Translations under genes and position numbers: made by a program | Assembly: GCA_013112725.1 (NCBI GenBank) | Contig: JABFFZ010000002.1 | Location: 62,001-126,000 of the forward strand | Origin: Chloroflexota bacterium | GTDB lineage: Bacteria; Chloroflexota; Anaerolineae; Promineifilales; Promineifilaceae | Direction: 5' to 3' | Length of the DNA stretch: 64,000 nt | The notes under the pieces: model-generated | The model's database searches: none | The model's input: only the letters and a program-made list of their open reading frames with translations | What the model was told of the DNA's origin: nothing | Shown: one piece after another, positions 1-64,000 of the stretch | How positions within the stretch are numbered: the first letter of the stretch is position 1 | Layout of the letters: each line of letters opens with the position of its first letter

Positions 1-267
1 CAACCGCGCCAGACCCACCAGGGCATACGGATGCTGCGGATTGGCGGCGAGCAAGTCAGGCAGCGTGGCGGCAGGGTTGGTCGCCGGGGTTTCACTGTCT
101 ACCGGCCAATAACCCAGCACATCCACACAACCCGCGTGCCAATGCGTCGCCCCCCACCCTTTGGCAATCACCCGCACGCCTTTGCCGTGCCGTGATGCCT
201 GCCACGCGGTGGTCAATCCGGCTAACCCAGCGCCAATCACTAATACATCGTTTGCCATACTATTCAT
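1..267 (-). CDS. glpB: Anaerobic glycerol-3-phosphate dehydrogenase subunit B (partial)
   Basis: Only the N-terminal 89 codons lie in the window; the 3' end is beyond the left edge. The protein begins with a dinucleotide-binding strand and turn (VLVIGAGLAGLTTAW) followed by WGATHWHAGCVDVLGY, which fits GlpB, the flavoprotein subunit that passes electrons from GlpA toward the membrane. It lies 38 bases after glpA on the same strand as the last visible gene of the glycerol operon. Two in-frame ATG codons (267 and 258) could start it and neither has a clear Shine-Dalgarno sequence, so the start is uncertain. A GlpC anchor or another operon gene may follow outside the window. Confidence 0.8.
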   Translation of the reverse strand, partial: MNSMANDVLVIGAGLAGLTTAWQASRHGKGVRVIAKGWGATHWHAGCVDVLGYWPVDSETPATNPAATLPDLLAANPQHPYALVGLARL

Positions 268-305
268 AGTGATGCGAGATGCGTGAAAACAGATCACGCA
301 TCTCG

Positions 306-1937
306 CTACACATGCGCATGCTCGCTTTCCCAGGCCGTGCCCGGTTCGTACATCGCCGGCCCCAGCCGCGAAGCGCGGGGACCGGGCAGATGGTCGGCGT
401 TCAAAACGCTCAGGTAAATCAATTCGTCGAGCCGTTCTTGTTTCAACTGCGGCCCCCAGAGAATGGGCATCAGCCCTTTCCACCGCTCCTGCAAAAAGTC
501 ACGCAGGGTCACGTTGGTCTCTTCAATGGGCGGTTTTTTCAATTCGTGCCAGATGGCGGCCACGCGGTAGGTGCAGAACCCACCCTGGCATGGCCCCATG
601 CCCACGCGCACATCGCGGCGCACATCGTCAATGGTTTTGGCCTCGCCCTGAATGATGGCGTGTTCCACGTGGGCGCGGGTGGCCAGTTCACATTCACAAA
701 TCAGCTGGCCGAACGCCTCTTTTTCTTCCACGTCGGCCAGTCGTTGGCCGAGGTTGTGATGCTTACGGCCGTGCCCTTGTTCAAAGGGATTGGGCACAAC
801 GGTTTCATGGGTGGTACACGGCCGTACCGTGCCCAACTTTTCACACACCCGGTCCACCGTCACCTGGGCCATTTGCCGGTACGTCGTCCATTTGCCGCCG
901 GTAATGGTGATAAAACCGGCCACGCCATCACGGGTTTCGTGATCCAGTAGCGTGTAGGCGCGGGTCACGTCACGGGTATCAGCCACTTTTGTCTCCTGGT
1001 ACAACGGCCGTACCCCGCCCCAACAACGCAGCATCCGTAAATCGCGCCAGCCGGGCACAATCTTGGCCGCCTCTTGCATCATCAACTGCACTTCCCATGG
1101 CTCAATGGCAAAATGTTCCGGGTCGGGCACAGCTTCATCCGTCGTGCCAATGATGGAGACGGTATGCACAGGCACAATAATGTCACCATCGGCCGGCATC
1201 TTGCAGCGGTTCACCACCGTATTCACAATGCGGTAGCTGGCGGCGATCATCGTTCCTTTGCCGGCGCGCACGTTCACTTCCACCTCGGCCGTATGCGCAA
1301 TTTTGCCCGCCCAGGCCCCGGCCGCATTCACCACCAGGTCAGCCTGAATCGCCACTTCCTCATCTTTCACCAAGTCATAACACAGCGCCCCCACCACCCG
1401 GTCGCCCTGGCGGATGAGATGCTTCACCTCGTAGTAGTGCAAAATTTGCGCCCCATGCGCCTGCGCCAGTGCCGCTACCGACTGCGTCGCCAGAAATGAA
1501 TCGGCCGAGCCATCGGGCACACGGAAACAGCGGCTAATTTCCGGATTCAGGTGTGGCTCTTCGCGTAACATTTGGGCAATGGAGATTTCTTCGCAGGGCA
1601 CGGCCGTGTCCCGGCAGCCCTGCATAAAACGGTCGCCAAAGGCGTCATCATCCCAGGGCGTGACCACAAAAAAGCCACCGGTATCCTCAATGCAATGGGG
1701 CATAATCCGGCGTAGGATGACGTTTTCCTCAATACATTCAGTCGCCGCTTTGGGGTCTTTGACGGCGTAACGCCCACCGCTGTGCAGCAGGCCATGATAC
1801 CGCCCGGTGGTGCCATGCGCCAGATCGCGCTTCTCCACCAGGGCACAGCGAAAGCCGCGCAGCGCCAGGTCGGCAATGACGCCCGTCCCGGTCGCGCCGC
1901 CGCCAATAACCAATACTTCCGTTTCCATCGTTCGCAT
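306..1937 (-). CDS. glpA: Anaerobic glycerol-3-phosphate dehydrogenase subunit A
   Basis: FAD-dependent enzyme oxidising sn-glycerol-3-phosphate to dihydroxyacetone phosphate. The N-terminus has the FAD motif VIGGGATGTGV, followed by DLAHGTTGRYHGLLHSGGRY, typical of the GlpA/GlpD family. The C-terminal third carries a BFD-like [2Fe-2S] domain with the cysteine pattern CEC (LICECELATRAH) and later GPCQGGFC. That domain and the length of 543 residues match GlpA rather than the shorter aerobic GlpD. It sits between dhaR (upstream, separated by a hairpin at 1948-1980) and glpB. A second Met at codon 4 (1928) is an alternative start; no strong ribosome-binding site decides between them. Confidence 0.93.
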   Translation of the reverse strand: MRTMETEVLVIGGGATGTGVIADLALRGFRCALVEKRDLAHGTTGRYHGLLHSGGRYAVKDPKAATECIEENVILRRIMPHCIEDTGGFFVVTPWDDDAFGDRFMQGCRDTAVPCEEISIAQMLREEPHLNPEISRCFRVPDGSADSFLATQSVAALAQAHGAQILHYYEVKHLIRQGDRVVGALCYDLVKDEEVAIQADLVVNAAGAWAGKIAHTAEVEVNVRAGKGTMIAASYRIVNTVVNRCKMPADGDIIVPVHTVSIIGTTDEAVPDPEHFAIEPWEVQLMMQEAAKIVPGWRDLRMLRCWGGVRPLYQETKVADTRDVTRAYTLLDHETRDGVAGFITITGGKWTTYRQMAQVTVDRVCEKLGTVRPCTTHETVVPNPFEQGHGRKHHNLGQRLADVEEKEAFGQLICECELATRAHVEHAIIQGEAKTIDDVRRDVRVGMGPCQGGFCTYRVAAIWHELKKPPIEETNVTLRDFLQERWKGLMPILWGPQLKQERLDELIYLSVLNADHLPGPRASRLGPAMYEPGTAWESEHAHV

Positions 1938-1947
1938 GATGACCGTC

Positions 1948-1980
1948 AGACCCTAAGGATTTTTGAAACCCTTAGGGTCT
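1948..1980. repeat. GACC...GGTC hairpin, family C
   Basis: Perfect inverted repeat AGACCCTAAGG / CCTTAGGGTCT around the loop ATTTTTGAAAC, in the gap between dhaR and glpA. The same layout with different stem bases recurs at 16091, 45540 and 60707. It could act as an intrinsic terminator or mRNA-stabilising hairpin at the dhaR 3' end; the short TTTTC after it on the plus strand is weak. Confidence 0.75.
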
Positions 1981-1982
1981 TT

Positions 1983-4028
1983 TCAATTACGCAATTGCTT
2001 AAAATAATCCGGCGTCAGGTTGAGCTGCTTCATTTTGCGCCAGAGAGTGGTACGGCCGATGCCTAAATGCTGCGACATCTCCGTCACCCGTCCCTGGCAA
2101 ACCCAACCGGCCTGCAAAATTGCTTCCCGTTCCGCCTCTTCCACCGAGAGGATGGGTTGGGCATGGGGAGAAGTCGCGATGACAATGCGCCCTTTGCGAA
2201 TGGTGACCGACAAATCGGCCACGCCAATCACGCCATTTTCGCTGTGATGCAAGGCGCGTTCCAGCGTGCTTTCCAGTTCGCGCACATTACCCGGCCAGGG
2301 GTAACGGCAAATCACTTCCATAGCCTCGTCGTCAATTTTAGCCACGCCGCCGTTGGCGCGGGTAAAACGAGTCAAAAAGCGAGAGGCCAGCGCCGGTATC
2401 TCATCGGGTCGTTCGCGCAGGGGAGGCACGGCAATGTTGAAGACGCCAAACCGGTAATAGAGATTGGGCAGAAAATCCCCTTCCGCTACCAGCCGTTCTA
2501 AATTGGCGCCGGTCGTGGCGATGATGCGCACATCAACAGGGATGAAGCGGCTGCTGCCCAGGCGCATCACGTGGCCGGTCTCGATGACGTGCAGCAGGGC
2601 AAACTGCATCTCGTAGGAGAGCGCCTCAATCTGGTTGAGCATGAGCGAGCCGCCATCGGTCAACTCAAATTTGCTGGGACGGCCGTCCGCCTCGCTGCCC
2701 AATAATTCACTGATGATCAATTCATGGGGGATCGCCTTACAGTTGATACCCATGAACGGTTTATCGGCGCGCTGGCTATCATTATGAATGGCCCGCGCCA
2801 GATGATTTTTGCCCACGCCGCTTTCGCCACTCAGCAAGATCGGGGCGCGGCCACGAGCAGCAGTACGCGCCTGGCGAATGACGGCGCGCATGTTGGCCGT
2901 CTGCGCCGGAATATCGTCTAACTTCAAGGTGGCTTTGGCGCCCACCTGCTGATGAACCAGACGGCGCACCTGCTCCATGGGGCGCACCATCAGAATGTAA
3001 CCGTCGGGGGCGGCACGGCCGTTGGCCAGAATACGCAAACTGACTAATGCCTGCACCATACCCAGATGGGGCACATCAAAGGTCACTTCCACATCACTCA
3101 CCTCGGCCGCCTCCATGACGGCCTGGTCTAAGGGGGGCGGCAGCGTTAGCACGGTGGAGAGGGGCAGGCCGACGGCCGTTTGCGGATTGATGTGCAGCAG
3201 TTTCCCGGCATGGGCATTGACATGGTTGATTTTGCCGGCCGCATCCCAGGCCAGCACCCCTTCTTGAATAGACCCCAGAATGGCATTCACTTCGGCCAAC
3301 CGGTGGTTGGCCTCTTGCAAATACATGTTGGCCTGCAACAGGTTGCTGATGGCGCGCGCCGCCGCCATGACCAAAGACAGACTGTGGCGGGAATGGGACG
3401 TAGCCAGTTCCACAATACCAATCAGGCCAACGATACGGCCGTTGCCATCATGGATCGGTGCGGCGGTGGTCGCCAGTTCGTGAAAAATGGCATAGAAATG
3501 TTCCGCGCCCACCACCTGCACCGGCACGGCCGTAACCAGCGCCATGCCAAACCCGTTGGTACCCACACAATTCTCCGACCAGATCGCCCCCTGGTGCAGG
3601 CCAAAGGCGACCGGCCCGGCAGGCAGCCAGTGGGAATCGGCCATGCGGCCGCGCGTGGTGGTGGGAATCTGTGACTGGGCCACGATAGAACTATCCCCTT
3701 CAATATCCAAAATGCAGCCGGCGCCGTCGGTAAACACAATGGCGCAATAGGAGCCTTCAAAAAAGTCGTAGATATCTTCCAGAAACGGCCGTGACTGCAT
3801 CAACAGATCAGCATGGGTCTTGAGCGTCGTTTGCAGCGCCGCTTCTTGTAACGTCACGGCGCGTGGCGACTGGCGTGGGTCAGTGCGTAGCGCACAACGC
3901 TGCCAGGAACGCACAACATGTGGGTCCGGTTCATAGCCGTCAATTGGCTCGACCCGGCCCGTTTTCATAAACGCATACCAGAACTGTTTTAGAATATCGC
4001 GCCGGACTGGGTAGTTATTTGGCTGCAT
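1983..4028 (-). CDS. dhaR: DhaR-type transcriptional activator of glycerol/dihydroxyacetone genes
   Basis: About 681 residues: N-terminal GAF-like sensor, a PAS-like region, an AAA+ domain with Walker A GESGVGKN, and a C-terminal Fis-type helix-turn-helix (MSQHLGIGRTTLWRKMKQ). The AAA+ domain lacks the GAFTGA loop used to contact sigma-54: the segment reads LLGSEADGRPSKFELTDGG. The Walker B acidic pair is replaced (MLNQIE). The same departures are known in E. coli DhaR, which works with sigma-70, and the C-terminus closely resembles that protein. The start is set at ATG 4028 because the 20 codons upstream are translated tandem repeat DNA. Its place inside the operon suggests it controls glpF-dhaKL-glpK-glpAB, probably sensing DhaKL as in E. 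coli (inference). Confidence 0.88.
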   Translation of the reverse strand: MQPNNYPVRRDILKQFWYAFMKTGRVEPIDGYEPDPHVVRSWQRCALRTDPRQSPRAVTLQEAALQTTLKTHADLLMQSRPFLEDIYDFFEGSYCAIVFTDGAGCILDIEGDSSIVAQSQIPTTTRGRMADSHWLPAGPVAFGLHQGAIWSENCVGTNGFGMALVTAVPVQVVGAEHFYAIFHELATTAAPIHDGNGRIVGLIGIVELATSHSRHSLSLVMAAARAISNLLQANMYLQEANHRLAEVNAILGSIQEGVLAWDAAGKINHVNAHAGKLLHINPQTAVGLPLSTVLTLPPPLDQAVMEAAEVSDVEVTFDVPHLGMVQALVSLRILANGRAAPDGYILMVRPMEQVRRLVHQQVGAKATLKLDDIPAQTANMRAVIRQARTAARGRAPILLSGESGVGKNHLARAIHNDSQRADKPFMGINCKAIPHELIISELLGSEADGRPSKFELTDGGSLMLNQIEALSYEMQFALLHVIETGHVMRLGSSRFIPVDVRIIATTGANLERLVAEGDFLPNLYYRFGVFNIAVPPLRERPDEIPALASRFLTRFTRANGGVAKIDDEAMEVICRYPWPGNVRELESTLERALHHSENGVIGVADLSVTIRKGRIVIATSPHAQPILSVEEAEREAILQAGWVCQGRVTEMSQHLGIGRTTLWRKMKQLNLTPDYFKQLRN

Positions 4029-4034
4029 ACCGGA

Positions 4035-4103
4035 ATGGTAATGGGTAATCGAGTAATTGGGTAATTGGGTAGTTGCACAATTACCCAATTACTCAATTAC
4101 ATC
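4035..4103. repeat. GGGTAATT-type tandem repeat hairpin
   Basis: Degenerate 8-base units (GGGTAATT and variants) run forward, then as their reverse complement, so the gap between glpK and dhaR can fold into a long hairpin. It is one of several such arrays in intergenic DNA of this window. Confidence 0.8.
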
Positions 4104-4105
4104 TT

Positions 4106-5611
4106 CTACTCCACCCAGTCAAAGGTACGGGTGACCGCTTTCTTCCATTGGGCAAACAGTTCGGTGCTGGCGTTTGTGCCGGGCGTTGGTTCCCAGGTGT
4201 GGTCCATACCCCAGTTTTGACGCATTTCGTCGGTGCCTTGCCAGAAGCCAACGGCATAACCGGCGGCGTAGGCCGCACCCAATGCGGTGGTCTCGGCAAC
4301 CTTCGGCCGTACTACCGGCACACCCAATACGTCGGCCTGGAACTGCATCAGCAGATCGTTGTAAACCATGCCGCCATCCACTTTCAATGCTTTCAAGTCT
4401 ACGCCAGAGTCGGCGTTCATAGCATCCAGCACTTCGCGGGTCTGGTAAGCGGTCGCTTCCAGAGCGGCGCGGGCAATGTGCCCTTTTTTGACATAACGTG
4501 TCAATCCGGCGATCACGCCACGCGCATCAGAGCGCCAATAGGGGGCAAAGAGGCCAGAGAAAGCGGGCACAAAGTAGACACCACCATTGTCTTCCACCGA
4601 TTTGGCGTAATCTTCAATGTGCGGCGAGAAGTCGAAGAAGTCCAGATTGTCGCGCAGCCATTGTACCAATGCGCCGGTAATGGCGATGGAGCCTTCCAGG
4701 GCATAGACCGCCGGTTCGTCGCCAAACTGGTAGCAGAGGGTGGTCAGCAGGCCACTCTTGCTGGGCACAATTTTGGTGCCGGTGTTAAGGATCATGAAAC
4801 AGCCGGTGCCATAGGTGTTTTTGGCTTCGCCGGGGCTGAAGCAGGCTTGCCCCACGGTGGCAGCTTGCTGGTCGCCCAGGTCGCCGGCAACCGGGATTTT
4901 GCCGCCAAAGGGGCCATCTTCGGTGGTGTAGCCATAAACTTGGGATGACGGCCGTATCTCCGGCAGCATAGATTGGGGAATCCCCATGGTATTGGTGATG
5001 GATTCTGACCAGCGCAAGCCGTCCAGGTTCATCAACATGGTGCGGCTGGCATTGGTGACGTCGGTTACATGCACGCCACCCTGGGTGCCGCCGGTCAGGT
5101 TCCAGATGACCCAGGTGTCAATGTTACCAAAGAGGGCATTACCCTTGTCGGCGGCGGCGCGCACTTCGGGCACGTTGTCCAGCATCCATTTCACTTTGGG
5201 GCCGGAAAAGTAGGTTGCCAGGGGCAGACCCACCTTATCGCGGAAGCGGTTCTGGCCCACGCTGCCTTCCAGTTCTTTGCAGATTTTGTCAGTGCGGGTA
5301 TCTTGCCAGACAATGGCGTTATACAACGGTTTGCCGGTGGTTTTGTCCCAGACAACGGTGGTTTCGCGCTGGTTGGTGATGCCCACGGCCGCCAGGTCAG
5401 AGGCGGAAACGCCCGCCGCTTTCATGGCGCCTTTGACCACATCCTGGGTGCGCGCCCAGATTTCCATGGGATCGTGTTCTACCCAGCCGGGTTTGGGATA
5501 AATTTGCTCGTGTTCCAGTTGGTGCGCGCCAACCGGTTCACCGGAATGGTTAAAAATCATGCAGCGGGTACTGGTGGTACCTTGATCAATTGCAGCCACA
5601 TACTTGGTCAT
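4106..5611 (-). CDS. glpK: Glycerol kinase
   Basis: FGGY-family kinase phosphorylating glycerol to sn-glycerol-3-phosphate with ATP. The N-terminal phosphate-binding motif [11 protein letters not shown], the GlpK-type segment [23 protein letters not shown] (split here by length: QQAATVGQ, then [10 protein letters not shown]), and the C-terminal [18 protein letters not shown] are all present. The true start is ATG 5611 behind AGGAG; the 24 codons upstream in frame are repeat DNA. This gives 501 residues, the usual size. It lies between dhaL and dhaR in the glycerol operon and feeds GlpAB. Confidence 0.96.
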
Positions 5612-5629
5612 TTCTCTAACTCCTATTTT

Positions 5630-5719
5630 TGGTAATTGGGTAACTGGGTAATTGGATAATTGAGTAACTGGGTAATTACCCAATTACCTGATTACTTAAT
5701 TACCAGATTACTTCATTAC
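5630..5719. repeat. GGGTAATT-type tandem repeat hairpin
   Basis: Ten or so degenerate copies of GGTAATTG/GGTAACTG followed by inverted copies (CAATTACC, GATTACTT) fill the gap between dhaL and glpK. The two halves are complementary and can form one extended hairpin in the operon transcript. Confidence 0.85.
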
Positions 5720-6358
5720 TCAATTCCCCTCTTGCATTGTTTCTAATAACGCATTGAGAATTAAGTGGGTGGAGGTCGCGCCGGGGTCCTGGTGACCGAT
5801 GCTGCGGTCGCCCAGGTAACTGGCGCGGCCTTTGCGCGCTTTGAGTGGGATGGTCGCTTTCATGCCTTGTTCGGCGGCAGCGACGGTTTTTTGCAGGGCG
5901 TTGGTGATGGAGTCGCCGTTGTCTACGGCCGTTTTCAGCGCCGCCATGGCCGGGAACCAGGCATCAATCATGGTTTTGTCTTCTAATTCGGCGCGACCGC
6001 GCTGCACCACACCGTCTACACCAGACTGCAACATGGCAGCCAGGTCTTCATTGCTCAGTTCTTCTTTGGCGGCAACGGCCGTGCCCGCCCGCATGTAAAA
6101 CGTGCCATACAACGGCCCGCTGGCCCCACCCACGCTGGAAATGAGGGTCATGCCCACCGTTTTGAGGATATTGCCAATGTCTTTGTCAGCCACAGTGGGC
6201 AATTTTTCCATCACCTTGGTAAACCCGCGCGCCATGTTGATGCCATGATCGGCGTCACCAATGGCAGCGTCCAGGTCGGTGAGGTACTGCTTATTTGCGT
6301 CGAGGACGACGGCCGTTTTCTCCAGCCACGTCACAATTTGGTCTCTGGTTACTGACAT
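5720..6358 (-). CDS. dhaL: Dihydroxyacetone kinase subunit L (nucleotide-binding)
   Basis: 212 residues, the normal size for a separate DhaL. The metal and ADP-binding aspartates sit in LDAAIGDADHGINMARGF near residue 30; the Gly/Ser-rich loop SSVGGASGPLYGTF and the C-terminal SYLGDRSIGHQDPGATST are also typical. It forms the kinase with DhaK, 55 bases upstream. In the PTS-dependent system, ADP on DhaL is re-phosphorylated by DhaM; no dhaM is visible here, so it may lie beyond the left edge, or the enzyme may use ATP. Confidence 0.93.
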   Translation of the reverse strand: MSVTRDQIVTWLEKTAVVLDANKQYLTDLDAAIGDADHGINMARGFTKVMEKLPTVADKDIGNILKTVGMTLISSVGGASGPLYGTFYMRAGTAVAAKEELSNEDLAAMLQSGVDGVVQRGRAELEDKTMIDAWFPAMAALKTAVDNGDSITNALQKTVAAAEQGMKATIPLKARKGRASYLGDRSIGHQDPGATSTHLILNALLETMQEGN

Positions 6359-6370
6359 GTTTTTTCCAAA

Positions 6371-6413
6371 AGTGAGCAGTGAGCAATTTGCGTCGCCGCC
6401 TACTGTTCACCGA
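6371..6413. repeat. GTGAGCA-type repeat remnant
   Basis: Short run of the GTGAGCA heptamer with a partial inverted copy (GTTCACCG) in the dhaK-dhaL gap. Weak member of the heptamer hairpin family. Confidence 0.5.
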
Positions 6414-7487
6414 TCAAACACCCCAACGCAATCCCGGCGTTTTCACCGGCGCATCCCAAAAGCGCAAAATCTCCTCATCCGCTTTCAGCAGGGTAATGGA
6501 GCAGCCCTGCATTTCCAACGAGGTGATGTACGGGCCGATCAGGTTGCGGGCAATGGTAATACCATGACTCTGGCACACTTCAGCCAGTTTACGGTAAACG
6601 GCATATAATTCCGAAACGGGGGTGCCGCCCATGCTGTTGACAAAAGCAATCACCTGGTCGCCAGCCTTTAACGGTTCATCCACCAATTCCACATCTACCC
6701 ACGCGCCCTGGTCATTGTCCCATTCACGGACGGTACGGGTATAAGCTTTGTCGGTGATGATTTCCAGGGCCATCATTTCGGTGATTTCGTCGGCCGTTTT
6801 CATCTCCATGCGCCGCTGACCGGGTTCACCATGAATGCCGATGCCGATTTCCATTTCGTTGTCGCCTAATTCAAAGGTGGGTTTCCCGGCGGCGGGGACG
6901 GTGCAGGAGGTAAGCGCCATGCCCATGGAACGGCCGTAGCTGTTCACCTTGCGGCACAAATCGGCGCACTGCGTCAAATTGTAACCTGCCTCTGCGGCTG
7001 CCCCGACGATCTTTTCCGCCAGAACGGTGGTACCCACGCCGCGACGGCCGGCCGTATACAGGCTGTCTTTCACAGCCACATCATCATCAATCAAGATGCT
7101 CTGCACCTTAATCCCATCGGCATGAGCCAGTTCAGCAGCCGTTTCAAAGTTCAGCACATCACCTGTATAATTTTTGACGATGAACAAAACACCGGCGCCG
7201 CCATTCACTGCTTTGGCGCACTCATACATTTGATCCGGTGTTGGCGATGTAAAGACTTCACCCGGACAGGCGCCATCCAACATGCCCATGCCCACAAAAC
7301 CGCCGTGCATCGGTTCATGCCCGCTGCCACCGCCGGAAACCAGGGCCACTTTCCCTTTCACCGGCGCATCGGCCCGCACCACATAATGGGGGTCAATCTG
7401 AACCTTCACCAGGTCGGGATGAGCCACGGCCATGCCCTGCAACTGCTCGCGGACCACATTTTCTACGGCATTAATCAACTTTTTCAT
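6414..7487 (-). CDS. dhaK: Dihydroxyacetone kinase subunit K (substrate-binding)
   Basis: DhaK binds dihydroxyacetone covalently through a histidine. The substrate-site signature [20 protein letters not shown] is at about residues 50-70. The second conserved histidine appears in GIGIHGEPG near residue 220, the position of the hemiaminal His in E. coli DhaK. At 357 residues it is a full-length stand-alone subunit. Start ATG 7487 follows AGGAG at a normal distance. It is the second gene of the operon, just downstream of glpF and upstream of dhaL. Confidence 0.95.
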
Positions 7488-7549
7488 CTGTTTTGCTCCT
7501 CATCAGTTTGGCCACTGGCGGCGTTTTGCCGCCAGCGGCCAGAATTCGA

Positions 7550-8284
7550 TCAAACACCACTTAACATAATGAAAAGACCGGCTAAAATACCACCCACAAT
7601 CGGCCCAACTACGGGAATCCAGCCGTAGCCCCAATCGGAGTCCCCTTTGCCGGGAATCGGCAGGATAAAATGGGCAATACGTGGGCCAAGATCGCGCGCC
7701 GGGTTAATGGCATACCCTGTGGGGCCGCCGAGGGAAAGACCAATGCCCCACACCAGGCCAGCCACCAGAAACGGGCCAAGCCCAGACGCCGGGCTGCCAC
7801 CCGTTCCACCACCGGAGGCAAAAATAGCCGCCACGCCCAACACCAGCACCATGGTGCCAATGATTTCCGTGACATTGTTCCAAACCACGTTGCGCACCGC
7901 CGGGCCGGTGGAGTACACAGCCAGTTTCAGACCGGGGTCTGGCGTCTCTTCCCAATGCTTGAAGTAAGTCAGGAAGACGATAACCGCGCCTAAAAACGCG
8001 CCAATGAGCTGCGCCACAATGTATAAGGGTACATCTGCCCAGGGGAAACTACCGGCTACCGCAAAACCAATTGTCACAGCCGGGTTAATATGCGCCGGGC
8101 CGCTGCCAAATGCCTGGGATACAAAAACACCCACCATCACGGCAAAAGCCCAGCCTGTGGTTATCACAATCCAGCCAGAGTTATTACCTTTGGATTTACC
8201 CAATAACACATTGGCGACCACACCATCACCCAAAATAATGAGAAACATGGTTCCCAACAATTCACCCATAAATGGACTTGTCAT
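7550..8284 (-). CDS. glpF: Glycerol uptake facilitator (aquaglyceroporin)
   Basis: MIP-family channel of 244 residues with six hydrophobic spans and both pore half-helix motifs: HINPAVT near residue 67 and INPARDLGPR near residue 195. The Asp after the second NPAR is the residue that usually separates glycerol facilitators from water-only aquaporins. Start ATG 8284 is preceded by AGGAGAGG. It is the first gene of the glycerol operon and the most likely entry point for the substrate. Confidence 0.94.
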   Translation of the reverse strand: MTSPFMGELLGTMFLIILGDGVVANVLLGKSKGNNSGWIVITTGWAFAVMVGVFVSQAFGSGPAHINPAVTIGFAVAGSFPWADVPLYIVAQLIGAFLGAVIVFLTYFKHWEETPDPGLKLAVYSTGPAVRNVVWNNVTEIIGTMVLVLGVAAIFASGGGTGGSPASGLGPFLVAGLVWGIGLSLGGPTGYAINPARDLGPRIAHFILPIPGKGDSDWGYGWIPVVGPIVGGILAGLFIMLSGV

Positions 8285-9004
8285 TTTTCCTCTCCTGTTT
8301 TTGAGCTTCTAGCTCCTATTCTTTAATTCGTGACTGCGTCTACTGGCCAGAATAGCCAGCGCTGTGCGCTCCATTCTAGACCGCGCCACACCATGCACTT
8401 TTTTGTCAACTAATATGGGAAACTTTATCGAATGGACAAGAGTAACCAATCACCTCCTTTGCCGTCGAGACAAAAAACCTTTACCCATAACCAATCTGAC
8501 AGCCAAAACGGGCTACCAAACAAAAATGAACAAAACCGTTCATATGTACAGATCACGTTGTAATGGTTGGATGGAGGATGCCAACACCTGAAATTGATGA
8601 GGAAAACGGCTCAACTGTATGGGTATCGGTTTCATTCAGTAGGCATCCCGATTTTCTTCTACAAACTCTTCCAGACTACAGAATACGAAAATTTATAAAA
8701 GCGGCAAGTACGGCCGCAAAAAAGTTTCAAGATGAAACACTGTATAGGCAGCAAAAGTTTCGCAATGAAACCTGATTGGAAACAGCAATTCGAAATTTGG
8801 CTTGCGGCGGCAGATAAATCTGCACCAGCAAGAGGCAAAGTTGGCCTTCGCCGACTGGCATACAGCCCACGAAGGTGAGCTTTGCTGCTTGTAGCCGCGA
8901 TTTTAATCGCCCGGTTCTGTCATATTTCGAATTGCTGGATTGGGAGATTGGAGATTGGCAATCAAACGGCGGCAGCTTATAATGCCCCCATTCCCAGTGA
9001 AAAG
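8285..9004. other. Gene-free promoter region of the glycerol operon
   Basis: No convincing gene is seen. It separates the divergent glpF and enoyl-CoA hydratase units and should hold both promoters. On the minus strand a TTGACA lies at 8409-8404, but the nearest good -10 (TAGAAT, 8378-8373) is 25 bases away, so I do not call a promoter. Short open frames here have no recognisable protein features. The two palindromes at 8724-8771 are listed separately. Confidence 0.6.
8724..8771. promoter_or_regulatory. Twin GTTTC-N5-GAAAC palindromes, operator-like
   Basis: Two 15-base inverted repeats, GTTTCAAGATGAAAC (8724-8738) and GTTTCGCAATGAAAC (8757-8771), each preceded by an A-run. Their centres are 33 bases apart, close to three helical turns. 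They lie about 440 bases upstream of glpF, in the range where an activator such as DhaR could bind, but no regulator can be assigned from sequence. Confidence 0.4.
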
Positions 9005-9099
9005 GTAACCGTTCAGTTCCTCTGGAGACTTGACAAGTTTTTACACCTGAATTGCGGCAACTGCCTCTGGTAAAAAACTTGTCAAGTCTGAACGCTTAC
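9005..9099. mobile_element. 95-bp MITE-like element, copy 1
   Basis: Ends are inverted: GTAACCGTTCAG at the left and CTGAACGCTTAC at the right. Inside, ACTTGACAAGTTTTT faces AAAAACTTGTCAAGT. A nearly identical copy lies at 46250-46344 (two visible substitutions). No coding capacity, as expected for a non-autonomous element. Confidence 0.7.
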
Positions 9100-9100
9100 A

Positions 9101-9125
9101 TTCATAATTCATAATTCATAATTCT
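9101..9125. repeat. ATAATTC tandem repeat
   Basis: Three and a half copies of the heptamer ATAATTC directly upstream of the ribosome-binding site of the enoyl-CoA hydratase gene. Same unit as the arrays at 32133, 45225 and 63953. Confidence 0.8.
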
Positions 9126-9139
9126 AATCAGGAGGCTGC

Positions 9140-9925
9140 ATGGGTTACGAGACAATTCTTTTTGAGGCACAGGATGGCATTGCCACCATTACGCTGAATC
9201 GCCCGGACAAGCTAAATGCTTTTAACGACCGGATGATTCAAGAGACCGCCGATGCTTTTAAGCAATGTATGCGGGATAAAGGCGTGCGCTGCGTGGTGCT
9301 GACGGGCAACGGCCGTGCCTTTTCTTCCGGTCAGGATTTATCCGACGTGCAGGCGCGGGAAGGCAACTTCTCTATTGGCGAACACCTGCGGCATGGCTAC
9401 CACCGCCTGATTAAACAAATGGTGGCAACGGAAAAACCAATCATCGGCGCCATCAATGGGGTAGCCGCCGGGGCCGGCGTGGGCATTGCGCTGGCCACGG
9501 ACATTCGTCTGGCCAGTGACAAGGCCAGTTTTATGCTTGCCTTCAGCCGCATTGGGTTAGTACCAGACAGCGGCACCAACTGGCTGCTGCCCCGCATTGT
9601 GGGTCAGGCGCGCGCCTACGAGATGGCCGTTACCGCCGACCGCATTCCGGCCGACAAGGCACTGGAGTGGGGCATTGTCAACCGGGTCATTCCCCATGAG
9701 CAACTCATGGAAAATGTGATGGCCTGGGCCAAACCGATGGCTACCGGGCCAACACTGGCCTACGGCCTGGCCAAACGGGCCATGAACCGCGCCTGGGATA
9801 TGAGCCTGGACGAGGCGCTGGAATACGAAGCGCACATGCAAGAACTGGCAGCCCGCAGCCACGACTTTACCGAAGGCGTCACCGCCTTCCTAGAAAAACG
9901 CAAAGCGCAATTTAAGGGAGAATAG
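9140..9925 (+). CDS. Enoyl-CoA hydratase/isomerase, PaaG-like
   Basis: Crotonase-fold protein of 261 residues. The oxyanion-hole segments are FSSGQDLSD (about 62-70) and GAINGVAAGAGVGIALATD (about 100-118), and the region LVPDSGTNWLLPRIVG carries an Asp at the place used by PaaG (ring-opened phenylacetyl-CoA isomerase). The C-terminus (ARSHDFTEGVTAFLEKRK) also resembles PaaG, but beta-oxidation hydratases share much of this. Start ATG follows AGGAGG. It is two bases upstream of a 3-hydroxyacyl-CoA dehydrogenase, so the pair likely performs consecutive hydration/isomerisation and oxidation steps on acyl-CoA esters. Confidence 0.88.
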   Translation: MGYETILFEAQDGIATITLNRPDKLNAFNDRMIQETADAFKQCMRDKGVRCVVLTGNGRAFSSGQDLSDVQAREGNFSIGEHLRHGYHRLIKQMVATEKPIIGAINGVAAGAGVGIALATDIRLASDKASFMLAFSRIGLVPDSGTNWLLPRIVGQARAYEMAVTADRIPADKALEWGIVNRVIPHEQLMENVMAWAKPMATGPTLAYGLAKRAMNRAWDMSLDEALEYEAHMQELAARSHDFTEGVTAFLEKRKAQFKGE

Positions 9926-9927
9926 TT

Positions 9928-10776
9928 GTGGACAAAATTGCTGTAATTGGCGCGGGTACGATGGGGGCGGGCATTGCCCAGGTGTCGGCGTTGGCCGGGT
10001 ATCAGGTGGTATTGTATGACATCAGTGAGGATGTGCTGCACAAGGCTTTAACGGGCATTCAGGTATCCATTGACCAGGGCGTGGCGCGAGGGAAAATAGC
10101 AGCCGAGGCGGCCAAAACGGCTAAAGTGGCTTTGACACTGACCACTTCTCTGGCGGAAGCAGCGCCGGTTGACCTGGTAATTGAAGCGGCGCCAGAAACC
10201 ATTGACCTGAAACGACAGATTTTTGACGAATTGGAAAGCCTGGCGCCGGCCCACACCATTTTTGCCAGCAATACATCCAGTTTGAGTATTAACGTATTGG
10301 CGTCCGCCACGCAGCGTCAAGATCGGTTTTTGGGGCTACATTTTTTCAACCCGGCGCAGGTGATGAAGCTGGTGGAGGTGATACGGGGAGATTTTACCAG
10401 CGAGACCACTTTGGCGGCGGCTTTGGCGTATGTGGCGCGGTTGGGGAAAACGGCCGTCCTCTGCAAAGACACGCCTGCTTTTATTGTCAATCGGGTGGCA
10501 CGGCCGTTTTACGGCGAAGCGTTCCGATTATTAGGCGAAAACGCCGCCGACCATACCACCATTGACAAACTGCTCAAGTCATTGGGCTTCCGGATGGGGC
10601 CATTTGAACTCATTGACCTGATTGGCTGCGACGTGAATTTCGCCGTCACCCAATCCGTCTACGAAGTCACCTTCCATGATCCCAAATACCGCCCCCATCC
10701 TATCCAGCAGCGCATGGTGGAAAGCGGCCGGCTGGGCCGCAAAACCGGTCATGGCTTTTATGAATACAAAGAGTAA
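9928..10776 (+). CDS. 3-hydroxybutyryl-CoA / 3-hydroxyacyl-CoA dehydrogenase
   Basis: NAD-dependent short 3HCDH of 282 residues. The Rossmann motif is GAGTMGAGIAQ (residues 7-17), the catalytic His is in GLHFFNPAQVMKLVE, and the C-terminal helical domain ends in GRKTGHGFYEY. All hallmark residues are intact. Translation starts at GTG 9928, two bases after the previous stop, so the genes are co-transcribed and probably translationally coupled. It acts after the hydratase, making 3-oxoacyl-CoA. Confidence 0.92.
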   Translation: MDKIAVIGAGTMGAGIAQVSALAGYQVVLYDISEDVLHKALTGIQVSIDQGVARGKIAAEAAKTAKVALTLTTSLAEAAPVDLVIEAAPETIDLKRQIFDELESLAPAHTIFASNTSSLSINVLASATQRQDRFLGLHFFNPAQVMKLVEVIRGDFTSETTLAAALAYVARLGKTAVLCKDTPAFIVNRVARPFYGEAFRLLGENAADHTTIDKLLKSLGFRMGPFELIDLIGCDVNFAVTQSVYEVTFHDPKYRPHPIQQRMVESGRLGRKTGHGFYEYKE

Positions 10777-10778
10777 CT

Positions 10779-10982
10779 CTACTTTATAGGGCCAAATTCC
10801 TGTCGGCTAATGCCCAGATCACGAAGGATTTGCCGCAAAGTTCCTGGCTTTATGTCTTTGCTGCCCCAATCTGGGATTGTGGTATACCGATCAAGTGTTG
10901 GATTCCACCAAATTTGATGCGATCCTGCCCCAGGACGCACATATTCACACCCCAACTGCCGAAGCCGCTTTGTTAATTCTCG
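10779..10982 (-). pseudogene. HicA-like mRNA interferase remnant lacking a start codon
   Basis: Translation of the minus strand gives RELTKRLRQLGCEYVR, then GSHQIWWNP, and TIPDWGSKDIKPGTLRQIL, ending GISRQEFGPIK. This is the HicA/YcfA double-stranded-RNA-binding fold, including the active-site His in GSH and the KPGTL motif. The frame is closed by TAG immediately before the first conserved codons, and there is no ATG, GTG or TTG where the family starts. Only the first four to six residues appear lost. No HicB partner is adjacent. It lies tail-to-tail with the dehydrogenase gene and abuts the DinB gene stop, so it is probably a decayed toxin. Confidence 0.7.
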
Positions 10983-10988
10983 CTACTC

Positions 10989-11468
10989 TCAGCCACTCAT
11001 CGCTTTTTGAATGTCCGCCAGGTGTGTCATATCGTGGCCGGCGATGACGTGGCACACTTCTTCAATGGTCAGGATGCGCATGGAGCCGTGACGCCCTTTC
11101 TTTTGCCAGTCTTCGGCGGATAATCCATCAATCACCTGTAACAGGCGGGTGTGATTACTTTCCAATGCTGCCAGCAAATCGGCGGGGGTTAGCTCCTGGC
11201 TCTTTTGCACGCTGCGCTGGTTATACCGCGCCAGGTCAAAGTCTGCGGGCAGCGGATCATTGCCTTGTTGGAACTGCTCAATGAGGCCAATCATCCCCTT
11301 TTCCGCACTGACCAGATGGCGCACAATGTCGGCTACCGTCCACTGCGCATCTTCGGACTGCACGGCCGTATCCCACCGTTCTGCCTCTAGCCCCTGCAAA
11401 TAATCGAGTAAGGTTGCCCGTGTCTGGTTCAGCTTTTCACAAATTTCATCTTTTTTGGCGTCTGACAT
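10989..11468 (-). CDS. DinB-fold protein (DUF664/maleylpyruvate-isomerase-like)
   Basis: 159 residues forecast as a four-helix bundle. The metal-ligand histidine pattern of the DinB superfamily is visible: His in DIVRHLVSAEKG near residue 48 and the pair in VIAGHDMTHLADIQ near 145-151. Such proteins are thiol-dependent transferases or metal-binding proteins of unknown role. Start ATG 11468 has AGAAGGAAC upstream. Its gene faces the acyl-CoA operon and has no obvious functional partner. Confidence 0.82.
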   Translation of the reverse strand: MSDAKKDEICEKLNQTRATLLDYLQGLEAERWDTAVQSEDAQWTVADIVRHLVSAEKGMIGLIEQFQQGNDPLPADFDLARYNQRSVQKSQELTPADLLAALESNHTRLLQVIDGLSAEDWQKKGRHGSMRILTIEEVCHVIAGHDMTHLADIQKAMSG

Positions 11469-11541
11469 GTTGTTCCTTCTCCAGGTAGCGGCCCAATTTT
11501 GTCAGTTGGCAAGATTGGGCCAATTCTTTTTTATGAAAAAT

Positions 11542-11569
11542 TTGCACAATTTCAAAAGTTTGCTAGACT
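11542..11569 (+). promoter_or_regulatory. Sigma-70-type promoter candidate
   Basis: TTGCAC (11542-11547), 16-base spacer, TAGACT (11564-11569), with a TGC extended -10. It points to the right into the hairpin at 11590-11625, not into an annotated gene. The same TGCTAGACT block recurs in the promoter at 28765-28794. Confidence 0.5.
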
Positions 11570-11575
11570 AGCAAT

Positions 11576-11634
11576 TGGCTCCCCCCCGAGAGATGTTCTG
11601 TGAGCGCCCGCTCACGGGGCATCTCATTTTTTTT
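11576..11634 (+). ncRNA. Candidate small RNA ending in an intrinsic terminator
   Basis: A promoter-like pair at 11542-11569 is followed after about 15 bases by a C7 tract (11581-11587) and a two-part hairpin, GAGATG...GTGAGC / GCTCAC...CATCTC, closed by eight T residues. The neighbours on both sides are on the minus strand, so the plus-strand terminator has no gene to end. A transcript of about 60 bases with an exposed C-rich 5' end is the simplest explanation. No known RNA family was recognised. Confidence 0.38.
11590..11634 (+). terminator. Rho-independent terminator
   Basis: Stem GAGATG (11590-11595) with CATCTC (11620-11625), inner stem GTGAGC/GCTCAC, then an unbroken T8. It is directional to the plus strand; on the minus strand no T-run follows. 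Confidence 0.7.
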
Positions 11635-11640
11635 GCCTCT

Positions 11641-13851
11641 TTACCGCAGCGTGGCGCTGTAAAGGGTGTCCCCTTTGGTCACAAATACCCGCAATGGCAG
11701 TTCGGCAATGGCAAAGTCGGTCATGCCGGTGAACAATTCGGCGCCATGGTCGCCGGTGGCGCGGTATTGGGCTAACACCTGCCCGGTGGGGCGGCTAACC
11801 TGCACAATACGGCCGTTGCCCGCATCGGCTATGTAAATCGTAGCGTTTAAGCCCCGCCCCATAATCTCCACTGACGTGGGGTTTAGCAAAGGCGTCACCA
11901 GCCCATTTGCCAGCAGGATAGTCTCGTCCCACTCCACACGGCCGTTGCGCGTATCATAATAGCGAATACGGCCGTCGTTATACACAATCACCAGACTGCC
12001 ATCTTCACTGTAAATATCAAAATCCACCGCATTTGCCAGGTCTGCATCTTCATTTAGAGCAACCGTACGCCCATCCAGATTGGCGACAAAATTCTCGCCA
12101 TCAGGAAAATAACGCCAAATCTGCGCCACGCCCGCATCCAAAATGTAAAGCCGTTCGCCAAACGTTGTCACAGCTACCGGGTTTACCCAATCCACCGACA
12201 GATCAAGAGGGACAGCATTGGCGCTGGCCAAACCAGGCTGGTATGCCAGCAGCGCCCCCGCCGCATCCAACACCGCTAACCCCTCTCGCTGCACGGCAAA
12301 ACCCTGAGGCCGCCAAAAAATGTCCACCATCTGCCCCACCACGTGGCTGCCAATGGTCTGGGTACTAAACAAAATGCGTTGTGGCGTTGAGGTTGTCAAA
12401 TTCAAGTAGCTCTGGTCGGTTTCGTGTTCATAGACAGCACCACTACCGGCATCCAGCGTAAAAATGCCGCCACTGGAACCTTCCCCTAAGGCCACTGCCT
12501 GCAAATCAGAACCCTCACTGTATTGATAAAGGGGCACGGCCGTTAGCCGCGTCACCCCTTCCAATTGATCTAGCTGCGTCCGGGCAATCGCCTGCATCCG
12601 CCCCACTTCCGCATCACCGGGGCGCAATTGGGTGTTGACCTGTTCCGCCAACAACAACACCGCCGCATAATGCTGCCGCGCCTCCGCATCCGTGCCGGCT
12701 GCATCCGCCAGCGATAACTCTTGCGCCATTTGCACTTTCATTTCGGCCAGTTCTCTGGACTGCTCACGGGTCACATAAACGCTGGTAACAACTGCTGCCA
12801 CCAAAATGGGAATGACAATAGCGATAAGGGCTGCCCATGTCCAGCTTACGGTTTCTTCTGCCGGGGTCGTTTGTGGCGGGCGCAACCGGGCCAACAAATC
12901 GGCCAGCCAGGCGGTAAAGCGGGAAGCGCCCAGTGCCGCCTTGGCCCCGGCCTGGCGGGCGTGTCGCTCCATTGTTTCCCTGTCTACCCCACTATCTTTG
13001 ACCGGCAGGACGGGTTGTTGGCGTATGGGACGGGCGCGTTGGGGTTGGGGTTTACGTTCGGCGATGGTTGAAGCGGCCACAGCCGTGGTCGCAACCGCTG
13101 CCTCACGGCGTGGTTGGGGAGCCGCTGCCGTTGTCGGCGTCACGGCCGTTGGTGGCGTCACATCCGGCAATTCCGGTGGCGCGTCACTGCAAAACTCCAC
13201 CAACAGCAGACGGGCTGACTCGCCGTCCAATATCCTTACCAGTTCCGCCATGCCTTGTTCCACGCTGCTTTCTACCAACACCTCCTGAAAGTCATCGGTA
13301 GGCAGGTGGCTGATGCGTGGATCGGCCAACAGCAGCATGTCGCCCGCCTGCACCCGATGATGGTAATAGCGGATGTCCAGGCTGGCGCTGCGCCCGAGTG
13401 GCGTTAGCTGCGCGGGCGGCTGCGGCGGCAAGCGTTCAATGCCAAAATTGCGTCCAAATAGGGCTGTGCTTTCGCCTGCTTGCAGCGTAAACAATTCACC
13501 CTGGTGAAACACAGAGCAGGTGATCGCCCCTTCGCAGGCCGGTCCTTTAACGGTGAGATTGTGACGCAGTAGTTGTTGGTTAGCTTCCAGCATCGCACCG
13601 CGCAAGGCAGCGGTGACGCTGCCGCCAGTCTGGTAATACTTCTGGCTGAGGAGGGTAAGCAGGTGTTGGCTGAGATTGGCTGTGTCTGCCAGGCTGCCGG
13701 TTAACGTCAGATGCACAAACAAATAGTCTCGTTCTCGGCCACGCGCCGGTCTGGTGGCAGCCTGCTGCGCCAGCAAACCGGGCACTGCGCCCTCTTGCGG
13801 CGATCCATCCACCATATACAGTTGGGCGGTTATAGCCTGTAATTCGTTCAT
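11641..13851 (-). CDS. Membrane protein with PP2C-like domain and NHL-like propeller
   Basis: 736 residues. Residues about 1-215 resemble the PP2C/SpoIIE fold (LRGAMLEANQQLLRHN, LQAGESTALFGRNFG, VQAGDMLLLADPRI), but the metal-binding Asp-Gly pair of active phosphatases is not seen, so it may be a pseudophosphatase. A Pro/Thr/Arg-rich linker follows, then one membrane span near 350 (WAALIAIVIPILVAAVVTSV), a short helical segment rich in Gln/Ala/Glu, and an external beta-propeller-like region with ATIYIADAGNGRIVQVSRP. It could pass information between outside and cytoplasm, but no partner kinase is adjacent. Function is not assigned. Confidence 0.72.
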   Translation of the reverse strand: MNELQAITAQLYMVDGSPQEGAVPGLLAQQAATRPARGRERDYLFVHLTLTGSLADTANLSQHLLTLLSQKYYQTGGSVTAALRGAMLEANQQLLRHNLTVKGPACEGAITCSVFHQGELFTLQAGESTALFGRNFGIERLPPQPPAQLTPLGRSASLDIRYYHHRVQAGDMLLLADPRISHLPTDDFQEVLVESSVEQGMAELVRILDGESARLLLVEFCSDAPPELPDVTPPTAVTPTTAAAPQPRREAAVATTAVAASTIAERKPQPQRARPIRQQPVLPVKDSGVDRETMERHARQAGAKAALGASRFTAWLADLLARLRPPQTTPAEETVSWTWAALIAIVIPILVAAVVTSVYVTREQSRELAEMKVQMAQELSLADAAGTDAEARQHYAAVLLLAEQVNTQLRPGDAEVGRMQAIARTQLDQLEGVTRLTAVPLYQYSEGSDLQAVALGEGSSGGIFTLDAGSGAVYEHETDQSYLNLTTSTPQRILFSTQTIGSHVVGQMVDIFWRPQGFAVQREGLAVLDAAGALLAYQPGLASANAVPLDLSVDWVNPVAVTTFGERLYILDAGVAQIWRYFPDGENFVANLDGRTVALNEDADLANAVDFDIYSEDGSLVIVYNDGRIRYYDTRNGRVEWDETILLANGLVTPLLNPTSVEIMGRGLNATIYIADAGNGRIVQVSRPTGQVLAQYRATGDHGAELFTGMTDFAIAELPLRVFVTKGDTLYSATLR

Positions 13852-13860
13852 GGGATACCA

Positions 13861-13893
13861 AACCTCCCGGGGGTCTCTGAACCTCCGGGAGGC
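13861..13893. repeat. Hairpin ACCTCCCGG / CCGGGAGG
   Basis: Inverted repeat just upstream of the PP2C-like gene start. It resembles the family C hairpins in size but has different end bases. Confidence 0.6.
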
Positions 13894-13978
13894 TGTCTAA
13901 GCATAACACGGCCGTACAGATTCTCAAACTGACAGAGTAGGATATACTTGGGCAACTTTGCCATATGAGGAGTGATTA

Positions 13979-14740
13979 ATGAAAGTGGTAGTAGCCGGAG
14001 AACGGCCGTTTGTAGAAGGGATTGGTCGCCTGTGTACGCAAGCCGGGTATGATGTGGTGTTGTACCTGGTGGAGGATTTTAACACGGCCGTGCAAAGCGG
14101 CTGGGCCATGGCCGACGCCGCCAACGCCGACATTGCCATTGAACTGCACAACGAATCGGCTGCCGCCAAAGAAGAGCTACTGGTTTCATTAGCCGCTTCT
14201 ATCCCCCGCGATGCCTTGCTACTCACCTCGGCATTAGCCACCAGCACCACGCAGGCAGCCGCCTGGGTACCTCGCCCAGAGCGTGTGGTCGGTTTTGGCG
14301 TGGTGCCCCCTCTACAGCAGCAAGGTATGGTGGAACTGGCTGCCGGCCTGCAAACCAGCGATGAATCACTCCAACAGGCCATTTCCTTTGCCCGGCATCT
14401 GCACCAGAAGCCGGTCATTGTCACCGATGGGCCGGGGTTGGTGCGGGCACGGGTGGTTTGCTGCCTCATCAACGAAGCCGCCAGCGCCCTGATGGAAGGG
14501 GTGGCGTCAGCCGCCGACATTGACAAGGCAATGAAGCTGGGCGCCAATTACCCCTTTGGCCCCCTGGAATGGGGCGATTATATTGGTCTGGATACTGTCT
14601 TAGGCACACTGACCGGCCTCTTCAACGAATGGGGCGAAGACCGTTACCGTCCATCGCCTCTGCTGCGGCGCATGGTCGCCGCCCGTAAATTGGGGCGTAA
14701 AACGGGCGAAGGGTTTTATAACTATCCCAAAGGAGATTGA
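13979..14740 (+). CDS. Degenerate 3-hydroxyacyl-CoA dehydrogenase-like protein
   Basis: 253 residues. The C-terminal half is clearly the 3HCDH helical domain (FGPLEWGDYIGLDTVLGTL; LGRKTGEGFYNY). The N-terminal half keeps the length of the Rossmann domain but has lost its landmarks: where GxGxxG should be it reads VAGERPFVEG, and the catalytic His region reads GFGVVPPLQQQGMVELA, without His or the Asn-Pro. NAD-dependent catalysis therefore looks unlikely. It may bind acyl-CoA or act as a subunit. A GAGGAG ribosome-binding site precedes ATG 13979. The intact homologue at 9928 makes the contrast clear. Confidence 0.8.
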   Translation: MKVVVAGERPFVEGIGRLCTQAGYDVVLYLVEDFNTAVQSGWAMADAANADIAIELHNESAAAKEELLVSLAASIPRDALLLTSALATSTTQAAAWVPRPERVVGFGVVPPLQQQGMVELAAGLQTSDESLQQAISFARHLHQKPVIVTDGPGLVRARVVCCLINEAASALMEGVASAADIDKAMKLGANYPFGPLEWGDYIGLDTVLGTLTGLFNEWGEDRYRPSPLLRRMVAARKLGRKTGEGFYNYPKGD

Positions 14741-14792
14741 GAGATTAAGAGATTGACCAATCTCCTGATCTCCCAATCTCCTCATCTCATTC
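14741..14792. repeat. GAGATTG-type heptamer hairpin
   Basis: Units GAGATTGA, GAGATTAA, GAGATTGA are followed by inverted units CAATCTCC, GATCTCCC, AATCTCCT. The array can form a long hairpin in the gap after 14740. Confidence 0.82.
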
Positions 14793-14795
14793 TTT

Positions 14796-15044
14796 ATGGC
14801 CGTAAAACAGTGTTACATCTGCAATAAAGACGCCATCGCCAGACGGCAATACGGCGGGGACGGGTTAGCCGAAGGTGAAATTTGCCCGGTATGTTATCAG
14901 CCAACCTGCCGCTTTCATCTGGGTACGGTGCGCTGGCGCTGGCGCAGCAGCGGCGAACTGGATTCCGCCCAGGTGTGTAAGGAGTGTCTGCGCAGCTACC
15001 GTCACCGGGACTGGGACAAATATAATCGGGATTGGATAACGTAA
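14796..15044 (+). CDS. Small zinc-ribbon-like protein, unknown function
   Basis: 82 residues with three CxxC pairs: CYIC near the start, CPVC near residue 30 followed by CRFH, and CKEC near 61. This layout suggests one or two structural zinc sites. The rest is rich in Arg and Trp (VRWRWRSS, SYRHRDWDKYNRDW), which would suit nucleic acid or protein contacts. No family was recognised. It follows a repeat hairpin and is convergent with the selenoprotein gene. Confidence 0.65.
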   Translation: MAVKQCYICNKDAIARRQYGGDGLAEGEICPVCYQPTCRFHLGTVRWRWRSSGELDSAQVCKECLRSYRHRDWDKYNRDWIT

Positions 15045-15050
15045 ACGGTA

Positions 15051-15114
15051 GGGGCGAGGCAGTTGGGTACAGCCTTGTCTTGCCTGACAATTTTTTCCCC
15101 AACTGCCTCGCCCC
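15051..15114. repeat. 17-base inverted repeat between convergent genes
   Basis: GGGGCGAGGCAGTTGGG (15051-15067) and its exact reverse complement (15098-15114) enclose about 30 bases that include TTTTTT. It sits exactly between two convergent genes and could end both transcripts. Confidence 0.75.
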
Positions 15115-15116
15115 TC

Positions 15117-15389
15117 TTAATCGCGGGGGTATGGTTCTACGTCGGGGCCGATGTATTCTTTGAAGAGTTCCAGGATTTCGCCAGGGTTGGCGTGCCGTTT
15201 GAGCGTTTTTTTGGAATAGAGTGTTTCGCCATCCACTTTGAACTCAAACGCGCCACCGGAACCGGTGATAAAGGTGAATTGTTCGATAATGTGCTGGTAA
15301 TTGGTGAGGATTTCGTCCGCCACACGGACGGCACGGGCGCTGTAGTCTCAGGGGACGCAATATTCGAGGGTAAGGGTGTATTTGTTCAT
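15117..15389 (-). CDS. SelW/Rdx-family selenoprotein with in-frame TGA
   Basis: Reading from ATG 15389 (preceded by GGAGG) gives MNKYTLTLEYCVP, then TGA (15350-15348), then DYSARAVRVADEILTN and on to FTFITGSGGAFEFKVDG. The TGA falls exactly at the U of the CxxU redox motif of the Rdx (SelW/SelT/SelH) family, and the frame is open on both sides for a 90-residue product, a normal size. A 6-bp stem CGTCCG/CGGACG with loop TGTGG starts 17 bases after the TGA, with the loop 23 bases after it, within the range described for bacterial SECIS elements, and has a G in the first two loop positions. The alternative is a nonsense mutation, with translation restarting at GTG 15323 and losing the redox motif. 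The gene implies selenocysteine machinery elsewhere. Confidence 0.82.
15314..15330 (-). promoter_or_regulatory. Candidate bacterial SECIS hairpin
   Basis: On the minus strand CGTCCG-TGTGG-CGGACG forms a short stem-loop downstream of the selenocysteine TGA at the distance expected for SelB binding. The coding sequence here (ARAVRVADE) fits the protein family, so it is constrained by both functions. Confidence 0.5.
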
Positions 15390-15452
15390 ATGACCTCCAT
15401 TGTAACGCGATTTTCCAAATCGCGTCACGGATTTTAACGGCCGTATCCCATC

Positions 15453-15481
15453 TTGACAACCCGCTCCCCCTGGGCTAATAT
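15453..15481 (+). promoter_or_regulatory. Consensus promoter of tRNA-Ala(CGC)
   Basis: TTGACA (15453-15458), 17-base spacer, TAATAT (15476-15481), 20 bases before the tRNA 5' end. It is the best promoter seen in the window and probably also drives the T-box leader that begins 30 bases after the tRNA. Confidence 0.8.
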
Positions 15482-15501
15482 CCCTTCCGCTTCGGCAACT
15501 T

Positions 15502-15574
<73 letters not shown>

Positions 15575-15884
15575 CTTTTAACAACTGAAATTGAAAAGCT
15601 GTGAGCAGGAGTAGTAGGGAATCAGTGATCAGTAAGCGGTGAGCAGTAAGAAGTGAGCAGTTTACTGAGTGATTCAGAGAGTTGCGCCAGGGCTGGAAGC
15701 GTAACAATTTTTCCCGAACTCGCCTGTGAGCTGCGCCGGTGAAAACAGTGAGGGGTAAGCAGTGAAGTGAACAGTAAGCAGTAGACTGTTAACTGCTCAC
15801 TGGTTACTGACTACTTCTTAAAGTAGCCGGCGACGGCCGTACCCGTTACGTACTTGAGTGGATGGTTTTGAGTTTGGATTGCCA

Positions 15885-15913
15885 TTGCATCAGAGGGTGC
15901 TTTGGCGTAAAAT
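15885..15913 (+). promoter_or_regulatory. Promoter candidate of tRNA-Ala(GGC)
   Basis: TTGCAT (15885-15890), 17-base spacer, TAAAAT (15908-15913), 17 bases before the tRNA. It lies inside the T-box leader, so the embedded tRNA can be made independently of the leader transcript. Confidence 0.6.
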
Positions 15914-15930
15914 TCCAGCCCGTTGCACAT

Positions 15931-16003
<73 letters not shown>

Positions 16004-16039
16004 CAGATTTTATAACCATCAAACAGAGTGGTACCGCGG

Positions 16040-16076
16040 AAGCCCCTTTCGTCTCTGAACGAAATGGGGCTTTTTT
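16040..16076 (+). terminator. T-box regulated terminator
   Basis: AAGCCCC...TTTCG / CGAAA.TGGGGCTT followed by T6. The 5' strand overlaps the bases that would pair with the T-box sequence in the antiterminator, as in a standard T-box switch. Confidence 0.82.
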
Positions 16077-16090
16077 GTTTTCCGTTAATC

Positions 16091-16124
16091 AGACCTGACA
16101 GGTTTTTAGAAACCTGTCAGGTCT
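16091..16124. repeat. GACC...GGTC hairpin, family C
   Basis: AGACCTGACAGGTTT / AAACCTGTCAGGTCT, a 15-bp perfect stem ending 10 bases before the next gene. The same stem forms the internal dyad of the elements at 34093 and 43696. Confidence 0.82.
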
Positions 16125-16134
16125 TCAGGCAAGC

Positions 16135-17151
16135 ATGTCTCAACTCAACAGCGAAGATCGGGCACAACTGCGTGAATTCCTCAGCGAGCGTTTTAGTCTG
16201 GACGAGATGAAAACGCTCTGTTTTGACCTGGGGCTGGACTATGAGGAGTTTCCCCACGCCACCAAAAGCGAATTCTCGCGGGAACTGATTGTCTACTTTC
16301 AACGGCATAACAAACTGGGCTGCCTGGTAGCGGAGATGATTAAAGCGCGACCCGATCCCTGGCTGACGCAACTATTGGCGCAAGTGTCAAGCTGCCGGCC
16401 GAATGAAAAAGTCCAGATTGTCCTCTCCAATGACAAGATCAAGAGCCGCCCGGATTTGAAGCAAAAGCTGGCCGAACTGCTGGGTATTTCGGCCGATGAG
16501 GTGATGATCCTGGCGACGGCGCCGGGCAGCGTGAAGGTGTTGGTGGGTGTGCCGCCCAGGGAAGCAGACAAACTGGCGGTGCTCTCGTTACCGTACCAAC
16601 TACACGAGTATGAGATTGTGTCGGTGACGCCTTATGTCAAGCTACCAACGGGGGCACAGCAGGGCTGGCGCACGGCCGTGACCCGCACCACGCTTGTCAC
16701 AACAACGGCCGCCACCACCGGCGGCGGGCTTCCCCTTGTCGTCAAAATCCTCATCGGTCTGCTGATTCTGGCGGGCATGATGGCCGCCGGGGTATTGATT
16801 GTGGGCAACCGCCAGCCAGAATTGACCGTCTACAACCAATGCCCCAACCCACTGCCCATACCCGCGCCAGATGCTATCAAATCCGTCCTGTCTTTGCCGG
16901 AGGCTATTCCCCCAGGTGGCAGTATGAATGTACCGGTACTCGTCGGCGCCTATGAACTGTTTGTTTCCCCAGATGGGGTGATGGTTTTGGTATTACCCCG
17001 GTCCATACCGGGCGTTGGATTGCGTGAGGTGCAGTTGGGGCAAATGGACAGGGGCACGGCCGTGACGTTGAACGGCCGTCCGCTCACCCCGCCACAACGT
17101 TTCCAAATCGAATCCGGCCAAAACTACGAACTGGTAATTTGTGCGCCATGA
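16135..17151 (+). CDS. Effector-associated (death-like) domain membrane protein
   Basis: 338 residues. Residues about 8-75 match the bacterial effector-associated domain pattern: FSLDEMKTLCFDLGLDYEEF, then KSEFSRELIVYFQRHNKLG and the closing ARPDPW. These domains recruit effectors or proteases in counter-invader and programmed-death systems. A second alpha/beta-like segment (about 90-165) follows, then one membrane span (LVVKILIGLLILAGMMAAGV, about 203-225) and an outer beta-rich domain. No effector gene with a matching domain is adjacent. It has no promoter of its own that I can see and starts 58 bases after the T-box terminator, so its expression probably depends on leader read-through. It separates the leader from leuS. 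Confidence 0.72.
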   Translation: MSQLNSEDRAQLREFLSERFSLDEMKTLCFDLGLDYEEFPHATKSEFSRELIVYFQRHNKLGCLVAEMIKARPDPWLTQLLAQVSSCRPNEKVQIVLSNDKIKSRPDLKQKLAELLGISADEVMILATAPGSVKVLVGVPPREADKLAVLSLPYQLHEYEIVSVTPYVKLPTGAQQGWRTAVTRTTLVTTTAATTGGGLPLVVKILIGLLILAGMMAAGVLIVGNRQPELTVYNQCPNPLPIPAPDAIKSVLSLPEAIPPGGSMNVPVLVGAYELFVSPDGVMVLVLPRSIPGVGLREVQLGQMDRGTAVTLNGRPLTPPQRFQIESGQNYELVICAP

Positions 17152-17392
17152 TAATGAGCAGGTGATGGGGTGATGGAGTGATGAGGTGCACGGTCATTCC
17201 GGCCCTTCTTTGCCTCAGGGCAGGCTAGTCTTCGAGGAGGTATTTCTCCCGTTTGTACAGGGGAAAGATTCCTCGCTCCGAAGACTTCGCTCGGAATAAC
17301 AGGCGAAAGTAAAAGTCTGGAGGGGAGGCTTTAGCCGCAAGGGATAACGGCTAAAGCCTCCCCTCCAGAGACAACGCAGGGAAAAGTGAGTG
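17152..17392. repeat. Repeat-rich gap between the EAD gene and leuS
   Basis: Contains short GATGGGGT-type units (17158-17185) and a segment reading ATTCCTCGCTCCGAAGACTT, of a kind common as scattered intergenic repeats. A 22-bp perfect inverted repeat follows at 17316-17369 (TCTGGAGGGGAGGCTTTAGC and complement). No gene is seen. Confidence 0.7.
17316..17369. repeat. GGCTTTAGCC palindromic element
   Basis: A 22-base arm at 17316-17337 is exactly complementary to 17348-17369 around a 10-base loop. A degraded relative is at 40838-40892, and the core GGCTTTAGCC also appears at 45632. It lies 24 bases upstream of leuS. Confidence 0.8.
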
Positions 17393-19837
17393 ATGAGTAC
17401 ATACAATCCAAACGAAATTGAAGCGAAGTGGCAGCAGCAATGGGAGGAAACAAAGCTGTATCGGCAGGTGATTGACCGCACCCGGCCGAAACATTATGCC
17501 CTGACCATGCTGCCTTACCCCTCCGGCGATCTGCACATCGGCCACTGGTACGCCATGACGCCGTCCGATGCGCGGGCGCGCTACATGCGCATGAAAGGGT
17601 ACAACGTGCTGTTCCCCATGGGCTTTGACGCCTTCGGCCTGCCCGCCGAAAACGCGGCCATCAAAAACCACACCCACCCCGCCAAATGGACATTCGCCAA
17701 CATTGAGCGGATGCGCGGCCAACTGCGCAGCATGGGCGCGATGTTTGATTGGGAACGCGAAGCCGTTTCCGCCGACCCTGGCTATTACAAATGGACACAG
17801 TGGTTTTTCAAGAAGCTGATGGCGTTGGGGCTGGCCTACCGGAAAATGGCGGCCGTAGATTTTTGCCCCAACTGCAACACCACCCTGGCCCGCGAACAGG
17901 TGTGGGGCGAAGACCGCCACTGCGAACGGTGCGGCACGCCGGTCATCAAAAAAGATTTGGAGCAGTGGTTTTTCAAGACCACCGATTACGCCGAGGAACT
18001 GCTCGATTTCAGCCAGATTGAGTGGCCGGAACGGGTGAAAGTGATGCAGACCAACTGGATCGGCCGTTCCACCGGCGCGGATGTCACTTTTCACACCGAA
18101 CAGGGCGACCCGATTGAGATTTTCACCACCCGGCCCGATACGCTGTGGGGGGCCACTTTTATGGTTCTGGCCCCGGAACACCCGCTGGTAGACAAAATCA
18201 CGACGGCCGAACAGCGGGCCACCGTTGACGCTTACATCCAGCAGGCGCAGCGCCTCACCGATATTGACCGGGAAACGGCCGACCGCGAAAAAACGGGCGT
18301 CTTCACCGGCGCTTACGCCGTCAATCCCGTCAATCAGGCCCGCATCCCCATCTGGATTGCCGACTACGTGTTGATGAGCTACGGCTCTGGGGCCATCATG
18401 GCCGTGCCCGCCCACGATGAGCGCGACTTTGAGTTTGCTCGCAAATTTGGCCTGGAGATTGTGGAAGTGATTCGGATGCCGGGCCGTACCGACGCCGACG
18501 GGGAACTGGAAGCGGCCTATACGTCCAAATATGAAGGGCATCTGGTCAATTCCGGCGAATTCACCGCGACGCCGGTCAGTGAAGCCATCCCCAAAGTGAC
18601 CGCCTGGTTGGAAGAGAAAGGCATTGGCAAAGAGGCGGTCAATTACCGGCTACGGGACTGGCTGATCAGCCGCCAGCGGTATTGGGGGGCGCCCATTCCT
18701 GTGGTCTACTGCCCGGAGCATGGTGCCGTGGCCGTACCCGATGAACAGCTACCCGTGCTGCTGCCGGAGGATGTGGAATTTATGCCCACCGGCGAAAGCC
18801 CGCTCAAATTCCACGAGGGATTTATCCATACTGAATGTCCCATTTGCGGCCAGCCCGCGCTGCGGGAGACGGATACGATGGACACCTTTATGTGTTCCAG
18901 CTGGTATCAATACCGCTACCTCAGCCCGCACGATGATCAGCACCCCTTTGACCCCGAAGAAGGCGCGTACTGGCTGCCCGTTGACCAGTACACGGGTGGC
19001 ATTGAACACGCTACCATGCACCTGATTTACACCCGCTTTTTCACCATGGCGATGCGCAAAATGGGGCTGGTGAACTTCAGCGAGCCGATGATTCGCCTGT
19101 ATAACCAGGGCATGGTGCTGGGCGAAGATGGCGAAAAGATGTCCAAGTCACGCGGTAACGTGGTCGCCCCGGATGCACTGGTGCAGAAATATGGCGCGGA
19201 CACGGTGCGGACGTATCTGATGTTTTTCGCCAAATGGGATCAGGGTGGCCCCTGGAATTATGATGGCATTAAGGGGCCACAGCGTTTGTTGAACGATGTG
19301 TGGGAGATTGGGCAGTATGGTTATCAGCCCCAGCAAGAAGATGAAACTGCCAGCCGTCAATTGCGCCGCAAAACACACCAGACGATCCGCCGGGTATCGG
19401 AGGATATGGAGAGCTTTTCGTTTAACACGGCCGTCGCCGCCCTGATGGAACTGCGTAATGCCCTGAACGACGGCCGTAAAGCGGCCAACGTCAGCCAGTT
19501 CGCCTGGCAGGAAGCGGTGGACACGCTGCTGCTGCTGCTGGCCCCCATCGCCCCGCACATCACCGAGGAGTTATGGGCACAGCGCGGCCACGCCTACAGC
19601 ATTCACCAGCAGCCCTGGCCGCAATGGGACGAGGCCGTGGCCAGAGAAGACGCCATTACGCTGATTGTGCAGGTGAACGGCCGTGTCCGGGACAAGCTAG
19701 AAGTCCCGGCCGACCTGGATGACGAAACCGTCAAACAAATCGCCCTCAGTTCCGACAAGGCCCAAGGCTGGCTGGACGGCAAAGAACCGCGCAAAGTGAT
19801 CGTCGTGCGCGGCAAACTGGTGAACATCGTGGTATAG
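17393..19837 (+). CDS. leuS: Leucyl-tRNA synthetase
   Basis: Class I aminoacyl-tRNA synthetase charging tRNA-Leu. The HIGH motif is in YPSGDLHIGHWYAMTPSD, the KMSKS motif in EDGEKMSKSRGNVVAPDA, and the zinc-binding region carries CPNC and CERC. The editing domain contains the Thr-rich segment IFTTRPDTLWGATFM. At about 814 residues it is full length. ATG 17393 is taken as start; a GTG directly before it is also possible, with AGGG upstream. The CTC specifier in the leader at 15600 indicates that this gene was, and perhaps still is, controlled by tRNA-Leu charging. Confidence 0.97.
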   Translation: MSTYNPNEIEAKWQQQWEETKLYRQVIDRTRPKHYALTMLPYPSGDLHIGHWYAMTPSDARARYMRMKGYNVLFPMGFDAFGLPAENAAIKNHTHPAKWTFANIERMRGQLRSMGAMFDWEREAVSADPGYYKWTQWFFKKLMALGLAYRKMAAVDFCPNCNTTLAREQVWGEDRHCERCGTPVIKKDLEQWFFKTTDYAEELLDFSQIEWPERVKVMQTNWIGRSTGADVTFHTEQGDPIEIFTTRPDTLWGATFMVLAPEHPLVDKITTAEQRATVDAYIQQAQRLTDIDRETADREKTGVFTGAYAVNPVNQARIPIWIADYVLMSYGSGAIMAVPAHDERDFEFARKFGLEIVEVIRMPGRTDADGELEAAYTSKYEGHLVNSGEFTATPVSEAIPKVTAWLEEKGIGKEAVNYRLRDWLISRQRYWGAPIPVVYCPEHGAVAVPDEQLPVLLPEDVEFMPTGESPLKFHEGFIHTECPICGQPALRETDTMDTFMCSSWYQYRYLSPHDDQHPFDPEEGAYWLPVDQYTGGIEHATMHLIYTRFFTMAMRKMGLVNFSEPMIRLYNQGMVLGEDGEKMSKSRGNVVAPDALVQKYGADTVRTYLMFFAKWDQGGPWNYDGIKGPQRLLNDVWEIGQYGYQPQQEDETASRQLRRKTHQTIRRVSEDMESFSFNTAVAALMELRNALNDGRKAANVSQFAWQEAVDTLLLLLAPIAPHITEELWAQRGHAYSIHQQPWPQWDEAVAREDAITLIVQVNGRVRDKLEVPADLDDETVKQIALSSDKAQGWLDGKEPRKVIVVRGKLVNIVV

Positions 19838-19846
19838 AATGACAGG

Positions 19847-19909
19847 AGTGCCAGGCACAGGGCACAAGGCATTGGTCTAACCAAAGAGTTTTGCCCTGTG
19901 CCTGGCACT
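19847..19909. repeat. Inverted repeat after leuS
   Basis: AGTGCCAGGCACAGGGCA faces TTGCCCTGTGCCTGGCACT around about 26 bases. A shorter copy of the core TGTGCCTGGCAC appears at 29170. It probably ends or protects the leuS message, though no T-run follows. Confidence 0.75.
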
Positions 19910-20007
19910 GCCCACTGCCCAACTTGCCCGTTGTGCTACAATGTCTGCATCCTGGAACACCTGCTCGCTGTGACCGGTCTCTGACCGTGTCACTTCTGGA
20001 GATTCCT

Positions 20008-20625
20008 ATGTTAGCCCAACTAACCCGCGTAGAGATTGCCGAACTGATGACGGCCGAGGAGTTTTTCGCCTTTTCGCCAGACGACGAAAAGGCGGAATTG
20101 ATCAATGGAGTATATGTCGTGTTCCCACCACCAATGGATAACCATGAAAAGGAATACATGTTTCTGTTGAGACTGATCGGCGAATTTGTTGAGATGTACG
20201 ATTTAGGTGAGGTGCGGGGATCACGCACGGCCGTGCGCCTGGCCGATGATCAGGTGTTTGAACCAGACATCCTCTTTGTGGCGCGGGAACGGCAAACAAT
20301 TATTCAAGAGCGAGGTATCTTCGGTGCGCCTGATCTGGTTGTAGAAATCCTATCCGTCTCCACGGCTCGTTATGATCGTGGCGAAAAGTTTCTGGCTTAC
20401 CAGGCAGCCGGTGTTCAGGAATTGTGGCTGATTGACCCCTATGGCCCCGCCGGAACTGAATTTTACCAGCGACAGGGGAACCGACTGCAACCCATTATGC
20501 CCGACGCTGATGGCTGGTTGCCATCCCTGGCCCTGCCTGCTTTTCGTCTCAATACAACCTGGTTATGGCCTGCGGACCGTTTCGTTAAAGTACAAACAGC
20601 CCTGAAAGCGATGGAAAATGGATGA
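20008..20625 (+). CDS. Uma2-family (DUF820) putative endonuclease
   Basis: 205 residues with the PD-(D/E)xK-like pattern of Uma2: ELINGVYVVFPPP, FEPDILFVARER, GAPDLVVEILSVSTARYDRGEKFLAYQAAGVQELWLIDP (given in parts; key residues are the Asp of PDI, the PDL Asp, the Glu of VEI and the Lys of GEKF). Start ATG 20008 lies 8 bases after GGAG. Upstream codons in the same frame overlap the hairpin and are not used. These proteins are very common in Chloroflexota and cyanobacteria and their role is not established. The next gene overlaps its end by 8 bases. Confidence 0.85.
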   Translation: MLAQLTRVEIAELMTAEEFFAFSPDDEKAELINGVYVVFPPPMDNHEKEYMFLLRLIGEFVEMYDLGEVRGSRTAVRLADDQVFEPDILFVARERQTIIQERGIFGAPDLVVEILSVSTARYDRGEKFLAYQAAGVQELWLIDPYGPAGTEFYQRQGNRLQPIMPDADGWLPSLALPAFRLNTTWLWPADRFVKVQTALKAMENG

Positions 20626-21046
20626 AACAATGAACAGCAATCTCGATATAGCCAAAGCATATATCGAACTATTTAATGACCGCACGGCCGTTGCCGCACA
20701 ATTCCTCCCTTTCTGGCACGAAGAGATTCAGTTCCGTGAACTGCCCAGCCTGATTGCCCCACATGGCAGCAACCGCAACCGGAACGTGATGGCCGCCGGG
20801 ATTGCCCAGGACGCGCAAATCCTGACCCGCCAGCAGTACACCATCTTCAACGCCATCGAATCTGGCGATACCGTTGTGCTGGAAGTGACCTGGGAAGGGG
20901 ACCTGGCGATTCCCTTTGGCGCAGTGCCGGCGGGGGCCACCCTGCGGGCGCATATTGCTATGTTTTTAGAGTTTGTGGACGGCTGTATCATCCGCCAACG
21001 CAACTACGACTGTTATGAACCTTTGCTGGTCACGGCGACGGCGTAG
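20618..21046 (+). CDS. SnoaL/NTF2-like protein
   Basis: 142 residues with the cone-shaped NTF2 fold signature: helix AKAYIELFNDRT, strand AQFLPFWHEEIQFRELP, and paired strands GDTVVLEVTWEGDL and LRAHIAMFLEFVDGCIIRQRNYDCYEP. Such proteins are small-molecule isomerases, cyclases or binding proteins; the substrate cannot be told. ATG 20618 overlaps the Uma2 stop (ATGGATGA), suggesting coupled translation; ATG 20630 is the alternative. Its 3' end overlaps the convergent PIN gene by 17 bases. Confidence 0.72.
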   Translation: MDETMNSNLDIAKAYIELFNDRTAVAAQFLPFWHEEIQFRELPSLIAPHGSNRNRNVMAAGIAQDAQILTRQQYTIFNAIESGDTVVLEVTWEGDLAIPFGAVPAGATLRAHIAMFLEFVDGCIIRQRNYDCYEPLLVTATA

Positions 21047-21473
21047 GGGGTGGCGGGAGTAAGGTGAGGAAAGCGGCAGGAGTCAAAACGGGTACAGGTT
21101 GGGTTTCAAAATCCTGTGGGTTTCTGGTCACAATGTAGTCAAGATTTGCATTGAGGGCCGCCGCCATCTGCACCGCATCTTCAAAATCCTTCCAACTCAA
21201 GGCCTGAGCTGTCCGGATTACCTGGTCATCTACGGTTGCCACGCGAAACGAGTTTAGCAAGTCAGCAATGGTGGTTACGGCCGTTTGCCGGTTCGCCAAA
21301 CGCGAGACGATATAAAACAGATTGGTAATGCTATGAGCAGCTAATAAGCCCTCCACCTCTTGGTTGGCAACAGCATCCATAACCAGGGCAGACTGGGTGT
21401 AAAATGGCTGGCGTCCCTGAACCACATCCACCGCGATATTCAAATCAACCAGGATACGCAATTTATTCGCCAT
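21030..21473 (-). CDS. PIN-domain ribonuclease toxin (VapC-like)
   Basis: About 147 residues from ATG 21473. The first PIN acidic residue is in RILVDLNIAVDVV, and later ones are in SWKDFEDAVQM and the C-terminal LDYIVTRNPQDF, which matches PIN proteins of the NIAVDV type. The start overlaps the last 11 bases of the antitoxin gene upstream, a normal arrangement for toxin-antitoxin pairs. It should cleave RNA when freed from its partner. Confidence 0.86.
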   Translation of the reverse strand: MANKLRILVDLNIAVDVVQGRQPFYTQSALVMDAVANQEVEGLLAAHSITNLFYIVSRLANRQTAVTTIADLLNSFRVATVDDQVIRTAQALSWKDFEDAVQMAAALNANLDYIVTRNPQDFETQPVPVLTPAAFLTLLPPPPTPSP

Positions 21474-21711
21474 ATTTGTCCAAAAGATATTGGAATCTGG
21501 CATCATCTATGTCGCTGTCTGGCGGGATAATACCTGTTAATCTTTGTACCAGTGGAGTGTGTGCTATCTCTTTTCGCCGTGACAAATCGCGCAAATATAC
21601 CTCTACTAATTGGGAAACAGAGGTGTTATTGAGAGAAGCATACTCCTTGGCCTCTTCAATAAGCTGACTATCAACTCGTAAAGTTAGTTTTTTCTTTTCT
21701 GCTACGTACAT
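21463..21711 (-). CDS. Ribbon-helix-helix-like antitoxin
   Basis: 82 residues. The N-terminus KKKLTLRVDSQLIEEAKEYA is a beta strand and helix typical of short antitoxins that bind DNA as dimers (DUF6364-like). The C-terminal SDIDDARFQYLLDKYGE is likely the toxin-binding tail. It overlaps the PIN gene by 11 bases on the same strand. The region upstream (21712-21785) presumably contains its autoregulated promoter. Confidence 0.85.
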   Translation of the reverse strand: MYVAEKKKLTLRVDSQLIEEAKEYASLNNTSVSQLVEVYLRDLSRRKEIAHTPLVQRLTGIIPPDSDIDDARFQYLLDKYGE

Positions 21712-21783
21712 CCAAAACCTCCAGCGGAATTATGACGTGCATACTAGCACGATCTTGTACGGCAAACAAGGTGTTGAGCAAAT

Positions 21784-21836
21784 GATCGGCGAACGGTAAA
21801 CGGTAACCAGTAAAGCAACCGATTACCTTTTACCGA
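21784..21836. repeat. CGGTAAC/CGATTAC heptamer hairpin
   Basis: Units GGTAAACGGTAACCAGTAA face inverted units CCGATTACC and ACCGATTACG. The array runs up to the stop codon of the lipoprotein gene. Confidence 0.78.
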
Positions 21837-23483
21837 TTACGGAACAACGATCTCTGGCTGCCAATGGAAGTGATGGGGTTCTGCGCCCAACACGGCCGTG
21901 ACATCATACAAATAGTCGCCATCCGCCGGGGCATAATAAACACGGCCGTACTCCTGAGACACAATCACCACCCCATAACCGTCTGTTGACCAGGCGGCGC
22001 TGGCCGTGCCGGGCAAAAACTGCACGGGAGGTGAGGCATTCACCCGCTCTGGCGTCTCATTGAAGGAAGTGAGATGGTATGCACCCGCCTCCGTGTTGAG
22101 GGTATCTGAGGCAAACAAGACATAGGCGAAACGGCCGTCTTCCAGATGCTGCCCCCCCGCTGCCCCCACATTCTGGTTGGACAGCACCACCGATTCCTCT
22201 TTCACAATCGCATTTTGCTCCGGCTGGAAGCGCCACAGTTCGGCGCGGGGCTGGAATGTGCCCGTGCCCGTTTCCGAGCGCAAGACAAAGAGACGCGCAT
22301 CCGGCATCCATGATACTTCGGTGGGGAATTCATTCACGTAGACGAAGGAATCGGGCACATCCACCAGGGCGCGGGTGGGCACATCAAACACGGCGCGATT
22401 GCCCCCTTCCCAGCCACCCTTCCACAGTAGCAGGTAACGGCCGTTATTGGCCCACGCAATGGGCGAATAGACAGCCACATTGGCAATGTCCGGCGCCTGC
22501 TCGTTAAACGGGCGGTTAGAAATCAGTTGCTCCGATTCACGCCCGGCCAGATTTTGCAGCCAGACGGCCGTGTTATCATTCCACACAAACAAATTATTGT
22601 CCGGGTGCCAGACCAGCCCACCGCAGTAACGCTCACAGGCCGCCACATCGGTGATCATCCCCGGTGTCCCGCCACCGGTTGGCAGAAAATAAACATGCAG
22701 CACCGGTTCGCCGCTCTCCCGCACGGCATATGCGCCATTCAAACTGCTTCCCTGGAAAGCCACATGCCGGGCATCAGGCGACAGCGCCAGCCCGGCCAGG
22801 TTATCCACGCGGGACACAATGCGCCAGGTCTGGTTGCTGACCAGATCCATGAACCACAACTCATGCTGTGTGTCTAGATCGGGGTATTGGTGATCATCGC
22901 CGGCGATGTTGGTGCGGGTGACAGGGATGGAAGCCGTCAGCCGGGCAATCACCGCCCGTTTGCCATCGGCGCTGACGGAAAAGTCGGTCAGGTCGCCCAC
23001 CGCCGGGTTCCACTGGCCGGCATTTTCACGGACGCGCTCTCCAGGCAAGGGGCCGGGCAGCAGCACTTCAATCTGGCCTGCCCGGTGATTCCAGCGCTTA
23101 AACGCGCCATCGGCCAGAAAGAGCAAATCGCGGCTGGTGCTGGGGAGGGGGCTGCCGGTAATGGCCTGCACCGGGGGATTGGTGACGGGCGTGGCGGCCG
23201 GTGTACTCATCCCGGTGGCTGTGGCTGCCAGCGTGGGGGTTGGTTCCGGGGTGAATTCGGCGCCGGGTACGGCCGTTTCGCTGATCACATCTCCGGGGGC
23301 TAAGGTGGGGGATATGGCCGTGTCCCCGCCAACAGGGGTACCAATCTGGCCCACATTCACATTAGGTGGGGGCAAGATAGGCGTCGGCTCGGCTTCGGGC
23401 TGCGCATTGCAGGCCGTCAGCCACACCAGGCCTATAACAAAGGCCAAGATGATGAGAAATCGTCGGGATAATGTTTGTTTCAT
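21837..23483 (-). CDS. Lipoprotein with TolB/PD40-like beta-propeller
   Basis: 548 residues from ATG 23483 (AGGCG upstream). A signal peptide ends in the lipobox WLTAC, so Cys near residue 25 should be lipidated. A Pro/Thr-rich linker (about 30-110) precedes repeated propeller blades such as LTDFSVSADGKRAVIAR, LAGLALSPDARHVAFQG and TEVSWMPDARLFVLRS. The ending TASAAWSTDGYGVVIVS completes the set. It is likely a surface-anchored binding or scaffold protein. No substrate can be named. Confidence 0.85.
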   Translation of the reverse strand: MKQTLSRRFLIILAFVIGLVWLTACNAQPEAEPTPILPPPNVNVGQIGTPVGGDTAISPTLAPGDVISETAVPGAEFTPEPTPTLAATATGMSTPAATPVTNPPVQAITGSPLPSTSRDLLFLADGAFKRWNHRAGQIEVLLPGPLPGERVRENAGQWNPAVGDLTDFSVSADGKRAVIARLTASIPVTRTNIAGDDHQYPDLDTQHELWFMDLVSNQTWRIVSRVDNLAGLALSPDARHVAFQGSSLNGAYAVRESGEPVLHVYFLPTGGGTPGMITDVAACERYCGGLVWHPDNNLFVWNDNTAVWLQNLAGRESEQLISNRPFNEQAPDIANVAVYSPIAWANNGRYLLLWKGGWEGGNRAVFDVPTRALVDVPDSFVYVNEFPTEVSWMPDARLFVLRSETGTGTFQPRAELWRFQPEQNAIVKEESVVLSNQNVGAAGGQHLEDGRFAYVLFASDTLNTEAGAYHLTSFNETPERVNASPPVQFLPGTASAAWSTDGYGVVIVSQEYGRVYYAPADGDYLYDVTAVLGAEPHHFHWQPEIVVP

Positions 23484-23594
23484 GGTCGGTCGCCTCACTT
23501 TAATTGAGATAAATTACTGGCACGAGTGTAAAACAGGTGGCGCTGCTTTGCCATACGAACAGGCAATAAAGCAACCACGATACCCAACTATACT

Positions 23595-23649
23595 GTTTGT
23601 AGTAAGCGATTTGTCGCTGTAAAAGGGCGATGAATCGCCTACTACGAAC
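23595..23649. repeat. GTTTGTAGT...ACTACGAAC palindrome, family D
   Basis: GTTTGTAGTAAGCGATTTGT faces GATGAATCGCCTACTACGAAC-type sequence, with GCGAT/ATCGC arms inside. The outer ends recur at 45621 and 62859 with different interiors. Confidence 0.72.
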
Positions 23650-23667
23650 GGGTTTTGAGGAAGATAA

Positions 23668-24528
23668 ATGCCCCAACCAACCATTATTCAAGATACCGAT
23701 TATTTACAGAATGACCAATATAAAAATTCGGCCAACCTGGACGCGCGGGCGGCGCTGCACCGCCGTTTCCGCACGGCCGTGACGCCCTGGCCTGTGTGGG
23801 TATTTGACCAATTGGAACTGCAAGAGGGCACGGCCGTGTTGGAATGTGGCTGCGGCCCTGGCTGGCTATGGCGGGAAAACCTGGCTCGCATCCCGGCCAA
23901 CTGCCCCATCACCCTGACCGACTTGTCGCCGGGCATGGTAGCGGAGGCGGAAACGGCGCTGCAAAATTCCGATCACGACTTTCGGTTTCAGACGGCCAAC
24001 ATTCAAGAATTGCCTTTTCCCGACTGTAGTTTTGACGTGGTGATTGCCAACCACATGTTGTACCACGTGCCGAATTTGCCACAGGCGTTGCGGGAGGTGC
24101 GGCGGGTGCTGAAGGGGGACGGCCGTTTCTTCACCGCCACCAACGGCCAGAACCATCTGCGCGAATTGTGGCAAATCGGCCGGGAATTATGGCCGGCCGA
24201 AGATAGCCCACTACACAGTCTGGTTACAGCAGAATGGACACTTTCGTTTCGGTTAGAAAATGGGGCAGCGCAGTTAACGACCGTGTTCCCCCAGGTATCT
24301 CTCCTGCGCTATGATGACCACCTGGCCGTCACCGAAGTCGAACCGATTCTCGATTACCTGTTTTCCTCTTCATTTATTGGTGATGAGGTAAGACCCGCGC
24401 CGGAAATCATTGCCCAGGTACGACAAAAACTGACACAGCAAATCGCCCGCGATGGAGCCATCTATATCACCAAAGATACCGGGCTGTTTTATAGCTCTGG
24501 CATCCGTTCATTTCTCCATCCGCTGTAG
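23668..24528 (+). CDS. Class I SAM-dependent methyltransferase
   Basis: 286 residues. Motif I is VLECGCGPGWLW (about 57-68), motif II includes LTDLSPGMVAEAE, and a later motif reads FDVVIANHMLYHVPNLPQALREV, all typical of Methyltransf_11. The acceptor substrate is unknown. It is flanked by a repeat palindrome upstream and by the promoter region of the MacB-type exporter downstream. Confidence 0.88.
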   Translation: MPQPTIIQDTDYLQNDQYKNSANLDARAALHRRFRTAVTPWPVWVFDQLELQEGTAVLECGCGPGWLWRENLARIPANCPITLTDLSPGMVAEAETALQNSDHDFRFQTANIQELPFPDCSFDVVIANHMLYHVPNLPQALREVRRVLKGDGRFFTATNGQNHLRELWQIGRELWPAEDSPLHSLVTAEWTLSFRLENGAAQLTTVFPQVSLLRYDDHLAVTEVEPILDYLFSSSFIGDEVRPAPEIIAQVRQKLTQQIARDGAIYITKDTGLFYSSGIRSFLHPL

Positions 24529-24660
24529 TACGTGCCCAACCTGAATTTAAGGAGTTCGCCCGCCCACGTGCAAACGAGCAGCACGAGGGCGTGCTGCTCT
24601 CCTCACTCCACAAACTAAGTTTGTGGCGGTAGTAGTCTCCTAGAGCAAAATCCAGCCAGT

Positions 24661-24714
24661 TATTGACAAATAGTATACAATCTATTGACAAAATTATACA
24701 AAAGATGTACGATT
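24661..24714 (+). promoter_or_regulatory. Promoter with tandem 22-bp direct repeats
   Basis: Two adjacent direct repeats, TATTGACAAATAGTATACAA at 24661 and TATTGACAAAATTATACAAA at 24683, are exactly 22 bases apart. The second TTGACA (24685-24690) is followed after 17 bases by TACGAT (24708-24713). The sequence from -10 onward (TACGATTCTGCCTGTGATT) closely matches that of the MarR promoter at 34246. Confidence 0.6.
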
Positions 24715-24820
24715 CTGCCTGTGATTCAACCGCCTTGCTGAATGAGGCGTGTCTTTACAAATGATTACCAACAGGCTGAGTAGCGCAATCGCTACGGCCG
24801 TACAAAAAACAGGGAATATG

Positions 24821-25645
24821 ATGAACGAGAAGATGATTATCCAGGCAAAAAGTGTCAAGAAAACGTATAACACCGGCAAAGTGATTGTGCCGGCTTTGCG
24901 CGGGTTGGATTTGAATGTAAGGCAAGGGGAGATGGTGGCCATCATGGGCGCTTCGGGCTGCGGTAAGACGACGTTGCTGAATACCCTGTCGGGGCTGGAC
25001 GAGATTGATGAGGGGGTGATTGAGATTGACGGCCGTGACCTGGCCCAAATGAAGGACAAAGAGCGCACCGCTTACCGGGCCGCCAACATGGGCTTTGTCT
25101 TCCAGTTCTATAACCTGCTGCCGGTACTGACGGCCGTTGAAAACGTCGAAATGCCCCTTCTTCTGGACGACTCACGCAAGATCAAAGCCAAAGAAGCGCG
25201 CCAGATGGCCCACGCTGCCCTGGCCGCCGTGGGGCTGGCCGAACAGGCTGACCAGCGCCCCGCCGAATTATCCGGTGGGCAGCGCCAGCGCGTCACCATT
25301 GCCCGCGCCCTGGTCAACAATCCGGCCATTGTCTGGGCCGACGAACCAACCGGCGACCTCGACTCCGTTACCTCGCAAGAGATCATCGAACTCATGCGCC
25401 GCTTGAATCAGGAAAATGGGCAAACCTTTGTCATCGTCACCCATTCGCTGGAGATTGGCGAGCAGTGCGACCGCATCATCTGGATGAAAGACGGCCAGAT
25501 TGTGGCCGAACCGCAGCACGTCCCGGCCAATGGCAAAGTCAACGGACAGACAAACGGGCAGACAAACGGGCAGAGCAACGGCCGTTACCGTGAACCTATC
25601 CTCCAACCAAACAGCGAACCCGAATTGATATTCGTCGCCAATTAA
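24821..25645 (+). CDS. ABC transporter ATP-binding protein (MacB/LolD type)
   Basis: 274 residues from ATG 24821 (24818 is an alternative; AGGG upstream). Walker [10 protein letters not shown], signature LSGGQRQR, Walker [14 protein letters not shown] and H-loop VIVTHS are intact. The insertion of the LolD/MacB class ([19 protein letters not shown]) is present. The C-terminal tail has a 12-base tandem repeat giving [14 protein letters not shown], probably a flexible extension. It pairs with the permease 13 bases downstream. Confidence 0.94.
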
Positions 25646-25657
25646 AGAGTACCAACC

Positions 25658-28600
25658 ATGAACGAAATTTTTGGCATTCCCGCCAACACCTTGTTAATTG
25701 TTCTCCTCACCTTACTGGGTCTCATCTTCATCGGCGTGGGCATCACGGCCGTGCGTTATCCCCTGCCCTTTCGCCTGGGCATGCGCAACATCCCCCGCCG
25801 CAAATCACAAACCGCCCTCATCATCGTTGGCCTGGCCCTTTCCACCCTGATCATTACCAGCGCCCTGGGCATCGGCGACACCATAGATTACTCCGTGAAA
25901 GTGGCTGTCTATGACCGTTTAGGCGCCGTGGATCAAGAAATCAGCGCCACCCTGCAAGAAACGCCCGCCGGATTCAGCTTTGGCGCGTCGCCCAACACCA
26001 GCGCCGATAACAACGAATGGTTTGCCGCCGCTGTGGCCGCCAACATTGCCGCCCAGGTAGACGGCATTGTCCTGGATGCGGCCGTACCCGTAGCCGTGCA
26101 AACCCTGCCCGTTTTTAGCAGCAATAGCAACTTGTCTGAAGCGGCCGTCGCCATTCGCGGCATTGGCGAAGTAACCGGCGCCGGGCTGGCTGCACCCGCC
26201 GGGCTGGCCGATCTGGGCGAAGATGAACTCCTGGTCAACGCCTCATTAGCCGATGCGCTGGACATCAATCCGGGTGATGAGCTGCTGCTGGTGAAAGGGA
26301 TGCCCACCCCGTTCACGGTAACGGCCGTTGTGCCTGATGGTGAATTGGCGGGCAGCGGGCCGGCCGTCATCTGGTCGCTGGCCCAGGCACAGGCGTTTTT
26401 TGGGCAAGAAGGGCAGGTCACGGCCGTACTCACCTCCAACGTGGGCGACCGGGAAACAGGCGTGGCGCTCACCGATTCCGCCATTACCCAACTGTCCCCC
26501 ATTACCGGCGACCTCTTCATCAACGCCGTCAAAGCTGACCAACTGGCGGCCGCCGCCACCAGCGCCGAATTTATCACCACCCTCTTTGTCACCTTTGGCA
26601 TGTTCTCCATTTTCAGTGGCATTCTGCTCATCTTTCTCATCTTCTCCGTGCTGGCCGCCGAGCGCAAATCAGAGTTGGGCATGAGCCGCGCCGTGGGCCT
26701 GCAACGCGCCGACCTGGTGCGCCAATTTGTCAGCGAAGGGCTGGCCTACAACTTTTTAGCCGCCGTTATCGGGGCCACATTGGGCGTATTGGCCGCCTTT
26801 GGGTTGGCGCAAGCCATCGCCGCCCTGATCGCCGACAGCACCATCAACATCATCCCTCGCGTCGGCCTGCGCTCGGCGCTGATTGGGTACAGTCTGGGGC
26901 TGGTGATCACCTTTGCCACCGTGTCGCTCTCCGCCATTCGCATCAGCCGGGTGAACATCATCGCCGCCATTCGCGATCTGAACCTGCCCACCCTGCCACG
27001 AGAGAGCCAATGGACGCTGTTTTTACGGCCGTTTCTCGTCTGGCGTGCGGCCGTTACCAAAGCGGGCAAAGGAAACGGGCGCGAAGCGCTGCGTCTCTTT
27101 TTGCTGGCCGGGCCTAAAGCTATCCTCAGTTTCTGGGGTGGATTGTTCGCTCGCGGCCCCATTTTACTCGGCCTGGGCTACCTGTTGGCCTACATCGGCG
27201 TCAACGTGGCCGAACAGATTGGCGTGTATGCCCTCGGTGTATCGCTCTTCATCATCGGCCTGGGGCAGTTATTCCACTGGATGGGGCTTTCCTCACGCTG
27301 GTCATACTCCTTTGTGGGGCTGGCGCTCATCCTTTACTGGGCGCTGCCCACGCGCAACGGCGGCAAACTGGCGGAATTAGGTTCAAACCCCGGCGATTTC
27401 TTCATCAGCGGCCTCTTCCTGGTCGGCGGGGCCATTGTCCTCTTCCTGTACAACGCCGACTTTTTGCTCAATCTGTTCGCCGGTGTCTTGGGGCGCTTTG
27501 GCCGCCTGCTGCCGGTGGCGCGTGTATCGGTGGCTTATCCGGTGATGACCAAGGGGCGCACCGCCACCACCTTAGCCATGTTTAGCCTGATTATCTTCAC
27601 GCTGGTGGGCACGACGACGATCACCAATACCTTTAGCAATTTCCTTGACCCCATTGCCGGCAGTGGCGATTACGACGTGCTGGTGCAGGCAAACCCGTTT
27701 AACCCGGTGAGCATGGCGGAAATGGAAACGGCCGTCACCGATTTAGCTGCTGAAGGGAAAATGGCGTCGCCAACGGCCGTCGCCAGCGTCATCTTTGCTC
27801 CCGTCACCGCCCAAAGCCCGGAAATGGCCCAACCCGCCAGCTACCTGATCAACGGCGTAGATGACACCTTCTTTGCCACCCATCGCCTGGAATTGGGCGG
27901 TATTGCCACCGGCTATGAATCGGCGGACGAGGTGTGGACGGCCGTGCAAAACGACCCCAGCCTCATCGTGATAGACAACTTCTCCGTTGATCGCGGCGGC
28001 GACCCCACCGCCAGCCGCGACGAAGCCGCCTTTGCCGTCAATAGCATCAGCGCCGCTTCCGGCAGCTTCGACCCCGTTACCATCCAGATCACCGGGCAAG
28101 ATGGCGTCACCCATGAATTCACCATCATCGGCGTCATCAACTCCGCGCCCAACTTTTTCGGGGCCACGATGAACCGGCAGGCGGCGGAAATGCTCGGCTA
28201 CGACCAGCCCAACCGCTTCTTCCTGCGCCTGCCCGCCAACGCCGATACCCGCTCCGCTGCCAACGCCATCGAAGGCGAATTCAGCCGCAGCGGGCTGCAA
28301 ACCTCCCTACCCAAAGAGCAGCTAGAAGCCAGCCGCAGTTCTGTGCGCAGCATCTTCTTCCTCATTCAAGGTTTCATCGGCCTGGGGCTGCTCATCGGCA
28401 TTGCCGCCCTGGGCGTGGTGATGATTCGCGCCGTTGTGGAACGGCGGCAGCAAATTGGCGTCTTGCGGGCTATTGGTTTTACCCAGGGTATGGTGCAAAA
28501 CATCTTTGTGCTGGAAGGGATGTTCATCTCCGGCCTGGCTACCATCATCGGCTACGGCCTGGCGCTGACCTTTTCCTACAACCTTTACTTACAGGTAGCC

Positions 28601-28747
28601 GCCGATCAGGGTCTGGCTTTCTTACCCCCCTGGTCCGCGCTCATCACCATTGGCGCGGCAATCATTGGGGTAAGTTTGCTGACAGCCTGGCTGCCCGCCC
28701 GCGCCACATCCCAGGTGGTTATTGCCGAGGCGCTGCGCTACGAATAA
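25658..28747 (+). CDS. FtsX/MacB-type ABC permease, double
   Basis: 1029 residues with two FtsX-like units. Each has an N-terminal span, an extracytoplasmic domain and three further spans (first unit to about residue 460; second from about 630 to the end). Landmarks include LGMRNIPRRKSQTALIIVGL near the start, SELGMSRAVGLQRADLV in the first unit and RRQQIGVLRAIGFTQGMVQNIF in the second, which are the coupling-helix regions touching the ATPase. Such transporters move lipids, lipoproteins or peptides mechanically across or out of the membrane. The partner ATPase is directly upstream. Confidence 0.92.
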   Translation: MNEIFGIPANTLLIVLLTLLGLIFIGVGITAVRYPLPFRLGMRNIPRRKSQTALIIVGLALSTLIITSALGIGDTIDYSVKVAVYDRLGAVDQEISATLQETPAGFSFGASPNTSADNNEWFAAAVAANIAAQVDGIVLDAAVPVAVQTLPVFSSNSNLSEAAVAIRGIGEVTGAGLAAPAGLADLGEDELLVNASLADALDINPGDELLLVKGMPTPFTVTAVVPDGELAGSGPAVIWSLAQAQAFFGQEGQVTAVLTSNVGDRETGVALTDSAITQLSPITGDLFINAVKADQLAAAATSAEFITTLFVTFGMFSIFSGILLIFLIFSVLAAERKSELGMSRAVGLQRADLVRQFVSEGLAYNFLAAVIGATLGVLAAFGLAQAIAALIADSTINIIPRVGLRSALIGYSLGLVITFATVSLSAIRISRVNIIAAIRDLNLPTLPRESQWTLFLRPFLVWRAAVTKAGKGNGREALRLFLLAGPKAILSFWGGLFARGPILLGLGYLLAYIGVNVAEQIGVYALGVSLFIIGLGQLFHWMGLSSRWSYSFVGLALILYWALPTRNGGKLAELGSNPGDFFISGLFLVGGAIVLFLYNADFLLNLFAGVLGRFGRLLPVARVSVAYPVMTKGRTATTLAMFSLIIFTLVGTTTITNTFSNFLDPIAGSGDYDVLVQANPFNPVSMAEMETAVTDLAAEGKMASPTAVASVIFAPVTAQSPEMAQPASYLINGVDDTFFATHRLELGGIATGYESADEVWTAVQNDPSLIVIDNFSVDRGGDPTASRDEAAFAVNSISAASGSFDPVTIQITGQDGVTHEFTIIGVINSAPNFFGATMNRQAAEMLGYDQPNRFFLRLPANADTRSAANAIEGEFSRSGLQTSLPKEQLEASRSSVRSIFFLIQGFIGLGLLIGIAALGVVMIRAVVERRQQIGVLRAIGFTQGMVQNIFVLEGMFISGLATIIGYGLALTFSYNLYLQVAADQGLAFLPPWSALITIGAAIIGVSLLTAWLPARATSQVVIAEALRYE

Positions 28748-28764
28748 CATGTTTTGCCAATTTC

Positions 28765-28794
28765 TTGATCAACCCGCCCGGTTTGTGCTAGACT
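28765..28794 (+). promoter_or_regulatory. Promoter candidate with extended -10
   Basis: TTGATC (28765-28770), 18-base spacer, TGC-TAGACT (-10 at 28789-28794). It precedes the short open frame at 28846 and the three terminators. Confidence 0.5.
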
Positions 28795-28845
28795 GCTGCC
28801 GGTTTTGATTTTGAACTAAATTTCTCAAAAGGAGATACGCACCTG

Positions 28846-28914
28846 ATGCAAGTCCAATTTATCACATCTAATCAAGTCAATGTTTGCATTGTGCGTACAC
28901 CTGCCTTTTCGTAA
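28846..28914 (+). CDS. 22-codon leader-like open frame
   Basis: ATG CAA GTC... encodes MQVQFITSNQVNVCIVRTPAFS and stop. AAAGGAG lies 11 bases upstream, a promoter candidate about 50 bases upstream, and a terminator hairpin 66 bases downstream. This arrangement fits a leader peptide or a small protein. No amino-acid run that would suggest attenuation is present. It could also be chance. Confidence 0.3.
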   Translation: MQVQFITSNQVNVCIVRTPAFS

Positions 28915-28980
28915 GCCGTAATCCGAAGTCCGTAATCCGTTTATCGAACTACGACTTGATTACCGGGTACTAAAATAAAG

Positions 28981-29011
28981 GCCACAGGTGTACGAATCCT
29001 GTGGCTTTTTT
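28981..29011 (+). terminator. Intrinsic terminator 1 of 3
   Basis: GCCACAGG-tgtacgaat-CCTGTGGC followed by T6. Confidence 0.85.
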
Positions 29012-29030
29012 GTTGCCTGAAACTGACAAA

Positions 29031-29067
29031 GCCACCGGTCACAATGCAATTGACCTGTGGCTTTTTT
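29031..29067 (+). terminator. Intrinsic terminator 2 of 3
   Basis: GCCACCGGTCA-caatgcaat-TGACCTGTGGC with one mismatch, followed by T6. Same core as the first copy. Confidence 0.85.
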
Positions 29068-29121
29068 GATCCCCCATAAGCGTAAAACGTCATCCGTAAA
29101 GCGTAAACCGTGATCCGTTGT

Positions 29122-29157
29122 AGCCACAGGTCTGAAAGTGATCTGTGGCTTTTTTTA
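29122..29157 (+). terminator. Intrinsic terminator 3 of 3
   Basis: AGCCACAG...CTGTGGCT followed by T7. The three copies lie within 180 bases, with CGGTAAT-type repeat units between the second and third. Confidence 0.8.
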
Positions 29158-29201
29158 TTTCGCCAGGCTGTGCCTGGCACAACTAAACAAGGAATTTCAA
29201 G

Positions 29202-30188
29202 TTGAACACACAATTGATTTTGGATCAGTACGATGAGTTTGATTTTGCCGGTGTTGACCGGGAAGCGCGGCGACAACATTCACGCGGGTATAAAAAACGG
29301 CAGCAAAACGGCAAGGGCCAACCCGGAGCATCTGCGGCCCGTATCATCGAAATTGCCGAAACTATCACCGATATGGATGACAGCGAAGGCAGTTGGGTAC
29401 CTAGCTACGCCGCGCCAATGGACTCTAAACATCACGAACGGTACTGGCTGATTGATTCGGTAGCGCCATTTTACCGGGACAACCTCATCACCGATGTCAC
29501 CCGGTTGGTGAAGGGCGGCAAAGAGGCCAACGTCTACGCCTGCACCGCCCATCCGGCAATGGGCCTGGAGATGATCGCTGCCAAGCTTTACCGACCGCGG
29601 ATGCTGCGGAATCTGAAAAATGACGCCGTATACAAGGCCGGGCGGCAGCTTCGTGACGCTGAAGGCAAGCAACTAAAAGGCCGCCGTGAAAAGCTGGCAA
29701 TCCGCAAAAAGACCGACTTTGGCAAAGAGGTAGACATTCAGTGGTGGATTGGCAATGAGTATATGACGCAGACGACGTTGTATGAGGCAGGCGCAGATGT
29801 GCCCAAGCCCATTGCCCACCAGGGGAATACTATCCTCATGGCCTTTATTGGTGATGAGCATGGAGCCGCGCCGACCCTGAGCGAAATCCGCCTGCCGGCC
29901 GACGAAGCACAGCCGCTCTTCCGCCGCACGATGGAGAACATCGCTCTGATGCTGGACAACCACCTGATTCATGGCGATCTGTCGGCGTATAACATTTTGT
30001 ATTGGGACGGCCGTATTACCCTCATTGACTTCCCGCAAATGGTAGACGCCCGCAAAAACCCACACGCCTTTGACCTGCTGCACCGGGACATCACGCGGGT
30101 GTGTGACTATTACGGCCGTTACGGCATCCATACCGACCCACAACAGTTGACGCTGGATTTGTGGCAGCCGTACATGCGAGAGGGGTGA
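29202..30188 (+). CDS. RIO-family serine protein kinase
   Basis: 328 residues. After a basic N-terminal tail (about 20-45) the RIO fold is seen: VTRLVKGGKEANVYAC (nucleotide loop), EMIAAKLYRPRM (Lys of strand 3), catalytic loop LIHGDLSAYNILYW and metal loop TLIDFPQMVD. RIO1-type kinases act in ribosome maturation in archaea and eukaryotes; bacterial members are less studied. The start is TTG 29202 with AAGGA 8 bases upstream. It stands alone behind three terminators, so it probably has its own promoter. Confidence 0.9.
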   Translation: MNTQLILDQYDEFDFAGVDREARRQHSRGYKKRQQNGKGQPGASAARIIEIAETITDMDDSEGSWVPSYAAPMDSKHHERYWLIDSVAPFYRDNLITDVTRLVKGGKEANVYACTAHPAMGLEMIAAKLYRPRMLRNLKNDAVYKAGRQLRDAEGKQLKGRREKLAIRKKTDFGKEVDIQWWIGNEYMTQTTLYEAGADVPKPIAHQGNTILMAFIGDEHGAAPTLSEIRLPADEAQPLFRRTMENIALMLDNHLIHGDLSAYNILYWDGRITLIDFPQMVDARKNPHAFDLLHRDITRVCDYYGRYGIHTDPQQLTLDLWQPYMREG

Positions 30189-30245
30189 ACAGTGAACAGT
30201 GAGCAGTGAGCAGTGAGCAGTGAGCAGTAAATAGTCTACTGAATA
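30189..30245. repeat. GTGAGCA heptamer tandem repeat
   Basis: Five consecutive units of AGTGAGC/AGTGAAC, then inverted GTCTACTGAATACTGA. It lies between the RIO kinase and the ABC exporter pair; the same unit occurs inside the exporter gene. Confidence 0.88.
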
Positions 30246-30263
30246 CTGACATCAGAGAACAAG

Positions 30264-32132
30264 ATGGACCACATAACTTTACTCAGAATATATCTACGGC
30301 CGTACCGCTCTCGCATCGTCATCTTAACCATCCTACTGTTGGCGGGGATTGGGCTGCAACTGGTGGCGCCGCAGATCATCCGCCGCTTTTTGGATGCGGC
30401 GCAGGGGGGTGCGGCCGTGCAACTGCTGGTGAGCATGGGGCTGGTTTTTTTGGTGGCGGTGGTGGCCCAAAAAGCGATCACCCTGGCCTCCACCTACGTA
30501 GGCGCAGACCTGGGCTGGGCGGCTACCAACAACCTGCGCGCCGACCTGACCGAACATTGTATGCGCCTGGACATGGGCTTCCACAAGCTGAAAACGCCGG
30601 GCGAACTGATTGAGCGCATTGATGGCGACGTCAGCCATCTGGCCGAATACTTTTCCGAACTGGTGGTGCAGGTGTTTGCCAGCGCCTTGCTGCTGGCGGG
30701 TATTCTCATCATCCTGTTCCGCGAAGATTGGCGCTTTGGGCTGATTGGCCTGGTGTATGCCGTGTGTACCGTGGGGCTGCTGCGCCTCATCCACACCCCC
30801 TCCACCCGCGTCTGGGGGGAGATCAGCCGGGGTTATGCCGATTTGCACGGCTACGTGGAGGAGCGCATTGGCGGCACGGAAGACATCCGCGCCAACGGTG
30901 GTGAACAGGTTGTACTGAACGGCCTCTATCCCCGGATGGCGCTGGTAGCGGATAAACGGGTCAAAGCGCATCTGTGGGGTGGCGTTACTTTTCATTCCAG
31001 CTACCTGCTGTATATGGTGGTCTGGGTGTTTACGTTGGGGCTGTCCGGCGCCATGTATACGCGGGGGCAGATAAGCATCGGCACCATGGTAATGCTGGTT
31101 TCCTACATCGCCCTGATGGAAACACCGATCACGTACATCCGGCGGCAGGCGGGCAATTTGCAGAAGGCGGTGGCCAGCATCGGCCGTATCAATGAATTCC
31201 TGCAATTGGAACCGGAAGTGAAGGAGCGGGTCACGGCCGTGCTGCCTTCTGCCGCGCTCTCTGTTCAGTTTGATGGGGTGAGTTTTGCCTATAAAGACCG
31301 GTTGGCAGTGAGCGACGGAGGCGGCGTCCGCGAGCAGTGGGCAGTGAGCAGTGAACAGTTAGTAATGAGCAGTGAAGAATCTCCTAATCTCGCGGTGTCC
31401 TCGCCGCCAATCTCCCAATCTCAAACTGTCCTCCAAAACATCTCCTTCACCCTACAACCGGGGAAAATCCTGGGACTGTTGGGACGCACCGGCAGCGGCA
31501 AGACAACGCTGACGCGGCTGCTGTTCCGGCTGTATGACGTAGACGAGGGGGCGATCAGGCTGGACGGGATTGATGTACGCGACGTGGCGCTGTCTGATTT
31601 GCGCGGGCACATAGGCATGGTGACACAGGAGGTGCAGTTGTTTGAGGCGACCGTGCGCGACAATCTGACGCTGTTCCGCAATTATGACCCGGCCACACCA
31701 CTGATTCCCGATGCGCAAATCATTGAAGCCATCAAAACGTTAGGGCTGGAAAGCTGGTATAACGATCTGCGCGATGGCCTGGACACGATGTTGAAATCAG
31801 GCGGGCAGGGGTTGTCGGCCGGGGAAGCACAGCTATTGGCCTTTACCCGCGTCTTTTTGCGCAACCCGCGCCTGATCATTCTGGACGAGGCGTCATCTCG
31901 ATTAGACCCGGCCACGGAACAGCTATTGGAACGCGCCATTGACCGGCTGCTGCACGGCCGTACCGCCATCATCATCGCCCACCGCCTGGGCACAGTCCAA
32001 CGGGCGGACGATATTTTGATATTGGAACACGGCCGTGTCGCCGAGCAAAGTGAACGCATCTTGTTAGCAAATGATCCCTCTTCCCGGTTTTACAGTCTGC
32101 TGCAAACGGGGTTGGAAGAGGTCTTGGTGTGA
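30264..32132 (+). CDS. ABC exporter half-transporter A of heterodimer 1
   Basis: 622 residues: six-span exporter membrane domain (1-310), then ATPase. Walker A GRTGSGKTT, Walker B LIILDEASS with catalytic Glu, and H-loop IIAHRLGT are intact; the signature is LSAGE instead of LSGGQ. Between the A-loop (FAYKDRLAV) and the strand leading to Walker A (VLQNISFTLQPG) lie about 38 extra residues (SDGGGVREQWAVSSEQLV and so on). These are the in-frame translation of GTGAGCA- and CTCCTAATC-type repeat DNA at 31306-31432. The next gene has Asp at the catalytic Glu, so the two probably form an asymmetric exporter. The substrate is unknown. Confidence 0.92.
   Translation: MDHITLLRIYLRPYRSRIVILTILLLAGIGLQLVAPQIIRRFLDAAQGGAAVQLLVSMGLVFLVAVVAQKAITLASTYVGADLGWAATNNLRADLTEHCMRLDMGFHKLKTPGELIERIDGDVSHLAEYFSELVVQVFASALLLAGILIILFREDWRFGLIGLVYAVCTVGLLRLIHTPSTRVWGEISRGYADLHGYVEERIGGTEDIRANGGEQVVLNGLYPRMALVADKRVKAHLWGGVTFHSSYLLYMVVWVFTLGLSGAMYTRGQISIGTMVMLVSYIALMETPITYIRRQAGNLQKAVASIGRINEFLQLEPEVKERVTAVLPSAALSVQFDGVSFAYKDRLAVSDGGGVREQWAVSSEQLVMSSEESPNLAVSSPPISQSQTVLQNISFTLQPGKILGLLGRTGSGKTTLTRLLFRLYDVDEGAIRLDGIDVRDVALSDLRGHIGMVTQEVQLFEATVRDNLTLFRNYDPATPLIPDAQIIEAIKTLGLESWYNDLRDGLDTMLKSGGQGLSAGEAQLLAFTRVFLRNPRLIILDEASSRLDPATEQLLERAIDRLLHGRTAIIIAHRLGTVQRADDILILEHGRVAEQSERILLANDPSSRFYSLLQTGLEEVLV
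31306..31432 (+). repeat. Heptamer repeat inserted in frame in an ABC exporter gene
   Basis: Units AGTGAGC, GCAGTGGGC, AGTGAGC, AGTGAAC, AATGAGC, AGTGAAG are followed by TCTCCTAATC and ATCTCCCAATCTC units. These are the same units that build intergenic arrays at 30189 and 14741. The reading frame stays open. Confidence 0.85.
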
Positions 32133-32206
32133 AATTATGAATTAAGAATTATGAATTATGAAGAGCGCTTCATTTCATAATTCCTAATTCATAATTCCTA
32201 ATTACT
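32133..32206. repeat. AATTATGA heptamer hairpin
   Basis: AATTATGAATTAAGAATTATG runs into AAGAGCGCTT at the tip and returns as CATAATTCCTAATTCATAATTC. It fills the entire gap between the two exporter genes. Confidence 0.88.
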
Positions 32207-32211
32207 ATCTT

Positions 32212-34062
32212 ATGTCTACTCAAACTCTCTCAATCAAAACCGGCGCCTGGGCGCTCATTCGTTTTCGTCCGGGCTGGTTTTTGCTCAATCTGGTTTTTGT
32301 ATCCCTGTTTATCACCTCACGGCTGATTCCGGGCTGGCTGGAGAAGCAGTATTACGATGGGCTGACGGGGGCGACCAACCTGTCGGTTTCGCTCTATGCC
32401 GTGCTGGCCCTGATTGTCCTGGTGGAATTGGGACGCATGGGATCTGACATGCTAGGTGAATGGGGCAGCGCGAAAGTGCGCATGGGTGGGCAGTCGTTGA
32501 TGCGGCTGAACATCGTGCAAAACATTCTGCGCAAACCGGGGGCGCAGCCATTGCCCGTGCCCACCGGCGATGTAATCAACCGGATGGATGATGACCTGGG
32601 GGATTTTGCCGATTTTCCCACCTGGATTCCCGAAGTGTTGGGGCACGCACTGTTTGCCCTGTTTGCGCTGATCATTATGTTTCAGATTGCCCCGGCCATT
32701 ACGCTGGTGGCCTTGCTGCCGCTGGTGGCCGTTTTTTTTCTGACCCGTTGGGCGTGGAACCATTTCTTGCGGCTGGTGCGCATTACCCGCGTCAGTGACA
32801 GCCGGGTCACGGCGTTCCTGGGCGAGACGTTTGGAGCCATTCAGGCGATGAAAGTGGCGGATGCGGAAACGGCCGTCACCCACTACTTCCGCACCCTCAA
32901 CGAAGAACGGCGGCAGGCCAACGTCCGTTTTGGCCTTTTCTGGCAAATTTTCAATGCCACCACCGACAATATGGGTGATGTGGCCGTGGCGGTGATGGTG
33001 GTGCTGGCCGGGATCGCCATGTCGCAGGGCAGTTTTACGGTCGGCGATTTTGTGCTGTTTAGCAGCTACCTCTTTTTCATCTCCCGCTTCCCGGCGACGA
33101 TTGGCAGCTACATTTCGGAGATTGCGCAGCAGCGGGTGGTGCTGGACAGGATGCAGGAAGTGACGCCCTACGCCACGCCGGCATCGCTGGTGGCGCATGG
33201 GGAGATTTATGAAGGTTCTCAACGCGGCGGTGCAGAGACGCAAAGAGTTTTGCCGGCGATTCATGTGGTGCAGGGCACGGCCGTTGACCAGTTGGAACGG
33301 CTGGAAGTGCGCGATCTCAGTTATCGGTATCCGGTAAACGGCGAAAGGTTATCGGTGGAGAAACCGATTACTGATTACCGATCACCGATTACCGGCATTA
33401 AAAACATCTCCTTCAACCTGCCACGCGGCAGTTTCACCGTGATTACCGGGCGGATTGGGTCGGGCAAGACGACGCTGCTGCGGGTGTTGTTGGGGTTGCT
33501 GGACAGGGATGGCGGCGAGATTTGGTGGAACGGCCGTCTCGTTGACAACCCCGCCACCTTTTTTGTCCCCCCCCGCTCCGCTTACACGCCGCAAATTCCA
33601 CGCCTGTTCAGCGAGTCACTGCGGGACAATATCCTGCTGGGCCTGCCGGAAGATGAGGTAGATTTGCCGGGAGCGGTGGACACGGCCGTGCTCACCCCGG
33701 ACATCGCCACCTTAGAAAATGGGCTGGACACGGTGGTGGGGCCACGTGGGGTGCGACTCTCCGGCGGGCAGGTGCAGCGCGCGGCCGCCGCCCGCATGTT
33801 GGTGCGCCAGCCGCAACTGCTCGTCTTCGACGACCTCTCCAGCGCCCTGGACGTGGAAACGGAGCAAAAACTGTGGCAGGGTCTCACGCATCACGCATCA
33901 CGCCACACATTCCTGGTCGTTTCCCACCGGCGGCTGGCTTTACAGCGGGCGGATCAGATCATTGTGCTGCGCGACGGCCGTATCGCCGCCCAGGGCGCCT
34001 TGAATGAACTGCTGGTCACGTCGCCAGACATACGACAGTTGTGGCAGGGGGATGTGGGGTAA
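32212..34062 (+). CDS. ABC exporter half-transporter B of heterodimer 1
   Basis: 616 residues with a six-span membrane domain and an ATPase. Walker A is GRIGSGKTT and the signature is the canonical LSGGQ (VRLSGGQVQR), while Walker B ends LLVFDDLSS, with Asp for the catalytic Glu. This is the mark of the degenerate half of asymmetric exporters such as TM287/288. Right after the A-loop (LSYRYP) about 20 residues (VNGERLSVEKPITDYRSP) come from CGGTAAT/CCGATTACC repeat DNA, before IKNISFNLPRG. A further stretch, EGSQRGGAETQR near residue 340, also looks like translated repeat. It partners the preceding gene. Confidence 0.91.
   Translation: MSTQTLSIKTGAWALIRFRPGWFLLNLVFVSLFITSRLIPGWLEKQYYDGLTGATNLSVSLYAVLALIVLVELGRMGSDMLGEWGSAKVRMGGQSLMRLNIVQNILRKPGAQPLPVPTGDVINRMDDDLGDFADFPTWIPEVLGHALFALFALIIMFQIAPAITLVALLPLVAVFFLTRWAWNHFLRLVRITRVSDSRVTAFLGETFGAIQAMKVADAETAVTHYFRTLNEERRQANVRFGLFWQIFNATTDNMGDVAVAVMVVLAGIAMSQGSFTVGDFVLFSSYLFFISRFPATIGSYISEIAQQRVVLDRMQEVTPYATPASLVAHGEIYEGSQRGGAETQRVLPAIHVVQGTAVDQLERLEVRDLSYRYPVNGERLSVEKPITDYRSPITGIKNISFNLPRGSFTVITGRIGSGKTTLLRVLLGLLDRDGGEIWWNGRLVDNPATFFVPPRSAYTPQIPRLFSESLRDNILLGLPEDEVDLPGAVDTAVLTPDIATLENGLDTVVGPRGVRLSGGQVQRAAAARMLVRQPQLLVFDDLSSALDVETEQKLWQGLTHHASRHTFLVVSHRRLALQRADQIIVLRDGRIAAQGALNELLVTSPDIRQLWQGDVG
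33325..33396 (+). repeat. CGGTAAAC/CCGATTAC repeat inserted in frame in an ABC exporter gene
   Basis: ATCCGGTAAACGGCG and GGTTATCGGTGG face ACCGATTACTGATTACCG and TCACCGATTACCGG. The same unit forms the intergenic arrays at 21784, 43797 and 45404. The insertion site in the protein corresponds to that in the partner gene at 31306. Confidence 0.85.
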
Positions 34063-34092
34063 TTGAGTAATTGGGTAATTGGGTAATTACCC
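34063..34092. repeat. GGGTAATT tandem repeat
   Basis: Short forward units GAGTAATTGGGTAATTGGG with an inverted end ATTACCC, abutting the element at 34093. Confidence 0.8.
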
Positions 34093-34186
34093 GTAACCGT
34101 TCAGACCTGACAGGTTTTTTACCAGTTCAACTTGAAACTTTGCAGGCCAAAAACCTGTCAGGTCTCTTGAGGGACTGAACACTTAC
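34093..34186. mobile_element. 94-bp MITE-like element, copy 3
   Basis: Left end GTAACCGTTCAG, right end CTGAACACTTAC. Inside, ACCTGACAGGTTTTT faces AAAAACCTGTCAGGT. It is the reverse complement of the copy at 43696-43788, differing by one T in a T-run by eye. Confidence 0.75.
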
Positions 34187-34245
34187 GTTTTCATAACACC
34201 GCTCTAATTGCTCTCTGAATGATTCTATGGTTTCATTTTTAGTTC

Positions 34246-34273
34246 TTGACAAAATAGTTCCATCGCGTACAAT
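34246..34273 (+). promoter_or_regulatory. Promoter of the MarR-exporter unit
   Basis: TTGACA (34246-34251), 16-base spacer, TACAAT (34268-34273). The downstream sequence ATTCCGCCTGTTATT matches that at 24712, so this promoter and the MacB-type exporter promoter probably share a regulator or a common origin. Confidence 0.7.
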
Positions 34274-34288
34274 TCCGCCTGTTATTTT

Positions 34289-34315
34289 GTTGGGCGATTT
34301 TGAAAATCGCCCAAC
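34289..34315. promoter_or_regulatory. 27-bp palindrome between promoter and marR, operator candidate
   Basis: GTTGGGCGATTTT-G-AAAATCGCCCAAC is a perfect dyad 16 bases after the -10 box and 15 bases before the marR start. The position suits autoregulation by the MarR protein or an RNA hairpin in its leader; it also resembles the repeat palindromes found elsewhere. Confidence 0.5.
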
Positions 34316-34329
34316 CCTGGAAAGATCAC

Positions 34330-34854
34330 ATGCTCGACGAAGAGAAAAAACAACGCTGGGTCGCCTTTGTGCAGTCCATCGAACCGGACATGACCCCCCA
34401 GGCGGTGCGGCTGATGGGCGAATGGCGGCGCATCAGCCACGCCCTGCACCAGATCGGCGAAGCTAGCCTGGCCGACAGCGGCCTGACAGAAGCGCAATAT
34501 CTGGTGCTGATGAGCCTGTACATGCATGAACAAATTGAAGGGCGGACCATGCTCAACCCGTCGGAGATCAGCAAATGGCGCGGTACCAGCCGCAACACCA
34601 TCAGCGCCCTCATTCGCGGCCTGGAAGCAGACGGGCTGATTGAGCGGCAACTAGATGACGCGGATCGACGTAAATTCAACATTTGTTTGACAGGTAACGG
34701 CCGTGACCTGGTCAGCCAACACGCTCACAAACAGTTCCGCGCCGTCGGCGGCTGCTTCAACCGCCTCAGCGCCGCCGACCAGGAAGCATTGACCGAACTA
34801 CTAAACAAACTCAACCAAAACCTGGAAAAGACCCGTTCACAATTAGAACAGTAA
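34330..34854 (+). CDS. MarR-family transcriptional regulator
   Basis: 174 residues from ATG 34330 (GGAAAG upstream). Winged-helix landmarks are LTEAQYLVLMSLY, the recognition-helix region LNPSEISKWRGTSRNTISALIRGLEADGLIER and the wing DDADRRKFNICLTGNGRDLV (given in parts). MarR proteins usually repress the adjacent transporter genes and let go on ligand binding. It is 35 bases upstream of the second exporter pair and probably controls it. Confidence 0.9.
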   Translation: MLDEEKKQRWVAFVQSIEPDMTPQAVRLMGEWRRISHALHQIGEASLADSGLTEAQYLVLMSLYMHEQIEGRTMLNPSEISKWRGTSRNTISALIRGLEADGLIERQLDDADRRKFNICLTGNGRDLVSQHAHKQFRAVGGCFNRLSAADQEALTELLNKLNQNLEKTRSQLEQ

Positions 34855-34889
34855 GGGCTATTTGGCAAATTGCCCTACAGGAGACACCA

Positions 34890-36806
34890 ATGCAAGCAGC
34901 AGGAAACCCACCCCGCGCCGGTCGGCGCGGCCGCGGCGGCCCCAACGGGGCGCGCCCCAAAATGAGTAATCAGGCGCTCCGCCGCGCCATTCGCTACGTC
35001 TGGCAATATCCCAAAGTCACCTGGGCCGCCGTCGGCGCGCTGCTCATCGCCACCCTGGCGCAGTTGGCCGTGCCCCAATTAGTGCAAGAAGTCATAGACA
35101 CCATCACCAGCAGCGTCCTGAATGAGATGATTCTGGGCTTACCGGCCAATATCCAGACTTTTGCCGCCGGGCAATTGGGGCTGGACCTGGCTACCGCCCA
35201 AAATGAACTCAACGGCGCCGAGCGGGCCATCATCATGGCCGGGCTGATCATTGTCGTCTTTGCCATCGCCCGCGGCTTCTTCTCCTTTGCCCAAACCTAC
35301 CTCTCCCAGGTCTTGTCGCAAAACATCGCCTTTGATCTGCGCCAGGATTTGTACGCCAAAATCCAGCGCCTCAGCTTTAGCTACCACGACCGCAACCGCA
35401 CCGGCCAACTCATGATCCGCGCCACTGACGACATCGAGAAGTTGCGCCTCTTCCTCGGCCAGGGTTTGCTGCTGGCGCTGCAATCCATCATTTTGCTGGT
35501 GGGCACACTCATTATCCTCTTCCTCACCAACTTCCGGCTGACGCTGGTGGTGCTGCCGCTGCTGCCCATTGCTCTGGTCTCCTTTATGGTTTTTGGCGGG
35601 CTGGCACAGCCCTTATTTGGCGAAGCGCAGCGCCGCCTTTCGCGCGTGAATACCATCTTGCAGGAAAACCTGGCCGGGCTGAAAGTGGTGCAGGCGTCGG
35701 TGGCCGAAAAGCGGGAGCAGGCCCACTTTAAGAAAGCCATTGATTCCGAATTAGAGCAGCGCATCAAAATCACGCGCATGTTTGCCATCCTCTTTCCGTT
35801 TATCTTCCTGGTAGCCAATCTGGGGCAGGCGGCGGTGATGTACTTCGGTGGCCGCCAGATTATGAATGAAACCCTGACATTGGGTGAATGGCAAAAGTTC
35901 AGCCTTTACCTGGTGTATTTGTTCATGCCGTTGGGCCAGTTAGGGTTTATCATCAGCCTGATGGCGCAAGCTGCCGCCAGCGCCGACCGTATCTTTGAGA
36001 TTTTGGATGCAAAGAATGACGTGGAAAACAAGCCAGATGCGGTGGAATTAGGGGAGATCACGGGGCGCATCGCCTTTGAAAATGTCACCTTCCGCTACTT
36101 TGAAGGCAGCGAGCCGGTTCTGCAAGACATCACCTTTACCGCCGAACCAGGGCAGACCATTGCCCTGCTGGGGGGTACGGGCAGCGGCAAGACCACCATT
36201 ATCAACCTGATTCCGCGCTTTTATGATGTCAGCGCCGGGCGAATCACTATTGACGGCCATGATCTGCGTGATGTGACCCTGGAAAGCCTGCGCCAGCGTA
36301 TCGGCATTGTGCTGCAAGAAACTAACCTGTTCGGCGGCAGCATCCGCGACAACATCGCCTTCGGCCGGCCCGACGCCACCGAAGCCGAAATCATCGCCGC
36401 CGCCCAGGCTGCCGCCGCCCATGACTTCATCATGGAGTTCCCGGAAGGGTATGACACGCCGGTGGGAGAACGTGGCTCCACCCTCAGCGGTGGGCAGAAA
36501 CAGCGGGTGGCCATTGCCCGCGCCCTGCTCATGGACCCCCACATCCTGATTCTGGATGACAGCACCAGCAGTGTAGACCTGAGTACCGAATACCAGATTC
36601 AAAAGGCGCTGGACAAACTGATGCACGGCCGTACCAGTTTTGTCATTGCCCAACGCATCAGCACCGTGCTGAACGCTGACCAGATTCTCGTGCTGGACAA
36701 AGGGCGCATCGTCGCCCGCGGCGTCCACGAAGAATTGATGGAAGACAGCCCCATCTACGCCGAGATTTACCATTCACAACTTTCGGAGGATGTGGAACTT
36801 GCTTAA
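34890..36806 (+). CDS. ABC exporter half-transporter A of heterodimer 2 (degenerate site)
   Basis: 638 residues: basic N-terminal tail, six spans (about 40-330), ATPase. Walker A is GGTGSGKTT and the signature is LSGGQKQR. The catalytic Glu is Asp (ILILDDSTS) and the H-loop His is Gln (VIAQRIST), the same two changes known in the non-hydrolysing partner of asymmetric multidrug exporters. It pairs with the canonical half at 36880 and lies behind marR with AGGAG before ATG. Drug or lipid efflux is likely. Confidence 0.93.
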   Translation: MQAAGNPPRAGRRGRGGPNGARPKMSNQALRRAIRYVWQYPKVTWAAVGALLIATLAQLAVPQLVQEVIDTITSSVLNEMILGLPANIQTFAAGQLGLDLATAQNELNGAERAIIMAGLIIVVFAIARGFFSFAQTYLSQVLSQNIAFDLRQDLYAKIQRLSFSYHDRNRTGQLMIRATDDIEKLRLFLGQGLLLALQSIILLVGTLIILFLTNFRLTLVVLPLLPIALVSFMVFGGLAQPLFGEAQRRLSRVNTILQENLAGLKVVQASVAEKREQAHFKKAIDSELEQRIKITRMFAILFPFIFLVANLGQAAVMYFGGRQIMNETLTLGEWQKFSLYLVYLFMPLGQLGFIISLMAQAAASADRIFEILDAKNDVENKPDAVELGEITGRIAFENVTFRYFEGSEPVLQDITFTAEPGQTIALLGGTGSGKTTIINLIPRFYDVSAGRITIDGHDLRDVTLESLRQRIGIVLQETNLFGGSIRDNIAFGRPDATEAEIIAAAQAAAAHDFIMEFPEGYDTPVGERGSTLSGGQKQRVAIARALLMDPHILILDDSTSSVDLSTEYQIQKALDKLMHGRTSFVIAQRISTVLNADQILVLDKGRIVARGVHEELMEDSPIYAEIYHSQLSEDVELA

Positions 36807-36866
36807 TACTCAACATCCCAATATCCCAATATCGGATATGAGGATATTGAGATATTAGGATATTGG
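36807..36866. repeat. ATATTGGG-type tandem repeat hairpin
   Basis: CATCCCAATATCCCAATATC faces GATATTGAGATATTAGGATA around CGGATATGAG. Fills the gap between the two exporter halves. Confidence 0.85.
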
Positions 36867-36879
36867 TGGAGACTCTCCT

Positions 36880-38892
36880 ATGATAGACCGTCAAGCCCAA
36901 CTACTGGGCATGGAAGCCCAAAAAGCACAAAGTATCAGCGGTACGCTGAAACGATTTGGCGCGCATTTTCGCCCTTACTGGCTGCCTCTGCTTATTGTCG
37001 CCGCCGCCATTATTTTTAGTACCTGGATGCAGGTGCGCATCCCTTATCTGATTGGACAGGCGATTGATTGTTACCTGACGCCCTATGCCAGCCGCGTGGC
37101 GCTGACCGGGAATACGGCCGGCGTGACGTTACCGCCCGCCGCTGCCGAATTTTTCAGCCAGATGGCGGGGGATACGGCCGCCGGCAGCAACTGCACCTAC
37201 ACCACCATTGACCCCACCGCTTCTTACCAGGAAACGCTGACCGGATTCACCCAATTGATGCTGGTGATGGTGTTTTTGTATGTGGGCAGTTCCGTCCTCA
37301 CCGGCATTACTTTTTATGCCATGAGTTGGGCCGGTTTCCGGGTGCTGCGCGATTTGCGTGATGATGTATTCCGCCATATTCACCGCCTGAGCCTGGGTTA
37401 CTTCAGCAAACATGAGGCAGGCGATGTGATGAGCCGCCTGACGAATGATATGGACACCATCCAGCAGATGATTGGTTTTGGCGTGGTGCAGGTGGTGCAG
37501 GGCGTCTTGTTGATTGTGTGGATTGTCTACGTGATGTTCCGCGATAATGTACCTTTTGCTCTGATCAGTCTGGTGACGCTGCCGTTGATGGTTATTTTTA
37601 CCAAATGGTTTTCTGACCAGGCGCGCAAGGCGTTCCGGCAGGCGCGTAAAGAGATTGGCTCGGTGAACGCCGATTTGCAGGAGGGTATTTCCGGGGTACG
37701 CGAGGTGCAGGCGTTCAGCCGCGAGGCGGAGAATATCGAGCAGTTCCGCGCGAATAATGCCGCTAACCGGGACGCTAACATTAAAGCGCAGGCCTACACC
37801 AGCGCCCTGGCGCCCACGCTGGAAGCATTGAGCTATGTCAGTCTGGCGATTGTGGCTTGTGTGGGCGGCATTGCCATTTTGCGTGGGGGTAGTTTGATGG
37901 GTTCGGCCGTATCTCTGGGCCTGATTTTTTCCTTTATCCAATACACTCAGCGGTTCAATATGCCGGTGCAGCAAATTGCGCTGCTGTGGACGAATATCCA
38001 GAGCGCCATTGCCGGCGGCGAACGCATCTTTGGCCTGCTGGATGAAGTGCCGGAACTGACGGATAAACCAGATGCGGCGGCCATGCCGCCCATTGAGGGG
38101 GATGTGCGTTTTGAAGGGGTGTGGGCAGAATATAACCCCGGTGAGCCGGTGCTGAAAGGGGTGGATATTCATGCCCGTCCGGGCGAGACCATCGCTATTG
38201 TGGGGCCAACGGGGGCGGGCAAGACGACGATTATCAACCTGCTGCCCCGTTTTTGGGATGTGACGGACGGCCGTATCCTGATTGACGGCCGTGACATCCG
38301 CGATGTGACCCGTGACAGCCTGCGCCAACAAATTGGCATTGTGCTGCAAGACGCCTTTTTGTTCAGCGACACAGTGCTGAACAATATCCGCTACGCCAAA
38401 CCGGATGCGACCGATGAGGAAGTGATAGCGGCAGCCAAACTGGCCCGCGCCCATGACTTCATTGAACGACTGGGGGAAGGGTACCAGACGGTGTTAGGCG
38501 AACGCGGCGGCGGTTTGAGCCAGGGGCAGCGGCAGCTGATCGCCATTGCTCGCGTGGCGCTGAGCGACCCGCGCATCCTGATTCTAGACGAGGCGACGAG
38601 CAGCGTGGATACACGCACGGAGCGGGAGATTCAGAAGGCGTTTGCGGTGCTGCTGCACGGCCGTACCAGTTTTGTCATCGCTCACCGCCTCAGCACCATT
38701 CGCAATGCCCATCAGGTGTTGGTGGTGAATCATGGCGAGATCATCGAACGGGGTACACACCGGGAACTGTTAGCCGCCAGAGGCTTCTACTACGATCTCT
38801 ACATGAGCCAGTTCCGCCGCCAGCTAGACGCGGGCGAATCGGACGAAGAGTTGGCCGAAGAGGTGGATGCCTTTTTTGCGCCGGCGGATTAG
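36880..38892 (+). CDS. ABC exporter half-transporter B of heterodimer 2 (canonical site)
   Basis: 670 residues. The membrane domain has an enlarged external loop between spans 1 and 2 (about residues 68-115, with one Cys). The ATPase has Walker A GPTGAGKTT, signature LSQGQ, Walker B ILILDEATS with catalytic Glu, and H-loop VIAHRLST. LSQGQ with an intact Glu is the pattern of the active half in TM288-like exporters. Complements the degenerate half upstream. Confidence 0.93.
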   Translation: MIDRQAQLLGMEAQKAQSISGTLKRFGAHFRPYWLPLLIVAAAIIFSTWMQVRIPYLIGQAIDCYLTPYASRVALTGNTAGVTLPPAAAEFFSQMAGDTAAGSNCTYTTIDPTASYQETLTGFTQLMLVMVFLYVGSSVLTGITFYAMSWAGFRVLRDLRDDVFRHIHRLSLGYFSKHEAGDVMSRLTNDMDTIQQMIGFGVVQVVQGVLLIVWIVYVMFRDNVPFALISLVTLPLMVIFTKWFSDQARKAFRQARKEIGSVNADLQEGISGVREVQAFSREAENIEQFRANNAANRDANIKAQAYTSALAPTLEALSYVSLAIVACVGGIAILRGGSLMGSAVSLGLIFSFIQYTQRFNMPVQQIALLWTNIQSAIAGGERIFGLLDEVPELTDKPDAAAMPPIEGDVRFEGVWAEYNPGEPVLKGVDIHARPGETIAIVGPTGAGKTTIINLLPRFWDVTDGRILIDGRDIRDVTRDSLRQQIGIVLQDAFLFSDTVLNNIRYAKPDATDEEVIAAAKLARAHDFIERLGEGYQTVLGERGGGLSQGQRQLIAIARVALSDPRILILDEATSSVDTRTEREIQKAFAVLLHGRTSFVIAHRLSTIRNAHQVLVVNHGEIIERGTHRELLAARGFYYDLYMSQFRRQLDAGESDEELAEEVDAFFAPAD

Positions 38893-38925
38893 GGTAATTG
38901 CGGAATTGGGTAATTGGGTAATTAG
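38893..38925. repeat. GGGTAATT tandem repeat
   Basis: Units GGGTAATTGC, GGAATTGGGTAATTGGGTAATT directly after the exporter stop; no inverted half. Confidence 0.75.
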
Positions 38926-39047
38926 AGGACGGCCGTGCCCACACAATGCCTATCACACTATGAACCAAATACGTATGGTCACGGCCGTACCCTATTGATG
39001 CTCGTATCCTAATTCCACCATCGAAAATTCAGTGATATACTTTGCCT

Positions 39048-39377
39048 ATGAACCGCTTACAGGAAACAGAACACCTTCTCTCGCAAATGAACCGGGCCGA
39101 AAAAGCTCAGGTTTTACAATGGGTGGTGCGTGACTTAGGTGATGCCTTTCCCGGCATTGATGCCATTCCTGGCGTTAGCGGCGGCGAGCCATGCATCGTT
39201 CGCACTCGCATTCCCGTTTGGCTGCTGGTACAGGCACGAAAATTGGGCAGTAGTGAAGCAGATTTACTGCAAGCCTACCCCACTTTACGTGCCGAAGACC
39301 TGGCAAATGCCTGGGCATACTATCGTGCCTTCAAAAACGAGATAGACCACCAGATTCGAGAAAACGAAGAAGCATAA
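39048..39377 (+). CDS. DUF433 antitoxin-like protein
   Basis: 109 residues. The C-terminal half matches DUF433: IPGVSGGEPCIVRTRIPVWLL, then LLQAYPTLRAEDLANAWAYY, a small helix-turn-helix domain. DUF433 proteins commonly precede DUF5615 PIN-like toxins and are taken as their antitoxins. Start ATG 39048; a TATACT box lies about 15 bases upstream. The next gene begins 2 bases after its stop. Confidence 0.88.
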   Translation: MNRLQETEHLLSQMNRAEKAQVLQWVVRDLGDAFPGIDAIPGVSGGEPCIVRTRIPVWLLVQARKLGSSEADLLQAYPTLRAEDLANAWAYYRAFKNEIDHQIRENEEA

Positions 39378-39379
39378 GC

Positions 39380-39724
39380 GTGGCGCGGCTTTATTCTAAC
39401 GAAAACTTCCCATTGCCCGTAGTCGAATCCTTGCGACAATCCGGGCACGATGTATTGACGATTCAAGAGACGGGACTTGCAGCAAAAGCCACACCGGACG
39501 AACAAGTGTTAGCCTTCGCGATAAAAGAGGATCGAATTCTTCTGACCTTTAACCGCAAGCACTTTATTCAACCACACCGAAAAACGCCTGCCCATGCTGG
39601 CATTATCATCTGCACATATGACCCCGATTTTGCAGCACTCGCCCAACGAATTCACCAAGAGATAAGCCAGCACACCGACTTTTCCGGCCTGCTACTTCGC
39701 GTCAACCGCCCCCATCGGGTGTAA
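39380..39724 (+). CDS. DUF5615 PIN-like toxin
   Basis: 114 residues starting at GTG 39380. The N-terminal YSNENFPLPVVESLRQSGHDV supplies the first acidic residue (NENF) and VLAFAIKEDRILLTFNRKHF the later ones (ED, and N in place of the usual D of TFDxDF). The family is thought to be a nuclease toxin partnered with DUF433. Its last 33 bases overlap the convergent acetyltransferase gene. Confidence 0.86.
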   Translation: MARLYSNENFPLPVVESLRQSGHDVLTIQETGLAAKATPDEQVLAFAIKEDRILLTFNRKHFIQPHRKTPAHAGIIICTYDPDFAALAQRIHQEISQHTDFSGLLLRVNRPHRV

Positions 39725-40774
39725 CGGCCGTACTCCCTCTCCCCACGCAAATAGCTTAATTTCTGGCGCGCCGGCCGACAGCCTGACCATTTTTTCATAG
39801 CAAAAACCGATTTTTTCCAGAAGGCGGATGGAGGGCTGGTTGTGGGGGCTGACGATGGCGACAATGCGTGGCAGCCCTAGAACCTGGTGGGCATGGTGCA
39901 GCACGGCCGTAGCCGCTTCCCGCGCATATCCCTGCCCACAAAATTCCGGCAAAAAGGCATACCCAATGTCCACATCCTCCAGCGCCTCCCGCTTCAGCAG
40001 GCCACACATGCCCATCGCTTCCCCGGTACCTCGTGACTCCACCAGATACAGACCAAACCCAAACCGGGCATAACTGGCGACCGGGCCATTCAGGATGTAT
40101 GCTTCGGCATCCTCTAGGGTGCGTACCCCCCGGTCGCCGATATTCTCGATGAAGGTCGGTTCATTGAGCAAGCGCAAGATAAAGGGGGCGTCTGTTGGCA
40201 TCAACTTCGTCAGCCAGAGCCGGTCTGTTTCCAGCACGATCTCACCCATACGGGCATCCAGCCGCAGGAAGACCTCAATCACTTCCTGCCCTTGCCTCCG
40301 GGAATAACCCTGGCGCAGGCCATAACGCCGGAAGCCACACTTTTCCATCACCCGAATGGAAGCCAGGTTGTGTTGGTCGGCACGGCCGTATATCGGGCGC
40401 GCCGTTATTTCTTGCAAAAACAACCGCAATGCCTGGGTGGCAATCCCTCGTCCCCAAAAGTCACGGCGCAGCCAGTACCCCACCTCCTGCTCGCCAAACT
40501 GGTTAAAATATAACAGATAACCGGCCACCTGCCCCTGATAGAGGATGCTCTTCTTGAGGACGCCAGGGTCGCCCAACGGCCCATGCCAGAACGACCAATA
40601 CGTCTCTTTCTCGCCCGTTTCTGGCGGTGTATTGCCCACCTGCTGCTCCCCCGCCGGTTCAGGCGGCAGTTCAACAAAGCGTTCCAGGTCACTTTCCACC
40701 ACATTACGCAGCCACACGGCCGTGTCATCACCAACATCATCCGCCCCACCCGCGTTTATTCGTGTTCTATTCAT
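39692..40774 (-). CDS. Tandem GNAT acetyltransferase
   Basis: 360 residues containing two complete RimJ/RimL-like GNAT domains. Domain 1 (about 20-170) has VGYWLRRDFWGRGIATQAL and NLASIRVMEKCGFRR. Domain 2 (from MGEIVLETDRLWL, about 178-345) has IGYAFLPEFCGQGYAREAA and NQPSIRLLEKIGFCYEKM. Each has its own acetyl-CoA loop, so this looks like a fusion of two genes. The second domain begins like a stand-alone protein. Substrates are unknown. The 3' end overlaps the toxin gene on the other strand. Confidence 0.85.
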   Translation of the reverse strand: MNRTRINAGGADDVGDDTAVWLRNVVESDLERFVELPPEPAGEQQVGNTPPETGEKETYWSFWHGPLGDPGVLKKSILYQGQVAGYLLYFNQFGEQEVGYWLRRDFWGRGIATQALRLFLQEITARPIYGRADQHNLASIRVMEKCGFRRYGLRQGYSRRQGQEVIEVFLRLDARMGEIVLETDRLWLTKLMPTDAPFILRLLNEPTFIENIGDRGVRTLEDAEAYILNGPVASYARFGFGLYLVESRGTGEAMGMCGLLKREALEDVDIGYAFLPEFCGQGYAREAATAVLHHAHQVLGLPRIVAIVSPHNQPSIRLLEKIGFCYEKMVRLSAGAPEIKLFAWGEGVRPLHPMGAVDAK

Positions 40775-40837
40775 GGGTCAGAATGATAATCCCGCTGTGG
40801 TTTTCAACCAAATATAGCCCCCCCTAAATGCGTTGTA

Positions 40838-40892
40838 AATGGAGGAGAGGCTTTAGCCGATGCATTGTTCGCCTAAAGGTTCTCCTCCGACT
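40838..40892. repeat. Degraded GGCTTTAGCC palindrome
   Basis: TGGAGGAGAGGCTTTAGCCG faces CGCCTAAAGGTTCTCCTCCG around a short loop; related to the perfect copy at 17316. Confidence 0.65.
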
Positions 40893-40901
40893 GTTTATAA
40901 A

Positions 40902-40928
40902 AAACGGCCGTCCTCCCAGACGGCCGTT
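40902..40928. repeat. Hairpin built from two ACGGCCGT octamers
   Basis: AAACGGCCGT-cctcccag-ACGGCCGTTT. Here the iterated octamer forms both arms of a hairpin in the gap after the Kor gamma gene. Confidence 0.75.
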
Positions 40929-40965
40929 TCGCTCTTCCCTCTCTTGTCCTGCCACCGATTACCGA

Positions 40966-41520
40966 TTATCGTTCACCGATTACCTCTCCCGCCGCCTGCC
41001 AGCCTGCTTGCAACACCCGCAAGTTCGCTTCTACCAGGTGTTGTTTACTGGCCGGTAAATGGGCCGCCAATGTCTGGCTCACGGCCGTCAGCGGCAACAA
41101 CGGCCGTCGCGCCAGCAATGCCCCCACTGCGGCCACATTCATCATCTTCGTGGCGCCATACTCCTCTGCCAGCGCGTTGGCCGGTACATACACAATTTCC
41201 AGATCGGTGCGAGTAGAGACGGCCGTGACGATACTGCTATTCACCACCAGCAACCCGCCCGGTTTCACCAGCGGTTCATACTTATCATACGACGGCAGGT
41301 TCAGCACCACAGCCACATCGGGCCGGGCCACAACCGGCGCGCCAATCGGCTCATCGCTAATAATCACCGTGCAGTTAGCCGTACCGCCGCGCATCTCCGG
41401 GCCATACGACGGAATCCAGGTCACATGCCGTCCTTCCTCCATGCCCGCATACGCCAGTAGTTGCCCGGCAAACAACACCCCCTGTCCCCCAAATCCGGCA
41501 AAAATGATTGATGTCTCCAT
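40966..41520 (-). CDS. korC: 2-oxoacid:ferredoxin oxidoreductase gamma subunit
   Basis: 184 residues from ATG 41520 (GGAG 7 bases upstream). The gamma-subunit signature IIFAGFGGQGVLFAGQLLAYAG opens the protein, followed by TWIPSYGPEMRGGTANCTV. It completes the four-subunit complex encoded by korD-korA-korB upstream, with an aminotransferase gene in between. The last codons (GEVIGER) run into CCGATTACC repeat DNA, so the tail may have been extended by a repeat. Exact 2-oxoacid is not decided by sequence. Confidence 0.92.
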   Translation of the reverse strand: METSIIFAGFGGQGVLFAGQLLAYAGMEEGRHVTWIPSYGPEMRGGTANCTVIISDEPIGAPVVARPDVAVVLNLPSYDKYEPLVKPGGLLVVNSSIVTAVSTRTDLEIVYVPANALAEEYGATKMMNVAAVGALLARRPLLPLTAVSQTLAAHLPASKQHLVEANLRVLQAGWQAAGEVIGER

Positions 41521-41533
41521 AGTTCGCTCCATT

Positions 41534-41566
41534 AAATGAGACGCACCTTGCAGGCGCGTCTCATTT
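41534..41566. repeat. Hairpin between the aminotransferase and gamma subunit genes
   Basis: AAATGAGACGC-accttgcagg-CGCGTCTCATTT type dyad, within the operon. May set relative mRNA levels. Confidence 0.7.
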
Positions 41567-41567
41567 A

Positions 41568-42854
41568 TCACGCATACGCTAACTCCGCCGTCCTTTCTAA
41601 CTCTTGCGCCAGCACCCGGCCCAACCGTTTGATGCCCTCTTCAATCTGTTCAGGCTGTGCATTGGAAAAGTTCAGCCGGAAATGATTGTGCCCCGTGCCA
41701 TCTGGGTAGAACGCCGTACCCGGCACAAAAGCCACCTTTTGCTCAATCGCTTTGGGCAGGATAGCCGCCGCATCCAGCCATTCCGGCAGCGTCACCCACA
41801 GAAACAGGCCGCCTTCCGGCCACGTCCAGGTAATGCCAGGCGGGAACTGGCGCAACATTGTGCCGATCATCACGTCACGCCGTGTTTTATATACCTCACG
41901 AATACGGCGCACATGCCGGGGCAAAAAATCACCCTTGATCGTCTCATGCGCCACCATTTGCACAAAACTGCTGGTGTGTAAATCCATGCCTTGTTTAGCC
42001 TGCACACACCGCTTGATGACCGATTTGGGGGCTACCATCCAGCCCAATCGCAGACCAGGCGCCAGTGTCTTGGAAAAGGTGCTGAGATAAATGACATTGC
42101 CTCTAAAGAAACCGGCTTCATCTCCATTGTGGCCGTTACCCGCTGCAGGTCTGGCGTCGTCGCCGTTGAGTTTTTCCGCATCCAGCACCACCAGCGGCGG
42201 CAAATGGTTGCCTTCAAAGCGCAGTTCACCATAGGGATCATCTTCGATAATGGGCACACCATACCGGTCGGCCAGGGCTACCAACGCCTGCCGCCGGTCA
42301 TAGGAAAGGGTGACGCCGCCCGGATTTTGGAAGTTGGGCAAGATGTACATGAATTTGGGGCCACCGCACAATGCTTCTTCCAACAGTTCAATCTGGATAC
42401 CGTTGTCGTCTATGGGCACGGCCGTGAACTCCGCCTGATACGCCCGCCATGCCTGTAACGCCCCCAAATAAGTCGGATTTTCCGTCAAAATCAAGTCACC
42501 GGAATTGATCAACAACTTACCGATCAGGTCAAGCGCCTGCTGCGAGCCGCTGGTGATCAGCACATTCTCCGGCGTCGCCTGTATGCCGTATTGGCTCATC
42601 TTTTCCACAATAAACTCGCGCAGCGGCAGATAGCCTTCGGTGGTGCTGTATTGCAGCGCCTTGCTGCCGTGCTGCTTCAACACCCGCTGTGCCGCTGCTT
42701 CAAACTCCGCTACCGGAAACAGCTCCGGCGCCGGCAGCCCACCCGCAAACGAGATCAGGTCGGGCTGTTCTGTCATTTTCAATAATTCTCGAATCATCGA
42801 GCTGCTCATGCGCTGCGTCCGCTGCGCATATCGTTGTGTCCAGGGAGTGGTCAT
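41568..42854 (-). CDS. PLP-dependent aminotransferase (2-aminoadipate/aromatic type)
   Basis: 428 residues from ATG 42854 (AGGAG upstream). Fold type I class I/II enzyme resembling LysN and MocR-like aminotransferases: FAGGLPAPELFP, EGYLPLREFI, substrate-site YILPNFQNPGG, PIIEDDPYGELRF and the PLP lysine in STFSKTLAPGLRLGW. A short Gly/Asn-rich insert (PAAGNGHNGDE) precedes the PLP region. Its position inside the Kor operon suggests it makes the 2-oxoacid that the complex oxidises. Confidence 0.9.
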   Translation of the reverse strand: MTTPWTQRYAQRTQRMSSSMIRELLKMTEQPDLISFAGGLPAPELFPVAEFEAAAQRVLKQHGSKALQYSTTEGYLPLREFIVEKMSQYGIQATPENVLITSGSQQALDLIGKLLINSGDLILTENPTYLGALQAWRAYQAEFTAVPIDDNGIQIELLEEALCGGPKFMYILPNFQNPGGVTLSYDRRQALVALADRYGVPIIEDDPYGELRFEGNHLPPLVVLDAEKLNGDDARPAAGNGHNGDEAGFFRGNVIYLSTFSKTLAPGLRLGWMVAPKSVIKRCVQAKQGMDLHTSSFVQMVAHETIKGDFLPRHVRRIREVYKTRRDVMIGTMLRQFPPGITWTWPEGGLFLWVTLPEWLDAAAILPKAIEQKVAFVPGTAFYPDGTGHNHFRLNFSNAQPEQIEEGIKRLGRVLAQELERTAELAYA

Positions 42855-42885
42855 AGCTATCTCCTGAAAGTTCAAAATAAATGGT

Positions 42886-43680
42886 TTACCGTTTACTTTG
42901 AGCTTTCAATTCCTCCGCCACCTTAAAATCACCCAGCGGATAGGCCGGCGCCATGTTTTCTTCCACCCAGTGCAGCGATTCCACCGGGGTCATGCCCCAA
43001 TTGGTGGGGCAGGTAGAGAGCAGTTCCACCACGCTAAAACCCAGCCCCATTATCTGCGCTTCAAAGGCAGTGCGGATCGCTTTTTTGGCCTGGATGACGT
43101 GCCGGGCGTCGTGCAAACTGCGGCGCACCGCATAAGCCGTGCCCGGCAGTGAACCCAGCAGTTCGGCCATGTGTAGGGGGTTGCCGGTCATGGTCACATT
43201 CCGGCCAAAGGGCGATGAGGTTGTTACCTGCCCCGGCAGAGAGGTAGGGGCCATCTGCCCACCGGTCATGCCGTAAATGGCGTTGTTGATGAAGATGACG
43301 GTGATTTTTTCACCACGTGCGGCCGTGTGCATAATCTCACCCATGCCAATGGAAGCCAGGTCGCCATCGCCCTGGTAGGTGAAGACGATGTTGTTCGGAT
43401 TGACACGTTTGACGCCGGTGGCCATGGCCGGAGCACGGCCGTGTGCCGCCTCACAGGCATCTACTTCAAAATAGTTGTACGAAAAGACCGAACAGCCTAC
43501 CGAGGAGACCAAAATCGTCTTTTCGCGGATTTCCAATTCATCCAGCACTTCCGCTACCAACCGGTGGGCAGTGCCATGCGTGCAGCCGGGACAGTAGTGG
43601 GTATACACATCACACAATGACTCCGGCCGTTCATATACCAATTTTTCTAGTGGGGATGTTTCTATCAGTTCAGTGGTCAT
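42886..43680 (-). CDS. korB: 2-oxoacid:ferredoxin oxidoreductase beta subunit
   Basis: 264 residues. Thiamine diphosphate binding is shown by [15 protein letters not shown] and [18 protein letters not shown]; the N-terminal [17 protein letters not shown] carries the CPGC cluster motif of KorB-type subunits. With KorA it forms the catalytic core that decarboxylates a 2-oxoacid to acyl-CoA and reduces ferredoxin. An element of 93 bases plus a heptamer array separate it from korA. Confidence 0.94.
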
Positions 43681-43695
43681 TTTTGCTCCGCATAG

Positions 43696-43788
43696 GTAAG
43701 TGTTCAGTCCCTCAAGAGACCTGACAGGTTTTTGGCCTGCAAAGTTTCAAGTTGAACTGGTAAAAACCTGTCAGGTCTGAACGGTTAC
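43696..43788. mobile_element. 93-bp MITE-like element, copy 4
   Basis: Left end GTAAGTGTTCAG, right end CTGAACGGTTAC, internal dyad ACCTGACAGG/CCTGTCAGGT. Nearly identical, in inverse orientation, to the copy at 34093. It sits inside the kor operon; GCATAG occurs just outside both ends, a possible target duplication. Confidence 0.75.
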
Positions 43789-43796
43789 CTGCATAG

Positions 43797-43867
43797 CGGT
43801 AATCGGTTATTAGTTATCCGTAATCGGTGAGTTTCCTGATAACCGCTTGCTGTTTACCGCTTACTGT
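43797..43867. repeat. CGGTAAT/CCGTTTAC tandem repeat hairpin
   Basis: GCGGTAATCGGTTATTAG and ATCCGTAATCGGTGAG face GATAACCGCTT, TTTACCGCTT and ACTGTTTACCG units; runs to the korA stop. Confidence 0.82.
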
Positions 43868-44953
43868 TTACCGTTTACCGAATACCGGTGCCTGCGCCAA
43901 CACGCGCTCATACAAGGCTCGCGCCGCCGTCTCTACTTCTTCCGGCAGGGGAATTTGACCGCCCATGCGCCCCAGAAATTCCACCGACAGGCCGCGCCCG
44001 ACGACGCGCTGCACATCGTGGAGCATCTGCCCGGCGTTCATTTCCACCACCAGCATGGCGGCGGTTTTATCGGCCAGGGCGCGCAGTTCTTCTTCGGGGA
44101 AGGGCCAGAGGGTAATGGGGCGGAAAAGGCCAACCGGCATTCCCTGGCGGCGGAGATGCTGCACGGCCGTTTTGGCCACCCGCGCCGCCGTTCCAAAAGC
44201 CACCAACACCAGTTCCGCATCCTCCGTCAGATGCGCTTCATAACGCACTTCACTTTGTTGGATGGCCGCCAGTTTGTCCTGCAAACGCAAGTTCAGTTCT
44301 TCCAGCCCATCGGCACCCATGTAGAGCGAGTTCACCAGATTGGGTTTACGGCCAACAGCACCCGTCAGTGCCCACGACGGCCGTGACTGGGGCAGTTCGC
44401 GCATTGGCGGCAGTTCCGCCGGTTCCATCATCTGCCCAATGGCGCCATCGGCGATGACAAATGCAATCGTGCGGTATTTGTCCGCCAGGTCAAAGGCCAG
44501 CATAGTCAGGTCAATTGCCTCCTGCACCGTGGCCGGGGCCAGCACAATGGGATGGAAATCGCCATGCCCGGCCGTTTTGGTCACCTGGTTATAGTCGCCC
44601 TGGCTGGGCTGGATATTGCCCAACCCTGGCCCGCCGCGCATCACGTCAATGATTACCACCGGCACTTCCGAACCGGCGATATAGCTAAACCCTTCCTGCA
44701 TGAGGCTAATGCCGGGGCTGCTGGAGGAAGTCATCGTCCGCACCCCGGTGGCTGCCGCGCCATACACCATGTTGATGGCCGCCACTTCGCTCTCTGCTTG
44801 CAAAAAGGTACGCTCCAACTCCACCATCCGCTTCGCCATATGCTCTAGCAGTTCCGTTTGCGGGGTGATGGGATAACCAAAATAAGCCTGGCAGCCGGCG
44901 CGCACAGCCGCTTCTGCCAGGGCCACGTTTCCTTTGAGCAACTGCTTAGACAT
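43868..44953 (-). CDS. korA: 2-oxoacid:ferredoxin oxidoreductase alpha subunit
   Basis: 361 residues from ATG 44953. Begins [19 protein letters not shown] and [17 protein letters not shown], the conserved N-terminus of alpha subunits; also [37 protein letters not shown] and [16 protein letters not shown]. The C-terminal domain includes [19 protein letters not shown]. The start overlaps the ferredoxin gene by 8 bases. The last residues (PVFGKR) may derive from the adjacent repeat. Confidence 0.94.
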
Positions 44954-45212
44954 GGACCGGTACCTCCTCCCGCGCGACGCGGGCCGGTTTTTGGGGAATA
45001 TCGCGGAATACGGTAATACACCCATCCGGGCAAACGACGGCGCACAAGGCGCAGCCAGTACAGTCGTGGTGGGGGTCTACCAAAATGGCCGGGTAATACC
45101 CTTTGCTATTGAGCTTATCGGCAAATTCAATTACATCTTGGGGACAGGCTTCCCGGCAAATCTCACATCCTTTACATCGCTCCAGGTCAATAACGATTCT
45201 TCCTGTGGCCAT
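44946..45212 (-). CDS. korD: 2-oxoacid:ferredoxin oxidoreductase delta subunit, 2[4Fe-4S] ferredoxin
   Basis: 88 residues with two complete cluster motifs: [12 protein letters not shown] and [12 protein letters not shown]. It carries electrons from the KorAB core to free ferredoxin. It is the first gene of the operon, and its 3' end overlaps korA by 8 bases. Start ATG 45212 is preceded by AAAGGAG. Confidence 0.94.
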
Positions 45213-45539
45213 TCAAATGCTCCTTTGGAATTATGAATTATGAAGGATGAATTATGAATTTCACCCTCCATAGCGCGTATTGCGCCAGGAAAACTATTCT
45301 GAAAAAGCCCGCAGTGGGTGGGAAACCACTGCGGCTGATAAATGCAAAACCAGGCATCAAACCACGTTGATACCTGGTTGTTAACGGTTCAACTCCCCCT
45401 TGTCGGTAATCGGTAATCCGTAATCGGTTGACGGCTTACGATTTACGGACGACGGGTATTGGTAGTATGGCAAATGGGGTAGAGAGCTAACAGTGACATA
45501 CGGCCGTGTTCCCCCTGCCAAATGTCACCACCCCAACGA

Positions 45540-45573
45540 AGACTTGACAGGTTTGGGAAAACCTGTCAGGTCT
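45540..45573. repeat. GACT/GACC hairpin, family C
   Basis: AGACTTGACAGGTTT-ggga-AAACCTGTCAGGTCT, one G-U type mismatch in the stem. Confidence 0.8.
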
Positions 45574-45620
45574 TGTTTGACAGACGGCCGTAATGCAATA
45601 TTATTCTCTGCCAAACGGCC

Positions 45621-45672
45621 GTTTGTAGTGGCGGCTTTAGCCACTTTACCCGCTCAAGTGGTCACTACAAAC
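45621..45672. repeat. GTTTGTAGTG...CACTACAAAC palindrome, family D
   Basis: GTTTGTAGTG at 45621 faces CACTACAAAC at 45663; the inside carries GTGGCGGCTTTAGCCAC. Confidence 0.75.
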
Positions 45673-45700
45673 CATCACAACAACAATTAAGGAAAACCAT

Positions 45701-46099
45701 ATGGATATACTTCTAACTTTACATTCATGGACACGTTGGTTGATTGTGGTCGTCGGGGCTCTCGCCTTCGTCAAATTCTTGATAGGCTGGCTACGCAAAA
45801 GCAGTTTTCAGCCAATGGATCGAGGGCTGATGAGCGGCTTTGTGGGGCTGATGGACTTACAGCTGCTGCTGGGGTTAATCCTCTTCATTTGGGGCTGGAT
45901 AGCGGCGGAGACATTGGTACGTTTCCGGGCCGAACATGCCTTCACTATGATCCTGGCAGTGGCCCTGGCGCACATATCTCGCCGCTGGCGCAACGCGGAC
46001 GACAATACCAGATTCCGCAGCTATGCCCTCATCATCCTGGGCGTGTTTATTTTAGTTTTTGCCGGTATTGCTGTACTGCCGCAAGGATGGTTTGGTTAA
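45701..46099 (+). CDS. Four-span membrane protein, unknown function
   Basis: 132 residues with four hydrophobic segments (about 12-30, 45-68, 78-92, 106-125). His residues sit near membrane edges: LHSWTRW near residue 8, FRAEHAF near 79 and LAHISRRW near 91, which might bind haem as in small cytochrome b-like proteins. I do not recognise a named family. AAGGAA precedes ATG. It is a single gene between two repeat-rich gaps. Confidence 0.75.
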   Translation: MDILLTLHSWTRWLIVVVGALAFVKFLIGWLRKSSFQPMDRGLMSGFVGLMDLQLLLGLILFIWGWIAAETLVRFRAEHAFTMILAVALAHISRRWRNADDNTRFRSYALIILGVFILVFAGIAVLPQGWFG

Positions 46100-46145
46100 G
46101 ATGCGTGGTGCGTGAACTGTGGTCACGCACCACGGCTTGCGCATC
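46100..46145 (+). terminator. Strong hairpin after the membrane protein gene
   Basis: GTGGTGCGTGA-actgtgg-TCACGCACCAC, extended by GATGCG/CGCATC after an internal loop. It starts at the last base of the stop region; no T-run follows, so factor-independent termination is uncertain. Confidence 0.5.
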
Positions 46146-46249
46146 AACCCGGCAAATAGTCCTATAGACAGTACCGGGGCGCTATGCTAATTTACGCAAG
46201 CATTTTAGTTAGAATTGGCGACAATAATTGTTCCCATTATCAAAAACAC

Positions 46250-46344
46250 GTAACCGTTCAATTCCTCTGGAGACTTGACAAGTTTTTACACCTGAATTGC
46301 GGCAACTGCCTCTGATAAAAAACTTGTCAAGTCTGAACGCTTAC
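46250..46344. mobile_element. 95-bp MITE-like element, copy 2
   Basis: GTAACCGTTCAA...CTGAACGCTTAC with internal ACTTGACAAGTTTTT/AAAAACTTGTCAAGT. Matches the copy at 9005-9099 except for two visible base changes. It lies just upstream of the PPC lipoprotein. Confidence 0.72.
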
Positions 46345-46387
46345 AAAAATACACCCAATTTGAACCCGTATAAGTGAGGAGATTTTC

Positions 46388-48445
46388 ATGAAACAAATGT
46401 ACCGATTGTTTACTATTTTGGCTGTGTTGGCAGCGTTAGGGTTGCTGGCAGCCTGTGGCGGCGGTGAAGAAGAAGTTGTTCCTACTGCAACCTCGGCGCC
46501 CACAAACACGGCCGTACCCCCCACCGATACGCCTGTCCCGCCGACCAATACCCCGGCGCCGACAGACACTCCGGCCCCCACAAACACGCCAGAACCAACG
46601 GCCACACCGGACATAGCGGCCAGCTTCCAGGAACTCACCAATGAAGACCTGGGCGTTACCATCAGCCATCCGGCCGGCTGGCTCATCGCCGCGCAAGACG
46701 ATGGCAGCCTGCGGCTGGCCAGCAGCGAGAGTCTGTTGAACAGCACCGAACTCACTCTCGAAGAGGGCATAATTGTGCAGATGATGAATTTGCCGCTGGA
46801 TATGCTGGCCTTCCTGGTAACCGAAGGCGACCCGTCTGACCCGGTGGCCGTACTCAATGCCTTCTCCACCCTGTTCACCGCCATGAGCGGTACAGAGGAA
46901 GACATCACCTTTACGCCCCGCGATGAGGCTGCCGCTGTCACCATTGCTGGTTTTGATGGGGCTACGGCCGTATACGACGTTGTAGCCGACGGGGAAGAAG
47001 GGCTAATGAAAATTGCCACCCTGGCCGACCCGGATAATAATCGAATTCTGCTCATCTTCGCCGGTACCCAGGCGGCGTCAGAAGACCAATACCTGCCCAT
47101 CTTCGACGAAATGCTAGAGACCATTTCCCTCAGCGAGCCGGCGGCACTTGATATTACCGGCACAACCACGCCCGGCGCATCGGCCGGCTTCTTGCTCCCC
47201 GGTGATGTTGTGGAAGATGCCATAGAAGACGAGGCTGGTGACGCCTGGAGCTATATTGCCCTGGAAGGTGAAGTCGTAGACATCATTGTGGAACCATCCG
47301 GCAGCCTGGATGTGGTGGTGGATGTGCTTGACGCCAATGGCAAATCTGTAATTGGCGGCGAACGGGATGACCAGTTTGGCACAGAAACAATTTCCGCATT
47401 TTCCTTCCCCGCCCCTGGCAGCTACACCATCGTGGTGCGCGGCTTTGCCGGCGCCACCGGTGATTACACCATTTCCGTTTTTGAAACGGGCGCCGGCAGT
47501 ACCAGCAGCGGCATCAGCGTCGGTGATATAGCCATTGGCGATACAATAGAAGGAACGCTGGAAGGCAGCGAAACAGCGTCATGGACTTTTGCCGCATTGG
47601 AAAATGATCTGGTCAACATCACCGTCAGACCACTGGACAGTGATCTGGATGTGGTGATTGATGTGGTAGACGATAAAGGCAATTCCTTAGCAGGTGAACC
47701 GACCGATGCCTCCTTTGGTACTGAATACATCCCGGTGGTACGGATTCCAGCCGATGGCATGTACAGCGTTACCATATCCAGCTTTGATGGTACCGGCGGC
47801 GATTACGAAGTAACCATCACCTATACCAACAACGGTCAGACCAATACCGCTTTCTTCGCCACCGATGAATTGGAAGAAGAAGATGAGGAACATGCCTTCC
47901 CCTTCAATGCATTGGAAGGGGATTTTGTGACCATCATTGTCGACCCGGTAGAATCAGGATTTGATCTGGTCATCTCGCTTTACAATGATGACACCGACGA
48001 ACTGATTGACGAAGTGGACGCTTCCACCGGCATGGAATGGCTGGAGTTTGAAGTGCCAGAAAACGGCAACTATTACTTCACCGTTACCGGATATGAAGGC
48101 AGTGTAGGCAACTATGAGGTCGCCCTGATCGGTTCCGAGTTTGTCATTTTTGAACTGGCGATTGGGGATGAGGTATTTGGCGATTTTGGCGAAGAAAATC
48201 TGCTGCAATACTACCTGGGTGGCGAGCCGGGTGATGTGGCCACCATTACGGTGACGCCGGGCGAAACGACCGATGTGGTCATCCGCGTCTTAGACCTTGA
48301 TGGCAACGTGCTGGCGGAAGTGGATGACGCTTTCAGCGGCGAAGCCGAAGTGCTGGAATTTACCTTTGGCGATGAAGGGTTGGTGATCATTGAATTGACC
48401 GACTTCTTTGGCTCCGAAGGTACGTATGACATGATCATTGAGTAA
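46388..48445 (+). CDS. PPC-domain lipoprotein
   Basis: 685 residues. The signal peptide ends in lipobox LLAAC (Cys near residue 22). A Thr/Pro linker follows (about 32-75; PPTDTPVPPTNTPAP), then a domain of about 170 residues beginning NEDLGVTISHPAGWL. Four consecutive pre-peptidase C-terminal-like beta domains fill the rest (about 270-685), each with a blade such as YTIVVRGFAGATGDYTISV, YSVTISSFDGTGGDYEVTI, YYFTVTGYEGSVGNYEVAL or VIIELTDFFGSEGTYDMII. Very acidic overall. Probably a surface-anchored binding protein. A long open frame on the opposite strand is a shadow. Confidence 0.88.
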   Translation: MKQMYRLFTILAVLAALGLLAACGGGEEEVVPTATSAPTNTAVPPTDTPVPPTNTPAPTDTPAPTNTPEPTATPDIAASFQELTNEDLGVTISHPAGWLIAAQDDGSLRLASSESLLNSTELTLEEGIIVQMMNLPLDMLAFLVTEGDPSDPVAVLNAFSTLFTAMSGTEEDITFTPRDEAAAVTIAGFDGATAVYDVVADGEEGLMKIATLADPDNNRILLIFAGTQAASEDQYLPIFDEMLETISLSEPAALDITGTTTPGASAGFLLPGDVVEDAIEDEAGDAWSYIALEGEVVDIIVEPSGSLDVVVDVLDANGKSVIGGERDDQFGTETISAFSFPAPGSYTIVVRGFAGATGDYTISVFETGAGSTSSGISVGDIAIGDTIEGTLEGSETASWTFAALENDLVNITVRPLDSDLDVVIDVVDDKGNSLAGEPTDASFGTEYIPVVRIPADGMYSVTISSFDGTGGDYEVTITYTNNGQTNTAFFATDELEEEDEEHAFPFNALEGDFVTIIVDPVESGFDLVISLYNDDTDELIDEVDASTGMEWLEFEVPENGNYYFTVTGYEGSVGNYEVALIGSEFVIFELAIGDEVFGDFGEENLLQYYLGGEPGDVATITVTPGETTDVVIRVLDLDGNVLAEVDDAFSGEAEVLEFTFGDEGLVIIELTDFFGSEGTYDMIIE

Positions 48446-48470
48446 CGGTAATCCGTTATCCGTTATCGGT

Positions 48471-48508
48471 AAAAAAAGACGCCGGGCTAAGGCCCGGCGT
48501 CTTTTTTT
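48471..48508. terminator. Bidirectional intrinsic terminator
   Basis: A7-GACGCCGGGC-taag-GCCCGGCGTC-T7. The A and T runs on both sides allow it to end both the PPC lipoprotein message and that of the convergent FmdB-like gene. Confidence 0.92.
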
Positions 48509-48544
48509 GTGAGCAGGCCACCGGCCTGCTTAACAACCGCCTGC

Positions 48545-48745
48545 TCAGGTGAAGGGGCTGCGTGTTGGGGCGGGTACGGCCGTTTTCACCTGTACACCGC
48601 CAATGGCCACGGCCGTTCCAAACCGCCGCCGGGTCTCATTGCTACCACATTTGGGGCAAATCTGCTCCTCCCCAACGGCGGCCATACGCAATTTCCTTTC
48701 AAATGGCTGCCCGCACGCCTGGCAGGCAAATTCATACATGGGCAT
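48545..48745 (-). CDS. FmdB-family zinc ribbon protein
   Basis: 66 residues. MPMYEFACQACGQPFERKL and CPKCGSNETRRRFGTAV give the two CxxC knuckles of FmdB/CxxC_CxxC_SSSS proteins. These small regulatory-like proteins have no firm role. The terminator at 48471 ends the transcript. Confidence 0.88.
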   Translation of the reverse strand: MPMYEFACQACGQPFERKLRMAAVGEEQICPKCGSNETRRRFGTAVAIGGVQVKTAVPAPTRSPFT

Positions 48746-48839
48746 ACTGACTGACTCCTTTGTCCTGAATTGTCGTCAGTATAGCCACCTTTCCGCCGTG
48801 ATGAGGGAATCTTTACAAGGTCATTACAATTTACGGCCG

Positions 48840-49955
48840 TCACAGGTGACGGCCGTACCGCCCCATCACCGCTAACACGTCATCCACCGGCAAAGCATAC
48901 CGGGTATTGCCATCCCGCCCCACCACTGTGTGCGCCATGAACAGGCTGTTGTAGATCGCCTCCTCCACTGCCTCAATCACCGCCAGCGAAAACAAATCCA
49001 TTACCGGTTGTTCGCGGAAATACGGCCGTTCCCCACCCAACTCTGCCGGCCGATCCGGTGTACGGTTGGCCGTACTAAAGGCAACCACAAAATCACCACT
49101 GCCGCCATGACAGGTGCTGCCGGTGCGCGCCAGCCCAAACGCCGCCCGTTGGCACAACCGCCCCAACTGGCGTGTATCCAACGGCGCATCCGTGGCCAGC
49201 ACGATCATGATTGAGCCATCTTCCTGCCGTTTTTCCGGTTTGGGTGGCCGTACATGCTGCCCTACCGGCACGCCACAAATGGTTAGCTCCTCCGACGAAC
49301 CGTAATTGGTCTGTACCAGCACGCCGATAGTAAAGCTGCCGGCCCGCCTGGGCAGCACCCGGCTGGCGGAGCCAATGCCCCCTTTCCAGCCAAAACAACT
49401 GGTGCCTGTGCCCGCCCCTACCACACCTTCGGCCACCGGGCCGGTGGCGGCGTCTGCCAGCGCCGCCCGAACTTCGGCCAGACCAATGGGCCGCGCCTGC
49501 AAGTCGCTCAGATAGCCGTCGCTGGTTTCACCCACCACCGGGTTGACGCTGTGGTAGCCCTGCCGCCCGCTCTCGGCAAAACCGAGGCCGATGTGCGGGT
49601 TTTGCTCAATGGCGATGGTCATCAGGGCGTCGGCCACGCGGGGCACGTTGAGGGTGCCGGTGAGGGCGATGGGCGTTTCAATCGTGCCCAGTTCGCGCAC
49701 CTGTTCAAAACCGTATACTTTACCAAAGCCGTTGATGGTGTGGGTCACGGCCGTGACCTTTTCCTCAAATATGTTCCCCTCATGCGGCACGATCACCGTC
49801 ACCCCGGTGCGAAATGGCCCGTTGCCCGTCCATGCTCCTTCCTCGGCGATGAGCGTGTAATGCCCCACCGCCACCCCGGCCACATCGGTAATGGCATTGT
49901 GCGCCCCCGGCGGTAGTTTGCTTTCAAAAATCCCTAGTTCACGTATTCTGGGCAT
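48840..49955 (-). CDS. P1-family aminopeptidase (DmpA/BapA type)
   Basis: 371 residues from ATG 49955 (AGGAGAG upstream). N-terminal nucleophile hydrolase: GAHNAITDVAGVAVGHYTL, GTIETPIALTGTLNVPRVAD, GVVGAGTGTSCFGWKGGIG and VLVQTNYGSSEELTICGVPVG are family landmarks. The precursor should self-cleave before the Ser in DGSIMIVLATDAPL, leaving that Ser as the nucleophile of a roughly 122-residue beta subunit, matching DmpA. HGGSGDFVVAFST lies in the beta subunit. Likely substrates are D-amino-acid or beta-peptides. Confidence 0.9.
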   Translation of the reverse strand: MPRIRELGIFESKLPPGAHNAITDVAGVAVGHYTLIAEEGAWTGNGPFRTGVTVIVPHEGNIFEEKVTAVTHTINGFGKVYGFEQVRELGTIETPIALTGTLNVPRVADALMTIAIEQNPHIGLGFAESGRQGYHSVNPVVGETSDGYLSDLQARPIGLAEVRAALADAATGPVAEGVVGAGTGTSCFGWKGGIGSASRVLPRRAGSFTIGVLVQTNYGSSEELTICGVPVGQHVRPPKPEKRQEDGSIMIVLATDAPLDTRQLGRLCQRAAFGLARTGSTCHGGSGDFVVAFSTANRTPDRPAELGGERPYFREQPVMDLFSLAVIEAVEEAIYNSLFMAHTVVGRDGNTRYALPVDDVLAVMGRYGRHL

Positions 49956-50441
49956 CTCTCTCCTCTTTCGTGAGCCGTAATTCGTGATCCGTAAGCCGAT
50001 TACTTCGTGCAAGCACGAAATGTGCCCCAAAAGCGGAAAAAGATCAAAGATTGCCCAGATTTTGCAGATCGTGGCCGGGGTCATTTGGGCAAGCTCAATG
50101 AGGTCACACCGTGCCACAGGCGTTTGCCCACCACCAACCCGTTTTTCACAGGCCGCCATACAACTTTTCGCACGGCCGTGACCCCCATCGTACAACCTGC
50201 TGCATGAAAATGTACCGAGGGAGACCGGTTAACTGCTGAAATCGCCAGGGCAGCAAGGTATGATATTGACGGCCGTGACGTGGTGAACAGTCTGGTTCCG
50301 GCGGGCAAAGGTGAGGCGGTCGCAGCCGCGAGCGGAAGACCGCGCAGGAGCAGGACGTTTATCGGGCTTGTTCAAGAGTTCATAGATCTGTTCCCGGAAC
50401 GGCCGTGCCACACTTATGTAGGGGGAGGAGAGAGGCGGCGT
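49956..50441. other. Gene-free region
   Basis: Begins with CGTAATTCGTGATCCGTAAG-type repeat units (about 49975-50000). I see no gene or RNA in the remainder; short open frames on either strand have no recognisable features. Confidence 0.5.
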
Positions 50442-50831
50442 TCAAGCCACAATTTGCACCGAATTGGCTGGCCCATCGAGGGTGACGGTCAGGTGGTTGA
50501 GTACATCACGGCCGATGATGATTTCATCATATTCATCATCGGCTACCACTTCCAGGTGCATTTGTTTGAATGACCCTAACTGCAAGGAAATGGGAAACAA
50601 CATCACCCGCTTCCTCACGCCAGTTGTGCCCCGCATCCAGGCAGTACGGCCACGCCGGGCGCGAATTTACTGCAAATAACGCTGAGGGATGATGGTGGCA
50701 TCTGCCCCGGAATCTACCAGTGCCGTGAGCGGGAGGGAGGCTGCGGCCATAGCCGGGCCAATTTCAATGCGTACTGTCGGCATTGCCGGCTGGTAGTCGC
50801 GGTCGTAATCGTAGGTATACACAAGGCTCAT
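50442..50831 (-). pseudogene. Retropepsin-like aspartyl protease with an in-frame TAA
   Basis: From ATG 50831 the frame reads MSLVYTYDYDRDYQP and reaches the active-site motif TALVDSGADATIIPQRYLQ, then TAA (50669-50667). It continues in the same frame IRARRGRTAWMRGTTGV to DEIIIGRDVLNHLTVTLDGP, the normal C-terminal half of these single-domain retropepsins, ending at 50442. The stop separates the catalytic DSGA from the conserved C-terminal strands, so the gene is probably inactivated by one base change. It overlaps the upstream DUF5678 gene by ATGA. Confidence 0.78.
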
Positions 50832-51220
50832 GCCGGGACCACAAAACGAGGGGAACGGAAAACCAGCGTGGGCATTGGCTCTTCGGCAACGGTAGCCAGC
50901 CACACAAATTCATCCGGGTATTGGGCGTCAATCCGGGTGTACAAAGCGCCGTAATCGGTATCCACGTCAACGAGTTGGCCGCCGTAGATAGCCACATGCT
51001 GGCCCAGGTATTGTTGTTTCAGCGTCGGGTGTGAGGCGATGTAAGCCTGCATTTCGCGCTCCACGGCCGCATCGTCAAATTCCGGCGCAACATCAGGCGG
51101 CAGCGCCTCATCCAGCACATGGACCAGTACGTCATCCACCGGTTGGTTGCGGCTCAGAGCGAGTTCCCGCGCCCTCCGGTACAGTTGTTGGGGAATTGTG
51201 ATTGTAATTTGCTCAGCCAT
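50828..51220 (-). CDS. DUF5678-type protein with antitoxin-like N-terminus
   Basis: 130 residues from ATG 51220 (AGGAG 8 bases upstream). The N-terminal ITITIPQQLYRRARELALSR looks like a ribbon-helix-helix or helical antitoxin segment. The C-terminal part HPTLKQQYLGQHVAIYGGQL, then VDVDTDYGALYTRIDAQYPDEFVW and FRSPRF match DUF5678. The pair DUF5678 plus retropepsin-like protease is a recurring two-gene unit as far as I know; its job is not known. The stop overlaps the protease start (ATGA). Confidence 0.78.
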   Translation of the reverse strand: MAEQITITIPQQLYRRARELALSRNQPVDDVLVHVLDEALPPDVAPEFDDAAVEREMQAYIASHPTLKQQYLGQHVAIYGGQLVDVDTDYGALYTRIDAQYPDEFVWLATVAEEPMPTLVFRSPRFVVPA

Positions 51221-51369
51221 CAAACATACTCCTGAGGGTGTCACAGATGGGATAATTATACCAGAAAGCCAGCAACCGTTTGATGAGGCAGATTTCCGCG
51301 TTGAAGGTTAGCGCGTTTATTCAGGCAAGGTGATGTCGTCGAGGGTCACGGCCGTGAGTATCTGCTCGC
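51221..51369. other. Short gap between racemase and DUF5678 genes
   Basis: No gene or clear terminator is seen. The DUF5678 gene transcribes away from it, so its promoter should lie here. Confidence 0.4.
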
Positions 51370-52137
51370 TCAACTCGTCGAGTACGGCCGTAACTTCCCC
51401 CCGTCCGCCTCCCGTACCAATGCCCGCGCCAGAATCAGCGTGGGGTCAATGAGGAGGGTGTCGTCCATTTGCTTTTCCGTCAGGGCCAGGGGGATTTCGG
51501 TACAGCCTAACACGATGGCCTGCGCCCCCTGCGCCTGCAAAGCGGTCACCCCTGCCAGCAAATCTTGCCGGGCGCGTTCGGTGACCCGGCCGCATGATTT
51601 GATGCCATGCTGCGGGTGGTAAATGGCCGGGTGGATGAGGGTTTCTTGCATGAGGAGGGTGGGGGTAACGGCCGTAAATCCCAGCCCCGCCAACACCTGT
51701 GGATACACTTCCGCCCGGTACGTGCCCGTTGTGGAAAGAATCCCGACGCGCTCAATCTCTGGATGATGCTTCCCTAAAAACCTCCCCACCTCTTCAATCA
51801 TATGCAGCAGGTAAATCTGGCAGTTGGCTCGCGCCAGTTCCGCCCGCAGCACATCCCAGATGGGCGGCGCATGGGCGGTGTTACAGGGAATACCCACCAC
51901 CTGCGCCCTCATTTGCGCCAGCAGTTGCACCTGTTCCGCCAACGCAGTGGCCGGGTTTTCGGCCACCTGCCCCAGCAGATATTCGGTGCGGTCGGGGATG
52001 GCACACGGCCGTGACACACTCAACACCGTCAGATGATCCTGGTCACGGCCGGCAACGGTCTGGCTGATAATCTTCTGCTGCAAATCCAGCCCGGCCAACG
52101 GGCCAACGCCGCCGACAACACCAATTATTTTTTCCAT
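51370..52137 (-). CDS. Aspartate/glutamate racemase family protein
   Basis: 255 residues from ATG 52137; upstream in-frame codons are repeat DNA. The two catalytic cysteines are in VGIPCNTAHAPP and VLGCTEIPLAL, in symmetrical half domains, and the N-terminal IGVVGGVGPLAGLDL is typical of the RacX/aspartate racemase branch. It would interconvert L- and D-amino acids for the wall or for signalling. Close to a DmpA-type peptidase, which can act on D-residues, but not in the same visible operon. Confidence 0.9.
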   Translation of the reverse strand: MEKIIGVVGGVGPLAGLDLQQKIISQTVAGRDQDHLTVLSVSRPCAIPDRTEYLLGQVAENPATALAEQVQLLAQMRAQVVGIPCNTAHAPPIWDVLRAELARANCQIYLLHMIEEVGRFLGKHHPEIERVGILSTTGTYRAEVYPQVLAGLGFTAVTPTLLMQETLIHPAIYHPQHGIKSCGRVTERARQDLLAGVTALQAQGAQAIVLGCTEIPLALTEKQMDDTLLIDPTLILARALVREADGGKLRPYSTS

Positions 52138-52140
52138 GAG

Positions 52141-52220
52141 AGTGATTGGGTGATTGGGTGATTGAGTAATTGGGACTGGCGGCTTCAATTACCCAATTAC
52201 ATAATTACCCAATTACCCCA
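52141..52220. repeat. GGGTGATT/GGGTAATT tandem repeat hairpin
   Basis: GAGTGATTGGGTGATTGGGT and further units face CAATTACCCAATTACATAAT and ATTACCCAATTACC. Fills the gap between the secreted peptidase and the racemase. Confidence 0.86.
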
Positions 52221-52223
52221 CCG

Positions 52224-55200
52224 CTACGGCTTCAATATCACCGGCAGGTTCAGGTACCACATCGTCGGGACATCGCTGCCGAAGCCGCCGCCATAGTCCA
52301 GCGCCAGCGAGACGTTGCCACTGCGGTCTACGGCCTGCACGGCATATTCAAAGGGGCCGCTGATGGTGGCGCTGCCAGAGGCCAGATTGGTGAGCGCGTC
52401 ATGGGTCAGGTCGAGTAGATGCCAGGTTTGCCCGCTGGTCGGCCGGTATAACACCACCACCCGCTGCACACCGCTGCCCTCGTCCGTCACCGTCGCCTCA
52501 AAGTTCACGGCCGTCCCATCACGCCATGCCTGCGTATCCCAAATGCTGGGGGCGACAAAGTCCGTGTTGGCAAACGGCGCATGGTACACCTCAAACTCCA
52601 GGCTGGTATATAACCGCTGCGTACCCTGTCCGGCTCCCCCCGGTTTATACTGGCCGGGCACCACCACCAACCGCTGCCACGATTCCCCATCCAGGGTCAG
52701 GAAGCGGTTAACCGAACCAACCCCCACCGGGAACCAGTAATCCAATCCATACCCTGGCTCCGCATCCAGGTAACGTCCATCGGTAATAACGCGAGAAATG
52801 ATAGGGTCAAAATCCGGCACAACCACGTAACGGCCGCCCGTCCACAGCACCCCCGTCGCCAGATAACCATCCAGACTAATGTCCACGCTGGCGCGGGGCA
52901 GGATGGGCCGACCGCCGGCCACATACGTTTCCACCTCACCGGCTACCGTGAAGTAACTGCCCCGATCCGGTACATCATGCCGCTCATAATCGAATGTTAG
53001 ATTGACTGGCGTACTGAAAACGGCGTCCGGCGCGCGTTCTGGCCCACCTTCTGGCGCACCAGAAGGCGCAGCCACCACGCTAACGCCGCCGGCCGGAACA
53101 GTGGACGTGACCGGCATGTTGATGCGCAGCATGGGCAGGCCATACAGCGTCATGATGCCCATCACTTTTTCATCGTAATTGCTAAACGACCCGGCGGTCA
53201 GGCTGTTGAAGTAGCGGAGTTTCGCCATCTTCATCGCCTGCCCCACCGTCTGTGGCCCCTGGCTCCAATCGCCCAACGCTTCGACAAAATTCACCATCAG
53301 CAGTTCCGAATAGGCCACCAGGTCAGAGTCACCATAACCAAAACCGGTATTGCCGAAGAAGGTGGCATTCTGGTCATTAAACGCCTGCGGCCAATCTCTT
53401 GGCTGACTTGACGCCCCGTCGGTCACGTTCAGCCCGGAATGGCAGCCCACCGAAAAAATGAGCGACCCCTCGTAATCGGTGGCGGCGACAATTTGTGTGG
53501 CATACACATCTTGCGGCGTGTTGGGGAAAAAGCGGTAATGCTCAAAGTGGGAATTAAGCGAAATCAGGCCCGGCGCGACTGGTTGGGTGAAAAGGGCATT
53601 GGCAAAGTCAACGGCCGTCCAGCTATTGTTAATCAGGTGCGTCTGGTTAGCCAGAGGGATACCCTGGTTTTGCAGCGAAGTTGTGATGGCGTTCGCCTGG
53701 TCAATCAGGAAGTCATACCCGGTAATCAGGGCATCACCCGGTTCAATCACGGAATCGGCCAGAAAACTGTCTACCATGCCCAACATCTCCGTCGGCGTTT
53801 CCACCAGGCGCCCCACCGCCAGTTGGGGCAGGTAAAATTCCCGCCCCCGCATTGGCTGCGGCAACAGCGCCGCGTAATAATCGTCCGTGAGCATATACCG
53901 GTAGCTCAGCGCGCCAGAAAGAGCCGGAGTCTCAGCAGTGTCGGCGTAGTGGCGCTCGTTGGCAATGAGCGCCGCATCGGGAATACGCCGGTACGGGATG
54001 ACCAGGTCTTCACCAACAATGACGATGTGTTGCAGATTGGGGTAAGCCGGCGCCAAGGCATACAGCAGCGCCTTGATTTGCCGAGCTACCAGATTGGCCG
54101 CATAGGGGTTATCGGGGTAAAAGTCCCAGGTGGCATAAACACCGGAGGATGGTTCATTGAAACCATAATAGTCGTTCAAATCCACTACCACACCATTCAC
54201 CTGGGGATGGGGCGCCAGGTTGTTTTGCAGGCGGAATAACAGGGCGCCAATGGACGTGTCGCCAGCATACATGGTATTCAGGCGGGCGGAGTTGAGCAGG
54301 ATGATGGTATTGATGCTGGGGTTCAGGGCCGGTGTGGTGTAAGTGGTCACCAGCGAATAGTAGTTGGCCGGATCATAGGGGAACTGCTCCAACGTTACTT
54401 CTATATGCAGATGGAAGGTGGTACCAATGGCCTCGGCCGTATGCGGCACCACCGCCAAATAATACGTACCCCACAATTCGTGAACATCATGGGCCACCAT
54501 CTCATCGTCTGTACCAGGGTTGATGGACAGATTGACCAGCGAACCAATTCCGCCCAGTTCACCAATGTTGCTCATCTGGCCGATATTGCTCATCTGACCA
54601 ATGTTGCTCATTTGCCCCACTTCATTCAGAAAGCCCATGTCCAGCAGCTCACCAATGTTACTCATCTGGCCGATATTGCTCATCTGACCAATGTTGCTCA
54701 TCTGGCCGATATTGCTCATCTGGCCGATATTGCTCATCTGGCCCAGATCACGAATCTGGCCGGTTTCTTCGTCAATGGCGGGGGCAAACAGGTAGAGGTT
54801 GTAATCGGCAGAAAGGTTGAAGAGGGTGGCGGTGAAAGTGGAACCGGCCTGGGTGATGGGGATTTTATACCATTGCGCGGAATTTCCGGCGGTGACGACA
54901 CCGGTAATTGTCTGGTTGGCAGAGAGTTCTTCGGCCGTATACCGGTAGGACCGTTGGGGTAAATCCCGGTCACGTAAGAATACGTCCGGTACTGTGCCGT
55001 TGGTATCGTCCGGGATCAGATCGAAAGCGTCGGAATCGAAGACCAAAAACCCACCATCGGCCGAAAGGCTCAGGCCGGTAATGCCCGTCTCGCCATGCGA
55101 TTCACTGCCATCAGAGGCAACCGATTCACGGGTGGTGGTCTGTGCGCGCCAATCGGTTAAGAATAAATCGGCGTGCCCATTGGTATCCTGTGGGACAAGG

Positions 55201-56375
55201 TTGTCAGCCAGGGAACGGTAAGCCACAAAATTGCCGTCCGCGGATATTTCCGGTGAATCGGAGTCATCATTAGCCTGGGAGCCATCATCGGCGCGACTGA
55301 TGAGCCGTGTTTCACCGCTGAGGGTATTGTGAACAAAAATATCCCGATACGCCCCCTGGTCGCCGGGCGCCAGGTTGTTGAAGGTGCTGGCAAATGCGAT
55401 GTATTGGCCGCTGGCCGAGATGGCAGGCTGCCAGGCGCCCCCACCCAATAACCCGCTGGGCAATCCCTGACCGCCGCTGGAATTGACGGAAACGCGCCAG
55501 GTGCGCTCCGTTTCCTGGTCATGGACAAACACATCGGCGGCCTGGTTGGTATCATTGGGTACCAGGTTGTTGGCAGCGGAAACAAAGGCGATATAACGGC
55601 CGTCGCCGGAAATCGCCGGCTGGTACGAATGCTGGTTGCCTTGTGTGCCCAGAGATGAGATAGAAACGCGCCGGGTGACACCTGTGAACGTGTCGCGTAC
55701 AAAGACGTCAGAGAAGTTGTTGGTATCGCCTGTTACTAAATTGGTGGCGTAGGAAGTGAAGGCCACGTAACGGCCACTTAAAGAGATAGCCGGTTCAAAA
55801 GAAGCCCCATTAGCAGCGTAGTAATTGTCGTAATCAATAGAAATCAGGAAAAGCGCACCGGTTTGCCCTCCCCCACCGCGATCTTCCCAAAAGTAGTTAC
55901 GGTTATAAAGATAAACATCCTTGTCCTCGTTGTAATCCCAATAAGGCAAGAGATTGTCGGCATAGGAAGTAAAGGCTATGCGACTGCCGTCGGCAGACAA
56001 TACCGGTTCAGAGGAATCAGCATTGGGTTCTTCGCCCAAATCACCGAGGAGCAGCGACATGACGGCAGCGTCGCGATCGTGATAATACACCTGTTGGGTA
56101 ATTCCCAATGTACCCGTCATGATGAGGTTGGAGGCCGAAGAAACGAAGGCGATGGTACGGCCGTCGGCCGAGATGGCGGGCATGGTGGAAGGGCCATCAG
56201 CGCCGTCACCATTCCAGGCGTGCGAGATGAGGGTCGTCTGCAGCGCGGGTGGGAATAAGAGCGCCGCCACCGGCGTCCCCGGCTCGCTGGCTGCCCGGCT
56301 GCTGGCAATGAGCAGAAACAGAGCCACCATACCGGCAAATACCGAGAAGATAATGGGAAATGTTCTTGATTTCAT
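52224..56375 (-). CDS. Secreted C25-like cysteine peptidase with propeller and hexapeptide-repeat insert
   Basis: About 1383 residues from ATG 56375 (AAAGG 9 bases upstream; ATG 56384 is the alternative). A signal peptide is followed by a PD40-type propeller (about 45-480) with many blades of the form GRYVAFTSYATNLVTGDTNN. Then comes a PPC-like domain holding an insert of about twelve hexads, eight of them GQMSNI (about 541-612). A gingipain-like caspase fold follows (about 680-1085) with His943/His946 in NSHFEHYRF and Cys978 in FSVGCHSG, 32-35 residues apart as in gingipain R. A beta-rich tail ends in DVPTMWYLNLPVILKP, perhaps a surface-sorting end. Likely an extracellular protease; partners unknown. 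Confidence 0.82.
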   Translation of the reverse strand: MKSRTFPIIFSVFAGMVALFLLIASSRAASEPGTPVAALLFPPALQTTLISHAWNGDGADGPSTMPAISADGRTIAFVSSASNLIMTGTLGITQQVYYHDRDAAVMSLLLGDLGEEPNADSSEPVLSADGSRIAFTSYADNLLPYWDYNEDKDVYLYNRNYFWEDRGGGGQTGALFLISIDYDNYYAANGASFEPAISLSGRYVAFTSYATNLVTGDTNNFSDVFVRDTFTGVTRRVSISSLGTQGNQHSYQPAISGDGRYIAFVSAANNLVPNDTNQAADVFVHDQETERTWRVSVNSSGGQGLPSGLLGGGAWQPAISASGQYIAFASTFNNLAPGDQGAYRDIFVHNTLSGETRLISRADDGSQANDDSDSPEISADGNFVAYRSLADNLVPQDTNGHADLFLTDWRAQTTTRESVASDGSESHGETGITGLSLSADGGFLVFDSDAFDLIPDDTNGTVPDVFLRDRDLPQRSYRYTAEELSANQTITGVVTAGNSAQWYKIPITQAGSTFTATLFNLSADYNLYLFAPAIDEETGQIRDLGQMSNIGQMSNIGQMSNIGQMSNIGQMSNIGELLDMGFLNEVGQMSNIGQMSNIGQMSNIGELGGIGSLVNLSINPGTDDEMVAHDVHELWGTYYLAVVPHTAEAIGTTFHLHIEVTLEQFPYDPANYYSLVTTYTTPALNPSINTIILLNSARLNTMYAGDTSIGALLFRLQNNLAPHPQVNGVVVDLNDYYGFNEPSSGVYATWDFYPDNPYAANLVARQIKALLYALAPAYPNLQHIVIVGEDLVIPYRRIPDAALIANERHYADTAETPALSGALSYRYMLTDDYYAALLPQPMRGREFYLPQLAVGRLVETPTEMLGMVDSFLADSVIEPGDALITGYDFLIDQANAITTSLQNQGIPLANQTHLINNSWTAVDFANALFTQPVAPGLISLNSHFEHYRFFPNTPQDVYATQIVAATDYEGSLIFSVGCHSGLNVTDGASSQPRDWPQAFNDQNATFFGNTGFGYGDSDLVAYSELLMVNFVEALGDWSQGPQTVGQAMKMAKLRYFNSLTAGSFSNYDEKVMGIMTLYGLPMLRINMPVTSTVPAGGVSVVAAPSGAPEGGPERAPDAVFSTPVNLTFDYERHDVPDRGSYFTVAGEVETYVAGGRPILPRASVDISLDGYLATGVLWTGGRYVVVPDFDPIISRVITDGRYLDAEPGYGLDYWFPVGVGSVNRFLTLDGESWQRLVVVPGQYKPGGAGQGTQRLYTSLEFEVYHAPFANTDFVAPSIWDTQAWRDGTAVNFEATVTDEGSGVQRVVVLYRPTSGQTWHLLDLTHDALTNLASGSATISGPFEYAVQAVDRSGNVSLALDYGGGFGSDVPTMWYLNLPVILKP
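54543..54752 (-). repeat. 18-bp tandem repeat encoding GQMSNI hexads
   Basis: CTCATCTGGCCGATATTG and CTCATCTGACCAATGTTG alternate in two blocks separated by a divergent stretch (54616-54657). Translated on the minus strand each unit is one hexapeptide. Confidence 0.92.
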
Positions 56376-56432
56376 GGCATTCATCCTTTCTTTCTCGTAA
56401 TGCGTGACCCCACAGAACTCATGCATCACGCA

Positions 56433-59400
56433 TTACGTCAGCGTTTTTTCAAATTCCTGCACGGCCGTCAAATCCCGTGTCGCTTCCAGACGGGCAAATG
56501 TAGCGACAGCTTGGGAAAGCAACGGCCGTACTTCTTGTAAATTGCCTGATGACTGCAGGGCCACCGCCAGCCAATACTGGCTGCGCGCCAGTTCATACTC
56601 ATCCGCCACCTCCCTTAAAATTGTGACACTTTGTAGCAAATCTTGTACCGCCTCCGCCAATCGTCCCTGTTCATAGGCAATGCGGCCTGATACACGCAGG
56701 CTCATACCCTCTTCGGCAGGCATATCCAGTTCACGCGCCAACGCCAGCGATGCCACAACCTGCTCCTGCGCTAACATGAGTTCCCCGGCCACTAACGAAG
56801 CCTCCGCCTGATGTCGCCTCATTTCCGGCAAAAAATCACGCGATTGTGCCTGCTCAAAAAACACCTGGCCTAATTGCAGATGATGGCGCGCCTGCTCCGC
56901 GTTACCCTGGCGCACATGGGCAGCACCCAGATTCATATGAAATGTGCCTACCATCCAGCCTGAACCACCAATTTGGGTGGCCAGGTGTAATCCTTCTTCA
57001 TAAAACAACAAAGCATTTTGGATATTGCCACGATTCAAAGCAATACCACCCAGGTTATTGTCAGCTATCGCCCGATTGTACTTATCGCCAATCTGGTCAA
57101 ACATGTGGTGCGCCTGTAAATAATGGTATTCCGCCTCCGGCCAGCGCCCCAGGTTAAAACAGGCATTGGCAATCAAATTGTGGGAAGTCGCCTGCCCTTG
57201 AATGTGGCCGACCTGTTGGTAAAGGGCAAACGCTTTGTGAAAGTTTTCTATGGCCTGATTACTGTCACTGCGCAGATAGGTAATGCCCAACAAGTTATGA
57301 GCGCGGGCCAAAACAGCCACTTCACCCAATTGTTCCCCAATCTGCAAAACGTGGTGGCACTGTTCCAGCGCCGCTTCATGATTCCCCTGGCGAATGTAAA
57401 TGAGGCCGGCCAACAGCCGGATTTGAGCGTTTTCGGCGGTATGCGCTTGCGAACCAATACCCAGGCCGGTCTCTATCCACTCAAACGCCTGGGGATAGTC
57501 ACCACGCACTTCATAAAGCCGGGCATACCAGCGACAAATGGCTGTCAGCGTTGCTTCATCTTGCAGCGAGAGCGCCAGTTGGTGCGCCTGCGCCAGTTGA
57601 GCGGCAGCATCATCATAAGCGCCGGTATCAATGAACAGCTGGCCCAACACCAGATGGATAGCTAATAGATTGGCTGAGCTTTGCTGTACCGGCAGCATGG
57701 TGGCCGCATGTAACGCCTTGCGGTAATGGTCAATGGCTTCCTGGTTGGCAAAGAGGGTTTGCGCCTGCTGCCCGGCCTGCATCTGGTATTTCAGGGCGCG
57801 CGGCCAATCTTCGCCTTCGAAGGCATGATGGGCAATGAGGGCGGGCAGGCTTTCGCTGCGGCTCCAGCCCTGGCGACGGCCGTCTTCCAGATAACGGGCA
57901 ATCAACCGGTGATATTCACGGCGGGCGCTGGCTGCCAGCGAACTATAACTTACCTCCTGCATTAGTGAATGAATGAAGGTATACACCAGTTCTGGATTGC
58001 GCTGCGCTTCGCGCACAATTTCCACCTGTTGCAACTCATCCAGGTAAGAAGACACCGCCATGTGGTTTAGTTCGGTAGCGGTATGCTCCACCACGTCAAA
58101 GGGGAAGGACCGCCCCACCACAGCCGCCATCTGCACCGTCCAGCGGCACAGCTCTTCCAACTGGTCCAGCCGGGCCAGCAGCACCCCTTCCAACGTATCG
58201 GGCACGGTGATGCTGGTGATGGTCTCGCTGAACTGCCAACGGCCGTCCGCTATCTGGGTCAATAAGCCATCGTTGATCAACGAGCGGATCACCTCTTCCA
58301 GATAAAGCGGGTTGCCTTCTACCCGGTTCAAAATCATATCGGCCACACCAGGCGGCCATTGGCTTACCGGGATCAGGTTCAGCAGCATTTGTTGGGTTTC
58401 AGACGTATTCAACCCATACAGGCCAATTTCCCGGTAATGGTGCAGGTGTTCTTGCTGCGCTTTGCGGCGCAGTTGCCAGCACCCCTTTTCCCGGTCTGGC
58501 CGGAACAGCCAGACAAAACCGAGCGGAACCTGCTGCACCAACGGCATCAGGTACTCCACCAGATCAAGCGAAGCGCGATCCATCCAGTGCATGGCGTCGA
58601 ATAAAATGAGCAGCGGTTGTTGCCGGGCTACGGCCGTCAATACCGTGCGCAGCGCCACAAACGTGCGCCGCTGTAGCGCTTCCCCGTCCAGGTAACGAAT
58701 GCGTTCGTGGGCGGCCTCATCAAGCGGAATGTTTAGAAAATTGGCAAGATAGGGCAGCGCGGCCTCGGCATCATCCGTCGGGAACCATGCAGCCAGACTG
58801 CGGCGAAGTTGCTGGCGCATCAGATCAGCACTTTCAGTGGCCGTCAGGTCAAAAAGCTGGTACAGCAGTTCTTGAAACGGGGCATAGCCCACCGATTCGG
58901 TATAAGACAGGCAGCGGACGGTCATCCAGCGCGCCTGGCCTTGGGCCTGGGCGGTCTGCTGCCATTCATGCACCAGCCGCGATTTACCCACACCCGCTTC
59001 ACCGATGATGGAAATGATACGGCCGTGCCGCCCTTCTTGCAGCGTCGCCAGATCGCCCATCAACTGCGCCCATTCTTGTTGTCGCCCCACCAATGGTGAC
59101 TGTACTCCCCGCCGCTCCGGCGCCGGCGTATCGCGCACTCCTTCGACAGTGAAAATTGGCACCGGGCGACTTTTGCCTTTCAACTCGACCGCGCCGCGTG
59201 GCTCCACCACGGCCACATGCTGCACCCGGCGCTGTACATGTTCACTCACATACACCTGCCCAGCCGCCGCCGCCGACATCAACCGCGCGGCCAGATTCAC
59301 CTCGTCCCCCATCACCGTGTATTCGTGCCGCCAATAACTGCCCACATACCCGGCAAAAACGTAGCCATAGCTGATGCCAATGCGCTGCCGCAGCGCCAGG

Positions 59401-60695
59401 TCGGGCAGCCCTACCTGCGCCGGTAACGCGGCGGCCACGTCTGCAAAAGCAGCCTGCATGGCCAGCGCCGCCCGTACCGCCCGCTCCGCGTCATCTTCAT
59501 GGGCAATGGGCGCACCAAAAATAACCATCAACTTGTCGCCATGGTCGTAAAGGTCAATTTTGTTCACCACGCCGCCATACGGCCGTAGCGCCCGGCTCAT
59601 ATGAGTGAAATAGAGATTGAGCGCGGCCACAATGTCCGCTTCGCGCCCTGGACCCAGCCGGTCGGCTATCTCGCCCAACCCATCCACATTGGCAAAAAGG
59701 TTGGCCACCAGCCGGTGTTCCCCTTTCAGGCTGGGGGCGCGGGGGTCGCTGGCCAACCGGGCCAACATGCCCACCGGCAAATAAGGGGTTAATAAATCGA
59801 GCTGCTTCAAAATGCGCCGTAACCGCGTTAGATTAGGTGGTAACGGGTAATGAGTTTCCATGGGCACGTTGGGCGGCGGCAGCGGCGGCAGATCAATGTA
59901 TTCCACCGCCAGATAAGCGGGATGGCCGGGCACGGGCACGGCCGTACACAACAAATCCGTATCTATGGCATCATAGGTTGCCTGATCTACCAATACCTGC
60001 CCGGCGTTGGCGGCTGATTCCACGGCAGCGGTAGCATTCACGTCACCGCCAAAGAGGGCATATTCCATAGCCTCAGCCGTGCCCAATTGGGCCGCAAAAT
60101 AGCGCCCAGCGCGCACCCCTACGCTCATGCGCAGCGGAAATGTGCCTTGTGACGTTTTGGTTTCGCTAAACTGGCTCATGGCCGCCTGCATTTTCATGGC
60201 GGCCTGCACGGCCTGGGTGGCGCTGCTGGTACGGCCGTGTCCCTCCGTGAACAACCCTAACAACGCATCCCCGCCAAAACGGATCAATTCACCGCGATAC
60301 TCCCGCAAAATCGCCAGCATCACATCAAAGTAACGGTTGACAACGGCCGTGACCTCTTCCGCCCCCTCGCGCCCCACCCGGCTCAGCCGCTCCGACATGG
60401 CCGTAAAGCCGCTGATGTCAGCAAAAAGGAGAGCACCCTGAATGAAACGGCCGTCGGCCTGCCCCACTACCGGATGCTCTAACACCTGTTTGCCCAACGA
60501 TTCCGGCAGATGGGACATGGTGGCCTCCATCAACGCCGACAAATGGGTGATCACCTGAGATCGCAGACGGGTGGGCGGGTCGCTGCTTTCGGCCAGCAGC
60601 GCCTCATGCAACAAAGCAGGCAAATACCGCTGCAAATTTACCAGTTCGCCTGGGGACAGTTGGTTTTCGCTTGAAGTGATACTTTGATCGCCCAT
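56433..60695 (-). CDS. Soluble-adenylyl-cyclase-like double cyclase, STAND-type ATPase, TPR protein
   Basis: 1420 residues. Cyclase homology domain 1 (about 85-270) has both metal Asp (Asp93 in LFADISGF, Asp143 in FGGDALLGLF). Domain 2 (about 325-515) has Asn336 in place of the first and keeps Asp387 (HGDKLMVIFG), so the pair should form one active site as in mammalian soluble adenylyl cyclase. An AAA-type ATPase follows (about 533-830; Walker A GEAGVGKS at 565-572, Walker B-like LLILFDAMHW). Many TPR-like helices run from about 980 to 1400. Order and size mirror ADCY10-type proteins. The product, cAMP or cGMP, is not certain. AAAGAG precedes ATG. Confidence 0.9.
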   Translation of the reverse strand: MGDQSITSSENQLSPGELVNLQRYLPALLHEALLAESSDPPTRLRSQVITHLSALMEATMSHLPESLGKQVLEHPVVGQADGRFIQGALLFADISGFTAMSERLSRVGREGAEEVTAVVNRYFDVMLAILREYRGELIRFGGDALLGLFTEGHGRTSSATQAVQAAMKMQAAMSQFSETKTSQGTFPLRMSVGVRAGRYFAAQLGTAEAMEYALFGGDVNATAAVESAANAGQVLVDQATYDAIDTDLLCTAVPVPGHPAYLAVEYIDLPPLPPPNVPMETHYPLPPNLTRLRRILKQLDLLTPYLPVGMLARLASDPRAPSLKGEHRLVANLFANVDGLGEIADRLGPGREADIVAALNLYFTHMSRALRPYGGVVNKIDLYDHGDKLMVIFGAPIAHEDDAERAVRAALAMQAAFADVAAALPAQVGLPDLALRQRIGISYGYVFAGYVGSYWRHEYTVMGDEVNLAARLMSAAAAGQVYVSEHVQRRVQHVAVVEPRGAVELKGKSRPVPIFTVEGVRDTPAPERRGVQSPLVGRQQEWAQLMGDLATLQEGRHGRIISIIGEAGVGKSRLVHEWQQTAQAQGQARWMTVRCLSYTESVGYAPFQELLYQLFDLTATESADLMRQQLRRSLAAWFPTDDAEAALPYLANFLNIPLDEAAHERIRYLDGEALQRRTFVALRTVLTAVARQQPLLILFDAMHWMDRASLDLVEYLMPLVQQVPLGFVWLFRPDREKGCWQLRRKAQQEHLHHYREIGLYGLNTSETQQMLLNLIPVSQWPPGVADMILNRVEGNPLYLEEVIRSLINDGLLTQIADGRWQFSETITSITVPDTLEGVLLARLDQLEELCRWTVQMAAVVGRSFPFDVVEHTATELNHMAVSSYLDELQQVEIVREAQRNPELVYTFIHSLMQEVSYSSLAASARREYHRLIARYLEDGRRQGWSRSESLPALIAHHAFEGEDWPRALKYQMQAGQQAQTLFANQEAIDHYRKALHAATMLPVQQSSANLLAIHLVLGQLFIDTGAYDDAAAQLAQAHQLALSLQDEATLTAICRWYARLYEVRGDYPQAFEWIETGLGIGSQAHTAENAQIRLLAGLIYIRQGNHEAALEQCHHVLQIGEQLGEVAVLARAHNLLGITYLRSDSNQAIENFHKAFALYQQVGHIQGQATSHNLIANACFNLGRWPEAEYHYLQAHHMFDQIGDKYNRAIADNNLGGIALNRGNIQNALLFYEEGLHLATQIGGSGWMVGTFHMNLGAAHVRQGNAEQARHHLQLGQVFFEQAQSRDFLPEMRRHQAEASLVAGELMLAQEQVVASLALARELDMPAEEGMSLRVSGRIAYEQGRLAEAVQDLLQSVTILREVADEYELARSQYWLAVALQSSGNLQEVRPLLSQAVATFARLEATRDLTAVQEFEKTLT

Positions 60696-60706
60696 GTACT
60701 CTTTGG

Positions 60707-60739
60707 AGACCCTCAGGGTTTTTGAAACCCTGAGGGTCT
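60707..60739. repeat. GACC...GGTC hairpin, family C
   Basis: AGACCCTCAGGGTTT-ttg-AAACCCTGAGGGTCT, a 15-bp perfect stem in the cyclase leader. Same frame as 1948 and 16091 with compensating stem changes. Confidence 0.82.
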
Positions 60740-60837
60740 TGGGGTAGTCCGGTAAGACCGCATAGATTATACCCCGTGAATCTTACGGTACATGCAAGCA
60801 AAGTCAGCAAAGGAATTAACAAAGAGGTAAAGATTGA

Positions 60838-60888
60838 GGGTGATTGGAGATTGGAGATTGGGTCAATCTCCAATCTCTAATCTCAAAT
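60838..60888. repeat. GAGATTG heptamer hairpin
   Basis: GGTGATTGGAGATTGGAGAT units face CAATCTCCAATCTCTAATCT around GGGT. Lies directly after the V4R gene. Confidence 0.86.
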
Positions 60889-60891
60889 CCT

Positions 60892-61536
60892 TTACGTGAT
60901 CGGCTTCTTGATAATAATATACCGCCCCATGTCATCCCCCTTCGCCTGGCAGGTTTGCATATCCACTTTGAAGGTATTGCCGCCGGAGACCCAGGTAAGC
61001 GCCTCTTGCAGCAGCCCCAACCCCAGGTAACAAACGGGACGGTCGGCCTCACGGCCGCAGCACATGGGGCAGCGTTCCAATGTGTACACAAAATGATCCC
61101 CTTCATCTTGAACATTGGAAATCTGGTCAGAAAATTGGGAAAAAATACGGGCCAAGGCGGGCAAACCAATCTTCAACTTGGTATTGAGCGGCAGCACCCG
61201 GAAAGCCAGATCCCCCACGCCCACCAGCGCCCCCACCCCTTTCAGCCCGGTTTCAAACGTGGCTCGCCCGGCGCGGATGGCTAACCCCCGCCCGCCACGC
61301 GGCCCATACATATCTTCCAGCGCCTTTTGCAAGGCCGTCAGGTCGGCAAAAGAAAACTCTTTGTCCAGATTGTTGGGGGGGCGGTTGTAGATGTATTGTT
61401 CCAACCCGGCCAGATGCAGCACGGCGTTCAGGCCGTTTTTGCCCATCACGTCTTCCAGAGCTTGAATGATGATACGACCAAATTTATTGGGGTAAAACAA
61501 CTGTTGGCAATTGGGAGCGGTCAGTTCTTCAGTCAT
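60892..61536 (-). CDS. V4R (4-vinyl reductase)-like domain protein
   Basis: About 214 residues from ATG 61536 (AGAGG upstream; ATG 61554 is possible). The C-terminal half has the Cys-rich V4R pattern: ERCPMCCGREADRPVCYLG, then LTWVSGGNTFKVDMQTCQAK and GDDMGRYIII. The N-terminal half contains PNKFGRIIIQALEDVMG, seen in V4R proteins that act as small-ligand sensors near regulators. Ligand unknown. It sits between trpC and the giant cyclase on the same strand, without clear coupling. Confidence 0.8.
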   Translation of the reverse strand: MTEELTAPNCQQLFYPNKFGRIIIQALEDVMGKNGLNAVLHLAGLEQYIYNRPPNNLDKEFSFADLTALQKALEDMYGPRGGRGLAIRAGRATFETGLKGVGALVGVGDLAFRVLPLNTKLKIGLPALARIFSQFSDQISNVQDEGDHFVYTLERCPMCCGREADRPVCYLGLGLLQEALTWVSGGNTFKVDMQTCQAKGDDMGRYIIIKKPIT

Positions 61537-61684
61537 TGTCCTCTCATGGGTCATTCCGGGTAAGGCGAAAAATATAAAAAGAGCCTGATTTTCTAGAGAA
61601 GGATACTCATTTTTACGGGTAATGTCTACTTTGCGCCCAAAGATTTGCCGGATTTTTACGGCGGCGGGCAACTACGGTCCGTAA

Positions 61685-62506
61685 TTACGGCCGTCCCGCC
61701 ATCACCATCGTCCGCGCCGCCTGATACACGTCTTTGCTCTTTACCAACGTCTCCCCTACCAAAATCGCATCTACGCCAATGGCCTGCATCGCCTTTACAT
61801 CCGCGGCCGTCTTCAAGCCACTTTCGCCAACAACGGCCGTAGCTGCCGGTATTAACTGCCGCAAACGGGCCGTATTCTCAAAGTCCACCTCAAATGTCTG
61901 CAAATTGCGGTTGTTCACGCCAATGATACGCGGTTCCAGGGGCAACATCTGCGCCAGTTCGGCTTCGGTGTGTACTTCCACCAACGCCTGCATTCCCAGT
62001 TGGTGCGCCAGCGCCAGCAGCTCCTTCATGTCGCCCGTCCCCAAAACAGCGGCAATCAGCAAAATGGCGTCGGCTCCCGCCGCCCGCGCTTCATACACCT
62101 GGTAGGGATGAAAAATGAAATCTTTGCGCAGCACCGGTATCTTTGGCCCAACCGCCTCTTTGACATCGCGGAGATGCTCCAGTGCGCCCTGAAAGTGACG
62201 GCCGTCCGTCAGCACCGAAATCGCTTGAGCACCCGCCTTCACATAGGCTCGCGCCAGCTTCACCGGATCATAGTTGGGTACCAGCAGCCCTTTGCTGGGC
62301 GACGCCTTTTTACATTCGGCAATGAGGGAGACGCCGGGGGAGGTGACGGCCGTATACAGATCGGCCGGTGGTGGGGCCACGGAGGCCATCGCCCGCACAT
62401 TTTCAAAGGAGACCTCGCGCATCGTTTTGGGCAGTTGCTCCCGGTGATACCGCATGATCTCGTCCAGAATTTCGCCGCGTTGTTTGGCTAAGTTTGATAC
62501 GCTCAT
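61685..62506 (-). CDS. trpC: Indole-3-glycerol-phosphate synthase
   Basis: 273 residues from ATG 62506; in-frame codons upstream overlap repeat DNA and are excluded. TIM-barrel landmarks: SLIAECKKASPSKG (catalytic Lys, phosphate contact), AISVLTDGRHFQG, VLRKDFIFHPYQVYEA (general acid Lys), ALVEVHTEAELAQML, GVNNRNLQTFEVD and AVVGESGLKTAADV. It closes the indole ring in tryptophan synthesis, acting two steps after TrpD, which is encoded upstream with a decayed Uma2 gene between. Confidence 0.95.
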   Translation of the reverse strand: MSVSNLAKQRGEILDEIMRYHREQLPKTMREVSFENVRAMASVAPPPADLYTAVTSPGVSLIAECKKASPSKGLLVPNYDPVKLARAYVKAGAQAISVLTDGRHFQGALEHLRDVKEAVGPKIPVLRKDFIFHPYQVYEARAAGADAILLIAAVLGTGDMKELLALAHQLGMQALVEVHTEAELAQMLPLEPRIIGVNNRNLQTFEVDFENTARLRQLIPAATAVVGESGLKTAADVKAMQAIGVDAILVGETLVKSKDVYQAARTMVMAGRP

Positions 62507-62531
62507 GGGTGGTAATTGCGTAATGGGGTAA

Positions 62532-62846
62532 CTATTTATGGAAAATGTCGGCGACGGGGACAGAAAAGTTGGTGAGGATGACGGACACGGCCGTGTCCCC
62601 CACCCCATACACATTTTGCAACGCAAACTCGCTATCTTCCAACACCAAGACCTCCACCTTCTTTTTGCGGTAATCCACCATCTAATACTCCTTTACGCCT
62701 GCCTGTTCATAGACCTCCAACTTCTGCCCCCGGTCATACATCCAGTTGCCTGGCGATAGAACTTAAACAACCAGATCAGGAGCTGCCTCCACATAACTAT
62801 CGCCCACCACGTTCAGGGCGATGCTAATGTTGCCATTTATCACACT
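62532..62846 (-). pseudogene. Uma2-family (DUF820) pseudogene
   Basis: One minus-strand frame reads NVVGDSYVEAAPDLVV, TAA (62765-62763), VLSPGNWMYDRGQKLEVYEQ, AGVKEY, TAG (62684-62682), MVDYRKKKVEVLVLEDSEFA and ends SVPVADIFHK at 62532. These are the C-terminal landmarks of Uma2 (PDLVVEVLSP, YDRGxK, GVKEYWMVD). The two stops replace Glu and Trp codons, and the N-terminal half is missing. It lies between trpD and trpC. The intact relative at 20008 shows the family is active here. Confidence 0.85.
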
Positions 62847-62858
62847 CCTGTGCGCTTT

Positions 62859-62894
62859 GTTTGTAGACGTTGCAATGCAACGTCTACTACGAAC
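62859..62894. repeat. GTTTGTAG...CTACTACGAAC palindrome, family D
   Basis: GTTTGTAGACGTTGCA faces TGCAACGTCTACTACGAAC; abuts the truncated 5' end of the Uma2 pseudogene. Confidence 0.78.
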
Positions 62895-62917
62895 CTTTTT
62901 GCGTCATTGTAACACAA

Positions 62918-63943
62918 CTAACCAAAGCTATTGCTCATCTTTACCCACACTTCCAGGGCGTGGAGGGCGGCGCCACTGTCAATGGCATGGGCGGCCGTTG
63001 CCAGACCGGCGCGCATATCATCAGAATCTACGCTAAGTGTCGCCGCCGCGTTGAGCAGCACGATGTCGCGGCGGGGGCCTTTGTCCTGGCCGCTCAAAAT
63101 ATCGTGGGTGATCTGGGCATTTTCTTCCGGCGTGCCGCCGATAAAGTCATTCAGGCGGCCCCGCGCCAACCCCAGGTCAGCCGGGTCTAGCTTATAGGTA
63201 GTGACACGGCCGTGCAGCAGCCGACTCACCCGATTCACCCCTGCCGTAGACAGTTCGTCCAGCCCATCCGCGCCATGCACCACATACGCCGCTTTGCTGC
63301 CCAATGCCTGGAGTACCTGGGCCATCGGTTCTGTCAGGTTGGGGTCAAAAACGCCGATCAACTGGTAAGCGGCCCCCGCCGGGTTGGTCAGCGGGCCGAG
63401 GATGTTGAAGATGGTGCGTTGGCCGATTTCGCGGCGCGGCGGCCCGGCAAAACGCATCGCCGGGTGATGGTGGATGGCGTAGAGAAAACCAAAACCCACT
63501 TCCTGAACACAGGCCGCCACCTGCTCCGGCGTCAAGTCCAGATTGCCGCCCAACGCCATGAGGACATCGGCCGAGCCGGATTTGCTGCTGGCGGCGCGGT
63601 TGCCATGTTTGGCCACCTTCATACCCGCACCCGCCACCACAAAGGCGGCCGTTGTGGAAATGTTGAAGGTATGTTTGCCATCGCCACCCGTACCCACCGT
63701 ATCCACCATCATATCCCCGGCGGCCAAAGGCACATGCACGGGGACCACGTGCCCCCGCATGGATTTGGCGCTGCCGGCGATTTCGTCTACAGTTTCCCCC
63801 TTCATGCGCAGCGCTGTCAGGTAACAGCCAATCTGCGACGGCGTGGCTTCACCGTTCATGATGTCGTTCATGGCTGCTTCTGCCTCGGCTAAGGTCAGGT
63901 CTTGAAAGTTGATCGTTTTGGCAATGGCTTCTCTAATTCCCAT
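62918..63943 (-). CDS. trpD: Anthranilate phosphoribosyltransferase
   Basis: 341 residues. The PRPP loop VDTVGTGGDGKHTFNIST, then AKHGNRAASSKSGSADVLMA and GFLYAIHHHPAMRF, are diagnostic. It joins anthranilate to PRPP in tryptophan synthesis. Start ATG 63943 is behind GAGGAAAAG. Further trp genes may lie beyond the right edge. Confidence 0.96.
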   Translation of the reverse strand: MGIREAIAKTINFQDLTLAEAEAAMNDIMNGEATPSQIGCYLTALRMKGETVDEIAGSAKSMRGHVVPVHVPLAAGDMMVDTVGTGGDGKHTFNISTTAAFVVAGAGMKVAKHGNRAASSKSGSADVLMALGGNLDLTPEQVAACVQEVGFGFLYAIHHHPAMRFAGPPRREIGQRTIFNILGPLTNPAGAAYQLIGVFDPNLTEPMAQVLQALGSKAAYVVHGADGLDELSTAGVNRVSRLLHGRVTTYKLDPADLGLARGRLNDFIGGTPEENAQITHDILSGQDKGPRRDIVLLNAAATLSVDSDDMRAGLATAAHAIDSGAALHALEVWVKMSNSFG

Positions 63944-63952
63944 CTTTTCCTC

Positions 63953-63977
63953 GCAATTATGAATTATGAATTATGAA
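63953..63977. repeat. AATTATGA tandem repeat
   Basis: CAATTATGAATTATGAATTA, the same unit as at 9101 and 32133, just upstream of trpD. Confidence 0.8.
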
Positions 63978-64000
63978 AAGGTTGGCCTCACATGCTCACC

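Follow-up and report, generated by a model that had tools for sequence, protein, structure and literature searches.

On the minus strand of the window (by which we mean the whole stretch of DNA analysed, 64,000 nucleotides), a frame runs from ATG 15389 to TAA 15117, and its translation meets a single internal stop, a TGA at codon 14. Conceptual translation through this codon gives the 90-residue product MNKYTLTLEYCVPUDYSARAVRVADEILTNYQHIIEQFTFITGSGGAFEFKVDGETLYSKKTLKRHANPGEILELFKEYIGPDVEPYPRD. The TGA falls on the U of the motif CVPU, a codon at which Cys homologues have TGC or TGT. A GGAGGT hexamer ends 3 nucleotides upstream of the ATG, and most relatives also have a GGAG-type site ahead of the start. 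An earlier note, made from the letters of the DNA, had described a frame broken only by a TGA, this TGA as the U of a CxxU motif, and a Shine-Dalgarno site before the ATG; our analysis bears out all three. It also reproduces the headless annotation that the note had anticipated, since ordinary ORF calling (table 11) returns a 68-residue ORF with start GTG 15323 (15323..15117). Automatic annotation of the gene would lose its first quarter, and the present analysis corrects this truncated call.

Table 1. Coordinates of the putative selenoprotein gene and of its associated elements in the window
Feature	Position	Strand	Description
SelW-like (Rdx family) selenoprotein gene, predicted	15117..15389	-	90 residues, Sec at position 14, stop TAA; basis: Pfam, TIGR02174 and the single internal TGA
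Predicted Sec UGA codon, U of CxxU (CVPU)	15348..15350	-	TGA in the Rdx genes of the family except one Cys paralogue
Shine-Dalgarno site GGAGGT	15393..15398	-	From the sequence; GGAG-like site in most relatives
Bacterial SECIS hairpin (predicted)	15317..15331	-	Stem CCGUC/GGCGG (CCGTC 15331..15327, GGCGG 15321..15317; 5 bp), loop CGUGU (CGTGT in the DNA; 5 nt), G at loop position 2; begins 16 nt past the TGA, 21 nt from UGA to loop
Hairpin of the earlier note, competing register of the SECIS segment	15314..15330	-	CGUCCG/CGGACG: CGTCCG(15330..15325)-TGTGG-CGGACG(15319..15314)

In profile searches, the read-through protein exceeds the curated cut-offs of both Pfam Rdx (PF10262; 57.7 bits, cut-off 22.6) and NCBIfam TIGR02174 (SelT/SelW/SelH; 45.3 bits, cut-off 34.2), in agreement with the SelW/Rdx assignment proposed in the earlier note. 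The best NCBIfam score comes from the model for epsilonproteobacterial SelW, NF041051 (SelTWH_Campy), yet at 76.4 bits it stays under that model's cut-off of 88, so that the protein is not a member of this equivalog. Sequence matches extend to solved Rdx proteins in the PDB, some of them deposited as SelT/SelW/SelH or as selenoprotein W-related. The gene resembles bacterial SelW-like selenoproteins (PF10262, TIGR02174) in its CxxU motif at the N terminus, whose second redox position is a UGA predicted to encode Sec, and in the bacterial SECIS element predicted downstream; it differs from them in host lineage only (uncultured Anaerolineae-type Chloroflexota), and we found no feature outside the known family. 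A whole-genome search located no Rdx gene other than this one, and Rdx matches in a plasmid collection were all distant (<60% identity).

The segment following the TGA can form a hairpin. The folding energy of the gene alone is no better than that of shuffled sequences (z 0.04), and codon shuffling gives a z of about 0 (p about 0.48); judged from one sequence, the hairpin could therefore be due to chance. As single-sequence energy is uninformative, the case for a SECIS element rests on comparison. We aligned 59 distinct Sec sequences by anchoring them on the UGA, with position 0 at its U, so that stem positions 19-23 face positions 29-33. The full stem is present in 51 of them (36 of the 39 from the same taxonomic family) and loop position 2 is a G in all 59. 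The pairs vary among relatives: the combinations seen include C-G, U-A and G-C for the second pair, G-C and A-U for the third, and C-G, U-G and U-A for the fourth. Judging from the different families where they occur, and not from a tree, these changes probably arose in separate lineages. When codons were re-dealt among the sequences sharing an amino acid in each column (2,000 synonymous shuffles), full stems numbered 41.8 on average and no shuffle reached 51, although the resulting p-value is optimistic because this procedure does not preserve relatedness. Sliding the 3' arm left no full stem at all, and the hairpin is absent from all eight Cys homologues inspected for it.

These comparisons support the earlier proposal of a SECIS-type hairpin just downstream of the UGA, which proves conserved and covarying, but they call for a different pairing. 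The 6-bp stem-loop then reported 17 bases past the TGA is present in the sequence as described; its register, however, is complete in only 12 of the 59 distinct Sec sequences, against 51 for CCGUC/GGCGG, and we rejected it. Bacterial SECIS elements are expected to have a stem of 4-16 bp, a loop of 3-9 nt with a G in its first two positions, a UGA-to-loop distance of 16-37 nt and a minimum free energy of at most -7.5 kcal/mol (PMC13188914). The supported hairpin fits this consensus in stem (5 bp), loop (5 nt, with GU at positions 2-3) and spacing (21 nt). An energy of -11.3 kcal/mol also passes, but this value belongs to the competing register, which the folding program favours. The alignment further provides a set of SECIS elements from Chloroflexota that is supported by covariation.

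How is the TGA distributed among relatives? An Rdx match was found in 43 of the 52 genomes of the same taxonomic family, and each of these 43 has a copy with one TGA at the U position; the named close relatives are Chloroflexi/Anaerolineae MAGs. One of the 43 genomes also has a Cys (TGT) paralogue (L058, on G425:C48), which stands beside the Sec copy and lacks the SECIS hairpin. In a wider sample of the phylum, 186 of 400 genomes have Rdx and, among the matches listed, genes contain either no in-frame stop or one TGA, never TAA or TAG. The comparison with Cys homologues suggested in the earlier note thus shows relatives that keep the TGA or carry Cys at codon 14. Unrelated stops in close relatives, which the same note held would refute a selenoprotein, were also looked for, and the TGA is the same in every Rdx-bearing genome of the family. 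In a hand tally of the phylum sample, which covers the matches listed and does not give full totals, a strong selA match accompanies 94 of 95 TGA-type genomes and is absent from 12 of 43 Cys-only genomes; the one TGA-type exception, G329, shows a weak selA match only and has a completeness of 77%. After the TGA, synonymous codon changes exceed non-synonymous ones (8 versus 1 in the nearest relative), while the 13 codons before it offer change counts too small to be judged alone. The upstream start, the Shine-Dalgarno site and the N-terminal codons are kept in relatives.

A nonsense mutation or a sequencing error in a Cys-type Rdx gene could in principle produce such a frame, given that TGA is one base from the Cys codons TGC and TGT and that a Cys paralogue does occur once in the family. 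However, the same TGA is found in every other independently assembled Rdx-bearing genome of the family, so it is not an isolated assembly error, and it is widespread in the phylum, with no TAA or TAG in its place among the matches listed; moreover, the frame past the TGA is conserved and the hairpin shows covariation. The conservation of the TGA together with the hairpin already refutes this explanation, to which we attach hardly any probability. Equally improbable is a true product that would start at GTG 15323 and contain no Sec. Table 11 does give the 68-residue ORF as a normal open frame, but its product would lack both features that define the family, namely the first strand and the CxxU motif, and the conservation upstream of this ORF, from the Shine-Dalgarno site to the N-terminal codons, speaks for the longer frame.

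The host genome is a MAG of 5.5 Mb in 158 contigs, 83% complete. The search for selA, selB, selC and selD recommended in the earlier note retrieved all four, with selB split between two contig ends. The tRNA-Sec (69 bits over the Rfam cut-off) is called tRNA-SeC with anticodon TCA by ARAGORN, SelA scores 562.6 bits and SelD 378.9 bits. The selD gene (L095, at G000:C31:48301-49233) itself has one in-frame TGA, close to its N terminus, with a strong hairpin of 7 bp downstream, GGCCAGG-GGA-CCTGGCC, and is a second selenoprotein gene in this genome. Besides the unremarkable single-sequence folding energy, two points count against the Sec reading: selB is seen as two contig pieces, neither of them intact, and the MAG is 83% complete. 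The N-terminal part (348 residues) is cut by the end of contig C127; the C-terminal part, 261 residues that include the SelB winged-helix domain, is likewise cut by the end of contig C34. This is the pattern expected of an assembly break within one gene, and the two pieces probably belong to a single selB. The finding as a whole points to UGA being decoded as selenocysteine in this genome. Reassignment of UGA (to Trp or Gly, for instance) or read-through by a near-cognate tRNA, formally possible for any in-frame UGA, is extremely unlikely here, with the UGA exactly at the Cys position of homologues, the full Sec machinery in the genome, a hairpin specific to UGA-type genes, and TGA acting as a normal stop in other genes of the window.

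Selenocysteine insertion is the only reading we considered that fits all the evidence, and the gene almost certainly encodes a SelW/Rdx-family selenoprotein in which SelB and the hairpin would direct Sec to the UGA at codon 14. The ribosome would meet this UGA early in the 90-residue frame. SelA would make Sec-tRNA(Sec) using selenophosphate from SelD, and the hairpin, with a loop that begins 22 nt past the UGA, would recruit SelB carrying the Sec-tRNA(Sec); selenocysteine would then be inserted and translation would run on to the TAA. The predicted product would adopt the thioredoxin-like Rdx fold and, with its CxxU redox pair, would be expected to act as a thiol/selenol oxidoreductase.

The gene is a further predicted SelW/Rdx selenoprotein from an uncultured Chloroflexota MAG, and the family itself is well known. 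SelW-like selenoproteins were described in bacteria some two decades ago and belong, in marine samples, to the most abundant selenoproteins (PMC1794560, PMC2398784). Genome annotation also missed the SelW genes of epsilonproteobacteria (PMC4607533). Since both the proteins and the annotation misses have been reported before, the finding is correct but ordinary. A 2006 survey listed only three selenoproteins in Chloroflexi (PMC1794560), which makes the wide spread seen here useful, though not surprising. We see an even chance that Sec-type SelW-like proteins have in Chloroflexota a major reservoir that is under-documented, where many families of the phylum would have kept the Sec form together with a compact SECIS of 5 bp, and where Cys copies would have arisen next to the Sec form or in its place, in some cases in genomes that lack selA.

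The neighbourhood of the gene, with a 3-hydroxyacyl-CoA dehydrogenase, an 82-aa ORF and LeuRS, is kept in relatives. The 82-aa ORF (14796..15044, plus strand) is Cys-rich, has no Pfam match and is about 60-96% conserved beside the selenoprotein gene in family members. Straight after the selenoprotein stop, and before this convergent ORF, lies a perfect 17-bp inverted repeat (GGGGCGAGGCAGTTGGG; 15051..15114). Three further sites in the genome have full or near full-length copies of its 68-nt unit, 75-84% identical, and a fourth site has a partial copy. It is a small dispersed palindromic repeat, possibly with a role as a terminator. An Rfam search of the window returned two tRNA-Ala only. Between tRNA-Ala and leuS, an ORF present in some same-genus relatives (16135..17151, plus strand) contains the effector-associated domain EAD7, which belongs to a type that takes its name from putative conflict or defence systems.
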